Shown here in pieces: positions 1 to 64,000 of a DNA stretch of 64,000 nucleotides. The notes beneath the pieces were generated by a model. That model worked only from the letters and a program-made list of their open reading frames with translations. It was not told the origin of the DNA and made no database searches. The DNA comes from Candidatus Baltobacteraceae bacterium. Lineage in GTDB: Bacteria; Vulcanimicrobiota; Vulcanimicrobiia; Vulcanimicrobiales; Vulcanimicrobiaceae. The stretch spans positions 1 to 64,000 of the forward strand of contig DATBTN010000047.1 in the NCBI GenBank assembly GCA_036559195.1, in the 5' to 3' direction. Every line of letters starts with the position of its first letter. Within the stretch, counting starts at the first letter, position 1. The position numbers and the translations under genes were made by a program.

Positions 1-2162
1 ACCATGTGCTGCAGAAGCGCGGGCGAGTAGTTCCATGCCTCCGGCCCATAAACGTATTGTTCGAGGAGCTTGTACGCGCGACGCTGCGTCGCGATGGGGA
101 TCGCCTGCAGCGGCGGAGCCGCGTGCGGGTCGCCTCGGCGCGCGCGCGAGACGTACTCGCCGCCGAGATAGCGCGAAACGATCACGCCGCAGAGCCCGTA
201 GTGGCGGGCGAGCGTGCCGAACGCGACTTGCAGGTCTTGATACGACGTGCCGGCACGCGGGAAATGCCGGCCGACGTTGCCGATGAGATCGTGTGACATC
301 TTCATTTGCGTCTGGCACCAGCCGATATTGTCCGACGTAAGATCCCACTGTTGGTTGCGCGGATCGATACCGCGCCCGCCGCCCCACGCGACGTCTTCGT
401 CCGACGACCACGAATCGCGCGGATTGCTCCATGCGGAGGCCCAGCCCCGCAAGGTCGGCACCTCGGCCGCAGGCGTCTTCGCGCCGGGGATGCGCGCGTA
501 GCCCCAATGGATGACGTAATAATCGTACGGTCCGAGGACCGTTTGGAAATAGGTGCCCGCCGGCGTGCCCTTCGGCCAAATATTGATCGGCGCGTACTCC
601 ATCACCGAAGTCGCGTTGCCGTACTTGGAGGTAAAGGCGAGACTTTGCAGTTGTTTGGCCGTATAGGCCTGCGAACCGATAAAATTATGCCGCAGCCCGA
701 AATCGTGGCCCGATTCGTGCAGGACGATCGACTTCAGAAAATCGTTCGAGAACTTCGCCGGTACCGTGTAACCGTCGCCGGTCAGAATCGAGAGTGCCGT
801 CGCACCGTACTGATATTGCTCGTGCTCCCCGGTGAGAAATTCGCGCATGTCGTTGCGTCGCGCGGCGTACCGCGCGGCCGCGGGATCGGCGGCGGCCGTC
901 GCAACTTGGGGCTGCACGAGGACCGGGTAGTCGAACTTTCCGCCCCGCATAAGATCGGAGTCGACGACGACGCCGCTCTTGATCATCTCGCCCGTGTACG
1001 GGTTGTAGAGCAGCTGCGCCTCCGCGAATCCGCCCTGACGCTCCGCCAACCAGCGAATGACGTTATAGCGAATATCGTCCGGATCGAAATTCGGATCGTT
1101 CGGCTGGTCCTTGACCACGACCGCGTTCGAGATGCCGATCTTTTCAAAGGCTCGATTCCACGTCAACAGCGCGTCGCGAACCGGTTGGCGATACTGCATG
1201 GGAATCGTGTCGCTCAGATACCACACGATCGGATTCTTCGCGGGCGACAGCGCCTTCGCGGGATCCGACGGCTGCAGGTTCCAGCGAACGATGTAGTTGA
1301 GATCCTTGTTATACGAGTTGTCGCTGCTGAAATCAGCGTGCGCGTTGACGAAGTAGCCGACGCGATCGTCGTAGATGCGAGGCCTATACGAATCGTCGCG
1401 CGGCAGCTCGGCGATGTTGTATTGCATCGCGATCTGCAAGTTGCGCGCGTCAGGGGTTACGTCGATGTACTGGCCGTTCTGCGTTGAAAACGTTTGGTTC
1501 GCAACGAGCACGACGTTATCGGGGAACGCTTTGGTTTTTCCGAAGTACGTCGACTGCGAGTCGAGCCGATACGTTCCCGTGGGGTTAAGGGCGTGCCCGC
1601 CGTTGAGATCGGTCAAGGCGTCGGCGACGTCGGTGACGTCTTGTAGAAACGGTGCGGCATCGATGACGATATCGCCGGTCGCCTTATCCTCACTCAGAAT
1701 TTTGGCCACGCCGACGACCGTTGGGGCCGTCCCGGCATCGACCGCGCGTTGTTCGGGCGTTCCGGGGTTGGCCAAAAAGCGCGTGCTGGGGAAGAGAATC
1801 GCAACCTTGTCGTCCTGACGCGTAAAGCGCATGATCCGGCAGTTCTGCAGATCGGTGATCCCCGAGAACAGCCCTTCACCGATCCCATTAATCGGGACGC
1901 CGAGTTCCACGAAATCGCGATCGAGCTGGGCCGGCTTTAACTCGATGCCTACCTCCCCGTCCTTGCGCCAAATCGTAAAGAGGCCGTGCTGAGCCGTTCG
2001 CCCCTCGATCCAGGTATCGAAGGCCGCCGGGGCTCCGGCCGCACTAGCCGCCGGTTTGGCCGGCGTCGCCGGCTTCGGCGCCGCCGAAGCGGCACCAGCC
2101 GCAGCCAGCGCCAAGATGCCGCAGAACGCAACGTGTCCGATCCTCAACAAAACAGCCCCCAC
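1..2162 (-). CDS. Secreted zinc-dependent metalloprotease (DUF5117/DUF4953 type), C-terminus cut by window edge
   Basis: About 720 N-terminal residues are present and the frame runs off the left edge. The start is taken as a GTG at 2162. An in-frame TTG a few codons later is also possible, as neither has a clear ribosome site. The first ~28 residues form a signal peptide (VAFCGILALAAAGAASA), followed by an Ala/Pro linker. The zincin motif HESGHDFGLRHNF lies near residue 482 and matches the HExxHxxGxxH signature of this family. Upstream text such as ADFSSDNSYNKDLNYIVRW is typical of the DUF5117-DUF4953 architecture. It is probably exported to the periplasm or cell surface; the substrate is unknown. 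It is transcribed away from purN, separated by about 120 bp. Confidence 0.85.
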   Translation of the reverse strand, partial: MGAVLLRIGHVAFCGILALAAAGAASAAPKPATPAKPAASAAGAPAAFDTWIEGRTAQHGLFTIWRKDGEVGIELKPAQLDRDFVELGVPINGIGEGLFSGITDLQNCRIMRFTRQDDKVAILFPSTRFLANPGTPEQRAVDAGTAPTVVGVAKILSEDKATGDIVIDAAPFLQDVTDVADALTDLNGGHALNPTGTYRLDSQSTYFGKTKAFPDNVVLVANQTFSTQNGQYIDVTPDARNLQIAMQYNIAELPRDDSYRPRIYDDRVGYFVNAHADFSSDNSYNKDLNYIVRWNLQPSDPAKALSPAKNPIVWYLSDTIPMQYRQPVRDALLTWNRAFEKIGISNAVVVKDQPNDPNFDPDDIRYNVIRWLAERQGGFAEAQLLYNPYTGEMIKSGVVVDSDLMRGGKFDYPVLVQPQVATAAADPAAARYAARRNDMREFLTGEHEQYQYGATALSILTGDGYTVPAKFSNDFLKSIVLHESGHDFGLRHNFIGSQAYTAKQLQSLAFTSKYGNATSVMEYAPINIWPKGTPAGTYFQTVLGPYDYYVIHWGYARIPGAKTPAAEVPTLRGWASAWSNPRDSWSSDEDVAWGGGRGIDPRNQQWDLTSDNIGWCQTQMKMSHDLIGNVGRHFPRAGTSYQDLQVAFGTLARHYGLCGVIVSRYLGGEYVSRARRGDPHAAPPLQAIPIATQRRAYKLLEQYVYGPEAWNYSPALLQHM

Positions 2163-2283
2163 AATGATGAATATCCGCCGGTGGCCTAAGGCGCCGACTG
2201 GAATGATACTTTTCCTACAGTATGCCAGTAGCGACGGGCGGTCGCCTTCAACGATTCATCAAAACTGTCGCGATAACGGCCGC

Positions 2284-3426
2284 TCAGCCCTCGGGACGCT
2301 CGTAGACCCAGCGCATGATGCCGCTCGTGAGGACGCGGTGCTCGATGGGATGCAGACGTTCGAGAATCGCGGCGGCATCCTCGCCGGGGACGATGGCCAG
2401 CGGCTTGCGTACGAGCACCGGGCCGCAATCGGCGTCGAGCGTGACCCGATGCGAGCTGGCGCCGACCCAGCGGCTTTCGTCGCGGAGCGCGTCGCGAATG
2501 GCGTGTGCGCCGCGGTAGGCGCGAATCTGCGAGCCGTCGGGCATGCCGACAACGTCGCGCGACTGGTCGAGCGGGAGAAACGCCGGATGAATGTTGATCA
2601 TCTCGGGAAATGACGCGACGAACGATGCGTCGAGCAGATGCATCCAGCCGAGAAGCAGCACGAGTTCCGGAGCGCTCGCTTCAACCTCACGCCGTAACAG
2701 GTCATCGTAGTCCGCGCGCGTCGTGGTGGCGCGGTGCCACGGCAAAATCAGCAGACTGCGAACGTGCGCCGCGCGTGCGCGCTCGATCGCGTAGGCGCGT
2801 TCGTTATTGGTCACGAGCGTCGTGATCTCAAGCGGGAGGCGTCCGCCCCCGACCGCATCGAGAACGGTTTGAAAATTGCTGCCGTTTCCGCTGGCGAGAA
2901 CGGTCGTGCGCCATTTGCGTTGTTGCCACCGGTCTTTTTCAAAGCGCTCGACGATTCGCGCGCCGGTGTGCCGCGCGTAGTATGCGATCAGCTTCTCCTC
3001 GCCGACAGCCGGAATCAACGCGTGCGCATACCCATTTTCCCGTAGGGATGCAAGCGCGGCAATTAGCAGATTCGGTCCCGCGGGCGAGCCGCGAAATGCG
3101 GGGTCGACGCCAAACGGCCCGAAGATGCCGACGTCCGGCCGCGCGCCATATCCGCGCAGCCACGAGAATTTCAAACCTTGAGCCGCGTACGCGGCAAAAC
3201 CCACGTGCCGGTCGCGCGACGTTGCGACGACGTTGTTGGCGGCGAAGGCTTCGGAGCTCCACGTTCCGCCAAATGCGTCGTCGAGCCACGCGAGCAAACG
3301 ATCGTCCGCGCGCCCGCGTTCGAATGAAAAGCCGCCGGACTCGATCGCCCCGCGCGCCCGCGCCAACGCGTCGGGTGCGAATCGCTCGTCGCTCAGGTCG
3401 ACGAGCAGGTTGACCATCTCGTTCAA
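2284..3426 (-). CDS. purN: GNAT acetyltransferase domain fused to PurN (GAR formyltransferase)
   Basis: The C-terminal half (about 173-380) is phosphoribosylglycinamide formyltransferase, which transfers formyl from 10-formyl-THF to GAR in purine synthesis. ASGNGSNF (178-185) is the nucleotide loop. NIHP (278-281) holds the catalytic Asn and His, and D333 in DADCGPV matches the catalytic Asp. The loop after NIHP is unusual. Residues ~10-165 form a GNAT N-acetyltransferase-like domain with motif A GVDPAFRGSPAGPNLL (106-121). Standard PurN is about 200 residues, so this is a true two-domain ORF of 380 aa. The start is TTG at 3426, overlapping the purM stop by 4 bp; ATG at 3417 is the alternative. 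The acetyltransferase substrate is unknown. Confidence 0.88.
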   Translation of the reverse strand: MNEMVNLLVDLSDERFAPDALARARGAIESGGFSFERGRADDRLLAWLDDAFGGTWSSEAFAANNVVATSRDRHVGFAAYAAQGLKFSWLRGYGARPDVGIFGPFGVDPAFRGSPAGPNLLIAALASLRENGYAHALIPAVGEEKLIAYYARHTGARIVERFEKDRWQQRKWRTTVLASGNGSNFQTVLDAVGGGRLPLEITTLVTNNERAYAIERARAAHVRSLLILPWHRATTTRADYDDLLRREVEASAPELVLLLGWMHLLDASFVASFPEMINIHPAFLPLDQSRDVVGMPDGSQIRAYRGAHAIRDALRDESRWVGASSHRVTLDADCGPVLVRKPLAIVPGEDAAAILERLHPIEHRVLTSGIMRWVYERPEG

Positions 3427-4454
3427 GCGCGAGCGGGATGAACGACGACTTGCGCTTCGGTCTCGCGACGCGCCTCGATCCAGCCGATCACGTTGGCACC
3501 CGGCACCGCTGCGACCGCCTTTGCGGCGTCGGCGAGCGGAACGATCAGTGTATATCCGATGCCCATGTTAAACGTGCGGTAGCGATCCTCGTGCGCGAGA
3601 TTGCCGCGCCGGCACAACTCGCCAAAGAGCGGCGGAATCTGCCAGCGCGATTGCTCGAAGACGGCCTTCGCCGCCGGCGGAAGCGTCCGCGGAACGTTCT
3701 CGAGCAGGCCGCCGCCGGTAATGTGCGCCATCGTCTTCACGGTAGCGACGCGCTGAATCGCGCGCACTTCCGGCAGGTACGATGGGTGCTCGGCCAACAG
3801 CGCATCGCCGAAGGTTCGGCCGTCAAACGCGTCCGGCCACTCGGCCGCGGGAATCAGCTTGCGCGCGAGCGTGTAGCCGTTGGTGTGTAGCCCCACCGAC
3901 GGCAACCCCACGATCGCATCGCCCGGCTCAACAGTCGCTGCGTTCGGAACGTCGGCGATATCGACGACGCCCACGATCGTTCCCGCGAGATCGAAGTGAC
4001 CGGGAGCATAGAGACCGGGCATCTCGGCCGTTTCGCCGCCCAGCAACGCGCAATTGTTCCGGCGGCAAGCCTCGTAGCACCCTTTAACGACGTCGGCGGC
4101 AACCTGCGGATCGAGTTTGCCGACCGCAAAGTAGTCGAGAAAAAACAACGGCGTCGCGTTCACGACCAAGATATCGTTGACGCAATGATTCACGAGATCC
4201 GCGCCGACCGAGTCGTAACGGCCCATCTCGGCGGCGATCAGGATTTTGGTGCCGACGCCGTCGGCCGAGGCCACGAGCGCGCGTCCGTCGTCGCCCGGCA
4301 TCTTGAACAGCCCGCCAAAGCCGCCGAGCGCGTCGAGCTGATCCGGGTGCCGCCATCCCGCCGTGACGCCCTTATAGCGGGCGACCGCCTCGTTTCCGGC
4401 GGCGATATCGACTCCGGCCTGCGCGTAGGCGTCGGTGGAGCGAGGGGTGGTCAT
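3423..4454 (-). CDS. purM: Phosphoribosylformylglycinamidine cyclo-ligase (AIR synthetase)
   Basis: PurM converts FGAM to AIR with ATP, the fifth step of purine synthesis. The 343-residue protein shows family hallmarks: DGVGTKILIA, VNDILVVNATPLFFLDY, GGETAEMPGLY and HITGGGLLENVPR. I chose ATG at 4454 because GGAGG lies eight bases upstream. A longer frame starting at 4496 adds 14 unlikely residues. It overlaps purN by 4 bp, so the two are translationally coupled. pepA is divergent, 96 bp away, so this gap must hold both promoters; no convincing -35/-10 pair was found there. Confidence 0.95.
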   Translation of the reverse strand: MTTPRSTDAYAQAGVDIAAGNEAVARYKGVTAGWRHPDQLDALGGFGGLFKMPGDDGRALVASADGVGTKILIAAEMGRYDSVGADLVNHCVNDILVVNATPLFFLDYFAVGKLDPQVAADVVKGCYEACRRNNCALLGGETAEMPGLYAPGHFDLAGTIVGVVDIADVPNAATVEPGDAIVGLPSVGLHTNGYTLARKLIPAAEWPDAFDGRTFGDALLAEHPSYLPEVRAIQRVATVKTMAHITGGGLLENVPRTLPPAAKAVFEQSRWQIPPLFGELCRRGNLAHEDRYRTFNMGIGYTLIVPLADAAKAVAAVPGANVIGWIEARRETEAQVVVHPARA

Positions 4455-4550
4455 AGGAAAGCCTCCAGCGCAGGGCCATTGGTCGAGTGGATACAAAACA
4501 GTAATTCCGCCATTGCGGCCTTAGACGTTCACCCAAGCGAAAGGTTCACC

Positions 4551-6077
4551 ATGCAAGTTCGTATCGCAAATGATGCGCCGGGTTCGGTACGTGCCGGAGC
4601 ACTCGTCGTTCCCGTCTTCTCCGACAACGCACTCGACGGCGCTGCCAAGGCCATCGACGCCGACCTCGGCGGCGCGATTGCCGAGATCCTCAAGTGCGGG
4701 GAGATCAAAGGCAAGCTTTGCGAACTGAGCCTGGTCCACGCCCGCGACAAAAGTTATAGCCGCGTGCTCGTGATCGGCCTTGGCGAGAGCGCGAAGTTCG
4801 AGCCGTGGATGCTCGCGCGCTATGCCGGCACCGCCGTTCGTTATCTCGGCCGCCGCAACGTGTCGGAGATCGCGTTTGCGCTTCCGTCCCAAGCGGCCGG
4901 CAGCGAAACCGCGGCCGCATCGTTCGTTGCCGAAGGCGCGATCGCGGGCAGCTTCGATACGACCTCCTATCAGAAGGAGCCGGACAAACGCAGCGACACC
5001 GTGCAGCGCGTTGCGATTCTCTCGAACGGACTCGACGCGACGGCGCTCCAGGCCGGGATCGATCGCGGCACGATCGTCGGCGAATCGGTCAACGTCGCGC
5101 GCCGCCTCGCACTGACGCCGGCGAACGACATGACGCCGACGCACCTGGCGGATGAAGCGACGAAGGTTGCCAAAGAGACCGGGCTCGAGCTGGATATTCT
5201 CGACGAAGCGCGCGCGCGTGCCGAAGGCATGGGCTCGTTTCTCTCCGTCGCGCAAGGCAGCGCGCAGCCGCCGAAGTTCATCGTACTGACCTACAAAGGC
5301 GACCCGTCGAGCAAAGAGATTCTGGCACTCGTCGGCAAGGGCATCACATTCGATACCGGCGGTATCTCGCTCAAACCGCCCGACCGCATGGAAGAGATGA
5401 AATACGACATGTCCGGCGGCGCCGGCGTGATCGCGGCGATGCGTGCGATCGGTAAACTCAAACCGAAGCTCAACGTGATCGGTATCGTTCCGGCGACCGA
5501 GAATATGCCCGGCGGCAAGGCGACGAAGCCCGGCGACGTCTTTACCGCCATGAACGGCAAGACGATCGAAGTGATCAACACCGACGCCGAGGGCCGGCTG
5601 GTTCTCTGCGACGCGCTCTGTTACGCCTCCAAACTCGGCGCGACGAAGATCGTCGACGTCGCCACGCTCACGGGCGCGTGCGTCATCGCTCTCGGTCACG
5701 CAGCGAGCGCCGCCGTCAGCAACAACGACGAGTTCGCGAACGCATTCCTCGCCGCGGCCAAGCCGACCGGCGAACGTTATTGGCAGATGCCGCTCTACGA
5801 CGACTACACGACCGCAATGAAGAGCGACATCGCCGATCTCAAAAACACCGGCGGACGCCCTGCCGGCACGTTGACCGCCGCCGCATTTCTGCGCGCGTTC
5901 GTCGGCGAGACGCCGTGGGTGCACCTCGATATCGCCGGCACCGCATATCTCGACGGCGAGTCGGCCTGGCAAGCCAAGGGCCCAACTGGAACGCCGGTTC
6001 GCGCCTTCGTAGCCCTCGTCGAACAACTCGCAGGCACCCCCGTCCACAACAACGGCGCCACCAAAGTCCCCGCCTAA
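4551..6077 (+). CDS. pepA: Leucyl aminopeptidase, M17 family
   Basis: Cytosolic dimetal aminopeptidase of 508 aa, the normal size for the family. The signature NTDAEGRL occurs at residues 343-350. KGITFDTGGISLKPP carries metal ligands and the active-site Lys, and MKYDMSGGAGVI follows. The start ATG at 4551 is preceded by a weak GAAAGG; the frame is open upstream but without family similarity. It removes N-terminal residues from peptides. The gene is monocistronic in appearance and ends just before an inverted-repeat element at 6103-6180 that may act as its terminator. Confidence 0.95.
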   Translation: MQVRIANDAPGSVRAGALVVPVFSDNALDGAAKAIDADLGGAIAEILKCGEIKGKLCELSLVHARDKSYSRVLVIGLGESAKFEPWMLARYAGTAVRYLGRRNVSEIAFALPSQAAGSETAAASFVAEGAIAGSFDTTSYQKEPDKRSDTVQRVAILSNGLDATALQAGIDRGTIVGESVNVARRLALTPANDMTPTHLADEATKVAKETGLELDILDEARARAEGMGSFLSVAQGSAQPPKFIVLTYKGDPSSKEILALVGKGITFDTGGISLKPPDRMEEMKYDMSGGAGVIAAMRAIGKLKPKLNVIGIVPATENMPGGKATKPGDVFTAMNGKTIEVINTDAEGRLVLCDALCYASKLGATKIVDVATLTGACVIALGHAASAAVSNNDEFANAFLAAAKPTGERYWQMPLYDDYTTAMKSDIADLKNTGGRPAGTLTAAAFLRAFVGETPWVHLDIAGTAYLDGESAWQAKGPTGTPVRAFVALVEQLAGTPVHNNGATKVPA

Positions 6078-6102
6078 CCCGCTCAAACGACAACAAGCCA
6101 AT

Positions 6103-6180
6103 GCTTCGACAGGCTCAGCATGACAAAAGCAAACCTTTGTCATCCTGAGCTTGTCGAAGGACGGAGCTTGTCGAAGGACG
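6103..6180. repeat. Interspersed palindromic repeat, paired copies
   Basis: Two facing copies of a ~24-bp unit (TCATCCTGAGCTTGTCGAAG and its complement form) surround a short spacer, so the transcript can fold into a long hairpin. A further partial copy, GAGCTTGTCGAAGGACG, follows. The same unit recurs near 27.7, 32.3 and 60.9-61.0 kb. The element lies between pepA and the next gene and could stop or protect the pepA transcript. Confidence 0.85.
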
Positions 6181-6240
6181 GCAAAGCTCGCAACATCCGG
6201 GTGGCACGAGCGACGATGCGCGGGCTACACTGACGAGGTC

Positions 6241-7074
6241 ATGAGTACCGAGTACGACCGGATCGCCGAAGCGATCGACTATCTTAGCCGGCACGTCGCC
6301 GAACAGCCGCAGCTCGACGATATCGCGACCACCGTCGGCGTGAGTCCGTTTCATCTGCAGCGAATGTTTCGCCGCTGGGCCGGCATCACGCCGAAGCAGT
6401 TTCTGCAATTCCTCACGCTCGAACGCGCGAAAGAACTCCTCGACGAACGCCGCAGCGTACTCGAGGTCGCGCTCGAGAGCGGACTCTCGAGCCCGGCGCG
6501 CGTGCACGATCACTTCGTTACGCTCGAGGCCGTAACGCCCGGAGAATACAAAGGGCGCGGCGCCGGCCTCGCGATTCGCTACGGCGTCGCTCCGACGATC
6601 TTCGGCACCGCGTTCGTCGCGCAGACCGAACGCGGCATCTGCGCCTTCGCGTTCGTCGATAACGATCTCGCGCAGCAGGTCGACGATTTACGCGAACGAT
6701 GGAACGCGGCCGAACTCACGCGCGACGACGCGACGGCGGCCGACGCCGTGACGCGCATCTTCGACGGCAACCCCGATGCTTCCGAACCCCTGCGGCTCGT
6801 CGCCCGCGGTACCAACTTCCAGGTGCGCGTCTGGCGCGCGCTGCTCGATATTCCGTTTGGTGAAGTGCGGTCGTACGAACAGCTCGCGCGGGCGATCGGT
6901 TCGCCCAAGGCCGCGCGCGCCGTCGGGAACGCGCTCGCGCGCAACACCGTCGGATTTCTCATCCCGTGCCATCGCGTCATTCTCAGTACCGGCGCCGTCG
7001 GCAGCTATCGCTGGTCGCCGCATCGCAAACGCGCGCTGCTCGCGTGGGAGGCCGCGCGAAGCACTCCGGCGTGA
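6241..7074 (+). CDS. AraC-type HTH plus O6-methylguanine-DNA methyltransferase (Ada-like without the N-terminal metal domain)
   Basis: 277 residues. Residues 1-100 are an AraC-type HTH (ATTVGVSPFHLQRMFRRWAG). The C-terminal part is an Ogt/MGMT domain with the acceptor cysteine C243 in IPCHRVI and the arginine finger region SPKAARAVGNAL. It repairs O6-alkylguanine by suicide transfer to the cysteine. E. coli Ada also has an N-terminal Zn-Cys phosphotriester sensor; that part is missing here, as in many bifunctional HTH/MGMT proteins. The start is ATG at 6241, since the upstream extension has no similarity and includes repeat DNA. panB follows immediately. Confidence 0.9.
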   Translation: MSTEYDRIAEAIDYLSRHVAEQPQLDDIATTVGVSPFHLQRMFRRWAGITPKQFLQFLTLERAKELLDERRSVLEVALESGLSSPARVHDHFVTLEAVTPGEYKGRGAGLAIRYGVAPTIFGTAFVAQTERGICAFAFVDNDLAQQVDDLRERWNAAELTRDDATAADAVTRIFDGNPDASEPLRLVARGTNFQVRVWRALLDIPFGEVRSYEQLARAIGSPKAARAVGNALARNTVGFLIPCHRVILSTGAVGSYRWSPHRKRALLAWEAARSTPA

Positions 7075-7118
7075 TGCTTCGGCGGGGCGGCGAGCCGGCG
7101 GTGCAGAAGGCCGCTAGA

Positions 7119-7958
7119 GTGACAACTCCGCCAAGCACCGTTCCCGAGCCGGCCGAGTCCCGGCCGTACGTCCCCGCAACCGGCGCCGCCGTAAGACGCC
7201 TGACCGCCGGCGCGATCGCGCGACGCAAAGGCAAAGCGATCTTTCCGGTCGTTACCGCGTACGACGCTCCGTTCGGCCACTTCGCGGAGGACGCGGGGAT
7301 CGACGTCATTCTCGTTGGCGATAGCCTCGGCAACGTCGTGTTGGGATACGACGAGACGACGCCGGTCACGCTCGAGGATATGATCCATCATTCGCAAGCG
7401 GTCGTTCGTGGAACGGCCCGCGCTCACGTGATGGTCGATCTTCCCTTCGGCTCCTATCAGGTTAGCGACGAAGATGCCGTGCGTAGTTCGATTCGCCTAG
7501 TTAAAGAGGGCGGCGCCTGTTCGGTCAAAATGGAAGGCGGCGAGCACGTCGCCGAACGCATCGCCGCGATCGTCGGAGCGGGCATTCCGGTCGTCGGCCA
7601 CATCGGCGTCACGCCGCAAACCGCCGGTTTGGGACCGGGATACAAACAGCGCAACAATCGCGAGCAGTTACTGGCCGACGCGCGCGCGGTCGAAGCCGCG
7701 GGCGCGTACGCGATCGTCCTCGAAGTCATCGATCACGAGATCGCGCGCGAGATCACGCAGACGACCAAAATTCCGACCATCGGCATCGGCGCGGGCCCGC
7801 ACTGCGATTCCCAGGTGCTCGTTATCTACGATCTGCTCGGTTTGTACGAGCACGCGCCGAGTTTCGTCAAACGCTATGCGGATATCGGAACGGCCGCCAC
7901 CGAGGCACTCCGTACGTACGCGCACGAAGTGCGCGCCGGAGCGTTTCCCGAAGGTTAA
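7119..7958 (+). CDS. panB: 3-methyl-2-oxobutanoate hydroxymethyltransferase
   Basis: PanB makes ketopantoate from alpha-ketoisovalerate and methylene-THF for pantothenate/CoA synthesis. Motifs seen: VVTAYDAPFG, LVGDSLGNVVLGYD, HVMVDLPFGSY, VKMEGG, GHIGVTPQ, the catalytic Glu in IVLEVID, and IGIGAGPHCDSQVLV. I chose GTG at 7119 because AGAAGG lies eight bases before it, giving 279 aa. An ATG at 7074 overlapping the stop of the previous gene is possible but has no ribosome site. Its last 4 bp overlap the end of purF on the other strand. The other pan genes are not in the window. Confidence 0.93.
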   Translation: MTTPPSTVPEPAESRPYVPATGAAVRRLTAGAIARRKGKAIFPVVTAYDAPFGHFAEDAGIDVILVGDSLGNVVLGYDETTPVTLEDMIHHSQAVVRGTARAHVMVDLPFGSYQVSDEDAVRSSIRLVKEGGACSVKMEGGEHVAERIAAIVGAGIPVVGHIGVTPQTAGLGPGYKQRNNREQLLADARAVEAAGAYAIVLEVIDHEIAREITQTTKIPTIGIGAGPHCDSQVLVIYDLLGLYEHAPSFVKRYADIGTAATEALRTYAHEVRAGAFPEG

Positions 7959-9322
7959 GCCAACACGCGCGGTAAGAACGCGGCCGGAAGATTCGGATAG
8001 GTACCGTTGAGACAGCCCAGGCACATCTCGTCGCGTTTGCGCTCGGTCGCGGCGATCAACCCGTCGATGCTTAAGTAGCCCAGCGAATCCGCGCCGATTT
8101 TTTGGCGAATCTCTTCGACCGAGTAGTTCGCGCCGATCAGTTCGTCGTAGGTGGCCATGTCGACGCCGTGGTAGCACGGGTGCTTGATCGGCGGCGAGGT
8201 GATGCGAACGTGGACCTCGAGCGCCCCCGCTTCGCGCAAGAGCTGCACGATGCGCGGCGTGGTCGTTCCGCGAACGATCGAGTCGTCGACCACGATAACC
8301 CGGCGGCCCCTTAAATTCTCCACGATCGGATTGAACTTCATGTGCACGCCGCGGCTGCGGATCTTTTGATCGGGGTTGATGAACGTGCGCCCGATGTAGC
8401 GATTTTTGATCAAGCCCTCGACGTACGGCAGCCCGCTTTCGTCCGCGAAGCCGATGCCGCCGGGAATGGCGGAGTCCGGAACGGCCATCACGACGTCGGC
8501 CTCAACGGGATGCTCTTTGGCGAGTTGCCGCCCCATCCGATGACGCGCCATGTAGATCGACTGTCCGTTGAGCTGCGAATCCGGCCGCGCGAAATAAATG
8601 TATTCGAACATGCAGAGCGCGGGCGTTTCGTTGGTCTCGACGCGATGCGAATACAACGTGCCGTCTTTACTCACGCGCACGATCTCGCCGGCGCCGACTT
8701 CGCGCACGAACTCCGCACCGATGGTCGAGAGCGCGCACGTTTCGGATGCCACCGCATAACCGCCGTCGGGAAACTTGCCCAAGGAAAGCGGCCGAACGCC
8801 CCACGGATCGCGAAAAGCGTAGAGTTCGTCGTCGGTACAGAGCACGATCGAATACGCGCCGCGCGCCCGACGGATCACGGCATCGATCCGCTCGAGCATG
8901 GTGCCTGGCGTTTCGACCAGCAGTTTCGCCATGACTTCGGAATCGGAGGTGGCCCGCAGTACGATCGTGGGCGAAAGCGTCGCGCGCAATTCGTCGGTGT
9001 TCGTGAGATTGCCGTTATGCGCGAAGGCGAAGTCGCCGATATCGCTGCGCTCGAGCAGCGGCTGCGCGTTGACCACGACCGAGGAGCCGCTCGTCGAGTA
9101 GCGCGTGTGGCCGACCGCGATGTGCCCGGTGAGCGGCGCGAGCACGTCTTCATCGAAGATTTGGCCGATCAGGCCCATATCTTTGTGGGAGCGCAGCGTG
9201 GTTCCGTCGGCGGCGGCGATCCCGGCCGACTCCTGGCCGCGATGCTGTAGCGCGAAGAGCGCAAAGAACGCGAGCCGCGAGGCTTCACGACCGGGCGCGA
9301 AGACTCCGGCGATGCCGCACAT
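7955..9322 (-). CDS. purF: Amidophosphoribosyltransferase
   Basis: First committed step of purine synthesis: PRPP plus glutamine to phosphoribosylamine. The 455-residue protein begins MCGIAGVFAPG, so Cys2 becomes the N-terminal nucleophile without a propeptide. The PRPP loop is VIVVDDSIVRGTTT. Four cysteines expected for the Bacillus-type 4Fe-4S cluster are present: CMFEYIYFARPDS, KHPCYHG and CLGCLNG. It stands alone, convergent with panB and about 6 kb from purD, so it is not part of the main pur operon. Confidence 0.95.
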   Translation of the reverse strand: MCGIAGVFAPGREASRLAFFALFALQHRGQESAGIAAADGTTLRSHKDMGLIGQIFDEDVLAPLTGHIAVGHTRYSTSGSSVVVNAQPLLERSDIGDFAFAHNGNLTNTDELRATLSPTIVLRATSDSEVMAKLLVETPGTMLERIDAVIRRARGAYSIVLCTDDELYAFRDPWGVRPLSLGKFPDGGYAVASETCALSTIGAEFVREVGAGEIVRVSKDGTLYSHRVETNETPALCMFEYIYFARPDSQLNGQSIYMARHRMGRQLAKEHPVEADVVMAVPDSAIPGGIGFADESGLPYVEGLIKNRYIGRTFINPDQKIRSRGVHMKFNPIVENLRGRRVIVVDDSIVRGTTTPRIVQLLREAGALEVHVRITSPPIKHPCYHGVDMATYDELIGANYSVEEIRQKIGADSLGYLSIDGLIAATERKRDEMCLGCLNGTYPNLPAAFLPRVLA

Positions 9323-9392
9323 TAGCTAGGGGATCCCACAACGACCACGATAGGTCAATTCTATCCGAAGGCTCGATCCTCCGGCACCTTCT

Positions 9393-10067
9393 TCAGTCGT
9401 TGCTGCGGCGTCCACCGCCGAAGATTTGGAGCAGGGCGAGAAAAATGTTGATCGCGTCCAGATAGATCGAGACTGCAAGCTGCACCGGAGTCAGCCCATC
9501 GCCGCCCGCGCGGATGCGAGCGAAATCGATGAGCACGAGGAACGAAAAGATCGCGAGCGTGAGCCAAGAGTAGACCGTCGGGTGGATCCAGTGCGTGAAA
9601 ACGCTCACCACGCCGACGAGCACTAAGGCAATCAGGGCGCCGAATGCTATGCCTGAGAAACGCCGCAGGTCCAAACCGGTCGCATAAACGACCGCAGCGA
9701 ACCCGAACATGCCAATGCCCGTAGTCGCCGCGGCTTGGGTTACCACCTCCGGGCCGATCGCGCGCAGATAATGCCCGATGACCGGCGCGATGCCGATTCC
9801 CTCGAGAAAGGTGAACGCGTAAAACAGCATCAGCGAGAGCGCGCCGTTCGCGCGCGTGCCGTTGATCGCGAAGAGCAGGCCGAAGCCGATCAGCATCGCG
9901 ATCAGACCGAGACCGAAGTTGCCGTACCCTTGAAAAAGATAGGCCGCAACCGCGGTCACCACTAGCCCGAGTCCGGTGATCCCCAGCACTTGGCCGAGGA
10001 GCGTTTGGACCGGAATCGCCGGGGCGCCGAGCGCGTATTGCGGCTGGGGTTGAATTCGATAAGCCAT
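9393..10067 (-). CDS. BAX inhibitor-1/YccA family membrane protein
   Basis: A 224-residue protein with about seven hydrophobic segments and the family C-terminus SIYLDAINIFLALLQIFGG, which carries the conserved Asp. Bacterial relatives (YetJ, YccA) are Ca2+ leak channels or modulators of the FtsH protease; which role applies here is not shown by sequence. It starts at ATG 10067. It sits downstream of a catalase on the same strand with an 88-bp gap holding a GACCGGCCGGTC palindrome. Confidence 0.88.
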   Translation of the reverse strand: MAYRIQPQPQYALGAPAIPVQTLLGQVLGITGLGLVVTAVAAYLFQGYGNFGLGLIAMLIGFGLLFAINGTRANGALSLMLFYAFTFLEGIGIAPVIGHYLRAIGPEVVTQAAATTGIGMFGFAAVVYATGLDLRRFSGIAFGALIALVLVGVVSVFTHWIHPTVYSWLTLAIFSFLVLIDFARIRAGGDGLTPVQLAVSIYLDAINIFLALLQIFGGGRRSND

Positions 10068-10155
10068 TACGGTGGTTACTAGTCTCCTTGCGGCCCAAAG
10101 TTTCGCCGAGACCGTGGCGAACCTTGCGACCGGCCGGTCGGCGCCGTCTGGAGGA

Positions 10156-11643
10156 CTAGGTCCGGGCAGGCTGGCCTAATCCCAACCCTTGCCCCACGCG
10201 TTCGCCGAGCGAGGCGTCGACTTTGCGCCAGTGCTCAACCTGACGCTGCTGCACTTCTTTACGCACCGGCTTCATGCCGGTAACCACTGCGTCGACTAGG
10301 CGATCCTGCGCACCGGCATCCATCAAGCGATAGAGATCTCCCGGTTGCGTGTAATTATCGTTGCGAACGGCGTGCTGCTCGAAGCGTCCCGTTTCGCCGG
10401 CGACGGCTTGGCTGGGTTCCATGAACTGCTTCGCCTCGACCGGCCCGTTGCGGCTGTTCGGCTCGTAATTGATCGCCTTGCCGCCGTTTTCGCCGGCGTT
10501 CATATTGCCGTCGCGGCCATAGTTGTGCACCGGCGCGTTCTTGGCTTGATTGACCGGCAGTTGGTGATAGTTGGGTCCGATGCGATAACGGTGCGCGTCG
10601 GCGTAGGCGAATATTCGGCCCTGCAGCATCTTGTCGGGCGAAAACCAAATACCCGGCACGACGTTCGAGGGCTCGAACGCCGCTTGTTCGATCTGCGCGA
10701 AGTAGTTATCGGGGTTTTTGTCGAGCACGATGCGTCCGACTTCGAGGAGCGGGTAGTCCTTGTGCGACCACACCTTCGTTACATCGAACGGATCGAAACG
10801 GTAGCTCGCGGCATCCTCCAGCGGCATGATCTGCACGTACATCTTCCAGCACGCGGGCTCGCCTTTCTCGATTTGGTCGAATAGCGTGCGCGTAGCGTAA
10901 TCGGGATCTGCGGCCACGACCGCCGCGGCTTCCTGACGCGTAAAGTTACGGATGCCCTGCTCGGTCTTCATGTGGTACTTCACCCAGACCATCTTGCCGT
11001 CCGCGTTGATCCACGAATACGTGTGGCTGCCGTAACCGTTCATGAATTGATGCGACTGGGGAATGCCGCGATCGCCCATGAGATAGGTCACCTGGTGTAA
11101 GGACTCGGGAGAGAGCGACCAAAAATCCCATTGCATATCGTTGTCGCGCAGGTTCGTCTGCGGATGCCGTTTCTGCGAGTGGATGAAATCGGGAAACTTT
11201 AGCGGGTCGCGAATAAAGAAAATTGGCGTGTTGTTGCCGACGAGATCGTAGTTGCCTTCTTCGGTGTAAAACTTGAGAGCGAATCCGCGCGGATCCCGTT
11301 CGGTATCGGCCGCGCCCCGCTCGCCGGCAACGGTCGAAAACCGCGCGAGCATCTCGGTGCGCTTGCCTTTCGAAGCAAAAAGCGCGGCTTTCGTGTACGG
11401 CGTCACGTCATTCGTGACCTCGAAGTATCCGAAGGCGCCCGCACCCTTCGCGTGAACGACGCGCTCGGGTACGCGCTCGCGATTGAAGTGCGCGTTTTTC
11501 TCAAGCAGATGATAGTCCGCGATCAAGAGCGGGCCGGGGTTTCCGGCCGACATCGAATTCTGATTGTCGCTGACCGGAGCGCCGAAATTGGTCGTCAGAA
11601 TCTCGGGTGTAGCGTTCCCGTTGGTCGAGGTTGGATCGCTCAT
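10156..11643 (-). CDS. katA: Heme catalase (first copy)
   Basis: Monofunctional catalase of 495 aa, decomposing H2O2. The distal His is in [15 protein letters not shown], the distal Asn in [11 protein letters not shown], and the proximal Tyr in [14 protein letters not shown]. The N-terminal ~25 residues are low-complexity ([13 protein letters not shown]). AAGGAGA ahead of the ATG gives a good ribosome site. The promoter region has a TTGACA box and a Fur-type inverted repeat over the likely start of transcription. It differs clearly from the second catalase at 54.3 kb. Confidence 0.95.
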
Positions 11644-11692
11644 CGGTTCTCCTTTTCAACGGCCTTCAAGCCCGCGGGCGAGGCTAAGAAAC

Positions 11693-11707
11693 TGAATATC
11701 ATTTTCA
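11693..11707 (-). promoter_or_regulatory. Candidate Fur/PerR-family operator of first catalase
   Basis: 15-bp 7-1-7 inverted repeat TGAATATCATTTTCA, similar to the Fur consensus TGATAATNATTATCA. It begins about 7 bp after the -10 box, so a bound repressor would cover the transcription start. Related sequences precede the second catalase and the Fur-family gene. Confidence 0.6.
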
Positions 11708-11713
11708 TACGTT

Positions 11714-11742
11714 ACGCTAGCACCATGGTCCACGCTTGTCAA
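11714..11742 (-). promoter_or_regulatory. Promoter of first catalase
   Basis: On the minus strand a perfect -35 TTGACA (11737-11742), a 17-bp spacer and a weak -10 TAGCGT (11714-11719). It lies just downstream of the SARP gene stop codon, so the catalase can be transcribed independently. Confidence 0.5.
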
Positions 11743-11746
11743 TCGG

Positions 11747-14488
11747 TCACTCCGGCGGTCCCCCTTCGAGCAATTCGAAAAGCTCGGGCGACGGCTCGGC
11801 ACGCAACTCGCGCAGCGTCAGTTCCCGGTAGCGCCGGAACTCTCGGCGAGCGCCCGCCAGATCGCCCGCCGCCGCGTACGCGCGAATGGCAATCTCGCGT
11901 GCGGGCTCGTCTAACTCGTCTCGGTCGATGATGCTGTGGGCTAAAAAGAGCGCCCGGTCCGCGCGGCCGCCGGCCAAGGCGTCCTCGGCGAGCCGCTGTT
12001 TGGCCGCCCGCGACCACTCCTCGATGCGTCGCTCGATCGGCCCGAACCATTCCCAGTTGGCCATGAATGCCGGTCGCGAAGCGTCCAGTCGTGCGGCAAT
12101 CGCCGCCAAACGCAGCGCGTCGAACGCGTCGAGCGGCCGATCGCCGCGCGTCGCGCGCACGAAGCGCTCGATCTCGCCGAGGTCGGTTTCGACATCGGCT
12201 CGCAGCGAGTATCCCCGCGCGGTACTTCGGATGGCTTTGGAATCTTGCAGCCGCTGGCGAAGGCGATGGACCGTGGTCTGCACGGCCCGAAGCGCGGCCG
12301 ATTCATCGAGTTCGGGCCAAATAAGTTCCGCCAGTTCCGCAGCCGGCGTCGGCTGTTCGCTGCGGGCGAGCGCCACCGCGATGGCGAGTTCGCGCTCCGA
12401 TAGCGCAACCGGGACTCGCCCGCGCCGCACCCTGCCCGCCGCAATTTCTACGGTGAGCGGAGCGCCCGTGCCCTCGCGCGGTCTGCGCAGACGGGATACA
12501 AACGCCGTCAGCATGCCGCACTCCTCGCTGCCGGCGATCGCGGCTCGCATGGCCTCGTAGAGTTCCGGGGAATCGACGGCGTCGGCGAGTTCGAAAGCGC
12601 GCCGCAAGTTTTCGTCGCCCTCGCCGCCGGTCGCAAACGCGTGACATGCGAGACACGCGAGCATTTGAAGGAACGGTTCGTGACTTCGCACCGCTTGACC
12701 GAGCGTCTTTTTGGCAAATGCCGAGGCGGTGTCCCAATCGTACGCGTCGCAACACTCAGCGAGATGCGCCCAGGCAAGGCAACGCGGAGATTCCGTTCCG
12801 GATGCGGGGTACGAGCGTCCGTCGAAGGCGGCGGAAAAATGTTCGAGCGTCTTGGCATCGTAGCGCTCGACGGCCCGTTTTAGCGATGCGAGATAACGCT
12901 GTCGATCGCCCGCATTTCCCGAGAGCCACGCACCGGCGACCGCTTCGCTCAAGGCCGTCAGGACAAAGCGCGACCCCTGCATCTCCAGCGAGTCGATGGC
13001 GAGATCCAGCTGCGCCCGTTCCTCGTCCCACCGGCCTCGCATTCGCTCGACGCCGAACGCGCGAACGAGCGCGCGCAGTGCGACGTTGGCCGCGGGCGTC
13101 GGAAACTCGCCGCGATCGACCGACTGCAGCATCCGTTCGCACTCGCCCACGCGGCCCAAGCGTCCCGCAATGGCGCATTCGAGCGTTTGCGCGCGCGCCA
13201 GCGTAAAAGCCGTGAGGTCGCTGCAGCCGGGCAAACTTTGCAAGAGCGTTCTCGACGTCTCCCAATCCCCGGCTTCCGAATGAAGAAAGGCGAACCACTG
13301 GGTCAAGAATGCCGGCAGCGCGGCGCCATCGGCGGACTGCGCGAGCAGATTCGCCTCGTCGAGCAACGCGCGCACGTCGTCGCGGAAAAGCCGCTGAACG
13401 CACGAGCGGATCCAGAGATGCGGGCGATGCACGAGTTCTTCGAACGTCAGCCGCGTTACCAATCCAGAGTTCGATTCGCCCATTCCAACCGTTGCGGAAC
13501 TTTGGTCGGCGAGCGCCGCCTCCAACTGATCCATCGCCGCTTCGCGCATGTCGGCGAGCATGTAGAGTTCGGCGGCGCGATGATATCGGCCCGATTCGCC
13601 GGCGAGGCTCGCGCAGCGAAGGATCGTCGAGTGACGCAGGTCCGGAAAACGGCGAGCGACGACGTGTGCGAGCGACGGATGCACGAAGTACGTTTCGGAG
13701 CTTTCCATACGAATCAGAGGCGAGACGAGACCGAACTCGTCCAGGCGGGCCGCACACGACTCGTCGCCCGTAACGGCGACGATTTCGGCCGCACCCGCAT
13801 CGGGCACGAGCGCGCACGCCACGATCGCCGTGCGAGTCTGTTCGGGAACCGATTCGAGAATCTGATCGACGAGATAGCCTTGCAGCCGATCGCGATTTTC
13901 CGCTGCGTCGGCGTGTTGGAGAAACTCCGAAAGCTTGCGCACGCTTTCCAAGCGGGCGGCGTGCGCGGCGTAGGCGCGCTCGGCCGGGGCAACGAGTCCC
14001 CGCAGTGCCGCCCGCTCGTCGAGATCGAGATCGGCGCCGGTTCGATGCGGACCGTAACAAACGATCGCGTAGAGTTCGTCGCGCAGCACTATCGGCCAAG
14101 CTACGCTCGCGCTCTCGGCCACCTCGCGGCGCGTAGCGCGCAAGCGCACGAGCAGCGGGTCCTCCGGGAGCAGCCGGCGCGCGGCGGGCGGCGACGGCCC
14201 GGCCGTCGCGACACATTCGAACGCCCCGCCGGCCGTCGAGCGGTACAGCACCGCGAACGTCAACTTCATTGCGAGCGCCGGTTCGACGGTTACGAGCGTT
14301 TCGAGTGCTTGCATGGATTGGGCACTCGCTAGCGCCGAAGCGATGCGCGCGAGGTGCGCTCCGGCTCGATCGCGCTCTCGCCGGACCTTGCGCGCGCGAT
14401 ACCACCAGAGAACGAACGAAACGAGTGCGAGCGCAACGAGGATAGCGAGGAATGCGGCGGCGCCGCTGCGCGGATACGATAAACCCAT
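11747..14488 (-). CDS. Membrane-anchored SARP-type transcriptional regulator with GAF-like and helical-repeat regions
   Basis: 913 residues. The start ATG at 14488 has GGAG seven bases upstream. A transmembrane helix (about residues 9-28, AFLAILVALALVSFVLWW) is followed by a basic stretch, then a GAF-like region (about 60-190) and a long alpha-helical repeat region resembling MalT-type regulators. No P-loop ATPase was found. The C-terminus has an OmpR-like winged helix (PVALSERELAIAVALARSEQ) and a bacterial transcriptional activation domain (BTAD). SARPs normally activate biosynthetic or stress operons from the cytosol; a membrane anchor is unusual. It lies directly upstream of the catalase gene on the same strand. 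Target genes are unknown. Confidence 0.75.
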   Translation of the reverse strand: MGLSYPRSGAAAFLAILVALALVSFVLWWYRARKVRRERDRAGAHLARIASALASAQSMQALETLVTVEPALAMKLTFAVLYRSTAGGAFECVATAGPSPPAARRLLPEDPLLVRLRATRREVAESASVAWPIVLRDELYAIVCYGPHRTGADLDLDERAALRGLVAPAERAYAAHAARLESVRKLSEFLQHADAAENRDRLQGYLVDQILESVPEQTRTAIVACALVPDAGAAEIVAVTGDESCAARLDEFGLVSPLIRMESSETYFVHPSLAHVVARRFPDLRHSTILRCASLAGESGRYHRAAELYMLADMREAAMDQLEAALADQSSATVGMGESNSGLVTRLTFEELVHRPHLWIRSCVQRLFRDDVRALLDEANLLAQSADGAALPAFLTQWFAFLHSEAGDWETSRTLLQSLPGCSDLTAFTLARAQTLECAIAGRLGRVGECERMLQSVDRGEFPTPAANVALRALVRAFGVERMRGRWDEERAQLDLAIDSLEMQGSRFVLTALSEAVAGAWLSGNAGDRQRYLASLKRAVERYDAKTLEHFSAAFDGRSYPASGTESPRCLAWAHLAECCDAYDWDTASAFAKKTLGQAVRSHEPFLQMLACLACHAFATGGEGDENLRRAFELADAVDSPELYEAMRAAIAGSEECGMLTAFVSRLRRPREGTGAPLTVEIAAGRVRRGRVPVALSERELAIAVALARSEQPTPAAELAELIWPELDESAALRAVQTTVHRLRQRLQDSKAIRSTARGYSLRADVETDLGEIERFVRATRGDRPLDAFDALRLAAIAARLDASRPAFMANWEWFGPIERRIEEWSRAAKQRLAEDALAGGRADRALFLAHSIIDRDELDEPAREIAIRAYAAAGDLAGARREFRRYRELTLRELRAEPSPELFELLEGGPPE

Positions 14489-14579
14489 CGGGTACTCCGT
14501 TCCGCTAACAATAGCCCCGCTCGCCGCAAAGCACAATATTCGGGAGAGGGCACGGCGCCATCTCCCGAATAGTTAGTCC

Positions 14580-15041
14580 TTAATCGTCGGTGAACGCAAC
14601 GTCGAGCGCGTATGCGCCCGCAATCGCCCGGCAGTCGCGGACCTCGGGTTTGAACTGCACCCGATGCGCGGCCGCGAGCGCTTCACGATCGAGCCATTGG
14701 TTGCTGCTGCTCTCCATCACCTCGGCATTTGACAGCACACCGTTAGCCGCGACGTCAACTCGCAGCATGGTCGTTCCTTCGATTCCCATTTGGGCAGCAA
14801 TCGAGGGTGTATCGTAGAGCGGCGGTTCCTCAATGGCCGCGTCCGCGTTCCGAACCGCGCAGGCCGTCGAGCCGCCGATGACGGGAAACCCGTCGCCGCC
14901 AATGGTTTGCGCGCTCGCGAGCAGATTCGGACCCAGCGTGAGGGTCGTCGACGCACTCGCTTGCGCCGACATCGCGCCGACCAGCGCGACAGCAAACGCC
15001 GCGAATAGGCCGCGGCGAAGAACAAAAATCAAACGTGTCAT
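14580..15041 (-). CDS. Secreted TonB C-terminal-domain protein
   Basis: 153 residues. ATG at 15041 follows AGGAG at a suitable distance; a longer frame to 15134 lacks similarity. A signal peptide (LFAAFAVALVGAMSAQASA) leads to a single TonB-type domain (MLRVDVAANGVLSNAEVMES, then WLDREALAAAHRVQFKPE). There is no proline-rich spacer and no retained membrane anchor, so this is a free periplasmic TonB-like protein rather than an energy transducer. Cysteines at CAVRN and RDCRAIAG might form a disulfide. The 232 bp upstream, towards purD, hold no gene that I can see. Confidence 0.7.
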   Translation of the reverse strand: MTRLIFVLRRGLFAAFAVALVGAMSAQASASTTLTLGPNLLASAQTIGGDGFPVIGGSTACAVRNADAAIEEPPLYDTPSIAAQMGIEGTTMLRVDVAANGVLSNAEVMESSSNQWLDREALAAAHRVQFKPEVRDCRAIAGAYALDVAFTDD

Positions 15042-15273
15042 CAGATAGAGTCTCCTAGCAAGAGTGGCGGAAGCCGCAAGGGCGTTCCACCAGTCCACGC
15101 TACGAGATGCGCCTCTCAGATCGCTGACGGACACCTGCGACGAGGGGTTCCATCGAATCGTTGGAGCCTCTCAAGCGGCTTACAAAAAATCGGCGCGCGA
15201 CATCGGGACTAATTCACGAGTGCCGGTGCGGAAAAAAGTCCTAGCCGCGCCCGATCGCGAACGCCGCGTGCGA

Positions 15274-16551
15274 CTATACTAGCGACGCCGCGATGTCGGT
15301 TCGGTACGTCAAGTCGGCCGATCCGAGCCGGACCGCGAGCGAGGTGACGGCCGAATAGGCGTTGGCGCGCGCCTGCGCGACGTCGTCGCCGAGCGCCGTG
15401 ACGGTGAGCACGCGGCCGCCGCCCGAATGGACCGCACCGTTCCGCAGCGTCGAGCCGCCCCAAAACGCAGCTTGGCCCTCTCCGGCGAGAGAAATATCTT
15501 CGGTCAACCCCTCGAGCGGCGTGCTCGTGCGCGGGTAATCGCTCGTCGCCAGCACGACGCCGACGCACGTTTTATCGACGAACGAGGCGGCGCTGAGATC
15601 GAGTGCGCCGTCGGCCGCCGATTTCAACAACGCGGCGAAGTCGCCGGCGACGCGGGGCATCAGCACCTGCGTTTCGGGATCGCCGAACCGCACGTTGAAC
15701 TCGATGACGTACGGACCGCGCTTGGTCCACATCAGACCGCAATACAACACACCGATATAGGTCTCGCCCTCGGCGAGCAAGCCGCGTAACACCGGTGACA
15801 AAATGCGCTCGCGGACGAGATCGTCGGTATTTTCCGGAAAACCGACTGGCGGCGAGTAGGCGCCCATGCCGCCGGTGTTCGGGCCCGTATCGCCGTCGCC
15901 GGCGCGTTTGTAGTCGCAGGCAGCTGCGATGGGGTACATCGCCCGGCCATCGCAGAGAGCGAACACGCTGATCTCGCGGCCCTCAAGCTTCTCCTCGAGC
16001 AGCACGTCGGTGCCGCCGCCGGGAATGCGGCCCGCGCCGTACCACTCGTCGAGTACGCCGCGCGCCTGGGCGACGCCGTCGGCGACCACGACGCCCTTAC
16101 CCGATGCCAAACCGTCCGCTTTGATAACGACCGCGCCCCATTGCCAATCGTCGAGCGCCTTACGCGCGCCGTCGAGCGAATGAACGACCACCGCCCGGGC
16201 GGTCGGCACGCCGTGACGCTCCATGAAGCGTTTTGAAAACACCTTGCTCGATTCGAGGCGGCCGCCCGACCGGTTCGGTCCGAAGGTAGCGATGCCGGCC
16301 TCGCGCAAGCGGTCCGCAACGCCCGCCGCGATAGCAACCTCCGGGCCGATGACGACGAGATCGATGCCCTCAGCGCGAGCCTTCGCGACCAATTTCTTCC
16401 CTTGGGTCGGGGCGATCTCCCAATTTTCACCGCGCGATGCGGTGCCGGCGTTGCCGGGCGCCGCAAAGATCGCGTCGCAGGAGGCAGAAGCCGCCAAGCG
16501 CCACGAGAGCGCGTCTTCACGCGCTCCGCTGCCGACGACGAGAATTTTCAT
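15274..16551 (-). CDS. purD: Phosphoribosylamine-glycine ligase (GAR synthetase)
   Basis: ATP-grasp enzyme making GAR from phosphoribosylamine and glycine. 425 aa, usual length. Motifs: KILVVGSGAREDAL, AAPGNAGTA, FGPNRSGGRLESSK, VIKADGLASGKGVVV, and VIEFNVRFGDPETQ. The ATG at 16551 overlaps the guaA stop as ATGA, the coupling pattern used elsewhere in this operon; an ATG two codons earlier is possible. It is the last gene of the purine operon, followed by 232 bp without a gene. Confidence 0.95.
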   Translation of the reverse strand: MKILVVGSGAREDALSWRLAASASCDAIFAAPGNAGTASRGENWEIAPTQGKKLVAKARAEGIDLVVIGPEVAIAAGVADRLREAGIATFGPNRSGGRLESSKVFSKRFMERHGVPTARAVVVHSLDGARKALDDWQWGAVVIKADGLASGKGVVVADGVAQARGVLDEWYGAGRIPGGGTDVLLEEKLEGREISVFALCDGRAMYPIAAACDYKRAGDGDTGPNTGGMGAYSPPVGFPENTDDLVRERILSPVLRGLLAEGETYIGVLYCGLMWTKRGPYVIEFNVRFGDPETQVLMPRVAGDFAALLKSAADGALDLSAASFVDKTCVGVVLATSDYPRTSTPLEGLTEDISLAGEGQAAFWGGSTLRNGAVHSGGGRVLTVTALGDDVAQARANAYSAVTSLAVRLGSADLTYRTDIAASLV

Positions 16552-18128
16552 TCCCATTCCACCGTGGACGGCGGCTTCGACGTGATATCGTACGCGACCC
16601 GATTGACGCCCGGCACCTCGTTAACGATGCGCGTGCTGATGCGCGCGAGCAGCTCGTGCGGCAGACGCGCCCAATCGGCGGTCATTCCGTCCTCGCTCGT
16701 GATCGCGCGAACCGCCACCAGATTCGCATACGTGCGCCCGTCTCCCATGACGCCGACGCTCTTGACCGGCGTGAGCACGGCGAAATACTGCCAGGGCTTG
16801 GGATTCAAATGCGCGGCGTCGATTTCGTCGCAGACGATCGCATCGGCTTCGCGCACGAGCGCCAGACGTTCGTCGGTGATCTCGCCGATGATGCGCACCG
16901 CGAGGCCGGGCCCCGGAAAGGGCTGGCGCTGCACGATGTGGTCGGGGAGACCCAGCACGCGTCCGACCGTGCGAACCTCGTCCTTGAAGAGCGAGCGCAA
17001 CGGCTCGATCAGCGAGAAGTTCATCTCTTCGGGCAGACCGCCGACGTTGTGATGCGACTTAATCTTGTGGCCCGCTTTGCTGCCGGGAGTCTTCGATTCG
17101 ATCACGTCGGGATAGAGCGTGCCTTGCACGAGATACTTGACGCCCGGAATCTTAGCCGCTTCCTCTTCGAAGACTCGAATGAACTCGTGCCCGATGAGGA
17201 TGCGCTTCTGTTCGGGATCCTCGATACCGTCGAGCTTGCGCAGAAAGCGTTCGCGAGCGTCGATCGCAATGACGTTGAGGTGCAGCACGTCGCGAAAGGC
17301 CGTTATGACGCGCGCCGCTTCGTCTTTACGCAGTAGTCCATGATCGACGAACACGCAGGTCAGCTGCTCGCCGATGGCGCGCGACACGAGCGTCGCGGCC
17401 ACGGCCGAGTCGACGCCGCCGGAGAGCGCGCAGATGACCTTGTCGTTGCCGACCGCTGCGCGAATCTCGGCTACCGATCGATCGACGAACGAGTCCATCT
17501 GCCAGTCGGACTGGATCCCGGCGATGTGATGCAAAAAATTATCGAGAATCTGCCGGCCGTGTTCGGTGTGAACGACCTCGGGATGGAATTGAACGCCGTA
17601 GATCTTGCGCTCGGCGCAGCCCATCGCCGCGATGGCGCATCGCGGCGTCGACGCAAGTTCGGCAAACCCGTCGGGCAGGTTCGTTACCGAATCGCCGTGC
17701 GACATCCAAACGCGCGACTCGGCCGGCACGTCGTGCAGCAGCGGGGTGTCGCGCCGATCGACTCGCAGGGTCGCCGGTCCGTACTCCGCGTGATCGAGCT
17801 TCGTGAGTTCGGCGCCCACGTCGCGCGCGAGCAGTTGCATGCCGTAGCAGATACCGAGGATCGGCACGCCGCTGCGCGCGATCGCCGGATCCATCTGCGG
17901 CGCGCCGGGCACGAGCGTCGATTCGGGACCGCCGCTCAGGATGAGCGCGGCCGGTTTGCGTGCCGCAAGCGTGCTCCAAGGCGTGTCGTACGAAACGATC
18001 TCGCAATACACGTTCATTTCGCGCGTCCGGCGCGCGATCAACTGACTGTACTGCGCGCCGAAATCGAGAATAAAGACCGTCGCCGGCTCGCTACCGGCCG
18101 GCGTGTGTTCCTGAGCTGGGGAAAGCAT
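16548..18128 (-). CDS. guaA: GMP synthase (glutamine-hydrolysing)
   Basis: Amidates XMP to GMP. Domains in order: class I glutamine amidotransferase (nucleophile Cys in GICYGMQLLA; HPEVVHTEHG), ATP pyrophosphatase (ALSGGVDSAVAATL), and the dimerisation domain ending DITSKPPSTVEWE. About 526 aa. GGGAGGGG lies directly before the ATG at 18128, so I prefer it to the ATG at 18140. It is coupled to purD by ATGA and follows a purP-like gene by 36 bp. guaB is not in the window. Confidence 0.95.
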   Translation of the reverse strand: MLSPAQEHTPAGSEPATVFILDFGAQYSQLIARRTREMNVYCEIVSYDTPWSTLAARKPAALILSGGPESTLVPGAPQMDPAIARSGVPILGICYGMQLLARDVGAELTKLDHAEYGPATLRVDRRDTPLLHDVPAESRVWMSHGDSVTNLPDGFAELASTPRCAIAAMGCAERKIYGVQFHPEVVHTEHGRQILDNFLHHIAGIQSDWQMDSFVDRSVAEIRAAVGNDKVICALSGGVDSAVAATLVSRAIGEQLTCVFVDHGLLRKDEAARVITAFRDVLHLNVIAIDARERFLRKLDGIEDPEQKRILIGHEFIRVFEEEAAKIPGVKYLVQGTLYPDVIESKTPGSKAGHKIKSHHNVGGLPEEMNFSLIEPLRSLFKDEVRTVGRVLGLPDHIVQRQPFPGPGLAVRIIGEITDERLALVREADAIVCDEIDAAHLNPKPWQYFAVLTPVKSVGVMGDGRTYANLVAVRAITSEDGMTADWARLPHELLARISTRIVNEVPGVNRVAYDITSKPPSTVEWE

Positions 18129-18164
18129 CGCCCCTCCCATTCGGCTTGGGTGGGTCAGGCTCTT

Positions 18165-19298
18165 TTACGTGAGGACTTCCTCCAGGCGATTTTGGTCGCG
18201 CGCGAATACCACTTCCATGGCGACGCGCTCGCCGACCGAAACGTCGCGACCCCAGCGGTACGCCGAGTAGGGCGTGTAGCGGGTGCCCGGCGATCCCGGT
18301 ATACGCAGCGACACGTCGTAGCAGATAAAATCCTTGGGCGGCCCGGCCACGATAATGCACTGCAGCGCGAACGGTCCGATGACGCCCGGCGGATTTGCTT
18401 CGCGCGCGGCCGCAACGAAGCGCTCGCCCATCTCGAAGGCTTTTTCCAGCGTCGATTCGGTCAACGTCGTCGCAATATGGCCGGCCTCTTCCATCCGCAT
18501 CGGTACGTTCTCGACGTATTTGAGCGCGCCGGGCGGAACGTTGCGCAAGCCGTCGATGTTGGTTTGACGGCGCGTATCGGTGCCGGAGAGTTCGAGTTCG
18601 CCCAAGATCGGCGAATAAAAGAAGTTCAGGTTGACCGATGGGCCCAGCGCGTATTCCTCGATGACCGCGTTGGCGAGACCACCCTCATCGAGCATCCCCT
18701 CGGCGATCAAACGATCGGCCACCGCGCGATATTCGCGCGGCGACGAGCAGAGAAAGAACGCGCGCTCGAAGCTCACCTTGGCGTGCGGCGCCTTGACCAT
18801 CACGAGGCGGTCGATATCCTCCGGCGATGCGAACTGCCGCGGGTAACGGATCCCGGCGCGCCGCAAGAGCGCGTACTGATTGTCGGCTTCGTCGCGCTCC
18901 TCGGCCCGCAGCAACCGGCGATTTCCGAACATCGGCACCTTCATCCCGCGTTCGATCTCGTCGTAGCTAAAGCGCTGATGGAGATACACTTCGAACGAAC
19001 GATTCGCGAGAAAGATCGCATTGCGCGCGAGCAACTGCGCCTGGACATCCTCGCGCAGAATATCCGCAAACGAGTCGAGCTCGATCGTCGCGTCGACGCA
19101 GCCGCGCGGCGGGTCGCTCGCGACGGCGTAGTGTCGCGCGTACGTCTGCTCGCGGCCCTTCGCCGTCACGATGACATTTCGCAAGCCCTGCGCGCGCGCG
19201 CCGTAGGCCACGTCGAGCGCCGAGTGGCTACCGATCGAGCAGAGCGCGAGTTCCGAGCGATCGTAGCGCGCGAGCGCGCTTCGTACTAAGTCGTCCAC
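18165..19298 (-). CDS. Divergent PurP-like protein (second copy), possible loss of ATP-grasp activity
   Basis: 377 aa, with N-terminal DUF1246-like (GSHSALDV, 23-30) and C-terminal DUF1297-like regions, as in the archaeal formate-dependent FAICAR synthetase PurP. Compared with the other copy in this operon, several hallmarks are changed. VPHGSF has become LANRSF (97-102), the glycine-rich ATP loop GAKGGKGY has become HAKVSFERAF (172-181), and MEISARIVAG has become YDVSLRIPGS (327-336). It may have lost ATP use or changed substrate. GTG start at 19298. It lies between a secreted protein and guaA, with 36-bp gaps on each side. A role in the missing IMP cyclohydrolase step is possible but purely speculative. 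Confidence 0.7.
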   Translation of the reverse strand: MDDLVRSALARYDRSELALCSIGSHSALDVAYGARAQGLRNVIVTAKGREQTYARHYAVASDPPRGCVDATIELDSFADILREDVQAQLLARNAIFLANRSFEVYLHQRFSYDEIERGMKVPMFGNRRLLRAEERDEADNQYALLRRAGIRYPRQFASPEDIDRLVMVKAPHAKVSFERAFFLCSSPREYRAVADRLIAEGMLDEGGLANAVIEEYALGPSVNLNFFYSPILGELELSGTDTRRQTNIDGLRNVPPGALKYVENVPMRMEEAGHIATTLTESTLEKAFEMGERFVAAAREANPPGVIGPFALQCIIVAGPPKDFICYDVSLRIPGSPGTRYTPYSAYRWGRDVSVGERVAMEVVFARDQNRLEEVLT

Positions 19299-19334
19299 GC
19301 GCGACCTGTTAGACGGGTTGCGACGCCGGACCCG

Positions 19335-20450
19335 CTAACCGCTTAACAGGGTCCGCGCCTGCGGCGAATCCTGATATTCGACGGTGAGGATCGAGCGAAT
19401 ATGCGTCGCGGCGCCGCGAGCGTCGGCGGTGTTCATTCGGCCGAGCGTCTTGTAACATTCCAGCAGCAGTTTTGGGAGGTCGCGGTCCCGCGGATAGACC
19501 TTGTGCATATCGTCGATCGAGACCGCAACCTGCAGGCCCTGACCGCTCTCGCGGTCGCCGTAACCGGCGTTCAGATACGTATTGATGCGCTTGAGTTCGT
19601 TCTGGATACCGAGCACCGACATTCCAAGCGGGCCGAAGTACTCGTCCGCCGGGGCGAGCGTCGTGAGATACACGTCGTGCGGTACGGCCCGCACGCTCCC
19701 GATGATCAGGAGCGGATCGACCTTGTTGATGCGCGCCAGCACGGCGGCCGCGTTGGTTTGGTCGCCCTGGGTGTAGCCGTCGGCTCCGGCGCCCGCGTTG
19801 CGCAGCGCGTTGACGAACTCCGGGCCCCACGTCGTCGGCAGGTGCGCGATCGGAAAGTTGGCGTCGTTGGCACGTTGGAACGCGAGGCTGCGCCACGACG
19901 TGTCCTTCGTAATGATGTAGCCGCGCCAATCCGCTTCCACTTGCTGCAGGCGCGCGTCGAGATCGCGCGGGTACGTCTGAACGTTCGCGCTCGCATCTCG
20001 ATCCGCCAACTGCGCGAGCTTCGCGGGATCCTCGAATGCCGTCGCGCGAGCGAGCAGGTCGCGCGCTTTGGTCTGCTCGTTTACATCCGCGTTGTTTTTC
20101 TGCACGTAGACGGCGGCCTCGCGCACCCACCACAGCGATGCGTCGTGGTTGGTAAGCGGATCGTAGTGAAGGCCGGTAGCGATGTCCACGGTTAACTGCG
20201 CGAGTTCGCCATAGTTCGGATCGTCCGGACGCTGCAGCGAGTAGGCGCGGCCCGCGTTGAAGATCGTCGAGAGGTAGAACTCCTGATCGACGAATCCCCA
20301 CCCGTGAGCGGTGCCTTTATCGTAGGCCGCCTTCATCTCCGTATAGAGTTTCTGCGGATCGGCCATCAGCGCGGCCTGGGAGGCCGCCGGCAGCAAGAAA
20401 GCGACCGCACAAACGGCCAGGGCTAGAAACTTACAATACGCTCGAGTCAT
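19335..20450 (-). CDS. Secreted alpha-helical protein of unknown function inside the purine operon
   Basis: 371 residues with a signal peptide (FLALAVCAVAFLLPAASQA). The mature part is helical and repetitive, TPR-like in places (DPQKLYTEMKAAYDKGTAHG; KLLLECYKTLGRMNTADARG), with no catalytic motif that I recognise. The ATG at 20450 lies within the last 20 bp of purP, so it is almost certainly cotranscribed and perhaps translationally coupled. An exported protein between two purP copies is unexpected. It could simply be a hitch-hiker, or it could help take up or process purines outside the membrane; neither is shown. Confidence 0.7.
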   Translation of the reverse strand: MTRAYCKFLALAVCAVAFLLPAASQAALMADPQKLYTEMKAAYDKGTAHGWGFVDQEFYLSTIFNAGRAYSLQRPDDPNYGELAQLTVDIATGLHYDPLTNHDASLWWVREAAVYVQKNNADVNEQTKARDLLARATAFEDPAKLAQLADRDASANVQTYPRDLDARLQQVEADWRGYIITKDTSWRSLAFQRANDANFPIAHLPTTWGPEFVNALRNAGAGADGYTQGDQTNAAAVLARINKVDPLLIIGSVRAVPHDVYLTTLAPADEYFGPLGMSVLGIQNELKRINTYLNAGYGDRESGQGLQVAVSIDDMHKVYPRDRDLPKLLLECYKTLGRMNTADARGAATHIRSILTVEYQDSPQARTLLSG

Positions 20451-21459
20451 CAAGTACCAAACGTAGATTGTTCGTTAAAAGTGCGTTTTTTAATTCGCGC
20501 GCGATCCGCCGGCCGGTCGACATCGGCTCCGAGTAGTTCAGATACGAGTACGGCGATCCGTCGATGAAGAGATTCGAGCCGGCGACGATGCGCGCCGATA
20601 TCTCCATAATGTAGAACTGAATGTCGGGCGTGATGATCGTCTCGATGCAGAATGCGCCGAAGAGCCCCTTGGGTCCGCAGATTTCCTTACTCACGCGAAT
20701 CACGTCTTCGCCCATGCGATAGGCCTCCGCAAGCATCGACTCGCGTAACGACACCGGCTGATTGCCGACGACGACGTACGAGGGGCTTACGTCCATGCCT
20801 TCTTGCGCGGCGGCCGGAATCCGGCCAAGCGAGTCCACGTTCGTTTCGTAGCGGCGATCCATCGACATGATTTCGAGTTTGTCTTCGAGCGGCGAATAGA
20901 AATAGTGGATGTAGAGCGGCACCCCGATGATGTATTCCTGGATCATGTATTCTTCTTTGAGGTGGCCGGCGCGCTCTTCAAAATCGTGCGCGTCCTGCAA
21001 GAACATGTACCCTTTGCCGCCCTTCGCGCCGTACAGTTTCACGATCACCGGGCGATCGATCTCGGCACCGCTCTTGAATTGGCGCGGTAATTTCAAGCCG
21101 GCGCTCGAAAGCCACTGGCGTTGGAGTTCGCGACTGGCTTCCCAATCGAGCACGGCTTTGTTGCCGAAGTACGGAATCGTCATCCTCTTGTGCTCCTCGA
21201 GCGAGAGGTATGCAACGAACGAACCGTGCGGCACGATGATGAGCTTGCGCTTCTTTAACTCGTCCAACAGGTCCGGGAAATCTTGGTATCGGTCGATCGT
21301 GATCACTTCGTCGACGAAGCGAAACGAACGGTACAGACGCTCGGTCTCGCGATTGGCGATCGCGAGTGTCGGAAACCCCTCGTCGTGCGCGCCCTTGAGG
21401 ATCTGCAATGCCGAGTGCGAGCCGAGCGTCGCGATCGCGTATTGTCCGTTGAGAGTCAT
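20431..21459 (-). CDS. purP: FAICAR synthetase PurP (archaeal-type, formate-dependent)
   Basis: 342 aa, the usual PurP length. It shows the archaeal PurP signatures GSHSALQIL (13-21), VPHGSF (76-81), PVIVKLYGAKGGKGY (137-151, ATP-grasp loop) and MEISARIVAG (285-294). The established archaeal enzyme makes FAICAR from AICAR, formate and ATP, replacing the transformylase half of PurH. Presence in a bacterial pur operon is unusual. The ATG at 21459 overlaps the purS stop as ATGA. Since no PurH or PurO is present in the window, the enzyme closing FAICAR to IMP is unknown. All conserved blocks are intact, so I expect activity. Confidence 0.88.
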   Translation of the reverse strand: MTLNGQYAIATLGSHSALQILKGAHDEGFPTLAIANRETERLYRSFRFVDEVITIDRYQDFPDLLDELKKRKLIIVPHGSFVAYLSLEEHKRMTIPYFGNKAVLDWEASRELQRQWLSSAGLKLPRQFKSGAEIDRPVIVKLYGAKGGKGYMFLQDAHDFEERAGHLKEEYMIQEYIIGVPLYIHYFYSPLEDKLEIMSMDRRYETNVDSLGRIPAAAQEGMDVSPSYVVVGNQPVSLRESMLAEAYRMGEDVIRVSKEICGPKGLFGAFCIETIITPDIQFYIMEISARIVAGSNLFIDGSPYSYLNYSEPMSTGRRIARELKNALLTNNLRLVLDDSSVL

Positions 21460-21860
21460 CCGAAGTGCGCCCTTTCGATGGCCGGGTTACAAAGAAGTTT
21501 GGTCGCCGCATCGGTCAGGATGGCGGCGTCGACCGGCTCGTTGCCCGCCGAGAACAGACGCCAGGCCACGTAGCGGCGCGGTCGCGAGGGATCGTTGGCG
21601 GCGAGTTCCTCGATCCACGTTTCGCCCGTAAGCGGAATCGCGTTCTCGCGAACCTCGAGTACGTGTTTGTTGGAGTTAAAGAGCGTCTCGTTGCGCGCGA
21701 TGCGGTCGACGAAGTCGCCGTTCCCGGCGGCCGCTTGGGCGTAGATGACGGCGCGCTCCACGCGGGCGACGTCGACGCCGAGCCGGCGCAACGCGGTCAG
21801 CGCGGTATACGCCTCGTTGTCGGGGATTTTCAGACGAATCGCGACGGCTGGTCCGGTCAT
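21456..21860 (-). CDS. purS: PurS-like subunit of FGAM synthase, with a central insertion
   Basis: 134 aa where PurS is normally about 80-85. The first 40 residues (VAIRLKIPDNEAYTALTAL) and the last 25 (ILTDAATKLLCNPAIERAHF) match the two halves of a PurS ferredoxin-like fold. About 50-65 residues are inserted between them (roughly 42-108), including NETLFNSNKHVLEVRE. PurS joins PurQ and PurL to deliver ammonia for FGAM formation. ATGA overlaps on both sides (purQ and purP) support this assignment by context. The function of the insertion is unknown. Confidence 0.7.
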   Translation of the reverse strand: MTGPAVAIRLKIPDNEAYTALTALRRLGVDVARVERAVIYAQAAAGNGDFVDRIARNETLFNSNKHVLEVRENAIPLTGETWIEELAANDPSRPRRYVAWRLFSAGNEPVDAAILTDAATKLLCNPAIERAHFG

Positions 21861-22621
21861 CGCAGCGCTCGCGCAAAGCTCGCGAAGAGTGCGACGCCGC
21901 CGGAGGGCGCGAGGATATCGCCCGGGCCGCGCGAGTCGGGGTGGTTGAAGTTCCAGGCGTCGCGTTCGGGATGCGGCATGATGGCGAGCACGTTGCCCGC
22001 TCCGTTGGTCAGCGCCGCGCACCCGATCGCCGATCCGTTGGGATTGGCGGCGGCGTCGACGCTGCCGTCCGCGTGTGCGTACACGAACGCCACGTGACCG
22101 CCGGCCTCGATCTCTTCCAAATGATCGTCGGTTGCCGCGAGCCGGCCCTGGCCGTGCGCGGCCCACGCCGGAATGACCGCGTCTTTGGCGAGCGACGCGG
22201 TGATCGCGCAGCGCGCCGGGTCGATCGCGAGCTTCACGTGCACGTGTTTGCAGACGAACTTCGGCACCGGAGCGTTGTGCGTGAAAGCGGCGGTCGGTTT
22301 GCGAATCGGGCCGGTTCCCGGAACGAGACCGGCTTCGAGCAGAATCTGCGCTCCGTTACAAATTCCCAGAACGAGCTTCCCGCGCTGCGCGCCCTCGATC
22401 ACGGCATCCATCATCGGGTCGTGCGCGGGGACGGCGCCTGCGCGAATGCGGTCTTCGTATGCGAATCCGCCCGGCAGCACGTAGGCATCGAAATTCGCGA
22501 GCGCGGCAGAACGGCTCCAATGCACGAGCTGCGCGTCCATTCCAACGTCGCGAGCCAAGCGCAACGATTCTTCCTCGCTGTTGGTGCCTGGAAAGATCAA
22601 TACCGCAACCTTGCCGCTCAT
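21857..22621 (-). CDS. purQ: FGAM synthase glutaminase subunit
   Basis: Class I glutamine amidotransferase that supplies ammonia to PurL. Nucleophile Cys in LVLGICNGAQILLEAGL; catalytic His/Glu in IMPHPERDAW; the N-terminus is KVAVLIFPGTNSEEE. 254 aa, slightly longer than the Bacillus protein. ATG at 22621 overlaps the purL stop (ATGA); the ten-codon upstream extension is rejected. Its end overlaps purS in the same way. Confidence 0.93.
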   Translation of the reverse strand: MSGKVAVLIFPGTNSEEESLRLARDVGMDAQLVHWSRSAALANFDAYVLPGGFAYEDRIRAGAVPAHDPMMDAVIEGAQRGKLVLGICNGAQILLEAGLVPGTGPIRKPTAAFTHNAPVPKFVCKHVHVKLAIDPARCAITASLAKDAVIPAWAAHGQGRLAATDDHLEEIEAGGHVAFVYAHADGSVDAAANPNGSAIGCAALTNGAGNVLAIMPHPERDAWNFNHPDSRGPGDILAPSGGVALFASFARALR

Positions 22622-24924
22622 GCGTAGACCTCGGTCAGCGGTTTCGCCCACGCATCGTGAAGCGTTCGAAGGGAGAACGCATCCTCATCGATGGCGAGGA
22701 CCGGCTGATCGATCGTCACGCCGATCTCGTGCACGAAGGGCAGGTCGGCGCACATCGCCTCGAACGCCGCTTGATCGGCCGCCTCGACGACGAACCCGCC
22801 CGCCTCACCAAAGAGGGCTTCCGCATCGCCAACCTCGCCCTGCGTCCACGCGCACGGGTCGTCGAGTTGCGCGCCGATGGCGTTCGAATGGAGCGTGGCA
22901 AACGCCATCTCGGCAACGGCTGCAAGGAGGCCACCGCCGCAGACCGCGCGCGCGGCATTGACGGCGCCCGCCTCAATCGCTTTGGAGAGCACGTCGTTCT
23001 CTGCGCGCGCCCGAACGAGATCGACCGGCGGCAACGGTGCGTCCCGCACGTCCAAGAGTTCGGCGAGGACCGAGCCGCCGATCGCGTTGGACGCGTCGCC
23101 GATATAGTAGAGCACCGAACCCGCACGTTTGAACGGCGCGGTCACGACCTTTGCAACGTCCTGCAAACCGCCCACGCAAGCGACGATCGGCGATGCCGGA
23201 ATGGCGTTGCCGTTCTTCGATTCGTTGTACAGGCTCACGTTGCCGGAGACGTAGGGCGTCCCGAGCGCGCGCGCCGCTTCGGCGAGCCCGTCGATCGCGA
23301 CCACGAGCTCCGTATAGTGATCGGGATTTTGCGGATTGCCGAAGTTCAAACAATCGGTGAGTCCGAGCGGGCGCGCGCCGACTGCAACGACTTTGCGAAC
23401 CGATTCTGCGACCGCGAGCACCGCCGCCGCCCGCGCATCGATTCGTCCGTAACGCGGGTTGCCGCCCACGCTCAAAGCGACGCCTAACGGCGACCCGTGA
23501 ACCGGCGCGATAACGCCGGCATCGGCCGCGCCGCGCGCGATGACCGTCGTCCCGCGAACGACGGAGTCGTACTGCTTGTAGAGCGGCGCGCGCGAACACA
23601 CGTCGCGGTGTCCCAACACGCGTTCGAGAAGCTCGCTCGCGGCGCGATCGCCCTCCACGTAGCGCTTCGCTGGATCGAGGTCGGGCGGCACCGCGCGTTC
23701 GTGCACGGCGAGTTCGTCGCGGATCGAACCCGTCAGAAAGTCGATCGGAACGTCCATCACGATCTCGTCGCCGTGCCGAAGGACGTAGTGCATCTGCTTT
23801 TGCACCGCGCCGATCACGACGGCCCGAGCGCCCCGTGCGATTTCCGGCAGCGAGAACTCCTGATTGTAAATGCTCAACACGGCCGCCGTAGCGTCGGGAG
23901 GAAGCACCCAACACAGCCGCTCTTGCGTCTCGCCGATGGCGATCACTTCGGGCGGCATGTTCTCGAGAGCCGTGTTAACGTCGTCGAGATCGATAATCGC
24001 GCCGAAGCCGCCGCTGCTGCAGATCTCGGCCGAACATCCCATGATTCCGCCCGCGCCGAGATCTTTGAATCCGGCGGTGATCTTGTGCTCGCGCAAATAC
24101 GCAAAGACGCGATAGCTCGCGCGCATGATGACGTTTTTGAGAAATGGATCGGGGACTTGCACGGCGCCCCTGTTGGCGTCGGCATCCGCGTCGTCGAGCG
24201 TGACCGATGAAAACGCCGCGCCGCCGAATCCGCTCGTGTCGGTCGCCTTGCCGACTAAAACGATGTCCCAGCCTTCGGAGTGCGGCGGCGCCGCCGAATG
24301 GATGATCTCCGACTCTTTGATCAAACCGAGCGCCACCACGTTGACCAAGCAATTATCGTCGAAGCGATCGTCGAAATACACGTCGCCCGCGATGTTCGGC
24401 ACACCGATCGCGTTGCCGTAGGCGCCGATGCCGTCGACCGCACCCTGCGCGACATAGCGCTGGTGCGAGTCGGGATTCTCGACGCGCCCGAAGCGCAGCG
24501 GGTCGGCGATCGCGATCACCTCGGCGCCCATACAGAGCACGTCGCGGACGATGCCGCCGACGCCGGTCGCCGCGCCTTCGAACGGCACGACCTGCGAGGG
24601 ATGATTGTGCGATTCGTGCGCGATCACGACGCCGTAGCGCTCGCCGTTCCACTCGCCCAGATGCAAGATGCCCGCATCCTCCGCGGGCCCCTGCATAACC
24701 GTGGGGCCGTCGATCGGAAGCGCGCGCAGCAGATGACGGCTGCTCTTATACGAACAATGCTCGCTCCACTGCGCGTCGAACGCATGTACTTCAACGACGC
24801 TCGGATCGCGCCCGAGGCGTTCGGCGATTCGCCGCAGTTCGTCGACGCGTAACGCCAGACCGGCACGGGAGGCCGCGGCGTGCAATGCCTCGTCGGTGAG
24901 ACCGTTGACGGCGAAGTTACGCAA
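22618..24924 (-). CDS. purL: FGAM synthase catalytic subunit (small PurL)
   Basis: 768 aa, the Bacillus/archaeal small PurL that works with PurS and PurQ to convert FGAR to FGAM. Motifs: FDAQWSEHCSYKSSR near the N-terminus, VIAHESHNHPSQVVPFEGAATGVGG, DLGAGGIMGCSAEICSSGGFG, and LTDCLNFGNPQNP. It begins with TTG at 24924 inside the end of purC (8-bp overlap), a coupling arrangement like those of dapA and purN in this window. Its stop overlaps purQ. Confidence 0.94.
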   Translation of the reverse strand: MRNFAVNGLTDEALHAAASRAGLALRVDELRRIAERLGRDPSVVEVHAFDAQWSEHCSYKSSRHLLRALPIDGPTVMQGPAEDAGILHLGEWNGERYGVVIAHESHNHPSQVVPFEGAATGVGGIVRDVLCMGAEVIAIADPLRFGRVENPDSHQRYVAQGAVDGIGAYGNAIGVPNIAGDVYFDDRFDDNCLVNVVALGLIKESEIIHSAAPPHSEGWDIVLVGKATDTSGFGGAAFSSVTLDDADADANRGAVQVPDPFLKNVIMRASYRVFAYLREHKITAGFKDLGAGGIMGCSAEICSSGGFGAIIDLDDVNTALENMPPEVIAIGETQERLCWVLPPDATAAVLSIYNQEFSLPEIARGARAVVIGAVQKQMHYVLRHGDEIVMDVPIDFLTGSIRDELAVHERAVPPDLDPAKRYVEGDRAASELLERVLGHRDVCSRAPLYKQYDSVVRGTTVIARGAADAGVIAPVHGSPLGVALSVGGNPRYGRIDARAAAVLAVAESVRKVVAVGARPLGLTDCLNFGNPQNPDHYTELVVAIDGLAEAARALGTPYVSGNVSLYNESKNGNAIPASPIVACVGGLQDVAKVVTAPFKRAGSVLYYIGDASNAIGGSVLAELLDVRDAPLPPVDLVRARAENDVLSKAIEAGAVNAARAVCGGGLLAAVAEMAFATLHSNAIGAQLDDPCAWTQGEVGDAEALFGEAGGFVVEAADQAAFEAMCADLPFVHEIGVTIDQPVLAIDEDAFSLRTLHDAWAKPLTEVYA

Positions 24925-26122
24925 GGCGGACGTTCGGCGGCATCGACGGTTGCGGCGGATTGAGCGCGGCGTCCGCCTGTAAGATCACCGAACGCGCGTT
25001 GGTTTGCACGAGTAAGGTTCGCCCGAAGAGCACGGTGTCGTCTTGAGCGAGCATTTTCGCGCACTGGAGTGCCGCCCCGGCCGGATCCCCCGAGCCTTCG
25101 AGTACCGGATTGGTCGTACCGTCCTCGATCATGGCGCGCAGCGCGCCGTCGGTCCCGCCCAGCGTGACGTAGATCAGCCGCGCGAACGTCGCATCGTGTT
25201 GCGAGAGAAGCTGTAAAACGAAGCCCGGCGTTCGCGTCGCGCTTGCGACGTGGCGAATCGCCGGCAGGCCGAACTGCGCGAGCGCCTGGCCGACCGCATC
25301 GATGGCCGGCGTTTGTTCGGGCGTCTCCGCGAAGATCGCGACCATTCCCGGCCGCATCGTCGGAAACGAGCCGACGAATTCGGCGACTTGCTCGTAGGCG
25401 GCCTTAACGCCGGCGAGCCCGCTTTCGTCGACCGTTTCGAGATTGCGATACATCTGCTTATCGAGCATCCGGTCTTCGCGGCCCTGCGGCCAAATGCGCC
25501 ACGAATCGTTGTCGATCACGTCGGCGATGACCAGTTGGCCCTTGCCGTCGCCGCCGACCAAACGGCCGAATTCGATCTTCAAGTCCACGAGCAGCACGTC
25601 GCGTTTGCGCCAGGCGTGCGCGAGAATCTCGAAGGTCAGCCGCGCGAGTTCGGTCATGATTCCGATCTCTTGCGGATTGGCAATGCCCTGCGCGACGATC
25701 GCGTCCGGGGAGATCAGCGGATCGTGATTCGCGTCGTCCTTGACGAAGAATTCGACCATGCGCGGCACGAGCAGCGATCCGCGCTGCATTCCGGGATTTC
25801 GCCGCGCGAGCGATCCCGCGACGACGCCGCGTACCACCACTTCGAGAGGAATCATGTTCGCGCGGCGCACGAGCATCTCGTTGTCGTCGTCGTCCTCGCC
25901 GCCGTTGACGTAATGCGTCGGCAGACCGCACAGATTCAGCAACCGAAAAACACGCGCCGTCGTCTGCGCCGCCAGCCGCCCCTTGCCGGCAATCTCATTA
26001 CGCCGCGCCCCGTCCCCCGCCGAAATCGAATCCGTCTGCTGCACCACCAACATATCCGGCTGCCCCGGATGCTCAAAGAGCACTTTGGTCTTGCCCCGAG
26101 TAATTTCGATGCCCTTATTCAT
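24917..26122 (-). CDS. purC: SAICAR synthetase PurC fused to a degenerate PurE-like domain
   Basis: 401 aa. Residues 1-250 are PurC, joining aspartate to CAIR: RGKTKVLFEHPG, SISAGDGARRNEIAGKG, ANMIPLEVVVRG, LLVDLKIEFGR and VIDNDSWR. Residues about 259-388 resemble PurE (AIR carboxylase/mutase) in order and length but have lost its motifs. The canonical MGSxSD start is replaced by FAETPEQ (264-270), and SAHRTP by SATRTP (294-299), losing the catalytic His. A PurC-PurE order resembles animal PAICS. The PurE-like part may be structural or regulatory, in which case AIR carboxylation needs another enzyme. ATG at 26122 with GGAG upstream. Confidence 0.85.
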   Translation of the reverse strand: MNKGIEITRGKTKVLFEHPGQPDMLVVQQTDSISAGDGARRNEIAGKGRLAAQTTARVFRLLNLCGLPTHYVNGGEDDDDNEMLVRRANMIPLEVVVRGVVAGSLARRNPGMQRGSLLVPRMVEFFVKDDANHDPLISPDAIVAQGIANPQEIGIMTELARLTFEILAHAWRKRDVLLVDLKIEFGRLVGGDGKGQLVIADVIDNDSWRIWPQGREDRMLDKQMYRNLETVDESGLAGVKAAYEQVAEFVGSFPTMRPGMVAIFAETPEQTPAIDAVGQALAQFGLPAIRHVASATRTPGFVLQLLSQHDATFARLIYVTLGGTDGALRAMIEDGTTNPVLEGSGDPAGAALQCAKMLAQDDTVLFGRTLLVQTNARSVILQADAALNPPQPSMPPNVRLA

Positions 26123-26249
26123 TTGGAAAGGCGCTCCGGCCTGGCCTCCGCGCCCCCCAGCCGAGCTGGGGCCCCCATTTTTCGCATGGCGCCTTGATGT
26201 TGCTGCTGATCCGAGCGTTCCCCGAGGGCGCCGCCAAGGTGCGATCGTT

Positions 26250-27668
26250 TCATGGTGTAGTCACTTCTTTTTGGGTTGGGAAGGGGGCGAGGGATTCGAG
26301 TTTTTCGGCGAGTTGGCGGGCGCGTTGGGGGGCGGTGCCGACGTGGGTGGTTGGGTCGAGCATGCGGCGGATTTCGGCGGGGTCTACTCGCGCGGTGAGT
26401 TCGGGATCCTCGGCCAGCAGCTGGCCGAGCGGGTTGTCGGCGCCGGCGGCGATCGCGTTCCAGGACTCCATGGCTGCGCCGCGCAGCGATTCGTGCAGTT
26501 CCTGGCGGTTGCCGCCGGCGCGCACGGCCTCCATCATCACCGATTCGGTTCCCGCAAACGGACCGTACGTGCGCAGATTCTGCGCGATGCGGCGCGTATC
26601 GATGCGCAGTCCGTCGACGACGCGCTGTGCGAGCGAGACGATCTCGTCGACGCAGAGCAGCGCTTCGGGAAGAATCGTCCTACGATTCGCGCTGTCGTCG
26701 AGCGTGCGTTCCAAATAGTTGGTCGCGGCATTTTGCCAAGCGACGTCGGCGTATCCCGGGAGCAGGCGCGCGAGCGAATCGATCCGTTCGCACATGATGG
26801 GATTGCGCTTGAACGGCATCGCCGAACTGCCGACCTGCGTTTTGCCGAACGGTTCGAAGACCTCGCCGAATTCGGGCGAGCTGAGGATGCGCACGTCGGC
26901 CGCAAACTTCGAGAGCGAGGCGCCCACACCGGCCAGCGCCGTGAGCAGCAGGTAATCGAGTTTGCGCGGATAGGTTTGCGTGCTGATCTCGCGCGCTTCC
27001 AATCCGAAGTGTTCGAGCACTTCGCGTTCCATCGCCGCCGACGCGCCCGAGCCGTTAAAGAGCTGCTCGTACGACGCCGACGTTCCGACGGCGCCGCGCA
27101 GCCCCTTCGCGGTCAAATTCTCAAATGCAAAGCGCAGAGCCGCGTCGTCGATCAGCAGATCTTGCGCGTAGACCGCGAACCGATAGCCGAGGGTCGTTGG
27201 TTCGGCCGGCTGCAGATGCGTGAACGCCATGCATACGAGGTCGGCATTCTCGCGAATCTTCACGGCGAAACTCGCGAGCAAATCGTCGAGCGCGCGGCCC
27301 ACGAGCGCGAGACCGCGCCGCAAGCGATAGGTCTCCACGGTGTCTTCGATATCCATCGAGGTCGAGCCGAAATGGATCTTGCCGCCGCCAAGGGTTGCCT
27401 GCGACGCGAAGACCCGAATCTCGGCCATCAGATCGTGATGAATCTCGCGTTCGATCGCGAGCGCCGCTTCGATATCGACCTCACCCGCGTGCGCGCGAAT
27501 GTCGGCGAGCTCCTCGGCCGAGACCAGCCCCGACGCGGACTGGGCCTGCGCGAGCGCGACCCAAACCTGGCGCCAGAGCTTGCGGCGTTCCAGTTCTGAA
27601 AATAACGTGCGAAGTTCTGCGCGGCCGTATCTCCACGAGAACGGCGAAGCGTATGCTTGATAATCCAT
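26250..27668 (-). CDS. purB: Adenylosuccinate lyase
   Basis: Fumarase/aspartase-superfamily enzyme acting twice in purine synthesis (SAICAR to AICAR; adenylosuccinate to AMP). The signature SSAMPFKRNPIMCERI is present, as are IHFGSTSMDIEDT and FTHLQPAEPTTLGYR. 472 aa from ATG 27668 (MDYQAYASPFSWRYG); a start nine codons earlier is possible. It is the first pur gene of the operon. A repeat element lies just upstream, and 127 bp separate it from purC. Confidence 0.94.
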   Translation of the reverse strand: MDYQAYASPFSWRYGRAELRTLFSELERRKLWRQVWVALAQAQSASGLVSAEELADIRAHAGEVDIEAALAIEREIHHDLMAEIRVFASQATLGGGKIHFGSTSMDIEDTVETYRLRRGLALVGRALDDLLASFAVKIRENADLVCMAFTHLQPAEPTTLGYRFAVYAQDLLIDDAALRFAFENLTAKGLRGAVGTSASYEQLFNGSGASAAMEREVLEHFGLEAREISTQTYPRKLDYLLLTALAGVGASLSKFAADVRILSSPEFGEVFEPFGKTQVGSSAMPFKRNPIMCERIDSLARLLPGYADVAWQNAATNYLERTLDDSANRRTILPEALLCVDEIVSLAQRVVDGLRIDTRRIAQNLRTYGPFAGTESVMMEAVRAGGNRQELHESLRGAAMESWNAIAAGADNPLGQLLAEDPELTARVDPAEIRRMLDPTTHVGTAPQRARQLAEKLESLAPFPTQKEVTTP

Positions 27669-27710
27669 GGGATACGAGGCCGTTTCGTCGCACATCACGG
27701 CGTGCCTGTC

Positions 27711-27734
27711 GTCCTTCGACAAGCTCAGGATGAC
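27711..27734. repeat. Interspersed repeat, single copy
   Basis: One copy of the GTCATCCTGAGCTTGTCGAA unit, on the minus strand. It overlaps the 3' end of holA and provides its last codons (TCA TCC) and the TGA stop, then runs towards purB. Confidence 0.85.
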
Positions 27735-28711
27735 GTGGTGCGACTTAAGGCGGAGAGTTCGGCGGTGAGCATCTCCACGAGCAGCTTCGGGTCGTCGGTT
27801 TTGCCGGTGACGATGGCCTCGAAGCCGCGGACGGCGCGCTCGTAAGCGATGCGCGCCCGGCGTTCGCCCACGCGAGCGGCGACCGGCCGCAGAAAACGCT
27901 CGCGCCACTTCGCACGCGCGGGCAGCGTGCCGCCGGGGCGCGCCAGTTCCCAGAGCAGCCCGCACTCCGTGGCCAACGCGCTCACGAGCGGTATTCCCGC
28001 GCCGCGCGGATCGTTGGCGAACATCTCGAGCGCGATCCCCAGGGCGACGTCGACCCGCCCTTCAACGAGGGCGCTCGCGTATTGGTAGGCTTTCGGATCC
28101 TCGACCGCGAGGCTCTCGCGCTCGAGGTCGTGGTAGGTGATTTTCTTGCCGCCGAGGGCGAGTTTTTCCAGGTCGTTGCGCACCGCTGCGAGGTCGGCAC
28201 TGCTGCGCGCCAACTCGTCGACGACGCGCGCATCGGCGCTCGATCCCAGTCGCGTTAGCGTCTCCTGGATAAATCGGGTGCGCGCGTCTTCGTTGGTCGT
28301 CGTATCGATGCGCAGCGCGCTGCGCCCCGCCATGGCGCCGAACGGCTCCGGACGCTGCGCGCGCGGCGAAAGCAGATCCAGCAGCACGAGCGTGTTGCCG
28401 GCCGGAACCGCTTGCGCGACTTCCCAGAGCTCGCGGCGCGGCGCGGCGCGCAGCGTCTGCGTATCGGTAACGACGACCAATCGCGATTCGGCGAGAAACG
28501 GCATCGCTTGCACGGCTTCGCGCACGCGGCCGGCATTATCGAGCTCGGCCGCTGCAAAACGCTCGAGATTGAGATCGCGCATGCCGGCATCGGGCAGGAC
28601 GCGGTCCACCAGCATATCGAGCGCGCGGTCGGCCAGCACCCGCTCGGTCCCCTCGACGACAACCAGCTTGCCGATCGCGGGCGTCTTGTCGACGAAATCG
28701 TAGAACTTCAT
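27725..28711 (-). CDS. holA: DNA polymerase III delta subunit (clamp loader)
   Basis: 328 aa. Recognised by layout and segments: GKLVVVEGTERVLADRALDML, VQAMPFLAESRLVVVTD, RFIQETLTRLGSSADARVV, DLAAVRNDLEKLAL, and the C-terminal helical domain. The delta subunit opens the beta clamp within the clamp loader. ATG at 28711 overlaps the mtnA stop (ATGA). Its C-terminal TTSS and stop come from the repeat unit, so the original end has been replaced. purB follows by 57 bp. Confidence 0.88.
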   Translation of the reverse strand: MKFYDFVDKTPAIGKLVVVEGTERVLADRALDMLVDRVLPDAGMRDLNLERFAAAELDNAGRVREAVQAMPFLAESRLVVVTDTQTLRAAPRRELWEVAQAVPAGNTLVLLDLLSPRAQRPEPFGAMAGRSALRIDTTTNEDARTRFIQETLTRLGSSADARVVDELARSSADLAAVRNDLEKLALGGKKITYHDLERESLAVEDPKAYQYASALVEGRVDVALGIALEMFANDPRGAGIPLVSALATECGLLWELARPGGTLPARAKWRERFLRPVAARVGERRARIAYERAVRGFEAIVTGKTDDPKLLVEMLTAELSALSRTTSS

Positions 28712-29745
28712 TGCGCGGGCGAGCGCCTCGCGGTTGCCATCTGAAAATAGCGCGGGCGATATTCCAGTTCGGGAATCGTTTCCGGATACGGCGAGCGCAG
28801 GATGCCGTACTCGGTGACGAACGCGCTCACGAGATGGCCCGGGGTCACGTCGAACGCCGGATTGAATGCGTGTGCGCCTTCCATGGCCGCTCGCACGCCG
28901 CCGAAACCCGCTACCTCGTCGTGCGACCGCTCTTCGATCGGAATCTGCGTTCCGGTCGCGAGTGTGAAATCGATCGTCGAGCGCGGCGCCGCAACGTAGA
29001 ACGGAATGCCGTGGTGCGCGGCGAGAATCGCCAGGCCGTACGTGCCGATCTTATTCGCAGTATCGCCGTTTCGCGCGATGCGATCCGCGCCGACGATCAC
29101 CAGGTCGATCGCTTTGCGCTGCATGGCGATGGCGGCCGCGCTATCCACCAGCAGCGTCGCCTCGACGCCCGCGCGCGTCAACTCCAGATACGTCAGCCGC
29201 GATCCCTGCATCAGTGGGCGCGTTTCGTCCACGTACACGCGAAGGCTCCGCCCGGCGCGATGCGCGGCAACGATCGCCCCAAGGGCCGTGCCTTCGCCGC
29301 CCGTAGCGAGCGGACCGGTGTTGCAGTGGGTCAGCACGCGGGCGGTCTTTGGAAAGAGTTCGAGCGCCGCCTCGCCTATCGCGCGATCCATCGCGAGCTG
29401 CTCGTCGTGAATCGCGCGCGCCTCGGCGAGCATGTCGCCGCTTGCGAGCACGCGATCGACGGCCCACATCAAGTTAACGGCCGTCGGCCGCGCGCCGCGC
29501 ACGCGTTGGGCGGCGGCCGCGAACGCTCCGTCGTCGGCGAGCGTTTTGCGCAGCAGCGCGACGGCGTAGGCGCCGAAGATTCCGATCGCCGGCGCGCCCC
29601 GAACTGCGAGCGTTTTGATCGCCGCTTCGATCTCGTCGATGCCGCGGGCTGAAACCGTACGAAGCTCGTGCGGAAGCAGGCGCTGATCGATATACTCGAT
29701 CGCATCTTCTTTCCACGTAACGGGCGTAAGCGCTGGTAGAGTCAC
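28708..29745 (-). CDS. mtnA: S-methyl-5-thioribose-1-phosphate isomerase
   Basis: Methionine-salvage isomerase converting MTR-1-P to MTRu-1-P. 345 aa. The catalytic Cys is in VLTHCNTGPLATGG and the Asp in VIVGADRIARNGDTANKIGTY; RGAPAIGIFGAY and PAFDVTPGHLVSAFVTE are also typical. GTG start at 29745. No other mtn gene is nearby, so it may also act as a related aldose-phosphate isomerase (some eIF2B-like family members do). Confidence 0.92.
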   Translation of the reverse strand: MTLPALTPVTWKEDAIEYIDQRLLPHELRTVSARGIDEIEAAIKTLAVRGAPAIGIFGAYAVALLRKTLADDGAFAAAAQRVRGARPTAVNLMWAVDRVLASGDMLAEARAIHDEQLAMDRAIGEAALELFPKTARVLTHCNTGPLATGGEGTALGAIVAAHRAGRSLRVYVDETRPLMQGSRLTYLELTRAGVEATLLVDSAAAIAMQRKAIDLVIVGADRIARNGDTANKIGTYGLAILAAHHGIPFYVAAPRSTIDFTLATGTQIPIEERSHDEVAGFGGVRAAMEGAHAFNPAFDVTPGHLVSAFVTEYGILRSPYPETIPELEYRPRYFQMATARRSPAQ

Positions 29746-29773
29746 GCTCCGGGCGTTCGGCCCGGAAGAAAAT

Positions 29774-30055
29774 CTAGCCTACTGCAACCGGTACGCGCGA
29801 GGTAAAGCACGTCCGGCAATAGACCGGCCGATCGCCCCGCGGGCGGAACGGAACCGTGGTCGTCGTCCCGCACTCCGCGCAAATCGCCTCGAAGTTCGCT
29901 CGCGGCATTCCGGCGGCTCCGGCGGTCTGTCCCTTGCGAGCCAGGCGGCAATCGCGGCAACGCTGGGGTTCGTTCTGAAACCCTTTTTCGGCGTAAAATT
30001 GCTGGTCGCGAGCCGTAAATGCGAACTGTCCTCCGCACTCTTTGCAAAGGAGCAT
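29774..30055 (-). CDS. Small protein with two zinc ribbons
   Basis: 93 residues from ATG 30055, preceded by GGAAGATAAA. The N-terminal ribbon is CKECGGQF...CRDCR, followed after a short linker by CAECGTTTTVPFRPRGDRP and CRTC. This is the layout of the widespread zinc-ribbon protein family found in Chloroflexi and Actinobacteria. A nucleic-acid-binding or assembly role is usual for ribbons, but nothing specific can be assigned. It lies 28 bp upstream of mtnA on the same strand. Confidence 0.75.
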   Translation of the reverse strand: MLLCKECGGQFAFTARDQQFYAEKGFQNEPQRCRDCRLARKGQTAGAAGMPRANFEAICAECGTTTTVPFRPRGDRPVYCRTCFTSRVPVAVG

Positions 30056-30223
30056 TTTATCTTCCAAGACTCCAGCCTCCAGAGGATTCGACGATGCCGA
30101 ATCCGTCGCGCCCGGCCCCCGGCCGGAGCGCAAGTTACCTGGCCCTCCACAGGGCGAGCCGAAGATATGCGACTTACGTCGGACCCATTCCTGGCTTGCT
30201 TGGTCCGCCGTCTTTTTCGACCC

Positions 30224-30733
30224 TCAGGCGCGGAAACCGACCGGCGCCTTCTTCTCTTCGCGCGGGATCTGCAGAAGGGACGCCGCTGCGATGGCCGCCT
30301 CGTAGCCCTTGTCGCCGCGCTTGGGATCGGCGCGCTCCTGCGCTTGGGCGAGCGTCTCGGTCGTCAGCACGCCGAAGCCGACGGGGGCGCCGAGCCCGAG
30401 CTGCACGTTCATGATCCCGCGCGCGCACTCGCCGGCAACGAAGTCGAAGTGCGGCGTCTCGCCGCGAATCACCACGCCGAGCGCGACGACCGCATCCGCT
30501 TCGTCGGCGGCGATCAGCCGGCTCGCCGCCAGCGGCAACTCGAAGCAGCCTGGGACGTGATAGACCTGCACGTCTTCATCGCGCACGTTGCAGTCGCGCA
30601 GCGCCCGCTTCGCGCCGTCCTCAAGCCAATCGGCGAGGTCGCCGTAGAAGCGCGCCGAGACGATGGCAAATCGCTTTCCCGCACAATCCGGCGCGCTCGC
30701 CTTAGCGCCGCCCGCGTCGTCGCGTTTGGTCAT
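30224..30733 (-). CDS. ribH: 6,7-dimethyl-8-ribityllumazine synthase
   Basis: 169 aa. Condenses the pyrimidine with dihydroxybutanone phosphate in riboflavin synthesis. Motifs: VSARFYGDLADWL, VYHVPGCFELPLAASRL, ALGVVIRGETPHFDFVAGE and GFGVLTTETLAQA. The ATG at 30733 overlaps the ribBA stop as ATGA. Its neighbours place it in a ribBA-ribH pair, while ribD and ribE are about 2 kb upstream in another transcript. Confidence 0.94.
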   Translation of the reverse strand: MTKRDDAGGAKASAPDCAGKRFAIVSARFYGDLADWLEDGAKRALRDCNVRDEDVQVYHVPGCFELPLAASRLIAADEADAVVALGVVIRGETPHFDFVAGECARGIMNVQLGLGAPVGFGVLTTETLAQAQERADPKRGDKGYEAAIAAASLLQIPREEKKAPVGFRA

Positions 30734-32169
30734 GCGTGATCGCCGTGCGGCAGCGCGCCCTCGCGCGGAAGCTGTTTGTCGTTGAAAATGTGTCCGAGCT
30801 TCTTGCGTTTGGTTTGCATGTATCCGGTGTTAAACGGCGTCGGCGGCGTTTCCATCGGCACGCGGCCGACGATCTTGAGCCCGAACCCTTCGAGCCCGAA
30901 GATCTTGCGCGGGTTGTTCGTGAGAATGCGCATCTCTTTAACACCCAGATCGACGAGAATCTGCGACCCGATTCCGTAGTCGCGCTTGTCGACCGGGAGG
31001 CCGAGCGCCAAATTTGCTTCGACCGTGTCGGCCCCCTGATCTTGCAGTTGATAGGCGCGCAGCTTGTTGGCCAGACCGATGCCGCGGCCTTCCTGGCGCA
31101 GATAGAGCAGCACGCCGCGGCCCTCGGCGGCGATCATCGTCATCGCGGCATCGCGTTGCGCCGCGCAGTCGCAGCGGATCGAGTGCAGCGCGTCGCCCGT
31201 CAAGCACTCGGAATGAACGCGCACCATAATGCCGCGTCCGTCGCCGATCTCGCCCATAACGAGTGCGACGTGCGTATTCGCATCGAGCACGTTTTCGTAG
31301 GCGTAGCCTTTCCAGGCGCCGAGATCGGTCGGCAGATTGAACTCGGCGATCCGCTTGACCAGATGTTCGTTGCGCATGCGATACGCGATCAAATCTTTAA
31401 CGGTGATCAGCTTGAGGTGATGCTCTTTGGCAAACTCGGTGAGTCCGTCGAGCCGCATCATGGTGCCGTCGTCGGCCATGATCTCGCAGATCACGCCGGC
31501 CGGGTAGAAGCCGGCGAGCCGCGCGAGATCGACCGATGCCTCCGTCTGGCCCGCGCGAACGAGCACGCCGCCGTCGCGCGCGCGCAGCGGAAACGTATGG
31601 CCGGGGCGCAAGAGATCGCTCGCGCGCGTGTGCGGATCGAGCAGCGCTTGAATCGTCGCGGCGCGATCCTGCGCGGAGATGCCGGTGGTCGTGCGACCGC
31701 GCGCTTCGATCGAAACGGTGAATGCCGTTTCGTGCAGCGCGCTGTTCTCCGAGACCATCTGCGGCAGCTGCAGCTCGTCGAGCCGCTTGCCGATCACCGG
31801 CACGCAGATCAAGCCGCCGGCAAATTTGCGCATAAAATTGATCGCGTCGGGCGTCGCCATCTGGGCGGCCATAACGAGATCGCCCTCGTTCTCACGATCC
31901 TCATCATCGAGCACGATCACCATCTTGCCGGCCCGAATGTCCTTGATCGCTTCTTCGATCGAGTCAAATGGCGAGGCGGTCTCGAGCGCGCCCGTCAGGT
32001 CGGGCAGCACACCCGTCAGCCGCTGAAGCGACTGGTACGACGGCTCCCGTTTCCCCGACCGCAAGTACGAGATCGCGGCCTCCGTGAGGCCGCTTCGATC
32101 GGCAAGCTCCGAGGCGGTCAGGCCCGCCGCATTCATCGCAGAGTTCAACTCATCGGCAAACGTGTTCAT
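30730..32169 (-). CDS. ribBA: XRE-type HTH fused to RibB (DHBP synthase) and RibA (GTP cyclohydrolase II)
   Basis: 479 aa. Residues 5-57 are an XRE/HTH_3 domain (FADELNSAMNAAGLTASELA, then TEAAISYLRSGKREPSYQSL). Residues ~68-270 are RibB (VIVLDDEDRENEGDLVMAAQ; RPGHTFPLRARDGGVLVR). Residues ~270-475 are RibA, with zinc cysteines in HSECLTGDALHSIRCDCAAQ and LRQEGRGIGLANK. It starts the riboflavin pathway from ribulose-5-P and GTP. RibBA normally lacks a DNA-binding head; here the enzyme may read its own product state and control transcription. The ATG appears to sit at the transcription start, with no ribosome site before it. Confidence 0.9.
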   Translation of the reverse strand: MNTFADELNSAMNAAGLTASELADRSGLTEAAISYLRSGKREPSYQSLQRLTGVLPDLTGALETASPFDSIEEAIKDIRAGKMVIVLDDEDRENEGDLVMAAQMATPDAINFMRKFAGGLICVPVIGKRLDELQLPQMVSENSALHETAFTVSIEARGRTTTGISAQDRAATIQALLDPHTRASDLLRPGHTFPLRARDGGVLVRAGQTEASVDLARLAGFYPAGVICEIMADDGTMMRLDGLTEFAKEHHLKLITVKDLIAYRMRNEHLVKRIAEFNLPTDLGAWKGYAYENVLDANTHVALVMGEIGDGRGIMVRVHSECLTGDALHSIRCDCAAQRDAAMTMIAAEGRGVLLYLRQEGRGIGLANKLRAYQLQDQGADTVEANLALGLPVDKRDYGIGSQILVDLGVKEMRILTNNPRKIFGLEGFGLKIVGRVPMETPPTPFNTGYMQTKRKKLGHIFNDKQLPREGALPHGDHA

Positions 32170-32175
32170 ACCTCG

Positions 32176-32215
32176 AGCCTACCGCCGACGCTTAACATCT
32201 GTCAAGGACCGGTCC
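32176..32215 (-). promoter_or_regulatory. ribBA promoter, likely leaderless, with adjacent palindrome
   Basis: Minus strand: -35 TTGACA (32200-32205), 18-bp spacer, -10 TAGGCT (32176-32181). Only six bases separate the -10 from the ribBA ATG, so the transcript probably begins at or next to the start codon. A perfect 10-bp palindrome GGACCGGTCC (32206-32215) abuts the -35 and could be an operator. No RFN/FMN riboswitch was seen. Confidence 0.5.
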
Positions 32216-32249
32216 GACCCTCCGGCCGCCGACCTTGTCGCTCTTCCCT

Positions 32250-32315
32250 TTGTCATCCTGAGCTTGTCGAAGGACCGCGTCGCGCGCTCGTGCTTCGACG
32301 GGCTCAGCATGACAT
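32250..32315. repeat. Interspersed palindromic repeat, paired copies
   Basis: Facing copies TGTCATCCTGAGCTTGTCGA and CTTCGACGGGCTCAGCATGA separated by a GC-rich spacer, able to form a long hairpin. It lies just after the thioesterase stop and before the ribBA promoter, so it may end the long upstream transcript. Confidence 0.85.
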
Positions 32316-32330
32316 GTCGGCCAGCGTTTG

Positions 32331-32810
32331 TTAGTTGCCCGGGTGGCCGGGTTCGCAGCGCTCCGTTCGACCAGTCCCCGCCAGCAGCGCGTTGCGGATG
32401 ACTGGGGGCAGCGGTCGGCTCTTGAAATGCACGCGGTCCATGCAGGCTATGGTAAGGTCAAACGCCGCTCCGACTTCCTCTGTGCGCTCGTTGTGGATCT
32501 GCGTTTGCCAGCGTACCGACGACGCGCCGACCTTCTGCACGTGGGTGCGCATCGTCAGCCAATCGTCCATCAGTGCGGGCTTAAAATACGTCGCTTCCAC
32601 GTGGACGCGGGGCAGCCAGATGTCGTGGATGTCGAAGATGCGATCGTACGGGAAGCCGAGTTCGCGGAACATGTCCATCTCCGCGCGCTCGACGAAGCGC
32701 TGGTAGGCTGCGAAATACATGATGCCGGCGATATCGATGTCGCCCCATTGCACGCGCAGACGCGTCTCGAAAACGCGCGCGCCCGCGGGTGTCGTGTCCT
32801 TGAACTTCAT
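32331..32810 (-). CDS. Acyl-CoA thioesterase of the 4HBT hotdog family
   Basis: 159 aa. The active-site stretch is VQWGDIDIAGIMYFAAYQRFVERAE, written here over positions ~19-43, where D-x-x-G-I-x-Y-F matches the YbgC/4-hydroxybenzoyl-CoA thioesterase signature. It hydrolyses acyl- or aryl-CoA esters; the chain preference is unknown. The ATG overlaps the ribE stop by 4 bp, so it is the last gene of the ribD-ribE unit. A link with riboflavin is not obvious. Confidence 0.85.
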   Translation of the reverse strand: MKFKDTTPAGARVFETRLRVQWGDIDIAGIMYFAAYQRFVERAEMDMFRELGFPYDRIFDIHDIWLPRVHVEATYFKPALMDDWLTMRTHVQKVGASSVRWQTQIHNERTEEVGAAFDLTIACMDRVHFKSRPLPPVIRNALLAGTGRTERCEPGHPGN

Positions 32811-33430
32811 TCTTTGGCCGCGGACTCCGGCCGCGAAAGTGCGCGCATCGCTTCGTGGGCGTATCGCGCGAGCGGATCGGCTTCGAGGTTCACGCGATCG
32901 CCGACGTGGCGCCGCCCCAGCGTCGTGCGGCGCAGCGTTTCGGGAATCAGCGCGAGTTCGAACCAGCCCGGGCCGGTCGATGCCACGGTCAAGCTCACAC
33001 CGTCGACGCTCACGAACGCCTTCTCGCAGATCATCGGCGCGAGCGTCGCGGGTACTTGGATGCGAACGCGTTCGCCCTGGCCTTCGGCCCGGCGCGCGAG
33101 TACTTCGCCGGTGGCATCGACGTGACCGTAAACGAAATGGCCGCCCATGCGATCGCCGAGCCGCAGCGAGTACTCGAGATTCACGATCTCGCCGTTGCGC
33201 AGGCTCTCGAGATTCGAGCGCGCGAGCGTTTCGGGGATGACGTCGAAATCGATGACGTTATGATCCACGCGGGTCGCGGTCAGACAGACACCGTTGAGCG
33301 CGATGGAATCCTTCGGATCGACCTCTTCCTCCGAGGCATTCTCGCAACGAACGCGCAGCGTAACGCCGCCTCCGTTTAGCGCGGAGCGCTTTACAATGGT
33401 TCCCGTGTAGGCGATGAGTCCGCTAAACAT
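32807..33430 (-). CDS. ribE: Riboflavin synthase alpha chain
   Basis: 207 aa with two lumazine-binding repeats. The N-terminus MFSGLIAYTGTIV matches the family start. Repeat one includes DSIALNGVCLTATRV and repeat two KAFVSVDGVSLTVAS, and GGHFVYGHVDATG is the inter-repeat signature. It dismutates two lumazines into riboflavin. ATG 33430 overlaps the end of ribD by 8 bp. Confidence 0.94.
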   Translation of the reverse strand: MFSGLIAYTGTIVKRSALNGGGVTLRVRCENASEEEVDPKDSIALNGVCLTATRVDHNVIDFDVIPETLARSNLESLRNGEIVNLEYSLRLGDRMGGHFVYGHVDATGEVLARRAEGQGERVRIQVPATLAPMICEKAFVSVDGVSLTVASTGPGWFELALIPETLRRTTLGRRHVGDRVNLEADPLARYAHEAMRALSRPESAAKE

Positions 33431-34544
33431 CGTGATCGAATAGTCCTGACACCAGCAGATCGGCTCCCAAGCGTTCGACGCGATCGTAGCGCAGGCCCGG
33501 CCGCACCGCCGCGAGGTCGGCTCCCGCCAAGACCGGTATCGCGCGCTCCGTGCGCAGGAGTTTCGGCGCGATAAGCCAGTCAAATCGATCGACCAGACCC
33601 GCCGCGATGAGGCGCCCGGCGAGCGTTGGACCGCCTTCGCAAAGCACGCTTGCAATCCCGCGGCCGCGCAGCGCGCGCATGGCAGCAGCGAGCTCGAGCC
33701 GGTGCGCGTCGGCATCGCCGACGAAAAGGACATCGGCAATGCGGGTCAAGGGCGCGAACCGTTCGCGAGCGCCTGCGGGGGCGAGCACGATCGTCTTCGC
33801 GTAGCCCTCGACCGGTGCGAAGATGCGGCTGGCCGCATCGAGCGCGTCGGACTCGCAGACTACGACGCGCACGTAGTCGCGCAGGCGATGGTGCGGCGGA
33901 CGGACGCTCAATTGCGGATCATCGATTCGCACCGTTCCGGCGCCGACCATGACCGCGTCGTGTTCGATGCGCCGTTCGCGCACGTATACGCGGGCTTCTT
34001 CACCGGTAAGCCAGTCTTGCGCGCCGGATCGCGCAGCGACGTAGCCGTCGAGCGAACTCGCCATCTTGAGGGTAAGGAACGGTCGATCGTTGCGGATTGC
34101 AACCGTAAATCGCTCGATCGCGGCGCGCGCCGCCGGATCGTTGGCGATCTCGACATCGATTCCGCGAGCGCGCAGAAACGCGATGCCGCCGCCGTCGGTC
34201 TTCGGGTTCGGATCGGCCGTCCCGATGACGACGCGCGCTATTCCGGCATTCGCGACCGCCTGCGAACAGGGTGGCGTACGACCGTGATGGTTACACGGTT
34301 CGAGCGAAACGTAGAGCGTCGCGCCGCGAGCGCGCGAGCCGGCTGCCGCAAGCGCGTGCACTTCGGCGTGGGGCTCGCCCGATTTGTGATGATAGCCTTC
34401 ACCAACGGTCCGGCCGCCGGCAACGACGAGCGCGCCGACGATCGGATTGGGCGACGTATTGCCGAGCCCGCGCGCCGCAAGTTCGGCCGCGCGCCGCACG
34501 TAGAGCCGATCGAGCGGCTTCAGTTGACCGTGACGCCTTTCCAA
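33423..34544 (-). CDS. ribD: Bifunctional riboflavin deaminase/reductase
   Basis: About 373 aa. The N-terminal deaminase has zinc ligands in HAEVHAL and PCNHHGRTPPC; the C-terminal NADPH reductase has LKMASSLDGYVAARSG and VLCEGGPTLAGRLIAAGL. It performs the second and third steps of the pyrimidine branch. The start is uncertain: TTG at 34544 overlaps the DUF427 gene by 25 bp without a ribosome site, and a non-ATG codon slightly downstream is equally possible. Confidence 0.92.
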   Translation of the reverse strand: MERRHGQLKPLDRLYVRRAAELAARGLGNTSPNPIVGALVVAGGRTVGEGYHHKSGEPHAEVHALAAAGSRARGATLYVSLEPCNHHGRTPPCSQAVANAGIARVVIGTADPNPKTDGGGIAFLRARGIDVEIANDPAARAAIERFTVAIRNDRPFLTLKMASSLDGYVAARSGAQDWLTGEEARVYVRERRIEHDAVMVGAGTVRIDDPQLSVRPPHHRLRDYVRVVVCESDALDAASRIFAPVEGYAKTIVLAPAGARERFAPLTRIADVLFVGDADAHRLELAAAMRALRGRGIASVLCEGGPTLAGRLIAAGLVDRFDWLIAPKLLRTERAIPVLAGADLAAVRPGLRYDRVERLGADLLVSGLFDHDV

Positions 34545-34798
34545 AACGCAACGTGGTTCGTAATCTCTTTGGCGGCATCTTTCGGCTCCGGATAGTACCA
34601 GGCCGCGTCGGGATTCTGCTTTCCGTCGACGTTGAGCGAATAGTAGCTAGCCGTACCCTTCCAAGGGCAGACGGTGTGCGTCGCGCTGGGTTCGAAATAG
34701 TCGCGCTTTACGGAATCGGCTGGAAAGTAGTGATTGTTCTCGACGACGACGGTCTCGTCGCTCTCGGCGATGACCTTTCCGTTCCACACGGCTTTCAT
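34520..34798 (-). CDS. DUF427 family protein
   Basis: 92 aa from ATG 34798. Recognised by MKAVWNGKVIAESDETVVVE, YFPADSVKRDYF and CPWKGTASYYSL, the conserved blocks of DUF427. The biochemical role is not established. The stop overlaps the ribD start region, so it is cotranscribed between comF and ribD. Confidence 0.88.
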   Translation of the reverse strand: MKAVWNGKVIAESDETVVVENNHYFPADSVKRDYFEPSATHTVCPWKGTASYYSLNVDGKQNPDAAWYYPEPKDAAKEITNHVAFWKGVTVN

Positions 34799-34833
34799 AA
34801 ACGTCCTAATCCTTTCGGGATGGAGCGCCTCGT

Positions 34834-35421
34834 TTACGCCGCGCGGGCGACCACGATCGCTTGATACACGACTCCGCCCGCGGTCCGAACGGTTGCAGCG
34901 CAGTCCTCGAGCGTCGCGCCGGTCGTCACCACGTCGTCGACGAGCACCACGCGCCGCCCCTCGAGCGGGCGACCGCGCCATTCGAAGCGGCCGCGAGCCG
35001 CGAGCCGCTCGGGGCGGCGACGCCCGCGTTGCGCGTCGCCGGCCACTTGAACGAGACCCTCGAGCAGCGTCGCTCCGCTGATGCGCGCCGCCGTGCGCGC
35101 CAGCATTTCGCCGCCGTCGAAACCGCGCTGGGCGCGCCGGGCGCTCGTCGTCGGAACCGCAACCAGCGCGTACTGCGCGCAGGACAGGCTCGCCAATCGT
35201 TCGCCGAGCGCGCCGGCGACATCGCGCCGGCCGTCTTTTAGCGCGAGCACGGCACTGCGCCACGCGCCCTCGTACGGACCCAGCGCGTGCACGGTCAACG
35301 TCGGTAGCGCATGCGAGATCGGCGGCATCGCCGGCGCGCAACGAAGACAGAGACCGCTGCCGATCGTCGCGCAACTCGCGCACTGCGGCGGAAAGAGCAG
35401 ATCGAGCATCGTCGCGAACAT
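34834..35421 (-). CDS. comF: ComF-family phosphoribosyltransferase-like protein
   Basis: 195 aa. The N-terminal zinc site is CASCATIGSGLCLRC. The C-terminal PRTase domain has the PRPP loop RVVLVDDVVTTGATLEDCA. ComF relatives help take up single-stranded DNA in natural transformation. No other com gene is in the window, so competence is only suggested. Start ATG 35421; an ATG four codons later is also possible. Confidence 0.88.
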   Translation of the reverse strand: MFATMLDLLFPPQCASCATIGSGLCLRCAPAMPPISHALPTLTVHALGPYEGAWRSAVLALKDGRRDVAGALGERLASLSCAQYALVAVPTTSARRAQRGFDGGEMLARTAARISGATLLEGLVQVAGDAQRGRRRPERLAARGRFEWRGRPLEGRRVVLVDDVVTTGATLEDCAATVRTAGGVVYQAIVVARAA

Positions 35422-35445
35422 CGAGCATCGTTCACGACGAACGCC

Positions 35446-36474
35446 TCACACCTCTACCGGCTCGTTTGCAACCACCGCATCGCGCAGCGTTGCGCCGGCT
35501 GGGACGCGATAGCCCATTCCCACGATCGAGCCGCGGATATCGGCGCCGGCGCCGACCCGCGCATCTTGCCAGAGGATCGAGCGCTCGATCGTGGCGCCGG
35601 CTTCGATGCGGACGCCGCTGCCGATCACCGATGGGCCCGCGATCCGCACGGCCCGTTCGATACTCGCGCCTTCTCCCACCCAAACGTTCGCGTCGATGCG
35701 CGCGTCGGGCGCGACCGTGGCGCTCGCGTCGATTCCGCGCGCGCGCGCGCCGGCAAGCTCGAATTGCCCGTCGACCACGTCGAAACTTGCGCGCCGGTAT
35801 TCGCCGGGCGTGCCGATATCGCACCAATACGCACCGCGCGCATCGTATCCGAAGAACGCCGCATTGGCCGCTTGCAGCGCCGGAAAAACGTTCTTGCCGA
35901 AATCGACGAACTCGCCGGCCGCAATGTGCTCGAAAATCTCGGGTGCGAACGCGTAGATGCCGGTGTTGACTAGCCGGCTCTGCTCCGTTCCTTTCGGCGG
36001 CTTCTCTTGAAAGCCGACGATTCGCCCGGACGGCTCGGTCACCACGACGCCGTAGTGCTCGACTTCATCGCGTTCGACCAGGCCGATCGTGGCGATCGCG
36101 CGCCGCTCGCTATGAAACGCGAACAAACGATCTAACGGCAAATCGGTTAAATCATCGCAGCCGACGACGACGAACGGTCCGCCTCGCAGAAACGACTCCA
36201 GCTGTTTGACCGCGCCGGCGCTGCCCAGCAACCGTGACTCGTGCAGATATTCGAGCCTTACTCCAAACGCCGAACCGTCGCCGAGCGCGCGGACGATCTC
36301 GTCGGCCAGATAGTGCACGTTGATGGCGATTTCGTCGAACCCGTACGTTTTGAGATAGCGGATCAAGTGCACCGCGTTCGGTTCGCCCGCCACGGGAACC
36401 AGCGGTTTGGGTACTTGTTTCGTCAGCGGATACAGCCGCGTGCTCAAGCCGCCGGCCAAAATCATCGCACGCAC
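35446..36474 (-). CDS. Nucleotidyltransferase with left-handed beta-helix (sugar-1-phosphate type), copy 1
   Basis: 342 aa. The Rossmann nucleotidyltransferase part begins MRAMILAGGLSTRLYPLTKQ and contains VVVGCDDLTDLP, QEKPPKG and WCDIGTPGEYRRA. The C-terminal hexapeptide repeats (about 260-335) form a beta-helix without an obvious acetyltransferase site. It resembles mannose-1-P guanylyltransferase/GlmU-like proteins. GTG at 36474 starts two bases after the stop of the wecG-like gene. Substrate not resolved. Confidence 0.82.
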   Translation of the reverse strand: MRAMILAGGLSTRLYPLTKQVPKPLVPVAGEPNAVHLIRYLKTYGFDEIAINVHYLADEIVRALGDGSAFGVRLEYLHESRLLGSAGAVKQLESFLRGGPFVVVGCDDLTDLPLDRLFAFHSERRAIATIGLVERDEVEHYGVVVTEPSGRIVGFQEKPPKGTEQSRLVNTGIYAFAPEIFEHIAAGEFVDFGKNVFPALQAANAAFFGYDARGAYWCDIGTPGEYRRASFDVVDGQFELAGARARGIDASATVAPDARIDANVWVGEGASIERAVRIAGPSVIGSGVRIEAGATIERSILWQDARVGAGADIRGSIVGMGYRVPAGATLRDAVVANEPVEV

Positions 36475-36476
36475 GG

Positions 36477-37220
36477 TTAGGTTTTTCCCTTCGCAAATCG
36501 CGATCGCAGGCTTTCGCCGGCGATCAGCAAGACAAACTGCGGCAACGCCAATTGGCGCCGCCAGCGGCGCGGCTCCTTGAGCAGACGATAGAGCCACTCA
36601 GCGCGCATCCGGCGCCATGCCGGCGGCGCGCGCTTAACGGTGCCGCTGATCACATCAAACGAGCCGCCCACGCCGATGCCGGCCCCGCACCCCGTCGCGT
36701 GGAGATGCTCGGCGAGCCAAAACTCTTGGCGCGGCGAACCCAAGCCGGCGAGCAGCACGCGCGCTCCCGACTCGCGAATCCGCGCGGCCAGCGCGTCCGA
36801 TTCTTCCAGCGGGAAAAAGCCATCGTGCGTTCCTGCAATGATCAGCCCGGGATACCGCTGCTGCAGCGTCTGGGCCGCGCGCTGCGCGATGCCGGGCGCG
36901 CCGCCGAGAAGGTAGACCGGCATGGGATCGTGCGCCAGACGATCGCAAAGATGTTCGATCAGTTCGACGCCGGTGACGCGTTCGCGCAGCGGCGCGCCGC
37001 GCGCTTGCGCGACGGCGAGCAATCCGACCGTGTCGCAGAGCGAGAGCGCGCACGCGTTAATCGCGCGCCGAAAACGCTCGTCCTTCTGCGCGTAGACGAC
37101 CATCTCGGTACCGAGCGTGACGATCTGCGCGCCGCGTCCGTCGCGCGCGAATCCGAGAATCGCTTCGGTCGCCGCGCCGGCATCGATCGGATCGAGCCGG
37201 CAGCCTAAGATTTCGAGCAC
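36477..37220 (-). CDS. WecG/TagA/CpsF family glycosyltransferase (GT26)
   Basis: 247 aa from GTG 37220, which shares one base with the dapA stop codon. Typical blocks: VTLGTEMVVYAQKDERFRRA, VTGVELIEHLCDRL, VYLLGGAPGIAQRA, VLLAGLGSPRQEFWLAEH and GVGGSFDVISGTVKRAP. Family members add ManNAc or ManNAcA to lipid-linked GlcNAc in teichoic acid or exopolysaccharide assembly. A longer upstream frame runs inside dapA and is rejected. Confidence 0.88.
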   Translation of the reverse strand: MLEILGCRLDPIDAGAATEAILGFARDGRGAQIVTLGTEMVVYAQKDERFRRAINACALSLCDTVGLLAVAQARGAPLRERVTGVELIEHLCDRLAHDPMPVYLLGGAPGIAQRAAQTLQQRYPGLIIAGTHDGFFPLEESDALAARIRESGARVLLAGLGSPRQEFWLAEHLHATGCGAGIGVGGSFDVISGTVKRAPPAWRRMRAEWLYRLLKEPRRWRRQLALPQFVLLIAGESLRSRFAKGKT

Positions 37221-38098
37221 TAGCGGTACGGCGCGATAAGCGGACGCAGCTGCGCCGCAAGCGGTTCCGGCATCGCGTCGAGCGGCAGACGACACTCGCC
37301 GGCGGCGAATCCGAGTTCGCGCATCGCCCATTTGATGGCGATCGGGTTCGTCGTTGAGAAGAGCGCGTCGATGAGCGGCAGCAGGCCGAGATGGATCCGA
37401 GCGGCTGCGTGCGATTCGCCCGCGCGGAAGGCGTCGAGCATCGTCCGGTACTCGCGCGAGCATAGATGCGTCGCAACGCCAACGACGCCGTCGGCTCCCA
37501 TCGCCAGGGCCGGCAAGAAGAGATGATCGTCGCCGGCCCAGAGGCGAAACTCGGCGGCGCGCCCGTTGAGGATCAACCCGATCTGCTTGAGGTCGCCACT
37601 CGATTCTTTCACGCCGGCGACGTTGCCGTGGCGCCGCGCGAGTTCGAGCAGGGTGGGCGGCAGCATGTTCGCTCCGGTGCGTCCCGGAATGTTGTAGATT
37701 ACGACGGGCAGCGTTGTGGCCTCGGCGATCGCTCCAAAGTGCGCGAGCATGCCCGACTGCGTCGGTTTATTGTAGTACGGAACGACCGCGAGAATGCCGT
37801 CGGCGCCGGCGTGCTCGGCGGCGCGCGCGGCGGCCACCGACGCACGCGTATCGTTCGTTCCGGCGTTAGCGATCACGGCGGCTCGCTCGCCAACGGCTTC
37901 TTTAACGGCGCTAAAAAGCGCGTTGCGCTCGGCGTCGTCGAGCGTTTGTCCTTCGCCGGTCGAGCCGGCAACGACGAGGCCATCGTTTCCGCGATCGACG
38001 AGCCACGTTGCGATGCGTTTCGCTTCGCGAAGATCGACGGCGCCGCGCGCATCGAACGGAGTGATCATCGCGGTGACGACGGTGCCGAGGTTACGCAA
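37220..38098 (-). CDS. dapA: 4-hydroxy-tetrahydrodipicolinate synthase
   Basis: 292 aa. Condenses pyruvate with aspartate semialdehyde. Schiff-base Lys in GNVAGVKESSGDL, Tyr in VVIYNIPGRTG, and GSTGEGQTLDDAE near the N-terminus. The TTG start at 38098 has AGGAG seven bases upstream and overlaps lysC by 8 bp. It is the last of the dapB-asd-lysC-dapA set. Confidence 0.95.
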   Translation of the reverse strand: MRNLGTVVTAMITPFDARGAVDLREAKRIATWLVDRGNDGLVVAGSTGEGQTLDDAERNALFSAVKEAVGERAAVIANAGTNDTRASVAAARAAEHAGADGILAVVPYYNKPTQSGMLAHFGAIAEATTLPVVIYNIPGRTGANMLPPTLLELARRHGNVAGVKESSGDLKQIGLILNGRAAEFRLWAGDDHLFLPALAMGADGVVGVATHLCSREYRTMLDAFRAGESHAAARIHLGLLPLIDALFSTTNPIAIKWAMRELGFAAGECRLPLDAMPEPLAAQLRPLIAPYR

Positions 38099-39311
38099 CC
38101 GGATCTCCTTGCTCGAGGTGAAATTGATCGTGTACGGCCTGTTCGGCGCGCGCCGCGTCGGCGGCCGGGACTAGGATCGAAACGGTAATGTTGCTATCGG
38201 TGCAATGAATGATCTCGATATCGACGCTCGAGAGCGCGCGCACGATGCGGTGAATGACGCCGGGTTCGTAACGCATGCCCGCGCCGACGACCGAGAGCTT
38301 CGAGCAGCCCTCGCGTACGCGCACCGCCAAATTGAGATCTCCCAGGAGTTGGCGGATCTCGTTTCCGCGATCGCCCTCGACAACGAAACACACGCCGGCC
38401 TGATTGATCGTCACCTGGTCGACCGAGATCTCCGCCTGGGCGATGCGAGCGAACATCTGCAGCTCCACCTGCATGCGTCGTTCGCGATCTTCAATGTCGC
38501 CGCGAATCACGCGAATCCAGGTGACGCGCCCGGAAGCCGTGACGCCGGTCACCGGCCGCTCGCGTTCGAACGTGTCGTCGACGAGCGTGCCGAGGTCGGT
38601 GCTTAAGCCCTTGATCGAGTACGGCGTCTGCATGCGGCGCGCGTAGTCTGCCGCTTTGTGATGCATCACCTTCGCGCCGTGTTCCGCAAGTTCGGTCATC
38701 TCATCGAGGCTGGCGCGCGCGATGGTGTGCGCGCCGTCGATCCGCCGGGGATCGCCCGTCATCGCGCCGCTGACGTCGGTATAGATGTCCACCCGCGCCG
38801 CACCGAGCGCATGCCCGAGCGCGATCGCGGTAAGATCCGTACCGCCGCGGCCGAGGGTCGTGATTTCGCCGCGTTCGCTCACGCCCTGGAAGCCGGCGAC
38901 GACCGGCACCACGCCGCTCTCGATCGCGGCCAGAATGCGATGCGGCTCGACGCGCAGGATGCGCGCATCGCCGAACGCTTCGTTCGTGATGATGCCGGCC
39001 TGTTCGCCCGAGAACGCCATCGCCGCGACGCCCGCCGCATCGAGCATGGCGGCAAAGACGGTCGCGGCGATCAATTCGCCGCAGGCCAGCAGCGCGTCGG
39101 TATTGCGCGTGCCGGGCGCGCCGCCGCCGAGCCCTAAAAGCGTGTCGGTGGCATACGGTTCGGGCGCGCGGCCCATCGCCGAAACGACCGCGACGGGAGC
39201 AAAGCCGCGCTCCGCAGCTTCTCTGACACGCAGGATCGCGATATCGCGCAGCGCCGCCGTGGCGACCGACGTGCCGCCGAACTTCAACACTGCGGCGTTA
39301 CGCGAACTCAC
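38091..39311 (-). CDS. lysC: Aspartokinase
   Basis: 406 aa. The kinase starts VLKFGGTSVATAALRDIA and has TTLGRGGTDLTAIALGHALG and EIYTDV-like VDIYTDVSGAMTGDPR. Two ACT domains follow (VTINQAGVCFVVEGD; LSVVGAGMRYEPGVIHRI), so feedback inhibition by lysine or threonine is likely. GTG at 39311 overlaps the asd stop as GTGA; the 30-codon upstream extension lies in asd. Confidence 0.94.
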   Translation of the reverse strand: MSSRNAAVLKFGGTSVATAALRDIAILRVREAAERGFAPVAVVSAMGRAPEPYATDTLLGLGGGAPGTRNTDALLACGELIAATVFAAMLDAAGVAAMAFSGEQAGIITNEAFGDARILRVEPHRILAAIESGVVPVVAGFQGVSERGEITTLGRGGTDLTAIALGHALGAARVDIYTDVSGAMTGDPRRIDGAHTIARASLDEMTELAEHGAKVMHHKAADYARRMQTPYSIKGLSTDLGTLVDDTFERERPVTGVTASGRVTWIRVIRGDIEDRERRMQVELQMFARIAQAEISVDQVTINQAGVCFVVEGDRGNEIRQLLGDLNLAVRVREGCSKLSVVGAGMRYEPGVIHRIVRALSSVDIEIIHCTDSNITVSILVPAADAARAEQAVHDQFHLEQGDPVA

Positions 39312-40273
39312 CTTCGCACCAGACCGCGCGCGAGCAATAGCTCGAAAATCTGCACTCCGTTGGTCGCTGCGCCCTTGCGTAGCTGATCGCCTACGACCCA
39401 CATCGCGAAGTGCCGTCCGCGGCCGGCGGGCGCATCGGCGTCTTCGGCCCGAAGGCGGGCCACGTGGACCAGATCGGTGCCTTCGACCTCGCGCGGGGTC
39501 ACGATCGCGTCGCGATGATAGACGATCCCCGGCGCGCGCTCGAATGCCGCCGCGAGTTCGTCGACCGAGGTAGGGCGCTCGGTCTCGAAGGAAACGGCCT
39601 CCGAGTGTGCCGTGCGAACGGGAACGCGAACGGCGGTAACGCTTATGGGGAGTGCGGGCAGCTCGAGCACCTTGCGCGTTTCCTCGCGAACCTTCGCTTC
39701 TTCACCGGAGGTTCCGCGATCGTCGAGCGTTCCGATCTGTGGAATGACGTTTCCCACGATCGGTCCGCGACCGGCATCGAATTCTTCGAGCGTCGCACGG
39801 CCCGCGCCGCTCACGGCCTGATAGGTCGCGACGCGAACGCGCGCGAGACCCGCGAGGTCGCGGATCGGCGCGAGCGCAACGCAGAGAATGATCGCGGTGC
39901 AATTGCCGACCGGGAAAAGCCGGTCGGAAGCGCCGATCGCTCCGGGATTGACCTCCGGCACGATCAACGGAACGCCCGGCGTGAGGCGAAACGTCGAACT
40001 ATTATCGATCACGATTGCGCCGCGTTCGAGTTGCGGCGGCGCGTACCGGCCGCTGGATTCCTCCGAACTTGCAAAAAAAATGGCGTCGTACGGCACGAGC
40101 GCTTCGTCGCTGGTCGCGCGCACCTCGAGGGGCGCGCCGCGATAGCGCGCGCCTTCGCTGCGATCGCGCGATGCAAACGCGCCGAGATCGTGCGCCGGGA
40201 GATCGCGTTCTCCCAAAACGCGTAACAGCGTCTCGCCGACCATTCCGGTCGCGCCGACGACGGCGATTTTCAC
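39308..40273 (-). CDS. asd: Aspartate-semialdehyde dehydrogenase
   Basis: 321 aa. N-terminal VVGATGMVGETLLRVL binds NADP; the catalytic Cys is in VGNCTAIILC; QAVSGAGRATLEEF follows. It reduces aspartyl phosphate to the semialdehyde used for lysine, DAP and threonine. Its ATG overlaps the dapB stop as ATGA and its stop overlaps lysC. Confidence 0.95.
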   Translation of the reverse strand: MKIAVVGATGMVGETLLRVLGERDLPAHDLGAFASRDRSEGARYRGAPLEVRATSDEALVPYDAIFFASSEESSGRYAPPQLERGAIVIDNSSTFRLTPGVPLIVPEVNPGAIGASDRLFPVGNCTAIILCVALAPIRDLAGLARVRVATYQAVSGAGRATLEEFDAGRGPIVGNVIPQIGTLDDRGTSGEEAKVREETRKVLELPALPISVTAVRVPVRTAHSEAVSFETERPTSVDELAAAFERAPGIVYHRDAIVTPREVEGTDLVHVARLRAEDADAPAGRGRHFAMWVVGDQLRKGAATNGVQIFELLLARGLVRR

Positions 40274-40980
40274 GCGCTCGCATCTCGCAGGATCGAATCC
40301 AATCCGATCGTCAGGCCGCGCAGAGCGCGAACGGAGCGCACGGCGTGGAGAATACCGGCGGCAAACGATTCGCGCGCGAGCGAATCGTGGCGAATCGTTA
40401 GAAGCTCGCCGGTGTTGCCGAAGAGCACTTCGTGGTGTGCGAGCACGCCGCGCAGACGAACGCTGTGGATCGGCACGTCTGCCGGACCCGCTCCATCGCG
40501 AATTTTCTGCGCCGTTTCGCGCGCCGTGCCGCTCGGTGTATCGAGCTTCCCCTCACGATGCAGTTCGACGATCTCGGCGGTCGGGAAATAGCGAGCGGCC
40601 TGCTGCGCGAACCGCATCATCAGGACCGCGCCGATCGCAAAGTTCGGAACGAGCATCGCGCCGATGCCGCGTTCTTGCGCGCGTCGCGACAAGTCGGCGC
40701 GCTCGAGATCGGTCCAGGCGCTCGCTCCGATGACGGGCGAGATGCCGGACTCGATCGCGAGTTTCGCGACGTCGAGCGTTTTCGGATGGGTCGTAAAATC
40801 GACGACGACGTCGGGCGCGCGCTCGCGCAACAGACGTTCGAGGTCGTCATCGATTCCGTCGGCGGGTACCGGCGTGCGCGCGAAGCCTCCGACGTAATCG
40901 AGATCGGGGGCTTGGCGTATGGCATCACACGCCAACCGCCCCATTCGGCCCAGCGCTCCCGCAACCGCGACGCGTGTCAC
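40270..40980 (-). CDS. dapB: 4-hydroxy-tetrahydrodipicolinate reductase
   Basis: 236 aa. VAVAGALGRMGRLACDAI binds NAD(P)H; VDFTTHPKTL and PNFAIGAVLMMRFA are family blocks. The catalytic region is ELHREGKLDTPSGTA, where many relatives have HH; the first His and the Lys are kept. It starts nine bases after the pcrA stop, which continues the tight leftward gene train. Confidence 0.93.
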   Translation of the reverse strand: MTRVAVAGALGRMGRLACDAIRQAPDLDYVGGFARTPVPADGIDDDLERLLRERAPDVVVDFTTHPKTLDVAKLAIESGISPVIGASAWTDLERADLSRRAQERGIGAMLVPNFAIGAVLMMRFAQQAARYFPTAEIVELHREGKLDTPSGTARETAQKIRDGAGPADVPIHSVRLRGVLAHHEVLFGNTGELLTIRHDSLARESFAAGILHAVRSVRALRGLTIGLDSILRDASA

Positions 40981-40989
40981 GGACCGCCG

Positions 40990-43149
40990 CTAGGTGAGTT
41001 TTTCGAGGGGTGCGTACTTGAGCATCACCATCTTCTGCCCGACGTTGGGGAAGTTGATGGTGACCAGGCCGTCGCCGCCGCCGCCGACCACATCCATGAT
41101 CGTGCCTTCGCCCCATTTGGGATGACGCACCTTATTGCCGGCCTGCAGATCCATGCCGACGCCCGCTCCGGCCGTCTCATGAATCGCCACTTCGCGCCAA
41201 CGTCCGCCGGCCGGGCGCGGAAGCACCAAGCCGCCGAGCATCTCGATCTCGGGCATCTCTTCCAAGAAGCGCGATTTCGGATGCGCGAACGTGTTGCCGA
41301 AGAGCGTGCGACGCTCGGCGTACGAGAGGAAGAGCCGATCCATGGCGCGCGTCACACCGACGTACGCCAAGCGCCGTTCTTCTTCGAGTTCGGTCATGTC
41401 GACCAGCGCGCGGCTGTGCGGGAAGACGCCTTCTTCTAAGCCGGTCAGGAAGACGTTCGGAAATTCGAGCCCCTTCGCGCCGTGCAGGGTCATCAGCGTA
41501 ACGTACGACGCGTCCTCGTCGAGCGCATCGAGATCGCTGATGAGCGCGATGTTCGCGAGGAACCCCGTGAGGGTCGCCTCTTCCTCGTTGGTTTCGTACT
41601 CGCGAGCGACGCCCACGAGTTCCTGGAGGTTTTCGAGACGCGCGCGCGCATCGGAGGTGTCTTCGTTGCGCAGTTCGCGCAGATAGCCGGACTCTTCCAT
41701 AACGGCCACGAGCAAGTCGGCGATCGAGCAGTCCGCACGGCGGTCGCGCAGGGCGCCGATCAATTCGGCGAATCGCTCGAGTTCTTTCGTCTTCTTGGGG
41801 ACCGCGCGTTTGAGCAGCTCTTTATCGAAGATCGCTTCGCCGACCGAGAGATGCTCCGCGGTGGCGGCGCCGATCAAGCTCGCGAGCGTCTGCTGGCCGA
41901 TGCTGCGACGCGGCACGTTGACGATACGCTTGAATGCGAGCGCATCCGACGGGTTCTCGATGTAGCGCAGATAGGCGATGACGTCCTTGATCTCGGCACG
42001 CGCGTAGAAGCCGACGCCGCCGACGACCCGGTAAGGGATGCCTTCGGAGATCATGGCCTCTTCGAAAACGCGCGATTGCGCGTTCGTGCGATAGAGGATC
42101 AGAAAATCTTTGTAAGCCGACCCGTCGCGAACGAGTTCTTTAATCTTCTCAACGACGTAACGAGCCTCGGAGCGCTCGGTGTCGGCCCCGAAGGCCGTGA
42201 TCTGATCGCCCACTGCGCGGCTGGTGAAGAGCTTCTTCGGCGCGCGCGTCTTGTTGTTGGCAACCAGCGCGTTAGCGGCACTGAGAATGGTTTGCGTGCT
42301 GCGATAGTTCTCTTCGAGCGTGAAGACCTTCGCGCCCGGAAAGTCGTCTTCGAAGCGCAGGATCATCTTGTAGTCGCTGCCGCGCCATGAATAGATCGAC
42401 TGATCGTCGTCGCCGACGACCGTAATGTTTTTGTGCTTTTCAGCCAGAATGGCGACCAGCCGGTACTGCGCGAAGTTCACGTCTTGGTACTCGTCGACCA
42501 GCACGTATTGGAACTTCTTCTGCCACTTGGTGCGAGTCGGTTCGTCCTTGTCGAAGAGATCGATCGTGCGAACGATCAAATCGTCGAAATCCAAGCTGTT
42601 GGATTCGCTCAGGCGACGCTGATACTCGGCGTAGACGTTTGCGTAGCGCTCGCCCAGAAACGACGTGTTGCGCTCGTGGTATTGATCCGGCCAGATCAAC
42701 GCGTTCTTGGCCTTGCTGATCTCGGAAAGGCAAGCGCCCGGCGTGAGCTGCCGCTCGTCGTAGTCGAGGTCGGCGATGATCTCTTTGACGATCGAACGCT
42801 GATCGGTATCGTCGATGATCGCGAAGTTCGAAGCGATGCCGTTGCGGGCGCCGTCCCGGCGCAAGATACGCACGCAGATCGAATGGAAGGTACCGACCCA
42901 TAGGTCGCGGGTGACCGCGCCGACCATCCGAGAGAGCCGAGCCTTCATCTCGCCGGCCGCCTTGTTGGTAAACGTCACGGAGAGAATACGGTCGGGGGAA
43001 ACCTCCAACTCGTTGAGCAAGTACGCGATACGGTGAGTGAGAACGCGCGTCTTGCCGCTTCCGGCTCCGGCGAAGATCAAGCATGGGCCATTCGCGTGGC
43101 GAACGGCGGCGGATTGTACGTCGTTTAGGGTCTCGGTCTCCAAGATCAT
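40990..43149 (-). CDS. pcrA: UvrD/PcrA-type superfamily I DNA helicase
   Basis: 719 aa. Motifs in order: Walker A AGAGSGKTRVLTHR, VTFTNKAAGEMK, VDEYQDVN, GDDDQSIYSWRG, LEENYRSTQ, VTLMTLHGAKGLEF and YVGVTRAMDRL. The C-terminal extension ends in a Tudor-like PcrA segment (GNKVRHPKWGEGTIMDV), which in PcrA contacts RNA polymerase. It is a 3'-5' helicase for repair and conflict resolution. ATG at 43149 chosen; the longer frame is unrelated. Confidence 0.94.
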   Translation of the reverse strand: MILETETLNDVQSAAVRHANGPCLIFAGAGSGKTRVLTHRIAYLLNELEVSPDRILSVTFTNKAAGEMKARLSRMVGAVTRDLWVGTFHSICVRILRRDGARNGIASNFAIIDDTDQRSIVKEIIADLDYDERQLTPGACLSEISKAKNALIWPDQYHERNTSFLGERYANVYAEYQRRLSESNSLDFDDLIVRTIDLFDKDEPTRTKWQKKFQYVLVDEYQDVNFAQYRLVAILAEKHKNITVVGDDDQSIYSWRGSDYKMILRFEDDFPGAKVFTLEENYRSTQTILSAANALVANNKTRAPKKLFTSRAVGDQITAFGADTERSEARYVVEKIKELVRDGSAYKDFLILYRTNAQSRVFEEAMISEGIPYRVVGGVGFYARAEIKDVIAYLRYIENPSDALAFKRIVNVPRRSIGQQTLASLIGAATAEHLSVGEAIFDKELLKRAVPKKTKELERFAELIGALRDRRADCSIADLLVAVMEESGYLRELRNEDTSDARARLENLQELVGVAREYETNEEEATLTGFLANIALISDLDALDEDASYVTLMTLHGAKGLEFPNVFLTGLEEGVFPHSRALVDMTELEEERRLAYVGVTRAMDRLFLSYAERRTLFGNTFAHPKSRFLEEMPEIEMLGGLVLPRPAGGRWREVAIHETAGAGVGMDLQAGNKVRHPKWGEGTIMDVVGGGGDGLVTINFPNVGQKMVMLKYAPLEKLT

Positions 43150-43190
43150 CCGGCATCTATTCGACACCGGAGCAAAAACGGCCTCGGGGC

Positions 43191-44240
43191 CTATTTTACT
43201 GCGGAAAGCGTCTTTGCGGGCCGCGCCGCGAGCGAGTAAGCTGCGGACAGGTAGGCCAGCGTGGACTCCGCGCCCATGTTCGCGTTGACGCCGTGCTCGC
43301 CCAAACCATCGAGGCATCCGCCGCCGCGCGCCATGACGATGCCGCGGCTGTTGCGCCCGTAGAACCATTCGAGCCCGACCTCGGCGGCCGCCCGGTGCAT
43401 CGGATCGCCGGTTGCGTCGTGCGCCGCGAGTGCGGCATCGACGAGCGCCACCGCTTCGAGCGGCTGCTGCGCGTAGCGCGCGCGGGGCCCGCCGCGCGGA
43501 TACCAGCCGTTATTGCCGATCGGCACGTAGATGCCGTGCTCTACGGTCGTGCGCTCGTAAAATGCAAAGGTCTTGAGCCCGATGGCCACCAGTTCGTCGT
43601 CGCGCAGGGTCAAGCCGGCGCGCAAGAGCGCCTCCGGCAAGCGCGCGTTGTCGTAGGTCATCATCGGCTCGAACCACTCCCAATCGCCGGCGCGGTTCTC
43701 CAGGAACGAGCGCTTCAACGCATCGGCGAGTTGGCGCAAGCCGCGCTTGTAGCGCGCGACGTCGGCCTCGTTTACGCCCGGCGCGTCGATGGCGTGGGCC
43801 AATCCGAGCATCGCGTAGGCTTGCGAGCGATCGTACGAGAGCCATTCGAGCGCGCGCACTCCTCGATCCAAGAGTCGTTTGCTCACGTTGCGCCACGTAT
43901 CGCGCGGCGCGAATCGCATGCCGTACCCGAGCGCCCACAGCGTTCGGCCGACCGAATCGTGCGTGCCGACCTCGTCGAGCCATTGACGATCGTGACTCAT
44001 GAAATTATGGAAACGCCCGTCATCCACTTGCGCGTCGTGCATGAACGAGAGATAGGTCGAAGCCATGCGTTTGGCGGCGACGTTGTGCGGGTCGAGATCG
44101 AGCTTCTGCAGCACGACGATAAACGCTCGCGAGACGTCGTCGATGCAGTAGCCGGTCGACCGGTTCGGGATGTCCTCGACGGCGTGTTGGATGATGCCCG
44201 TGTCGTCGCTCAGTGCGATCAGATGTTCGAGCGTCGGCAC
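43191..44240 (-). CDS. Putative (alpha/alpha) barrel glycosidase-like protein paired with a glycosyltransferase
   Basis: About 349 aa from GTG 44240, 19 bp after the stop of the GT4 gene; the start is not certain. Segments such as LIALSDDTGIIQHAVEDIPN, GYCIDDVSRAFIVV, FHNFMSHDRQW and WEWFEPMMTYDNARLPEALL match a family often encoded next to, or fused with, GT4 mannosyltransferases and predicted to have an alpha/alpha toroid fold. Hydrolase, phosphorylase or structural roles are all possible; no catalytic residue can be named with confidence. Confidence 0.7.
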   Translation of the reverse strand: MPTLEHLIALSDDTGIIQHAVEDIPNRSTGYCIDDVSRAFIVVLQKLDLDPHNVAAKRMASTYLSFMHDAQVDDGRFHNFMSHDRQWLDEVGTHDSVGRTLWALGYGMRFAPRDTWRNVSKRLLDRGVRALEWLSYDRSQAYAMLGLAHAIDAPGVNEADVARYKRGLRQLADALKRSFLENRAGDWEWFEPMMTYDNARLPEALLRAGLTLRDDELVAIGLKTFAFYERTTVEHGIYVPIGNNGWYPRGGPRARYAQQPLEAVALVDAALAAHDATGDPMHRAAAEVGLEWFYGRNSRGIVMARGGGCLDGLGEHGVNANMGAESTLAYLSAAYSLAARPAKTLSAVK

Positions 44241-44259
44241 CGCACGTACCGAATCAAAG

Positions 44260-45462
44260 CTAGGCAGAATGCACCAATCGAACTTCCTGCGGAGCCAGCT
44301 CCCGAAAGAGCCGGCCGTAATCCGCGGCAACGTGCGGCCAGGTCATTTGCCGGCCAAACCGATAGGCGCGCCGCTCGGTGGCGCGCCGCAGCGACGAATC
44401 GTCGAGCAGGGCGTTGATCGTGTTGGCGATCGATTTCGAATCGCGGAAGTTGCACAAGAACCCGCGATTGTGCGCGAGCACTTCTTCGGCATACAGGTAC
44501 GGCGTGGAGACGATCGCCTTGCCGCAACCAACGGCGTAGGCGAGCGTACCGCTGACGATCTGCACGGGATTAAGATACGGCGTAAGGTAGATGTCGGTCG
44601 CCTCTAGATAGCTGACGAGTTCGTCGAAATCTAAGTATTTGTCGATCAGTTGAACGTTGTGCTGCAAGCCGTACTCGCTCACCAGGGCGTGCAGCGACTC
44701 GCGATACGATTCGCCTTCTTGGCGTCTGACGACGGGATGCGTTTCACCGAGAATCAGATAGAGCGTCTCGGGATGGCGGCGCACGATTTCGCGCATCGCT
44801 TCGATCGCGAACTCGAGCCCTTTCCCGCGATTGATCAATCCGAAGGTGGAGATGACCATCCGTTGGCCGATACCGAAGGACGCTTTGGCCGCGTCGGTAC
44901 CGTGGAACGGCACGTCCGGCACGCCGTGATGGATGACGCGTATCTTATTCGCATCGATTCCATACACGCGCGCCAGGAGATCTTTGCCGGTTTCTGAGAG
45001 GACCACGACGGTCGTGGTGTGCTCGATGAGCGCGCGCGTCACGCGTAGCATCTGCTCGTCGGGTTCGGGTAAAACGGTGTGCATCGTCATCGCGACCGGT
45101 TTTTCGATGCGGCCGAGCAAATCGACCAGCCACTCGCCGCGTTCGCCGCCGAAGAGTCCGTATTCGTGCTGGATGTTCAGTACTTCGCCGGGATGCGCGT
45201 TCACGATCGCCGCAACATCGGCGTAGGAGTTACGGTCGTCCTGCTGCAGACGTGCGACCACCTCAGGACCGTACTTCCGGACGTCGCCGCCCGGTTCGTC
45301 GATCGCGATGATCTCGCTCTTCGTACCAAAAGCGCTGTCGAACGAATCGACCACGTCCTTCGTAAACGTCGCAATCCCACATTCCCGCGGCGGAAAGGAC
45401 CCCATAAAGAGGGTACGCGGAACGGAGCCGACGACGAGCGCGTCTGCAGGTCTACCAGTCAC
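44260..45462 (-). CDS. GT4-family glycosyltransferase
   Basis: 400 aa from GTG 45462 with GGGAG eight bases upstream. N-terminus LFMGSFPPRECGIATFTKDV and LNIQHEYGLFGG are typical of this GT4 subgroup; GLINRGKGLEFAIEAM starts the nucleotide-sugar domain, and the region around IVSGTLAYAVGCGKAIVSTP resembles the E-x7-E site but with altered acids. Probably transfers mannose or glucose from a nucleotide sugar. The neighbouring nucleotidyltransferase may supply the donor. Confidence 0.82.
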   Translation of the reverse strand: MTGRPADALVVGSVPRTLFMGSFPPRECGIATFTKDVVDSFDSAFGTKSEIIAIDEPGGDVRKYGPEVVARLQQDDRNSYADVAAIVNAHPGEVLNIQHEYGLFGGERGEWLVDLLGRIEKPVAMTMHTVLPEPDEQMLRVTRALIEHTTTVVVLSETGKDLLARVYGIDANKIRVIHHGVPDVPFHGTDAAKASFGIGQRMVISTFGLINRGKGLEFAIEAMREIVRRHPETLYLILGETHPVVRRQEGESYRESLHALVSEYGLQHNVQLIDKYLDFDELVSYLEATDIYLTPYLNPVQIVSGTLAYAVGCGKAIVSTPYLYAEEVLAHNRGFLCNFRDSKSIANTINALLDDSSLRRATERRAYRFGRQMTWPHVAADYGRLFRELAPQEVRLVHSA

Positions 45463-45624
45463 CCAGTTACTCCCATGTTGTTGCCGGCTGCGAGTTCGGA
45501 GAACACAGAACACGCGCGAAGGCAAAGCCGACACGATTCCTTCGCCGATTGTACGGAAGATATACCCGCACGGCCGAGAGGATAAACCTTGCGGGCCGCT
45601 GCTCTGGTTCCTCTTCTTAGGCGC

Positions 45625-46704
45625 CTAGGCGCCCGTTGGGGTGGGTGAGCCAATCCGCGAGTTCGGGGCCGCGACCGTCCCCGGCTCGACCGCGACGTCG
45701 TGCCCGATGACGCTGCCGGCGCCGATCTGGGCGCCTTTGCCCAGCCGCGCGCCGCTGGCGACAATGCTCTCGACGATCGAGACGCCGTCCTCGAGCGTCA
45801 CCCCGTCCCAGAGCACGGAATCGCGAATGACCGCTCCGGCGCCGATCGAACACCCGTCTCCGAGGACGACGTGCGGCCCGACCACGGCGCTCGGATGGAT
45901 CCTAACCCCGGCGCCCACGTGGACCGGCTCGAGCAGATTCTCGTGGCTGACGCCCGCGGCACCGCGCCCGGAGATGCCGGGCTCCATATCGAGGGGCATC
46001 GCGCCCGTGAGAATGTCGTGGTGGGCGGCCAAATAGGCCTCGGGTTTCCCAAGGTCGATCCAATAGTCGTCGGTGGTGAAGGCGAAGAGACCGCGGTCCT
46101 CCGCCAGGATCTTCGGAAAGGTCTCGCGTTCGATCGAGACGTTGCGGCCGGGCGGAATCAGATCGAGGACCTCGCGCTCGAAGAGGTACGTGCCGGCATT
46201 GATCTCGTCGGTCGGCGCGGTGCCCTTCGGCGGCTTCTCGACGAAGGCCGAGATGCGTCCCTCGCCGTCGTGCACGACGCAGCCGAACGCCGAGGGGTCG
46301 TCTACCTTAATGAGATGAAGCGCGCCGAGGCCGCCCTTCGCTGCGTGATACGCCATCATGGCACGCAGGTCGAGACTGGTGAGCACGTCGCCGTTGAGCA
46401 CGAAAAACGGACCGGTGATGTGCTCCTCGACGTTCTTGAGGGCGCCGGCGGTGCCGAGCGGGTCGGTCTCGATCACGTAGGTGATCTTCATATCGAGCTG
46501 GGAGCCGTCGCCGAAATACTCGGTGATCGCCTCGGGCAAGTAACCCGCTGGAAGGATGACGTCGCGAATCCCGACTTCGTGAAGCCGCTCGAGCGTACGT
46601 GCCAGGAACGGCACGTTCATGATCGGCACCATGGGCTTTGGGGTACCGTAGGTCAACGGCCGAAGACGCGTTCCCTCACCGCCGACCAAAACGATAGCCT
46701 GCAC
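45625..46704 (-). CDS. Nucleotidyltransferase with left-handed beta-helix (mannose-1-P guanylyltransferase-like), copy 2
   Basis: 359 aa from GTG 46704, with GGGAGG just upstream. Motifs: AIVLVGGEGTRLRPLTYGTP, FFVLNGDVLTSLDL, FVEKPPKG, EINAGTYLFE and WIDLGKPEAYLAAH, followed by hexapeptide repeats from about 260. Closest in style to GDP-mannose pyrophosphorylase (GMPPB-like). It likely makes the donor for the adjacent GT4 enzyme. A 162-bp gap separates them; I see only a GGCGCC-rich palindrome at the stop codon there. It is divergent from the HNH gene. Confidence 0.85.
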   Translation of the reverse strand: MQAIVLVGGEGTRLRPLTYGTPKPMVPIMNVPFLARTLERLHEVGIRDVILPAGYLPEAITEYFGDGSQLDMKITYVIETDPLGTAGALKNVEEHITGPFFVLNGDVLTSLDLRAMMAYHAAKGGLGALHLIKVDDPSAFGCVVHDGEGRISAFVEKPPKGTAPTDEINAGTYLFEREVLDLIPPGRNVSIERETFPKILAEDRGLFAFTTDDYWIDLGKPEAYLAAHHDILTGAMPLDMEPGISGRGAAGVSHENLLEPVHVGAGVRIHPSAVVGPHVVLGDGCSIGAGAVIRDSVLWDGVTLEDGVSIVESIVASGARLGKGAQIGAGSVIGHDVAVEPGTVAAPNSRIGSPTPTGA

Positions 46705-46843
46705 GAAGACCTCCCGGAACAAATGGCAGAAAGCAAAGAAAGCGGACTGATGCGCCCTGGGGTTTCGATATTCCCCGTAGACGGCGACGACAAACGACCG
46801 AACATGCCAGGGGGGTGGCACCTCGCTATGCGAGTCTGCGAGT

Positions 46844-47170
46844 ATGCGAACGTACGATTGGAGCGAGATCCAACGCTATTATGACGCTGGCCACACCTAC
46901 CGTGAGTGCCGCTCGCGCGTCAGCATCAAGCGGAGGCTGCTACAGGCGGGAATCCTCGAAAATCGATGCTCGGAATGCGGTCTCTCCGATTGGAATGGAA
47001 AGCCGCTCGCGGTTCAAATCGACCACGTAAACGGGATCAAGGACGATTGGCGATTAGATAACTTGCGAATGCTCTGCCCGAACTGCCATAGCCAGACTCC
47101 GACATTTGGGGGGCGCAACGCCGTGCGCCTCCGCAATCGAGCCTTGCATGACCGTGACGCTTTCGTGTAG
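46844..47170 (+). CDS. Small HNH endonuclease-like protein, probably internally shortened
   Basis: 108 aa. The zinc-binding HNH core is complete: CSECGLSDWNGKPL, then IDHVNGIKDDWRLDNLRMLC, then CPNCHSQTPTFGGRN. The N-terminus YDWSEIQRYYDAGHTYREC matches longer family members, but about 40 residues expected between YREC and KRRLLQAGILENRC seem missing. No strong ribosome site is present. It may bind or cut DNA, or be a remnant of a mobile or phage gene next to the tRNA pair. Confidence 0.65.
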   Translation: MRTYDWSEIQRYYDAGHTYRECRSRVSIKRRLLQAGILENRCSECGLSDWNGKPLAVQIDHVNGIKDDWRLDNLRMLCPNCHSQTPTFGGRNAVRLRNRALHDRDAFV

Positions 47171-47196
47171 TATAACCGGCGAGCCACATGACATAT

Positions 47197-47267
47197 TCCC
47201 GGTTCGTCTAATGGTAGGACAGCAGCCTCTGAAGCTGTTTATTGGAGTTCGAGTCTCTGACCGGGAG
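47197..47267 (+). tRNA. tRNA-Gln (anticodon CTG)
   Basis: Acceptor TCCCGGT pairs with ACCGGGA. The anticodon stem GCAGC/GCTGT encloses CTCTGAA, giving anticodon CTG. The T loop is TTCGAGT. CCA is not encoded. The T stem has wobble pairs but folds. Confidence 0.9.
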
Positions 47268-47270
47268 CAT

Positions 47271-47346
47271 GGCCCTATCGTCTAGAGGCCTAGGACGCCG
47301 CCCTCTCACGGCGGTAACACGGGTTCGAATCCCGTTGGGGCTACCA
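47271..47346 (+). tRNA. tRNA-Glu (anticodon CTC)
   Basis: Acceptor GGCCCTA pairs with TGGGGCT. Anticodon stem CCGCC/GGCGG with loop CTCTCAC gives CTC. The T arm GGGTTCGAATCCC is canonical and CCA is encoded. Only three bases separate it from tRNA-Gln, so they form one transcript. Confidence 0.95.
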
Positions 47347-47367
47347 TTTCCGCCCTTCATTGATAAG

Positions 47368-47420
47368 GGCTCCGCGACTCCGCGGCTTCGTGCAACAGCA
47401 ATGCAACGGAGCCGCTTTTG
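47368..47420 (+). terminator. Candidate terminator after the tRNA pair
   Basis: A GGCTCCG/CGGAGCC stem with a long loop is followed by GCTTTTG. Stem and tract are modest. Confidence 0.45.
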
Positions 47421-47552
47421 TATCTCCGAAAGGCGCAAAGCCGGCCCTTCGACCCCTTTTGTTGTAGTGCAGGGGAGCATCCGATCGCCTAGAAAACTGC
47501 GAGTTAAGTCGCATGTTTGTGCAAGCATTAGCTTGTCTAAGGAGGCCTCTTC

Positions 47553-48242
47553 ATGTGGTTCTCAATGCGCGTATTTGCGGTACTCGTTTTAGCGGGTGCC
47601 GTTGTTGCATGCCAAGGCGGCAATACGGCAGCGCCACCCACCGCCGCTCCGACGACCGCGCCCACGACGGGTCCGACAACGTCGCCCACGACGAACCCAA
47701 CAACATCGCCCACGACGAATCCGACAACGTCGCCCACGACGAGCCCAACGACCTCTCCGGGCCTTTACACCTTCGGAGGATCGTCCACGACAACGACGTT
47801 CTCGGTTGGGCAGGCGCCGGCTCTTACGTCGCTGGCGGTGTATCACGGTATCTCCGCGACCATACAGTTCGGTGCGCCGACTTCGGGCAGCGGCCCGGTG
47901 CAGATCAGCGATGCGCTAAACAACGGCGACATCTCGCCGAACACGCTGCCGGCCGACAACGCAACGTCCGGCGCGACTCCGATCTTCTACATCTCAATCT
48001 ACAATGCGAATTCGACGGAAATCGATATCAACTCCACGCCGGCGGTTACCGTAACCGATTCCAACGGATTCGGATCGGCGACCGCGTGCACGTTGGATTC
48101 GTACAATAACGGAGCTTGGAAGAACACCCAAGTCCCCAGCGCCGCGCCGTCGGGAACGAGCGTGACGTTCCCGGCTTCCACTCTGGGCAAACTACAAATA
48201 ACTGCCAACGCGCAGCAGATAGTCGCGCTCTCCTGTAAGTAG
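47553..48242 (+). CDS. Putative lipoprotein with a Pro-Thr-Thr repeat linker
   Basis: 229 aa. AGGAGG lies seven bases before the ATG. The signal ends in a lipobox-like VVAC with Cys20. Residues ~25-70 repeat PTTSPTTNPTT, a flexible wall or surface linker encoded by near-identical DNA repeats. The remaining ~160 residues look like a beta-rich domain with many Asn/Ser/Thr and two late cysteines (ATACTLDS; ALSCK). No family recognised. A strong hairpin follows the stop, so it appears to be monocistronic. Confidence 0.75.
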   Translation: MWFSMRVFAVLVLAGAVVACQGGNTAAPPTAAPTTAPTTGPTTSPTTNPTTSPTTNPTTSPTTSPTTSPGLYTFGGSSTTTTFSVGQAPALTSLAVYHGISATIQFGAPTSGSGPVQISDALNNGDISPNTLPADNATSGATPIFYISIYNANSTEIDINSTPAVTVTDSNGFGSATACTLDSYNNGAWKNTQVPSAAPSGTSVTFPASTLGKLQITANAQQIVALSCK

Positions 48243-48261
48243 GCAACTCTAATTGGGCGCG

Positions 48262-48290
48262 AAAGGCCGTCTCTGAAGGAGGCGGCCTTT
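48262..48290 (+). terminator. Hairpin terminator after the lipoprotein gene
   Basis: Perfect 8-bp stem AAAGGCCG/CGGCCTTT with a 13-base loop, 20 bases after the stop codon. The following sequence is only mildly T-rich. Confidence 0.6.
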
Positions 48291-48369
48291 CCGTTCCGAT
48301 TGCCATCGCGCGCTTCGGAGCCGCCGTCCGATAGGCCCGCCCGCGCTCGGCGTCAAACCGAAGGCCCGG

Positions 48370-48939
48370 ATGTCACCTAGCGACGCGATCAAAACCTTAG
48401 TCGACGGGAATGCCCGCTTCGTAGCCGGCACCCCGCGACCGCGACCGAGCATCGCCCGGATTCGCGAGCTTGCCGGCGGACAAGCGCCGTTTGCGACCGT
48501 CCTCGCGTGCGCAGACTCGCGCGTCCCGGTGGAAATGCTCTTCGACTGCGATCCCGGCGACATTTTCGTGGTGCGCCTGGCCGGAAATTACGTAAGCGAC
48601 GACGCGCTTGCGTCGATCGAATACGCAGTCGCCATGCTCGAGACGCCGCTCGTAATGGTGCTCGGTCACACGTCGTGCGGCGCGGTCCACGCGGCGGTTG
48701 AATTCGTGAAGACCGGCGCGCACCTCCCGGGCCACATGCAAACGCTCGCCAACGCGATCGAACCGGCCGCAAAGAACACCGAGGGTCGTCCCGGTGATTG
48801 GTGGCGCAACGCCGTGGCCGAAAACGTGCGCCTCAATGTAGACGCGTTACGAGCCTCGTCGCCGGTCATGACGAACGCCGCGTGCGAGATCGCCGGCGCC
48901 GTGTACGATCTAGCGACCGGAGAAGTTACGCTGCTGTAA
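48370..48939 (+). CDS. Beta-class carbonic anhydrase
   Basis: 189 aa. Zinc ligands Cys47, His100 and Cys103 occur in LACADSRVP and GHTSCGAV; the catalytic Asp49-Arg51 dyad is intact. It interconverts CO2 and bicarbonate in the cytosol. It begins ATG 48370 after the hairpin, so it has its own promoter, which I cannot place. Convergent with the secreted protein at 48949. Confidence 0.93.
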   Translation: MSPSDAIKTLVDGNARFVAGTPRPRPSIARIRELAGGQAPFATVLACADSRVPVEMLFDCDPGDIFVVRLAGNYVSDDALASIEYAVAMLETPLVMVLGHTSCGAVHAAVEFVKTGAHLPGHMQTLANAIEPAAKNTEGRPGDWWRNAVAENVRLNVDALRASSPVMTNAACEIAGAVYDLATGEVTLL

Positions 48940-48948
48940 GGTCCGGAT

Positions 48949-49479
48949 TCACGGCGACGCTACGCGGTGCTCCACGCCGATTGCCGTCGTAATCCAGTGC
49001 GCGTCGTCGAGCGAAAACTCTTCGCGAAAATCGATCGTGTCGGCGTTTCGAAACACGTTAACGACGCGGGCGTAGACGATTTTTCCTTTTTGACGATCCG
49101 TCCACGGAAACGTCCACGTATTTCCGGCGATTTTCAATTCGCCTGAAGATGCCGTACTGCCGCCCGGCGGAATCGCGCTCGTGTGGTACAGATCGCGCTT
49201 CGCGTCGTACGTGTACACGATCAGCGCGGCGGACGGACCGTTGACGAACTGGTCGCACGCATAGTAGCCCGCGCTTCGCCAACAGTCGTTTCGGACGCTC
49301 GCGGTTTCCACGCGCGCCGTGCTGTAGGCGGTCTTGTAGTGCACGGTTCGCGAGTGCCAGGTTCCGGCATAGGCGGCGATCTTCTCTATCCCCGCTCCGC
49401 TCGGTTGCGCGGCCGCCGTCGATGCGGCCCACGCCAGCGCCGTAAGGACGACGGCGGCGCGCGATGCGTTGCGTTTCAT
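48949..49479 (-). CDS. Secreted protein, DUF1579-like, unknown function
   Basis: 176 aa with a signal peptide (AAVVLTALAWAASTAAA). The mature part starts GIEKIAAYAGTWHSRTVHYK and ends DFREEFSLDDAHWITTAIG, resembling small lipocalin-like DUF1579 proteins. Cysteines in NDCWRS and YYACDQF may bridge. It follows a secreted esterase by 8 bp and is likely cotranscribed with it. Confidence 0.65.
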   Translation of the reverse strand: MKRNASRAAVVLTALAWAASTAAAQPSGAGIEKIAAYAGTWHSRTVHYKTAYSTARVETASVRNDCWRSAGYYACDQFVNGPSAALIVYTYDAKRDLYHTSAIPPGGSTASSGELKIAGNTWTFPWTDRQKGKIVYARVVNVFRNADTIDFREEFSLDDAHWITTAIGVEHRVASP

Positions 49480-49487
49480 ACGTACTC

Positions 49488-50318
49488 CTATCTGTGTGCG
49501 GCGACGAACGTCCGAAATTCCGCCCCCAGCGGATCGTGCGGATCAAGGAAGGCGCGCAGCACGCCCATGTGATCTGCGCCAATTTCGCGAAACGCCTGGG
49601 ACTCGACGCCGGCCGCCCGCAGAGCGCGGACGAAAGAAATCGTGCGGGGACACGATCCGGCGTCGTCGGCCGTTCCGCAGACTGCCTCGACCGGAGGCGA
49701 GGCTGGATCGACGGTGAGTGCCGGCGAAATCCGCGCGCGATCGTCGGCGGTCTCGCCGTAAATGTGGCCGTCGACGCGTTTCCACGAGTCGGGCTCGTCG
49801 GACAAGTCGCGCACGTCGTACGCCCCGGCGAGGGCGAATACGCCGCGAATATCGCGCGGCGAGGCGCCCGCTTCTCGTAGATACTCCAGGTGCGTTCCGA
49901 TCATCGCAACGATCTGCGCTCCGGCCGAGTGCCCCACGAGAAATGTTGACGTCGGATCGATGCCGTAATCGCGAGCGTGTGCGAGCATCCACGCAATAGC
50001 GAGCGCGACATCGCGCGTCGAGCCCTGCGCGTCGGTTTGCGGAAAGAGCCGGTACGATGGAATCGCCACCGCCATCCCCGCCCGCGAGAGCGCTCTCCCA
50101 ACATCCACGTCGTCGCGACGATCGCCATACATGAACGCCCCGCCGTGCGCGAAGACGATCAGCGGCGCTCCGGCACGCTCCGCGGGAAGATACAGATCGA
50201 GACGATGAACGTCGCTACCGTCCGGCGCGTACGCGATGCCGGTGGTCTGCTCGGGCAAACGAGGGCTCGTGCCCGAACAAAGCAGGCAAAGCGCGACGAG
50301 CGCCAGCGATCGAAGCAT
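49488..50318 (-). CDS. Secreted alpha/beta hydrolase (esterase-like)
   Basis: About 276 aa. Signal peptide LRSLALVALCLLCSG, possibly with a lipoprotein-type Cys. Oxyanion motif FAHGGAF and nucleophile Ser in VGHSAGAQ; candidate Asp in CGTADDAG and His in GADHMGVL. Belongs to the hormone-sensitive-lipase/carboxylesterase-like group. ATG 50318 is preferred because the signal peptide begins there. Confidence 0.82.
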   Translation of the reverse strand: MLRSLALVALCLLCSGTSPRLPEQTTGIAYAPDGSDVHRLDLYLPAERAGAPLIVFAHGGAFMYGDRRDDVDVGRALSRAGMAVAIPSYRLFPQTDAQGSTRDVALAIAWMLAHARDYGIDPTSTFLVGHSAGAQIVAMIGTHLEYLREAGASPRDIRGVFALAGAYDVRDLSDEPDSWKRVDGHIYGETADDRARISPALTVDPASPPVEAVCGTADDAGSCPRTISFVRALRAAGVESQAFREIGADHMGVLRAFLDPHDPLGAEFRTFVAAHR

Positions 50319-50374
50319 GGCACCATGCTGGACCAATCGAGCGAGGTTTACTTCAAGGATGGCTCAAGAAACGC

Positions 50375-51772
50375 TCAATCCGCCATCCAAGACGCAAACC
50401 GCGCTCGGCGCTGCAGCGTTGCGAAGCGCGGATCTCGCGCGATCGCTCGGCGCTCCGCCGGACTGACTCGCGTCAACCAAACGAACGTGTCGCGCGCGTC
50501 GTCGAGCGCCAAATAGGCGGCGGCGATCGAAGCCGCATCCCAATCGCCGATCGTGCTGGGGTCGATCGAGGCTTCCAACGTTTGGAGGCGGCCCAACGCC
50601 GCATCGCGATGACCGGTGAGCGCGTCGACCCGGGCGGCCAGCGAGAGCGCTTGTACGCGCGTCGATCGGTTCTGCAGGAGTGCCGCGATGAATGGCCGCG
50701 CGCTGCGGTATTCCTTGCGCGCGATGTAGGCGTTTGCGAGCGTGATGCGGGCCAGCGGCACGAGTTGTCGTTCCGCCAGCATCTGCCTCGAAAACGCGAC
50801 GGCGTCGCCGTAGTCGCGTAAAAGAAAGTCGCTCCAGGCGAGCGACGAGAGGGTGCCCGCCGCGTTCGGAGCGATCGCAACCGCGCGGGCGAACAGTGCG
50901 TGCGCCTTCTCAATGCGGCCTTGATTCAAAAGGATCGTCCCGCTCCAGGCAAGCGCGCCGACATCGTTTGGATTCAGCTGCAAAGCGCGAGCGAACGACG
51001 CGGCAGCGGCCACGTCGTCGCGCTCGATCGTCATCTGCACGGCCCCGAGCGCGGCATCGGCGTCGGCGGAATGCGCATCGTTCGTGACGGCTTGGTTCGC
51101 AGAGACGATCGCGCGGCCTTGGAGGCGGGCCGCCTCCGCCGGCGACGACGCATAATACGCGAGGCTTGCCGAGGTTTGCGCCGCGCCGGCAAAACCGAGA
51201 GCGCTGTGCGGGTAGTCGCGGGCGAGCGCCGCAAAGAGATCGTAACTGCGTCGCAGGTTTTGCGGCGAGCCTCGTTCTTGATACTGCTTGGCCAAAAGAT
51301 ATTGCCCCATCGCTCGCGCATCGAGCGGACGCGGCCCGTTGGCGAAGGCAATCAGTAGAACCGCCGATGCCACGGCGACGAACGCGCCGGCCCAGCGGAG
51401 CGTGCCGCCCGGCCAGCGACGCGGTCCACGGCTCGCCGGCGGATCGCCGAGCGTCAAACAATACCCGCGCTTGCGAACGTTCTCAACGCACGCATCGCTC
51501 GCGTGCTCTTTGAGAAACGCGCGCAGAACGTAAACGGTTTGCGTGAGATTTCCCTCATCGACGTAGCTCTCGGGCCACACGCTCTCCATCAGGTCGCGTT
51601 TGTCTACCACGCTGCCGGCGTTCGCGAGAAGCACGAGCAGCACGTCGACTGCTCTCGGAGCCAAGGGAACGGCAACGCCGGCGCGACGAATGACACGCTC
51701 TTCCGACGAGAGCGTCAGCGAACCGAGGTGGTAACGCTTATCCGGGGCAGCGACGGTGCGATCGGCCTGCAT
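50375..51772 (-). CDS. CadC-like membrane regulator: winged helix, TM segment, TPR region
   Basis: 465 aa. Residues ~15-110 are an OmpR/CadC-type winged helix (LAPRAVDVLLVLLANAGSVV; YVDEGNLTQTVYVLRAFLKE). One transmembrane helix follows (LRWAGAFVAVASAVLLIAFA). The exported C-terminal ~320 residues are TPR-like repeats (ALGFAGAAQTSASLAYYASS; NPNDVGALAWSGTILLNQGR). The layout fits a sensor that relays an extracytoplasmic signal to DNA directly. It follows a small ORF and a TPR gene on the same strand. Targets unknown. Confidence 0.82.
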   Translation of the reverse strand: MQADRTVAAPDKRYHLGSLTLSSEERVIRRAGVAVPLAPRAVDVLLVLLANAGSVVDKRDLMESVWPESYVDEGNLTQTVYVLRAFLKEHASDACVENVRKRGYCLTLGDPPASRGPRRWPGGTLRWAGAFVAVASAVLLIAFANGPRPLDARAMGQYLLAKQYQERGSPQNLRRSYDLFAALARDYPHSALGFAGAAQTSASLAYYASSPAEAARLQGRAIVSANQAVTNDAHSADADAALGAVQMTIERDDVAAAASFARALQLNPNDVGALAWSGTILLNQGRIEKAHALFARAVAIAPNAAGTLSSLAWSDFLLRDYGDAVAFSRQMLAERQLVPLARITLANAYIARKEYRSARPFIAALLQNRSTRVQALSLAARVDALTGHRDAALGRLQTLEASIDPSTIGDWDAASIAAAYLALDDARDTFVWLTRVSPAERRAIARDPRFATLQRRARFASWMAD

Positions 51773-52082
51773 GTTGCCGCGCGATCTCGCGCAAGTCCGT
51801 TCCGCCGCAGAGGGCCGCGGCGTACTCCCAGCTGGTCGTCACTTCGTACCAATGAGCCCAGCACTCGCGGACCTTCGATTCGGTCACGGCAAATCGTATC
51901 GCGAGTGCGGTGCAAAAGGCGCCCTCCGGTTCGCAGGTCGCGGTTGGCCGCTTCCAGAGCCACTGCTTCCAATAGACATTAGCGTGCACTTGCACGTCGG
52001 CGAGGACGGCGACTTCGAGATCGATGTCGTGAATCGCGAGAGCGGGAAGGCGCGATCGTGGTTCCGGCCGTTGCATCAACAT
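51738..52082 (-). CDS. Small hypothetical protein
   Basis: 114 aa from ATG 52082, with GAAGGG eight bases upstream. It is rich in Trp, Cys and aromatic residues (VYWKQWLWKRP; WAHWYEVTTSWEYAAALCGG) and has no recognised domain or signal peptide. Its end overlaps the start of the winged-helix gene by 35 bp, suggesting coupling. It fills what would be a 380-bp gap, but coding is not proven. An opposite-strand frame also spans this region. Confidence 0.45.
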   Translation of the reverse strand: MLMQRPEPRSRLPALAIHDIDLEVAVLADVQVHANVYWKQWLWKRPTATCEPEGAFCTALAIRFAVTESKVRECWAHWYEVTTSWEYAAALCGGTDLREIARQHAGRSHRRCPG

Positions 52083-52153
52083 GGCGAGCCCTTCTTCCGG
52101 GGGCACGTTTCATTTGACGCGCCAAGGAGCTCTCCCCTTGACAGCTTTGGCCC

Positions 52154-53494
52154 TCAGGCGGCGTTAGCGAGCCAGGAGTTCGGCCAAGGGGCCGCTCGAT
52201 GGCGAGCCTCGGCCAAGTCGCTCTCGGAGTGTGTGATTCTTGCGATGGTGCGCGCCGTTTTCGCGGCCCGCCATGCAAACCCGAGCGTCTGCCACAGATC
52301 GCGCGCCTCGTTGAGCATCGTCAGCCCTCGCATCGTTTGCCCGGTCAGCGCGGCGACCGCGCCCAGCGCATCCAGTTCGTGACCGCGGAATCGGCGGTCG
52401 TTCGAGTAGGCGAAACGCGGGTCGAGCGGCTTGCGAATCGCCTTATACTGGTTCACCACGAACGCGGCATGCGCCATGTTGTGGGACGCCATATTCTCTG
52501 CCAGCCAGAGTAAAGCCAAACGTTCTTCGCCGTCCGTCGATGCCCAGTCTACGGTCTGCGACAGGCGGTGTGCCTCGTCCAACCTATCGCGCGCCGCATT
52601 GGCCTCGCCGAGTTCGTGGAAAAGATACGCGCGATCGAGCAGGGCGTCGATTCGCCACGCGTTCGAGGTTGCGAACACATCGGCTTCACGCAGGTCGCGC
52701 ATGCAGTTCGACACGTCGCCGGCGAGGGCCGAATGCCATCCGAGGGCGCGGTGGACGTTGTAGGCCCATCCGTGAGTCTCCGTGCTCCATGGCAAAGATT
52801 CGGCGCGTGAGCGCATGGTCGTTTCGATGTGCGGCACGTACAGTTCGCCCACCACGGACGCGAGGTTGTTCAGCAGCGACGCTTCGGCCCAGACATCGCG
52901 CCGGTCGAGCGTGTCCAATTCATAGAGAGCGGAGGATAGACAGGCGATTTGATCGTGAAATCTGCCGTGGTGCCCTTCGATGAACCCGAGCAGCTCGAAG
53001 AGATATGCGCGCGCTACTCCCAAGGGGCGCGAATGCGGTTCGTCGTGCGATCCGGGGACTTCGCTCAAGGCCTCTTGAGCAATCTTTTGCGCGGTCGGAA
53101 GATCGCGCCGGAGTACGGCAGCGTGGGCTTCATAGTAGCGCAACTCGGAATGAAGCGCGACTGACGGTATGCTGAACGCATAGGCGCGCGCGTCGAGACG
53201 TGCCTCATCGGCACCGTCGCGGTCGTTTTTTCGCTCGAGAATCGTCCCTAGCAGCATGTAACAGTGCGCCAGATCATCGAGGCGATCCGCTCGAGGATGG
53301 GTATGGCGAACGACTTGTTCGGCATCCCGCAAGCGACGCATCCGCATGAGCGTCCGCGCTCGCAGGATCGCAGCCTCGAACGTTCCATGATGGTGCAATG
53401 CAGCAATGCACTCGCTGTTACGTGCGAGTGCAAACGCTTCTAAAGCATCTTCGAATGGCTGCGGCCTCGAGCGTATCGAGACGATCCGTTGCAT
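52154..53494 (-). CDS. TPR-repeat protein, probably regulatory
   Basis: 446 aa, alpha-helical repeats throughout (RARTLMRMRRLRDAEQVVRH; AYLFHELGEANAARDRLDEA). No DNA-binding, kinase or signal sequence seen. GGGAGG lies six bases before the ATG. In this size and pattern it resembles the sensor half of MalT-like or RRNPP-type regulators. It lies between a 31-codon ORF upstream and a CadC-like regulator downstream, all on one strand. The partner or ligand is unknown. Confidence 0.72.
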   Translation of the reverse strand: MQRIVSIRSRPQPFEDALEAFALARNSECIAALHHHGTFEAAILRARTLMRMRRLRDAEQVVRHTHPRADRLDDLAHCYMLLGTILERKNDRDGADEARLDARAYAFSIPSVALHSELRYYEAHAAVLRRDLPTAQKIAQEALSEVPGSHDEPHSRPLGVARAYLFELLGFIEGHHGRFHDQIACLSSALYELDTLDRRDVWAEASLLNNLASVVGELYVPHIETTMRSRAESLPWSTETHGWAYNVHRALGWHSALAGDVSNCMRDLREADVFATSNAWRIDALLDRAYLFHELGEANAARDRLDEAHRLSQTVDWASTDGEERLALLWLAENMASHNMAHAAFVVNQYKAIRKPLDPRFAYSNDRRFRGHELDALGAVAALTGQTMRGLTMLNEARDLWQTLGFAWRAAKTARTIARITHSESDLAEARHRAAPWPNSWLANAA

Positions 53495-53606
53495 ACACCC
53501 TCCCGTCCATGGGTAGGCGGGAAGCTCAAAAAGAACTCACCCGTCAACTCAATGAATCGGTCGGCCGCTTCGGAAACTTGAGTTCTGACGCGCTCTTAAG
53601 CGGGTT

Positions 53607-53702
53607 TTACCCGCCGAGTTCGCCACCGCCGGAAAGCGCAACAACGATGCTATGGAGGAAGTGGCCGACGAGAGCCGCGTGGGCGATCAAGGCGTGAATC
53701 AT
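53607..53702 (-). CDS. Candidate 31-residue hydrophobic peptide
   Basis: ATG at 53702 has GGGAGG eight bases upstream, the same style as the TPR gene that follows. The peptide begins MIHALIAHAALVGHF and ends in SGGGELGG, giving a hydrophobic helix with a Gly-rich tail. The TAA lies in the loop of a small GCGGG/CCCGC hairpin. It could be a leader, a toxin-like peptide or a signalling peptide for the TPR protein; no homologue is known to me. Confidence 0.45.
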   Translation of the reverse strand: MIHALIAHAALVGHFLHSIVVALSGGGELGG

Positions 53703-53897
53703 GGGTTTGTCCCTCCCGGTGGGCGGTGCATAGGTCATCCTGACTAGCCGGCACGAGAAAAACCCGCGAGCGGCCTCCTGATTGCCAAGAGTTCGTAAAG
53801 GATTGAGCGGGTGCCTGCGACTTTTAGGACCTCCGACCCACTGATTTTCGACCCAGCCCCGTTGGGGCATAGGCCCCAAGTAGGTAGCAAGGACCAT

Positions 53898-53926
53898 TTG
53901 AAACCACGAATTTCGTGTCATAATGT
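53898..53926 (+). promoter_or_regulatory. Candidate promoter with internal palindromic operator
   Basis: TTGAAA (53898-53903) is followed after 17 bp by TAATGT, or after a shorter spacer by CATAAT (53919-53924). A perfect 13-bp inverted repeat, CACGAATTTCGTG (53905-53917), fills the space between the boxes. No coding sequence starts downstream; a structured RNA ending in a terminator does. The stretch 53703-53897 holds no convincing gene. Confidence 0.45.
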
Positions 53927-53931
53927 CTCAG

Positions 53932-54012
53932 TCGCCCACACCCGGTATGCGGGTAACTGCATACGCGACACGGTCGAAGGCCCGCCCTCTGGGCGGGCCT
54001 TCCCGTTTTTGG
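53932..54012 (+). ncRNA. Candidate small RNA, about 80 nt
   Basis: Between the candidate promoter and a strong terminator lies an 80-base segment with no ORF. It can form either ACCCG-GTATG-CGGGT (53942-53956) or GTATGC...GCATAC (53947-53966), but not both, as the arms overlap. This suggests a regulatory RNA or a remnant leader. It matches no class that I recognise. Confidence 0.4.
53978..54012 (+). terminator. Strong intrinsic terminator
   Basis: GAAGGCCCGCCC and GGGCGGGCCTTC form a 12-bp perfect stem with a 3-base loop, followed by CCG and TTTTT on the plus strand. On the minus strand no T tract follows, so it mainly serves a rightward transcript. Confidence 0.8.
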
Positions 54013-54020
54013 CGTGGGCG

Positions 54021-54299
54021 TTAGGGTTCGAATCCGCCGGCGCGCTTCGTGGCCTTGAATTCGACGATTTCGCACTCCGAGATCCCCTCGCGGACGAACG
54101 GATCCTCGGCGAGTACGCGCTCGATGTCTTCGCGCGAAGCGTCGGCGGTCACGATGACCCCGCCCACTCGCGGCTCTTGCGGACCCGATACGAGAAAGAG
54201 TCCGCTCGCGTAGTACCGATCCAAATACGCTCGATGCTCGGCAAGAAAGCGTTCCACGGCATCGAGCGGTTGGACGTATCGCGATAACAAGAGATACAT
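54021..54299 (-). CDS. YciI-family protein
   Basis: 92 aa with a ferredoxin-like YCII fold: YLLLSRYVQPLDAVERFLAE, LFLVSGPQEPRVGG and VLAEDPFVREGISECEIVEF. The conserved His and Asp of the family can be seen in LAEHRAYLDRY and AEDPF. Function is usually unknown; some members are small hydrolases or dehalogenase-like. It starts nine bases after the catalase stop and is probably cotranscribed with it. Confidence 0.85.
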   Translation of the reverse strand: MYLLLSRYVQPLDAVERFLAEHRAYLDRYYASGLFLVSGPQEPRVGGVIVTADASREDIERVLAEDPFVREGISECEIVEFKATKRAGGFEP

Positions 54300-54308
54300 T
54301 CGCGCCAG

Positions 54309-55907
54309 CTAGTTCGTTCCGACCGGATGCTCCTGTTTTTTCGAGCCATTGCTCGTTGCGCCGTTGGTGCCGGTGATCGTTAGCTCGCGCCGCTTATTCG
54401 GACCGGGATGACCCTCTAGCGGTTCGAGTTTGAGCGCTTTCTTCAGATCGAGGCCGGCGCGCGTTGCCAGCTGCGTTCCGTAGTCGGCGTCGCAGTGATA
54501 GAAATGCCACACCATACGCAGCGCGATATTCTCCGGGCATCCCTTGAGATCGCCGCCGATGTTGGCCAGCAGGTCCTCGCGTTCCCAGCCTTCGAGCGTG
54601 CGATACCGCTCGCCGGCTTGTTTGTAGTCGTCCTGCGTGCGCGTGATGCCGTGACGCATCACGTGCCCCGTAACCGGCTGGTAGTAATCGCGCTTATGCT
54701 TCGGCGCTTCCGTTAGGCCGTCGCGCGAGGTGGGCTCGTAATTCACGTGCGGGTCGCCCGCGTCGTCGACCGAGTACGCCATCTGTCCGTCCCGCTGGTA
54801 GGTGCGCACCGGTACTTTGGGCCGATTGATCGGCAACTGCAGGTAGTTCGCGCCGACGCGATAGCGTTGCGTATCGGAGTATGAGAACGTACGGCCGAGC
54901 AGCATCTTGTCGTCGGAGAAATCCATTCCGTCAACGAGCACGCCGGTACCGAATGCCGCTTGTTCGACCTCCGCAAAATAGTTTTCGGGATTCTTGTTGA
55001 GGACCATCTTGCCGACCGGGTGCTTCGGGAAAAGCTCCTCGGGCCAAACTTTCGTATCGTCGAGCGGGTCGAAATCCAGCTCCGGATGCTCGCTATCGGC
55101 CATCATCTGGATCTGCATCTCCCACTCGGGATAGTCGCCACGATCGATTGCTTCGAAGAGATCGCGCGTCGCGTGATTGTGATCTTTGGCTTGGATCTCG
55201 GCGGCCGCAGCGGCCGTGAGATTGCGGTTGCCCTGCTTGGGCACCCAATGATATTTGATCAAGGTCGATTCGCCATCGGCGTTGATCCAACGATAGGCGT
55301 TCACGCCCGACCCGATCATCTCGCGATAATTCGCGGGAATGCCCCACGGACTCTTAACCCACGTGATCAAATGCAGCATCTCGGGCTGGTGCATGGCAAA
55401 ATCGTAAAAGCGCCAGGGCTCGTAGACGTTGGTTTTCGGGTCGGGCTTCGCGGCGTGATTGAGATCCATAAATTTGGTCGCGTCCCGAATGAAAAATACC
55501 GGGAGATTGTTGCCGACCAAATCCCAGTTGCCGTCTTTGGTGTAGAATTTTACCGCGAAACCGCGCGGGTCGCGCATCGTCTCGGGCGACTCCTTGCCGC
55601 CGCCGACGGTTGAAAAGCGCACGAACACCGGCGTCTTATGGCCGGCCTCGGTGATGACTTTAGCGCGAGTGAAACGGTTCGCCGGTTCTTTGCCGACTTT
55701 GCCGTAGGATTCGAAGTAGCCGTGCGCTCCCGCCCCGCGCGCGTGGACCACCCGCTCCGGGACGCGCTCTCGATCGAAGTGCGACATCTTCTCGAGGAAA
55801 TGATAGTTCTCAAGCGTGGCCGGACCGCGCTCGCCGACCGTTCGAAGGTTCTGGTTGTCCCGAACCGGGTGTCCCTGGCGCGTGGTGAGGATCTCTTTTT
55901 TGCTCAT
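54309..55907 (-). CDS. katA: Heme catalase (second copy)
   Basis: 532 aa. Distal His in [15 protein letters not shown], Asn in [11 protein letters not shown], proximal Tyr in [14 protein letters not shown], and the start [18 protein letters not shown] is typical of clade-3 KatA enzymes. Cytosolic H2O2 removal. It has its own promoter with a Fur-type inverted repeat over the start region. It shares only the general catalase core with the copy at 10.2 kb and is not a recent duplicate. Confidence 0.95.
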
Positions 55908-55923
55908 GGTCCCTCACAGATTA

Positions 55924-55938
55924 TGAAAATGGTTTTCA
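55924..55938 (-). promoter_or_regulatory. Candidate Fur/PerR-family operator of second catalase
   Basis: TGAAAACCATTTTCA on the minus strand, a near-perfect 7-1-7 inverted repeat, begins about 8 bp after the -10 box and so overlaps the likely transcription start. It is the clearest of the three copies in the window. Confidence 0.65.
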
Positions 55939-55946
55939 GTTTTTTC

Positions 55947-55976
55947 ATACTACCACCAGGCGATGGAAAAGAGCAA
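55947..55976 (-). promoter_or_regulatory. Promoter of second catalase
   Basis: Minus strand -35 TTGCTC (55971-55976), 18-bp spacer, -10 TAGTAT (55947-55952). Confidence 0.5.
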
Positions 55977-56017
55977 GAGCGTCGCTCGTTCGATCCAAGC
56001 CGCGGCGGCGGCGCGCG

Positions 56018-57946
56018 TTACGGTTGGTGAACGCGCATCCACAGCCGCCGCGCTCGGTCTAGCAGCGCCGGCCGATCCGCCGCAAGCACGAGGCGTTGGC
56101 GCACCAGTATTCGCGATGCAGCCGCATAGAGCGCCAAGTAGACGTCTTCGCTTGGATAGCGTTCCTCGATCGAGAGTCGCGGATCGCCGGTTGCCAGCCG
56201 CCGCGCGCGCGTTTGAGCGAACGGGAGAAACGAGCCGTAAAAATCCGACGTCTTCGCGGGAGCGCCGACCGATGGACTGCGCAAATTCCACCCCGTGTAG
56301 GTTGCCAGCGGCACGGCGATCTCCGGCAGGCGGATGCCGGCGAGGTCGGTGCCGTCCGCATCGACTTGCGGCAGCAGCACGGGATACGCGGCGCCCACGA
56401 GCGGCGGCTCGTTATCGACTATTCCGTCGCTTGCGAATCGCGAACCGTAGTCGACGCGATAGACCATGCGATAGTACTGCGGAAACGTCACGCCGGGGAT
56501 CGTTGGGAAAGCGACGCGATCGAGCGGCACGAGCGTCTTGGCCGCAATTGTCGGGATTCGGCTCGCAGGCGGCTTCGTACCGCGACGTACCCACGCATCG
56601 AGGTCCACCAAGAGCGCGCGCATCATATACCGGTAGTCGAGAATATCCGGTTGATTTTGCAGGAACGGTTCTCGACCCGTATCGATCGGCAGCGAAAAAT
56701 GCTGCCCGCCGGCGAGCAAGTATTCGCGCACGTTCGGTGACAAGGCGGCGTCGCGCGAGGCGTCGATCGTAGTATGCGTCAGCGATGCCGCACGGCCCCA
56801 GTATCCGTAGGACGAATTGGTGAGAACGATCTTAACCGCGGGATCGATCCCTCCGTCGAGGGTGAACGGCGGGAGATCGGTCGGATAGAAAAACGATGAA
56901 AAGCTCGGTCCGTCGCGCGACGGCTGCGCGAACCGGTGGTTGAAGCTCCCGCGACCGGCGCCCGCAACGTGAGCGAGGATCGCATCGAAGACTTCTCGGT
57001 CGCGTTCGTCGCGATTGAAGCCTTGGTAAAAAAAGTGGCGGAGAAAGCGGCCGCTCTGCGAGATACCGAATCCATACGCGCGCTTTGCCGGAACGATCGC
57101 ATGCGGATCGTACTTGAGATACGAAACGGCGTCGCGAACGGCAGCCAAACCCAACCCGACCGGCACTGGATTGGTCGCACGATACACGAGTTCGTAGATT
57201 TTGCCGGGCGTAAATCCCGCGTCGTAACGGATCGCGGGCCGATCGGTTGCGAATCGCCACGCACTGCGGGGTATCACGATCCGCGGACCGTTCACCTCGT
57301 CGCGAACCGTCAGCACGTTCGCCGGGTCGTTCGGATCGACGACCGGGTAGGGAACATGTCCGCGATGCGCCAGGTCCATGTACGACGAGCGTTCCGACGG
57401 CACGTCGTCGTCGCGCACGAGTCCGGTAATCGGCTTCCCGTTTTCCGTTACGACGGGCACGTCGAGACGCAGATGTTTTGCATCGCGAGGAACGTCGAAT
57501 TGCCAGCCGACCCACGCGAGCGTGTATCCGGCATCGAGTAAAAATCCATCGCCCGGATCGTCGGGACCGTGGCCGCTCGCGAGATCGAACCACGCGGGCA
57601 GCGAGCGGCCCCCGCGATTGCTCACTTCGAAGAGCACGGTCCCGTTGCGTTTTGCGGGATTTCTGGGCGTTAAGATCTCCAGATCGCCGGCGGATTCCAC
57701 CAATCCATGCTTGTCGCGCGGCGCTCGATCGAGATCGACGATCGCTTTATTGCGCGCGGCGCGAGGATCGTCGGCAAAGTGCATCCGGCCGACGATGCGC
57801 TCGTAGGGGCCGGCCGAACCGAACGAGCGGCCCGCCAGGTACGGGCCGCGACTCGCCACATCGACGCCGTCCACGTGCGCGCTCGCAGCGGTTGCGGGCA
57901 CGGTAAAAACCGCGATCGCGACCAATAGCCGGCCCCATCGGTTCAT
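56018..57946 (-). CDS. Secreted alpha/beta hydrolase domain protein (Abhydrolase_10 type)
   Basis: 642 aa. Signal peptide LLVAIAVFTVPATAASA. Family blocks: GPYERIVGRMHFADDP, VLFEVSNRGGRSLP, GFLLDAGYTLAWVGWQFDVP and the nucleophile elbow GFGISQSGRFLRHFFYQGFN. The reaction is unknown; this group hydrolyses esters or amides outside the cytosol. AAGGGG precedes the ATG. It is divergent from the Fur-family gene, and the shared 50-bp gap contains a Fur-type operator, so it may be in the same regulon. Confidence 0.85.
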   Translation of the reverse strand: MNRWGRLLVAIAVFTVPATAASAHVDGVDVASRGPYLAGRSFGSAGPYERIVGRMHFADDPRAARNKAIVDLDRAPRDKHGLVESAGDLEILTPRNPAKRNGTVLFEVSNRGGRSLPAWFDLASGHGPDDPGDGFLLDAGYTLAWVGWQFDVPRDAKHLRLDVPVVTENGKPITGLVRDDDVPSERSSYMDLAHRGHVPYPVVDPNDPANVLTVRDEVNGPRIVIPRSAWRFATDRPAIRYDAGFTPGKIYELVYRATNPVPVGLGLAAVRDAVSYLKYDPHAIVPAKRAYGFGISQSGRFLRHFFYQGFNRDERDREVFDAILAHVAGAGRGSFNHRFAQPSRDGPSFSSFFYPTDLPPFTLDGGIDPAVKIVLTNSSYGYWGRAASLTHTTIDASRDAALSPNVREYLLAGGQHFSLPIDTGREPFLQNQPDILDYRYMMRALLVDLDAWVRRGTKPPASRIPTIAAKTLVPLDRVAFPTIPGVTFPQYYRMVYRVDYGSRFASDGIVDNEPPLVGAAYPVLLPQVDADGTDLAGIRLPEIAVPLATYTGWNLRSPSVGAPAKTSDFYGSFLPFAQTRARRLATGDPRLSIEERYPSEDVYLALYAAASRILVRQRLVLAADRPALLDRARRLWMRVHQP

Positions 57947-57959
57947 TCAGTTTTCCCCT

Positions 57960-57974
57960 TGAAAATGACGTTCA
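57960..57974. promoter_or_regulatory. Candidate Fur/PerR-family operator between the hydrolase and regulator genes
   Basis: TGAAAATGACGTTCA, an imperfect 7-1-7 inverted repeat in the 50-bp divergent gap. It would allow autoregulation of the regulator and control of the hydrolase. Confidence 0.55.
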
Positions 57975-57996
57975 GTTCCTTGCCTGCGAGGAGGAT

Positions 57997-58440
57997 ATGG
58001 TACAATGGCGCCAGCTTATGACCGACAGCCTCACCTCCGCCCAGCCCCATTTGGCCAAAAACTACCGCTTCGTGTACGAGATCGTCCGCGAACAGGGCCG
58101 AGGTACGCACTTGGCTATGTCCGACGTCTACGCCCTCGCGAAGGACCGGCAGCCGGGCATCGGTTTCACGACCGTCTATCGAGCGCTCGCCCGTTTGCGC
58201 GACATGGGCCTGGTCGCCGAGATTCTGCTTCCGGGAGCGGATAGCGCGTACTACGAACCCTCGGGCGCGGCCCACGCGCATTTTCGCTGCGACCGCTGCG
58301 GCAGCGTGCAAGACGTCGACTACCAAATCCCCAAACGCGTCGTCGGCGATCTCGCTCGTACGCATGGCGTCGAAGTGAGCGAGGTTCTCGTGAGCCTGCA
58401 CGGCCGCTGCGCGGCGTGTCGAAGCGCTCAACCGGCGTAG
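57997..58440 (+). CDS. Fur-family metalloregulator (Fur/PerR-like)
   Basis: 147 aa. Winged helix FTTVYRALARLRDMGLVAE; regulatory ligands around H93 and H95 (AAHAHFRC); structural zinc pairs C98-C101 and C138-C141. D106 lies at the position of Bacillus PerR Asp104, which is associated with peroxide sensing (Fur usually has Glu), while Glu87 at the Asp85 position is Fur-like. So it could be a PerR-type peroxide sensor, but the evidence is mixed. Start uncertain: GAGGAGG is very close to ATG 57997; ATG 58018 lacks a site. Its 3' end overlaps cfa by 13 bp. Confidence 0.88.
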   Translation: MVQWRQLMTDSLTSAQPHLAKNYRFVYEIVREQGRGTHLAMSDVYALAKDRQPGIGFTTVYRALARLRDMGLVAEILLPGADSAYYEPSGAAHAHFRCDRCGSVQDVDYQIPKRVVGDLARTHGVEVSEVLVSLHGRCAACRSAQPA

Positions 58441-59714
58441 AGTTCGCGCCGCGTCGGCGGCAGATCCACGCGTCCCCCACCCTCGGGCTTGGCGAGCAAT
58501 GACTGAAAGAGGCCGATCCGCCCGATTCTAAAGCCCTGTGCACTGCCGGCCATATAGAGCCGCCACGTTCGAAACGCTTGCTCTCCGGCGGTCGCTATCG
58601 CGGTCGACCCGTTACGCTCGAGATTCGCAACCCACGCGCGCAACGTTCGCATGTAGTGCTCGCGCAGATTCTCGACGTCCCGAACCTCGAAACCGGCTCG
58701 TTCCGCTACGAGCAGCGCGTCGGAAACCGCCACCAGCTCGCCATCGGGAAAGATGAACCGCTCCATAAACCCGCTCGACTTGCCGCCTTTACGCCCCGGC
58801 CCTTGTTCGGCGATGCCGTGATTTAGAAACAATCCGCCGGGTTTGAGCAACGAAAACGCCGTCTCGAAATACTCGGGGAGCTTGGAACGGCCGACGTGTT
58901 CGAACATGCCGATGCTCGCGATCTTGTCGAACGTCGTCTTTGGCAGTTCGCGGTAATCCCACAACTCGACGCGCGCGTGGCTCTCCACGCCGGCCGCCGC
59001 GATCCGTCGTTGCGCCTCTTCGTACTGCGCCCGGCTCAGCGTTACGCCGAGCACGTCGGCCCCGAACTGCTTGGCCGCGCGCACGACGAGCGCGCCCCAT
59101 CCGCAGCCGATATCCAACAGCCGTTCGCCGCGCGCGAGCCGCAATTTACGCAGCGTGTGATCGATCTTCGCGATTTGCGCGTCGTCGAGATTGTCGACGC
59201 CATCGTCGTAGTAAGCGCACGAGTATACCAGTTCGCGATCCAAAAACGTCCGGTAAAAATCGACCGGCTGATCGTAGTGGAATCCGATGGCCGCGCGATC
59301 GCGCGCGCGCGAATGCATGCGGCCGTTCAAACGCGCCTCGTGCAGCGGCGGAAATTTGCCCTTCGGCAAGCGCATCAGCAAGAGCAAGAGCCGCGCCATC
59401 GTGGGGCGCGGCATGCGTTCGAGCGCCCGGTACAGTTCGTCGACCGCGGCTTCCATATCGCCGTCGCATTCGAGCAGGCCGGCGGCAAAGGCGCGCCCGG
59501 CGTTGAGATCGACCGGCGGCGCGAACGCCATTCGCAGCGTCGCCGGGGTGTTGATTCGCAGCGTGAAATCCGCGTGGATCTCGGCCGGGATCTCGGTGCC
59601 GTCCCAGAGGCACACGGCGAATCGGCGCGCATAGGATTCTCCGAAGATCAGCCGCAGAATCGCCGCCGCAATCCGGGCATGAGGATCGGTCGATGCAAAC
59701 GTTTCGACGATCAT
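58428..59714 (-). CDS. cfa: Cyclopropane-fatty-acyl-phospholipid synthase-like methyltransferase
   Basis: 428 aa from ATG 59714. The SAM site is LLDIGCGWGALVVRAAKQFG; HYDQPVDFYRTFLDRELVYS and SIGMFEHVGRSKLPEYF are CFA synthase blocks, and the N-terminal lipid-binding domain is present. It adds methylene from SAM across unsaturated acyl chains of membrane lipids. The catalytic bicarbonate-site residues were not verified. Convergent with the Fur-family gene. Confidence 0.92.
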   Translation of the reverse strand: MIVETFASTDPHARIAAAILRLIFGESYARRFAVCLWDGTEIPAEIHADFTLRINTPATLRMAFAPPVDLNAGRAFAAGLLECDGDMEAAVDELYRALERMPRPTMARLLLLLMRLPKGKFPPLHEARLNGRMHSRARDRAAIGFHYDQPVDFYRTFLDRELVYSCAYYDDGVDNLDDAQIAKIDHTLRKLRLARGERLLDIGCGWGALVVRAAKQFGADVLGVTLSRAQYEEAQRRIAAAGVESHARVELWDYRELPKTTFDKIASIGMFEHVGRSKLPEYFETAFSLLKPGGLFLNHGIAEQGPGRKGGKSSGFMERFIFPDGELVAVSDALLVAERAGFEVRDVENLREHYMRTLRAWVANLERNGSTAIATAGEQAFRTWRLYMAGSAQGFRIGRIGLFQSLLAKPEGGGRVDLPPTRRELYAG

Positions 59715-59823
59715 CCTGCAGGCGTTTCGCGCGCGGGTGCGGGGCTCCCGCCGCAGTGAAATACGGCGAGCCGGCAAACCCCCGGCAACCTCAGCGTCAC
59801 CTGCGTGCGGCAGAGTCGGTCGA

Positions 59824-60417
59824 ATGGACCAATCGATTGCGAACCTCGCCCTCGATCTTATCGACACGCGCTCGACGCTCGGCGTCACCGGGGTTGCCGC
59901 GATCGCGCGAACGCTCGCACGATTCGGTGCGCCCGCTCTCACCTACGCGAGCCGTCACGGCGTTCGCGTCGTTCCGCTGCTTCGCAATCAGCGCTACGCG
60001 CAAGCTTCGGCGGCGCTGCAGCGGCTCGGCGTCGACGTCGATAGCTGGCCGGCGCCGCCGGCCGGCCTCTTCGTCGTCGAGGAGCGTTGCATGTATTTGC
60101 GATCGCGCAGCGCTATGACCGTGGCCCACGAATTCGGTCACGCCTTGGACTGCGCGCTCGGGGGCGGTGTCTACCGTTCGAGCGTCGATCCCGCACTGCG
60201 CCGGCTCTTCGCCGATGCCCGCGCGTTCGTTACGCCGTACGCCGCTACCGGCCTGGATGAATATTTTGCCGAAAGCCTGCGCGCGTACGTCGAGGCCAAC
60301 GATCCGCAATCGTTTTGGCCGCGCGCCACGCGCGAGCGCTTGCGGCGCGTCGACGCGCCGATGTTCGGCTACGTCGAGCGCCTCTTCGCGTGCGACTTTC
60401 TCGCGGCTATTGCTTGA
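59824..60417 (+). CDS. Small zincin, anthrax lethal factor-like (ATLF-type) metallopeptidase domain
   Basis: 197 aa. VAHEFGHALD gives HExxH; DEYFAESLRAYVE downstream supplies a third Glu ligand in the pattern E-x-F-A-E seen in ATLF-like domains. No signal peptide or toxin delivery domain is seen, so it probably works inside the cell. A substrate cannot be named. Its end overlaps the cytochrome c gene by 11 bp on the other strand. Confidence 0.75.
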   Translation: MDQSIANLALDLIDTRSTLGVTGVAAIARTLARFGAPALTYASRHGVRVVPLLRNQRYAQASAALQRLGVDVDSWPAPPAGLFVVEERCMYLRSRSAMTVAHEFGHALDCALGGGVYRSSVDPALRRLFADARAFVTPYAATGLDEYFAESLRAYVEANDPQSFWPRATRERLRRVDAPMFGYVERLFACDFLAAIA

Positions 60418-60874
60418 CCGCGGTCACTTGCGCCGTGGTTACCGGCCCGGCCGAGTTGCCCCACGACGATCGCACGTAGGTAATCACCGATGCGATGTCC
60501 GCGTCGCTGAGTTGACCCTTCCACGGCGGCATCTGGCCGTTGTAGCTCTGGCCGTTCACTTGAATCTTGCCGGTCAAACCGTATTTCACGATGTGGATCA
60601 CTTTGGCCGCGTCGCCCGTAACGACCGAATTCTTGGCCAGCGGCGGAAACGCGCCGGGCTGCCCTTGGCCCGCGGCCTGGTGGCAACTCGCGCAGTTGCT
60701 CGAAAAGACTTGCGCGCCGTGCGCATTCGCGGCGCCGCCCGCCGATTTCGGAGCGGTGGTCGCGCTGCTCGTCGTCGTGCTCGTGTCCGTCGAGGTGCTG
60801 TTCTTCGAACAGCCCGTCGCGAGCAGCGCCACGGCCAGTATGCCGCTAAGTGCGATGAGAGATGATGGTCGCAT
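60407..60874 (-). CDS. c-type cytochrome lipoprotein
   Basis: 155 aa from ATG 60874. Lipobox LLATGC with Cys22, a Ser/Thr-rich linker (TSTDTSTTTSSATT), then a class I cytochrome c: heme site CASCH (61-65) and distal Met in NGQMPPWKGQL. Anchored to the outer face of the membrane, it would carry electrons; a terminal oxidase or partner is not in the window. Confidence 0.9.
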   Translation of the reverse strand: MRPSSLIALSGILAVALLATGCSKNSTSTDTSTTTSSATTAPKSAGGAANAHGAQVFSSNCASCHQAAGQGQPGAFPPLAKNSVVTGDAAKVIHIVKYGLTGKIQVNGQSYNGQMPPWKGQLSDADIASVITYVRSSWGNSAGPVTTAQVTAVKQ

Positions 60875-60889
60875 ACAGCACGTCCTTTC

Positions 60890-61044
60890 GAAAACGCCCT
60901 TCGACAACTTGGTCCTTCGACGAGCTCTGTCCTTCGACGAGCTCTGTCCTTCGACAAGCTCAGGATGACAAAGAGGGGGGGCGCGTTTGTCATGGTGAGT
61001 TTGTCGAACCGTGGGTCCGTCCTTCGACGGGCTCAGGATGACAG
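60890..61044. repeat. Cluster of interspersed repeat copies
   Basis: At least five whole or partial copies of the TTCGACAAGCTCAGGATGAC unit, some degenerate (CCTTCGACGAGCTCTGTCCT twice in tandem), lie in both orientations. The cluster spans the gap upstream of the cytochrome gene and the 3' end of rodA, contributing rodA's last ~17 codons. Confidence 0.85.
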
Positions 61045-62273
61045 AGGGGTTGGGCGCTCATTGCCCAGGCTAGGGCTACGAGTAGGAAGTTTGCGACGAG
61101 CGAACTGCCGCCGTAGGAGATGAACGGGAGCGTGATTCCGGTGAGCGGGAAGAGTCCGATGACGCCGCCCACGATGATCACGACTTGGAAACCGAGCGTA
61201 GCCGAAAGACCGACCGCCAGCAGCTTCGTGTAGAGATCGGGTTGCGAGAACGCCACGCCGAGAATGCGCCGCACCAGCAGAAAAAAGAGCCCGAGCAACA
61301 CGACCGCGCCGAGCGCGCCGAATTCTTCGGAGAACGCGGCGTAGATATAATCGGTCCCGACATCGGGAATGAATCCCGGATGGCCCAAGCGGTAGCCGGT
61401 GCCGAAGAGACCGCCGGCGGCCAGCGAGTAGTACCCCTGCGCGGCCTGATAGCCGGCGCCGAGCGGGTCGGCGAACGGATTGCGCCAGACGGCGATGCGC
61501 GTTGCCACGTAGCTATAGTGGTGCATCGCCCAAAGCGCAACCACACCGAAGACGCCGAACCCGCCGATCACCAGATCGATTCGGCGCGTCGCCACGTAGA
61601 GCAAGGCGGCAAAGGTTGCGAGCAAGAGGGTCGCCATGCCGAGATCGCGCTGCAGGATCAGGATCGCCATCGAAGCGCCCCACCCCAAAAAGAGCGGTCC
61701 CAAATACTTCACGTTCGCGCGTATCGACCACGGCTTCGCCGTCGCGATGACGTCGGCCGTCTCCGCGAGATAGGCCGCCAAGAAAAACACGATGAACAGT
61801 TTTATCAGCTCGACGGGCTCGTATTGTACCGGACCGAGTTTGATCCACAATTTCGCGCCGTTGACTTCTTGACCGAAGATGACGAGCATGAGAAATAGGA
61901 CGAGCGATCCCAGCACCCACAAATACTTAAACGATGCCAACCGCCGGAATTGCGTGAACGCCGGACCGGCCACGATCGCCAGCAGCAGGGAGATCAGCAG
62001 CCAGTATTGCTGCTTGTGGGCAAGTTGCGGCGAGATGCGGGCCACCAGCGTTAAGCCGAGCGCCGAGAGCACGATTGCGATGGCGGGCAGCACGTCGTCA
62101 CGGCGCGCGTCTTTGGGCTGCCAGAGCACCCATGCGACGCTCGCGCAGGCGAGCACGACCAGTAACCAGGGCGTGACCGTTTTCGGCGGCACGAACGAAA
62201 GCATCAGCGCGGCGACGGCGATCGCGATCGCCGTTGGAGCGAGGCGCCGAAGCGTGATAGTTACTGGAGGCAC
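60990..62273 (-). CDS. rodA: FtsW/RodA/SpoVE-family peptidoglycan polymerase
   Basis: About 427 aa with roughly ten membrane helices. SEDS signatures: WIKLGPVQYEPVELIKL, LILQRDLGMATLLL, FIPDVGTDYIYAAFSEEFG and LPFISYGGSSLVANFL. It polymerises lipid II for wall elongation or division. GTG 62273 overlaps the PP2C gene by 13 bp but has no ribosome site, so the start is uncertain. The C-terminus (CHPEPVEGR) and stop are encoded by the repeat cluster, replacing the original tail. Part of an fha-PP2C-rodA set, as in Actinobacteria. Confidence 0.9.
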   Translation of the reverse strand: MPPVTITLRRLAPTAIAIAVAALMLSFVPPKTVTPWLLVVLACASVAWVLWQPKDARRDDVLPAIAIVLSALGLTLVARISPQLAHKQQYWLLISLLLAIVAGPAFTQFRRLASFKYLWVLGSLVLFLMLVIFGQEVNGAKLWIKLGPVQYEPVELIKLFIVFFLAAYLAETADVIATAKPWSIRANVKYLGPLFLGWGASMAILILQRDLGMATLLLATFAALLYVATRRIDLVIGGFGVFGVVALWAMHHYSYVATRIAVWRNPFADPLGAGYQAAQGYYSLAAGGLFGTGYRLGHPGFIPDVGTDYIYAAFSEEFGALGAVVLLGLFFLLVRRILGVAFSQPDLYTKLLAVGLSATLGFQVVIIVGGVIGLFPLTGITLPFISYGGSSLVANFLLVALAWAMSAQPLCHPEPVEGRTHGSTNSP

Positions 62274-62998
62274 AGAGCGGCGTAGAACGCGGCAGTCGCG
62301 GCAAGCGTCGTGAGAACCGTGCGCCAGAGCGGCGGCGCGCACGCCGCCGAGCTCGCCGGTTCCACTTCAGCGTCGTAGCGCACGATGAGCAGATCGTCTT
62401 TGCCAGCGTGGCCTGGACCCCACACGAGCTGCTCGGAGAGGCGCCGGCGGTCGTCACTCGTTCGCGTGCGCCGCCCGGAGAGCACGAGCGCATCGCCGCC
62501 GGTCAAAGCGAAACTGCAGACGGCGACTTCCAGATGCGGCTCGATTCCAACGGCTCGCGTTAAAACGGAAAGCCCATCGGCATCGAAGGCATCGTCTTTG
62601 GTGAGGCCGACCACGTAGCCGTCGCGCGAAAGATAGGCGGCCGTACTGCCGACGTGCGCGAGATAGACCCGCGCGTCGATCACGAGGGCGGCGGTGACCG
62701 AGCAGCCGCTGGTTACGTAATCGTCGTGCGAGGCCGAACGCGAATACAGATCGCCGTTCACGCGCGCGAGCGCGCCGATCAGCGCGCCGGTCACGGCCTT
62801 CGGCCGGAGTTGCACGCGCCGCAACCGATCGTTACGCGAGCGCCGTTCGAACTCACCTCGCAGGCGCCCGAGCGCGACGCGTGCCGGCGGCTCGCCGTCG
62901 ATCGTGCCGAAACCGTGTGCGACCGCAAACAGATACGTCGCCGGAGCGAGACGCGCCGAAAGCACGCAGCCGCGATCGCCGCTGACCGCTACTTCCAT
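62261..62998 (-). CDS. PP2C-like phosphatase, probably degenerate, with C-terminal membrane anchor
   Basis: 245 aa from ATG 62998. The fold pattern of PP2C is visible (AHGFG at 27-31; AHVGSTAAYL at 114-123; GDALVLSGRRT at 168-178; KDDLLIV at 200-206). Metal-binding Asp residues expected in DGMGG, VGDSRAYL and SDGL are changed, leaving only part of the dimetal centre. A transmembrane helix spans ~224-244. By position it corresponds to PstP, which dephosphorylates Ser/Thr kinase targets, but it may be a pseudophosphatase. Confidence 0.72.
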   Translation of the reverse strand: MEVAVSGDRGCVLSARLAPATYLFAVAHGFGTIDGEPPARVALGRLRGEFERRSRNDRLRRVQLRPKAVTGALIGALARVNGDLYSRSASHDDYVTSGCSVTAALVIDARVYLAHVGSTAAYLSRDGYVVGLTKDDAFDADGLSVLTRAVGIEPHLEVAVCSFALTGGDALVLSGRRTRTSDDRRRLSEQLVWGPGHAGKDDLLIVRYDAEVEPASSAACAPPLWRTVLTTLAATAAFYAALCLQ

Positions 62999-63414
62999 TG
63001 GTCCCGATCCAAGATCGTCATTCGCGTAGACCCCACATCTAGTATATCCCCGGGCCGCACTTCGATGCTCTCGGTAACCCGTTCCCCGTTTAAGAACGTT
63101 CCATTGCTGCTCCGTAGATCGCTCAGGTAGACGACTCCGCCCTCGGCATCGAATTTTGCGTGCCGGCGGCTGACCTCGCCGTCCGCGAGCGGCACCTCCA
63201 CGTCCGAGGCCCGGCCCACCACGCAGGGTAGCGGCGCGCCGGCCCGGCGTTTGCCGACGCCCGGCTCGCCGATTTCGAATTCGATGCGGAGCGGCGCGAA
63301 CGCTGCGGGGTCCGCCGGCGGACGCGGACGGATCCGGTTGGTCACCACACCGAAAACGACGAGCGCGGTCAAGATTTCCAGCGAGCCCAGGCGCATGTGC
63401 GCGGCAAACGTCAA
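62989..63414 (-). CDS. Membrane-anchored FHA-domain protein (FhaB-like)
   Basis: 141 aa. One N-terminal hydrophobic helix (LEILTALVVFGVV), then an FHA domain with VVGRASDVEVPL, VSRRHAKF and SNGTFLNG, the phosphothreonine-binding residues. It reads Ser/Thr kinase signals near the wall machinery. It overlaps the PP2C gene by 10 bp and the fhaA-like gene by 4 bp. Confidence 0.88.
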   Translation of the reverse strand: MTFAAHMRLGSLEILTALVVFGVVTNRIRPRPPADPAAFAPLRIEFEIGEPGVGKRRAGAPLPCVVGRASDVEVPLADGEVSRRHAKFDAEGGVVYLSDLRSSNGTFLNGERVTESIEVRPGDILDVGSTRMTILDRDQWK

Positions 63415-64000
63415 GGGTCGAGCGCCTCGAAGCGCAGCTGTGTGTTTCCAAAGGCAACCACATCGCCGTTTTCGAGGCGCTGGCTACTGATTCGTTCGCC
63501 GTTAACGAAGGTTCCATTGGTCGATCCGAGATCGTGCAGTACCGGCCAGCCGGCGTCGGTCTCGATGATGGCGTGCGCGCGCGAAACGCTCGGATCGACC
63601 AAAAAAAGATCCCGATCTTCGCTGCGTCCCACGCGCGTGGTGCGCTTGAGCGCGTAGACTGCGTCCGGCGGCACGCCTTTGACCATTCGCAGCACGAACC
63701 CGTTGTGCGACGGGCCGTTCGCGTTCGCCGGCTCCGGCGATTCCGGAGACCACGCCTCGATCTCGACCGAACCGGCAACGATGCCGATCTGTTCGTCGAG
63801 CTCCACGACCGGATCGACTCCGCCGAAGGTGATGCCGACGCGGCCGGCCACATCGGCCAGCAGGGCGGCCCATTCGCGTTCGAGATACTCGCGATGAGGT
63901 GCGAGGCGTTCGAAGTCCGACGTGTGGACCAACACGGTGAAATGTGAGGGCGAACTCATGCGCCCGTCGTCGTTCTGCGTGCGCGTCTCCATCGTCGCGA
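63411..64000 (-). CDS. FhaA-like protein (DUF3662 plus FHA domain), 5' end cut by window edge
   Basis: The visible part has a partial DUF3662-like region (HFTVLVHTSDFERLAPHREYL; ITFGGVDPVVEL) and a C-terminal FHA domain (TRVGRSEDRDLFLVDPSVSR; HDLGSTNGTFVNGERI). An ATG at 63992 exists only eight bases from the edge, but the frame is open beyond it and DUF3662 normally starts earlier, so the gene most likely continues outside. It heads the fhaA-fhaB-PP2C-rodA unit. Confidence 0.8.
   Translation of the reverse strand, partial: ATMETRTQNDDGRMSSPSHFTVLVHTSDFERLAPHREYLEREWAALLADVAGRVGITFGGVDPVVELDEQIGIVAGSVEIEAWSPESPEPANANGPSHNGFVLRMVKGVPPDAVYALKRTTRVGRSEDRDLFLVDPSVSRAHAIIETDAGWPVLHDLGSTNGTFVNGERISSQRLENGDVVAFGNTQLRFEALDP

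Follow-up and report, generated by a model that had tools for sequence, protein, structure and literature searches.

The gene at positions 18165 to 19298 (minus strand) of the window, the 64,000-nucleotide stretch of DNA analyzed here, encodes a PurP-like protein, PurP2, that is a bacterial member of cluster II, an ancient and strictly conserved sister family. Archaeal PurP-like proteins were split into clusters Ia, Ib and II by Brown et al. in 2011, and cluster II has been known from archaea since then, without an assigned function (PMC3261824). PurP2 thus represents a class-wide bacterial form of a cluster already described. Its departures from the PurP motifs are the fixed signature of this family and not private losses, and conversion of FAICAR to IMP is the leading hypothesis for what the protein may do. 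The positions that carry the assignment are as follows, with M. jannaschii PurP numbering given as Mj.

18165..19298, minus strand: purP2, cluster II PurP-like protein of 377 aa (ORF, domain matches, alignment, tree and profiles)
19209..19226, minus strand: HSALDV codons, from His25 (Mj His27), a His common to clusters I and II
18993..19010, minus strand: LANRSF block; Arg100 (Mj93) is invariant in cluster II, Gly in cluster I
18747..18794, minus strand: loop KAPHAKVSFERAFF, from K169 (alignment; criterion from PMC3261824)
18477..18479, minus strand: His274 (Mj258; alignment)
18285..18317, minus strand: DVSLRIPGSPG, with Asp328 (Mj310, Glu in cluster I) and Arg332 (Mj314, common to both clusters)

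The ORF starts with GTG, has no internal stops, and matches over their full length both DUF1246 (2.3e-34, 118 bits, cut-off 25) and DUF1297 (2.6e-53, 181 bits, cut-off 23.8), the two PurP domains that are also a criterion for cluster II (PMC3261824). The preliminary description had read the gene as a second PurP paralogue that had lost its ATP-grasp signatures. It saw correctly that GSHSAL is retained and that VPHGSF, GAKGGKGY and MEISARIVAG are replaced, the alignment giving LANRSF, HAKVSFERAF and YDVSLRIPGS in their places, and the protein is indeed a PurP homologue with changed motifs. The loss is partial, however: the lysine K169 (Mj K156, retained in both clusters) and the E(E)Y hinge stay, so that ATP-grasp residues are partly present, and the family itself is old. 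Nucleotide binding by PurP2 may persist, since the ATP-grasp lysine is retained. On a proper alignment the ATP site is nevertheless not intact, the P-loop glycines being lost. The loop KAPHAKVSFERAFF, compared with KFPGARGGRGYF, has two residues more than the P-loop of cluster I, lacks GG, and includes an invariant Arg179. PurP2 lacks the Gly-rich ATP P-loop expected of a FAICAR synthetase, and at Asn258, Glu310 and Asn320, which belong to the AICAR and presumed metal site, it has H, D and G.

Published cluster II traits are a loop that exceeds the ATP P-loop by two residues and lacks its glycines, basic residues at Mj 161-165, a His without exception at Asn258 of cluster I, and retention of His27 and Arg314 (PMC3261824). 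PurP2 shows every published feature of the cluster (domains, loop, Mj258, His27/Arg314, tree position and Ib partner), and it is accompanied by one cluster Ib gene, purP1, as is usual in cluster II. Position Mj258 is His in 68 of 68 aligned cluster II proteins and Asn in 126 of 126 from cluster I. The two clusters separate with 100/100 support in a tree of 88 proteins (IQ-TREE), PurP2 falling within II and PurP1 within I; as both clusters are spread over many archaeal lineages, this split marks the sister family as ancient. PurP2 scores 456 bits with the cluster II profile against 249 with that of cluster I, a difference of 207, and PurP1 shows the reverse, with both profiles built from archaea and CPR only and thus independent of members of the window's class. 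Tree and profile scores together indicate an old sister family and not a local duplicate that lost its function. A recent duplication of purP1 is ruled out, since PurP2, only 30% identical to PurP1, is nearer to M. jannaschii PurP, its best solved relative (2r7k, 225 bits), in addition to the 100/100 split.

Ten residues (Mj R93, E123, R124, N208, N210, Q230, E255, H258, T262 and D310) are each shared by 97% or more of the cluster II proteins, taken over archaea, Patescibacteria and the window's bacterial class, and by no more than 2% of those in cluster I. Conversely, E230, N258 and E310, invariant in cluster I, are replaced in all or nearly all cluster II proteins, and N320 in most. Two subtypes of cluster II are visible at Mj 316-320: GGGTN, with Asn320 retained, in crenarchaeal and Asgard-type proteins, and PGSPG in thaumarchaeal relatives, DPANN, CPR and the window's class.

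purP2 is under strong purifying selection. Close pairs within the window's class give dN/dS of 0.02 to 0.10 at dS of 0.14 to 0.41 (Nei-Gojobori, pairs with higher dS being less reliable), and the ORFs of relatives are intact. The earlier suggestion that selection maintains a new role is supported by these ratios and by the ten family-specific invariant residues. A decaying pseudogene, which a high dN/dS would indicate, is ruled out by the intact ORFs in relatives, the low ratios and the invariance across domains of life, leaving this explanation a negligible probability. Structure predictions made for both copies are confident: the AlphaFold2 model of PurP2 (pLDDT 94.9) has the PurP fold, with a TM score of 0.93 to M. 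jannaschii PurP with AICAR, and that of PurP1 reaches pLDDT 91.0.

The purine operon runs in the order purB, purC, purL, purQ, a small gene, purP1, the gene of a 372-aa protein, purP2, guaA and purD, which bears out the operon place first given to purP2, between the gene at 19335-20453 and guaA. It is listed here with two further purine genes of the window.

26250..27965, minus strand: purB (ORF); the true start is internal to the ORF, as the PurB match begins only near residue 111
24917..26122, minus strand: purC with a C-terminal PurE-like part (profile matches)
22618..24924, minus strand: purL (profile matches)
21857..22651, minus strand: purQ (profile matches)
20431..21459, minus strand: purP1, cluster Ib PurP (formate-dependent AICAR ligase type) of 342 aa, P-loop GAKGGKGY intact
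19335..20453, minus strand: 372-aa protein between purP1 and purP2
16548..18140, minus strand: guaA, GMP synthase, 24 bp downstream of purP2
15274..16557, minus strand: purD (profile matches)
3423-4496: purM, adjoining the PurN-type gene
2284-3426, minus strand: PurN-type formyltransferase domain behind an N-terminal GNAT acetyltransferase-like domain (sub-threshold)

The 372-aa protein has no Pfam or NCBIfam match and evolves fast; in most of family f1 its gene separates purP1 from purP2. The gene is probably a later insertion, because it is missing from other relatives, where purP1 and purP2 touch. Between purQ and purP1, at about 21456-21870 (minus strand), lies a small conserved protein without a Pfam match, and no purS was seen in the operon. 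The C-terminal PurE/AIRC-like half domain of PurC scores 23 bits, below the Pfam cut-off of 30.

Conservation of the pair across related genomes is extensive. At least two PurP-family genes occur in 105 of the 117 genomes of the window's class (families f1, f2 and f3), one in 7 and none in 5, most of these last two groups being incomplete. Elsewhere in the phylum only 1 of 32 genomes has a PurP match; this sole case (G146, L156) is on a contig with archaeal-looking genes and is probably contamination. A MAG labelled Aquificota (L144) holds a methanogen-type cluster Ia PurP together with a stand-alone PurH N-domain protein, from either contamination or transfer. Among named genomes, the purP1/purP2 pair is found in crenarchaea, thaumarchaea, Asgard-type archaea, Woesearchaeota, Micrarchaeota and Patescibacteria. 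Cluster II is present in 61 of 65 genomes with cluster Ib, the 4 exceptions all being draft assemblies, and in none of the 14 with cluster Ia only. The two genes are usually adjacent, and many are at most 40 bp apart or overlap. In CPR, Woesearchaeota and the window's class, purP2 lies in purine operons beside purB or guaA.

The window's class branches beside Microgenomates in both the PurP1 and the PurP2 subtrees, with Woesearchaeota nearby (IQ-TREE). For PurP2 the sister link to Microgenomates is weak (86/50), but support rises to 100/98 for the larger clade that also takes in Woesearchaeota. Since both trees place the class beside Microgenomates, the simplest reading is that purP1 and purP2 moved between lineages as a unit, and most likely purP2 was acquired ready-made along with purP1. 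The mirror-tree correlation of the two proteins is 0.80, a value reached in none of 2,000 permutations, which is evidence of co-inheritance but no proof of contact. A mobile or viral copy was ruled out, purP2 having no match in plasmids or viral contigs.

The proposal that PurP2 might be a missing cyclohydrolase fails for the window's own genome and finds support elsewhere. Both PurH domains are intact in the window's genome: the IMPCH residues K66, Y104, D125 and K137 are present, as is the AICARFT Lys-His pair. PurH is found in 92 of 99 members of the family. PurH covers the step, so a missing cyclohydrolase is ruled out there and purP2 is not present simply to fill a gap. The genome also has a PurN-type protein; PurO and formate-tetrahydrofolate ligase were not found in it. 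The survey across lineages covered the 79 genomes behind the named loci, many of them incomplete MAGs, and counted PurO or the PurH N-domain as a known IMP cyclohydrolase. One of these was present in 11 of 14 Ia-only genomes (10 PurO, 1 PurH N-domain), as against 10 of 61 genomes with Ib and II (2 PurO, both in Thermococcus, and 8 PurH N-domain); the search for PurO and the PurH N-domain thus came up empty in 51 of 61 and 3 of 14, respectively. Fisher's test on this difference gives P = 1.6e-5, a value that ignores kinship and overstates independence, because the PurO contrast comes mainly from one methanogen clade. In a Roizmanbacteria genome (L126), purF-N-D-L-Q-M-C-E-B are all assigned, covering PRPP to AICAR, and purP1 and purP2 are present; neither PurH nor PurO was found, leaving one open step and one unassigned gene, purP2. 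At two loci (L101 and L143), purH lies between the two purP genes. At a Woesearchaeota locus (L187), the two PurH domains are encoded by separate neighboring genes (767-1357 and 1417-2643). No gene had been assigned to the archaeal IMP cyclohydrolase as of 2019 (PMC6797443). Across other lineages, cluster II tends to occur where no known IMP cyclohydrolase was found. This supports a role for it in converting FAICAR to IMP, alone or with PurP1, and for many archaea makes it the strongest candidate for the final step of purine synthesis.

According to Brown et al., the formyl group is contacted by His27 and Arg314, the phosphate by several residues, Ser94 and Ser266 among them, and the carboxamide by Asn258 (PMC3261824). 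Cluster II retains His27 and Arg314 and mostly the serines, changes Asn258 to His, and drops the ATP loop and the presumed metal residues. Closure of the IMP ring would need an enzyme able to hold FAICAR without using ATP and with a His placed at the carboxamide, a description that PurP2 would fit. We regard it as an even call that PurP2 and its Ib partner PurP1 together carry out the last two steps to IMP as a formate-dependent module. In it, PurP1 would convert AICAR, ATP and formate to FAICAR. PurP2 retains the ribonucleotide and formyl pocket (His25, Ser101, Ser282 and Arg332), has lost the ATP phosphate loop and metal ligands, and has His274 in place of the carboxamide-touching Asn; it would bind FAICAR, His274 would serve as the general base, and the ring would be closed to IMP by PurP2 acting singly or as part of a mixed PurP1/PurP2 oligomer. 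Family membership, co-inheritance, purifying selection, phyletic pattern and fold are what the analysis shows, and from there we infer the substrate, chemistry and complex formation of PurP2. In the window's genome the simplest reading is a parallel formate-driven module, which would run beside the folate-dependent PurH; in lineages without PurH and PurO, the module would be the sole route to IMP. Tentatively, and with chances somewhat short of even, cluster II may be a third, unrelated IMP cyclohydrolase family, derived from an ATP-grasp ligase minus its ATP site, that makes with Ib a self-contained, formate-driven AICAR-to-IMP module and has spread into a bacterial class.

Against the cyclohydrolase reading stand the presence of PurH in the window's genome and nearly all of its family, where the step is not missing, the eight other II-positive genomes with a PurH-type cyclohydrolase domain, the two loci with purH between the purP genes, and the retained ATP-grasp lysine with its hint of nucleotide binding. 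In the main rival, which is compatible with the cyclohydrolase reading and which we judge rather unlikely, PurP2 is an obligate, non-catalytic partner: it would join PurP1 in a mixed oligomer, where formate-dependent AICAR formylation would require it or be regulated by it. The near inseparability of Ib and II favors this rival, as do the constant absence of II beside Ia, which is active alone, the adjacent and overlapping genes, and the retention of both genes even where PurH supplies the cyclohydrolase. P. furiosus Ib (PF1517) and II (PF0421) were, moreover, each reported to lack AICAR formyltransferase activity (PMC3261824). Yet the ten invariant residues of the family and the retained His27 and Arg314 at the formyl site resemble an active site, and a purely structural partner would leave 51 II-positive genomes without any cyclohydrolase.

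Improbable by comparison is an ATP-grasp-like enzyme acting on another substrate outside the AICAR-to-IMP steps: the change of contact residue 258 from Asn to His, the altered metal and loop residues and the retained lysine are consistent with it, but the formyl and phosphate contacts are kept, and purP2 sits in purine operons by purB or guaA in three groups. The same fold and the K156 equivalent could also belong to a redundant second FAICAR synthetase whose ATP loop has changed. This is very improbable, as the Gly-rich loop occurs in no cluster II member, the cluster I residues E230, N258, E310 and, in most, N320 are replaced, and the tight pairing with Ib would be left unexplained.

PurP has been called exclusively archaeal (PMC4177761), a label at odds with its fixation throughout a bacterial class. 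For Crenarchaeota and some Thermococcales, the IMP cyclohydrolase had become a recognized gap in this universal pathway by 2011 at the latest, and it continued to be one in 2019 (PMC6797443). If the cyclohydrolase reading is true, PurP-Ib and cluster II together would complete the purine pathway of Crenarchaeota, Thaumarchaeota and PurH-less Patescibacteria. The present survey gives a sharper pattern than the earlier "imperfect phyletic pattern" and adds streamlined bacterial operons in which just one step lacks a gene and just one gene lacks a step, as well as naming residues to mutate.

PurP2 resembles archaeal cluster II proteins (PF0421, AF0256; PMC3261824) in its glycine-free loop with two extra residues, His258, His27 and Arg314, in its Ib partner gene and in its location near guaA or purB. 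It differs in that its host is a bacterium with a full PurH as well, and in its C-terminal motif, PGSPG as in CPR, Woesearchaeota and some thaumarchaeal relatives, in place of the crenarchaeal GGGTN. With M. jannaschii MJ0136 (cluster Ia, PDB 2r7k-2r7n) it shares the fold and the AICAR phosphate and formyl contacts, but the ATP P-loop, Asn258, Glu230, Glu310 and Asn320 are replaced, and identity over the structure is 34%. PurP1, a cluster Ib protein like P. furiosus PF1517, has the same two domains, pathway and operon; unlike PurP2, it retains every PurP signature and falls on the other side of the 100/100 split. PurO and PurH2 have different folds (PMC6797443), and the N-domain of PurH and PurO share with PurP2 the proposed reaction from FAICAR to IMP, whereas PurP2 has no match to PF07826 (PurO) or PF01808 (PurH) and matches PurP models only.
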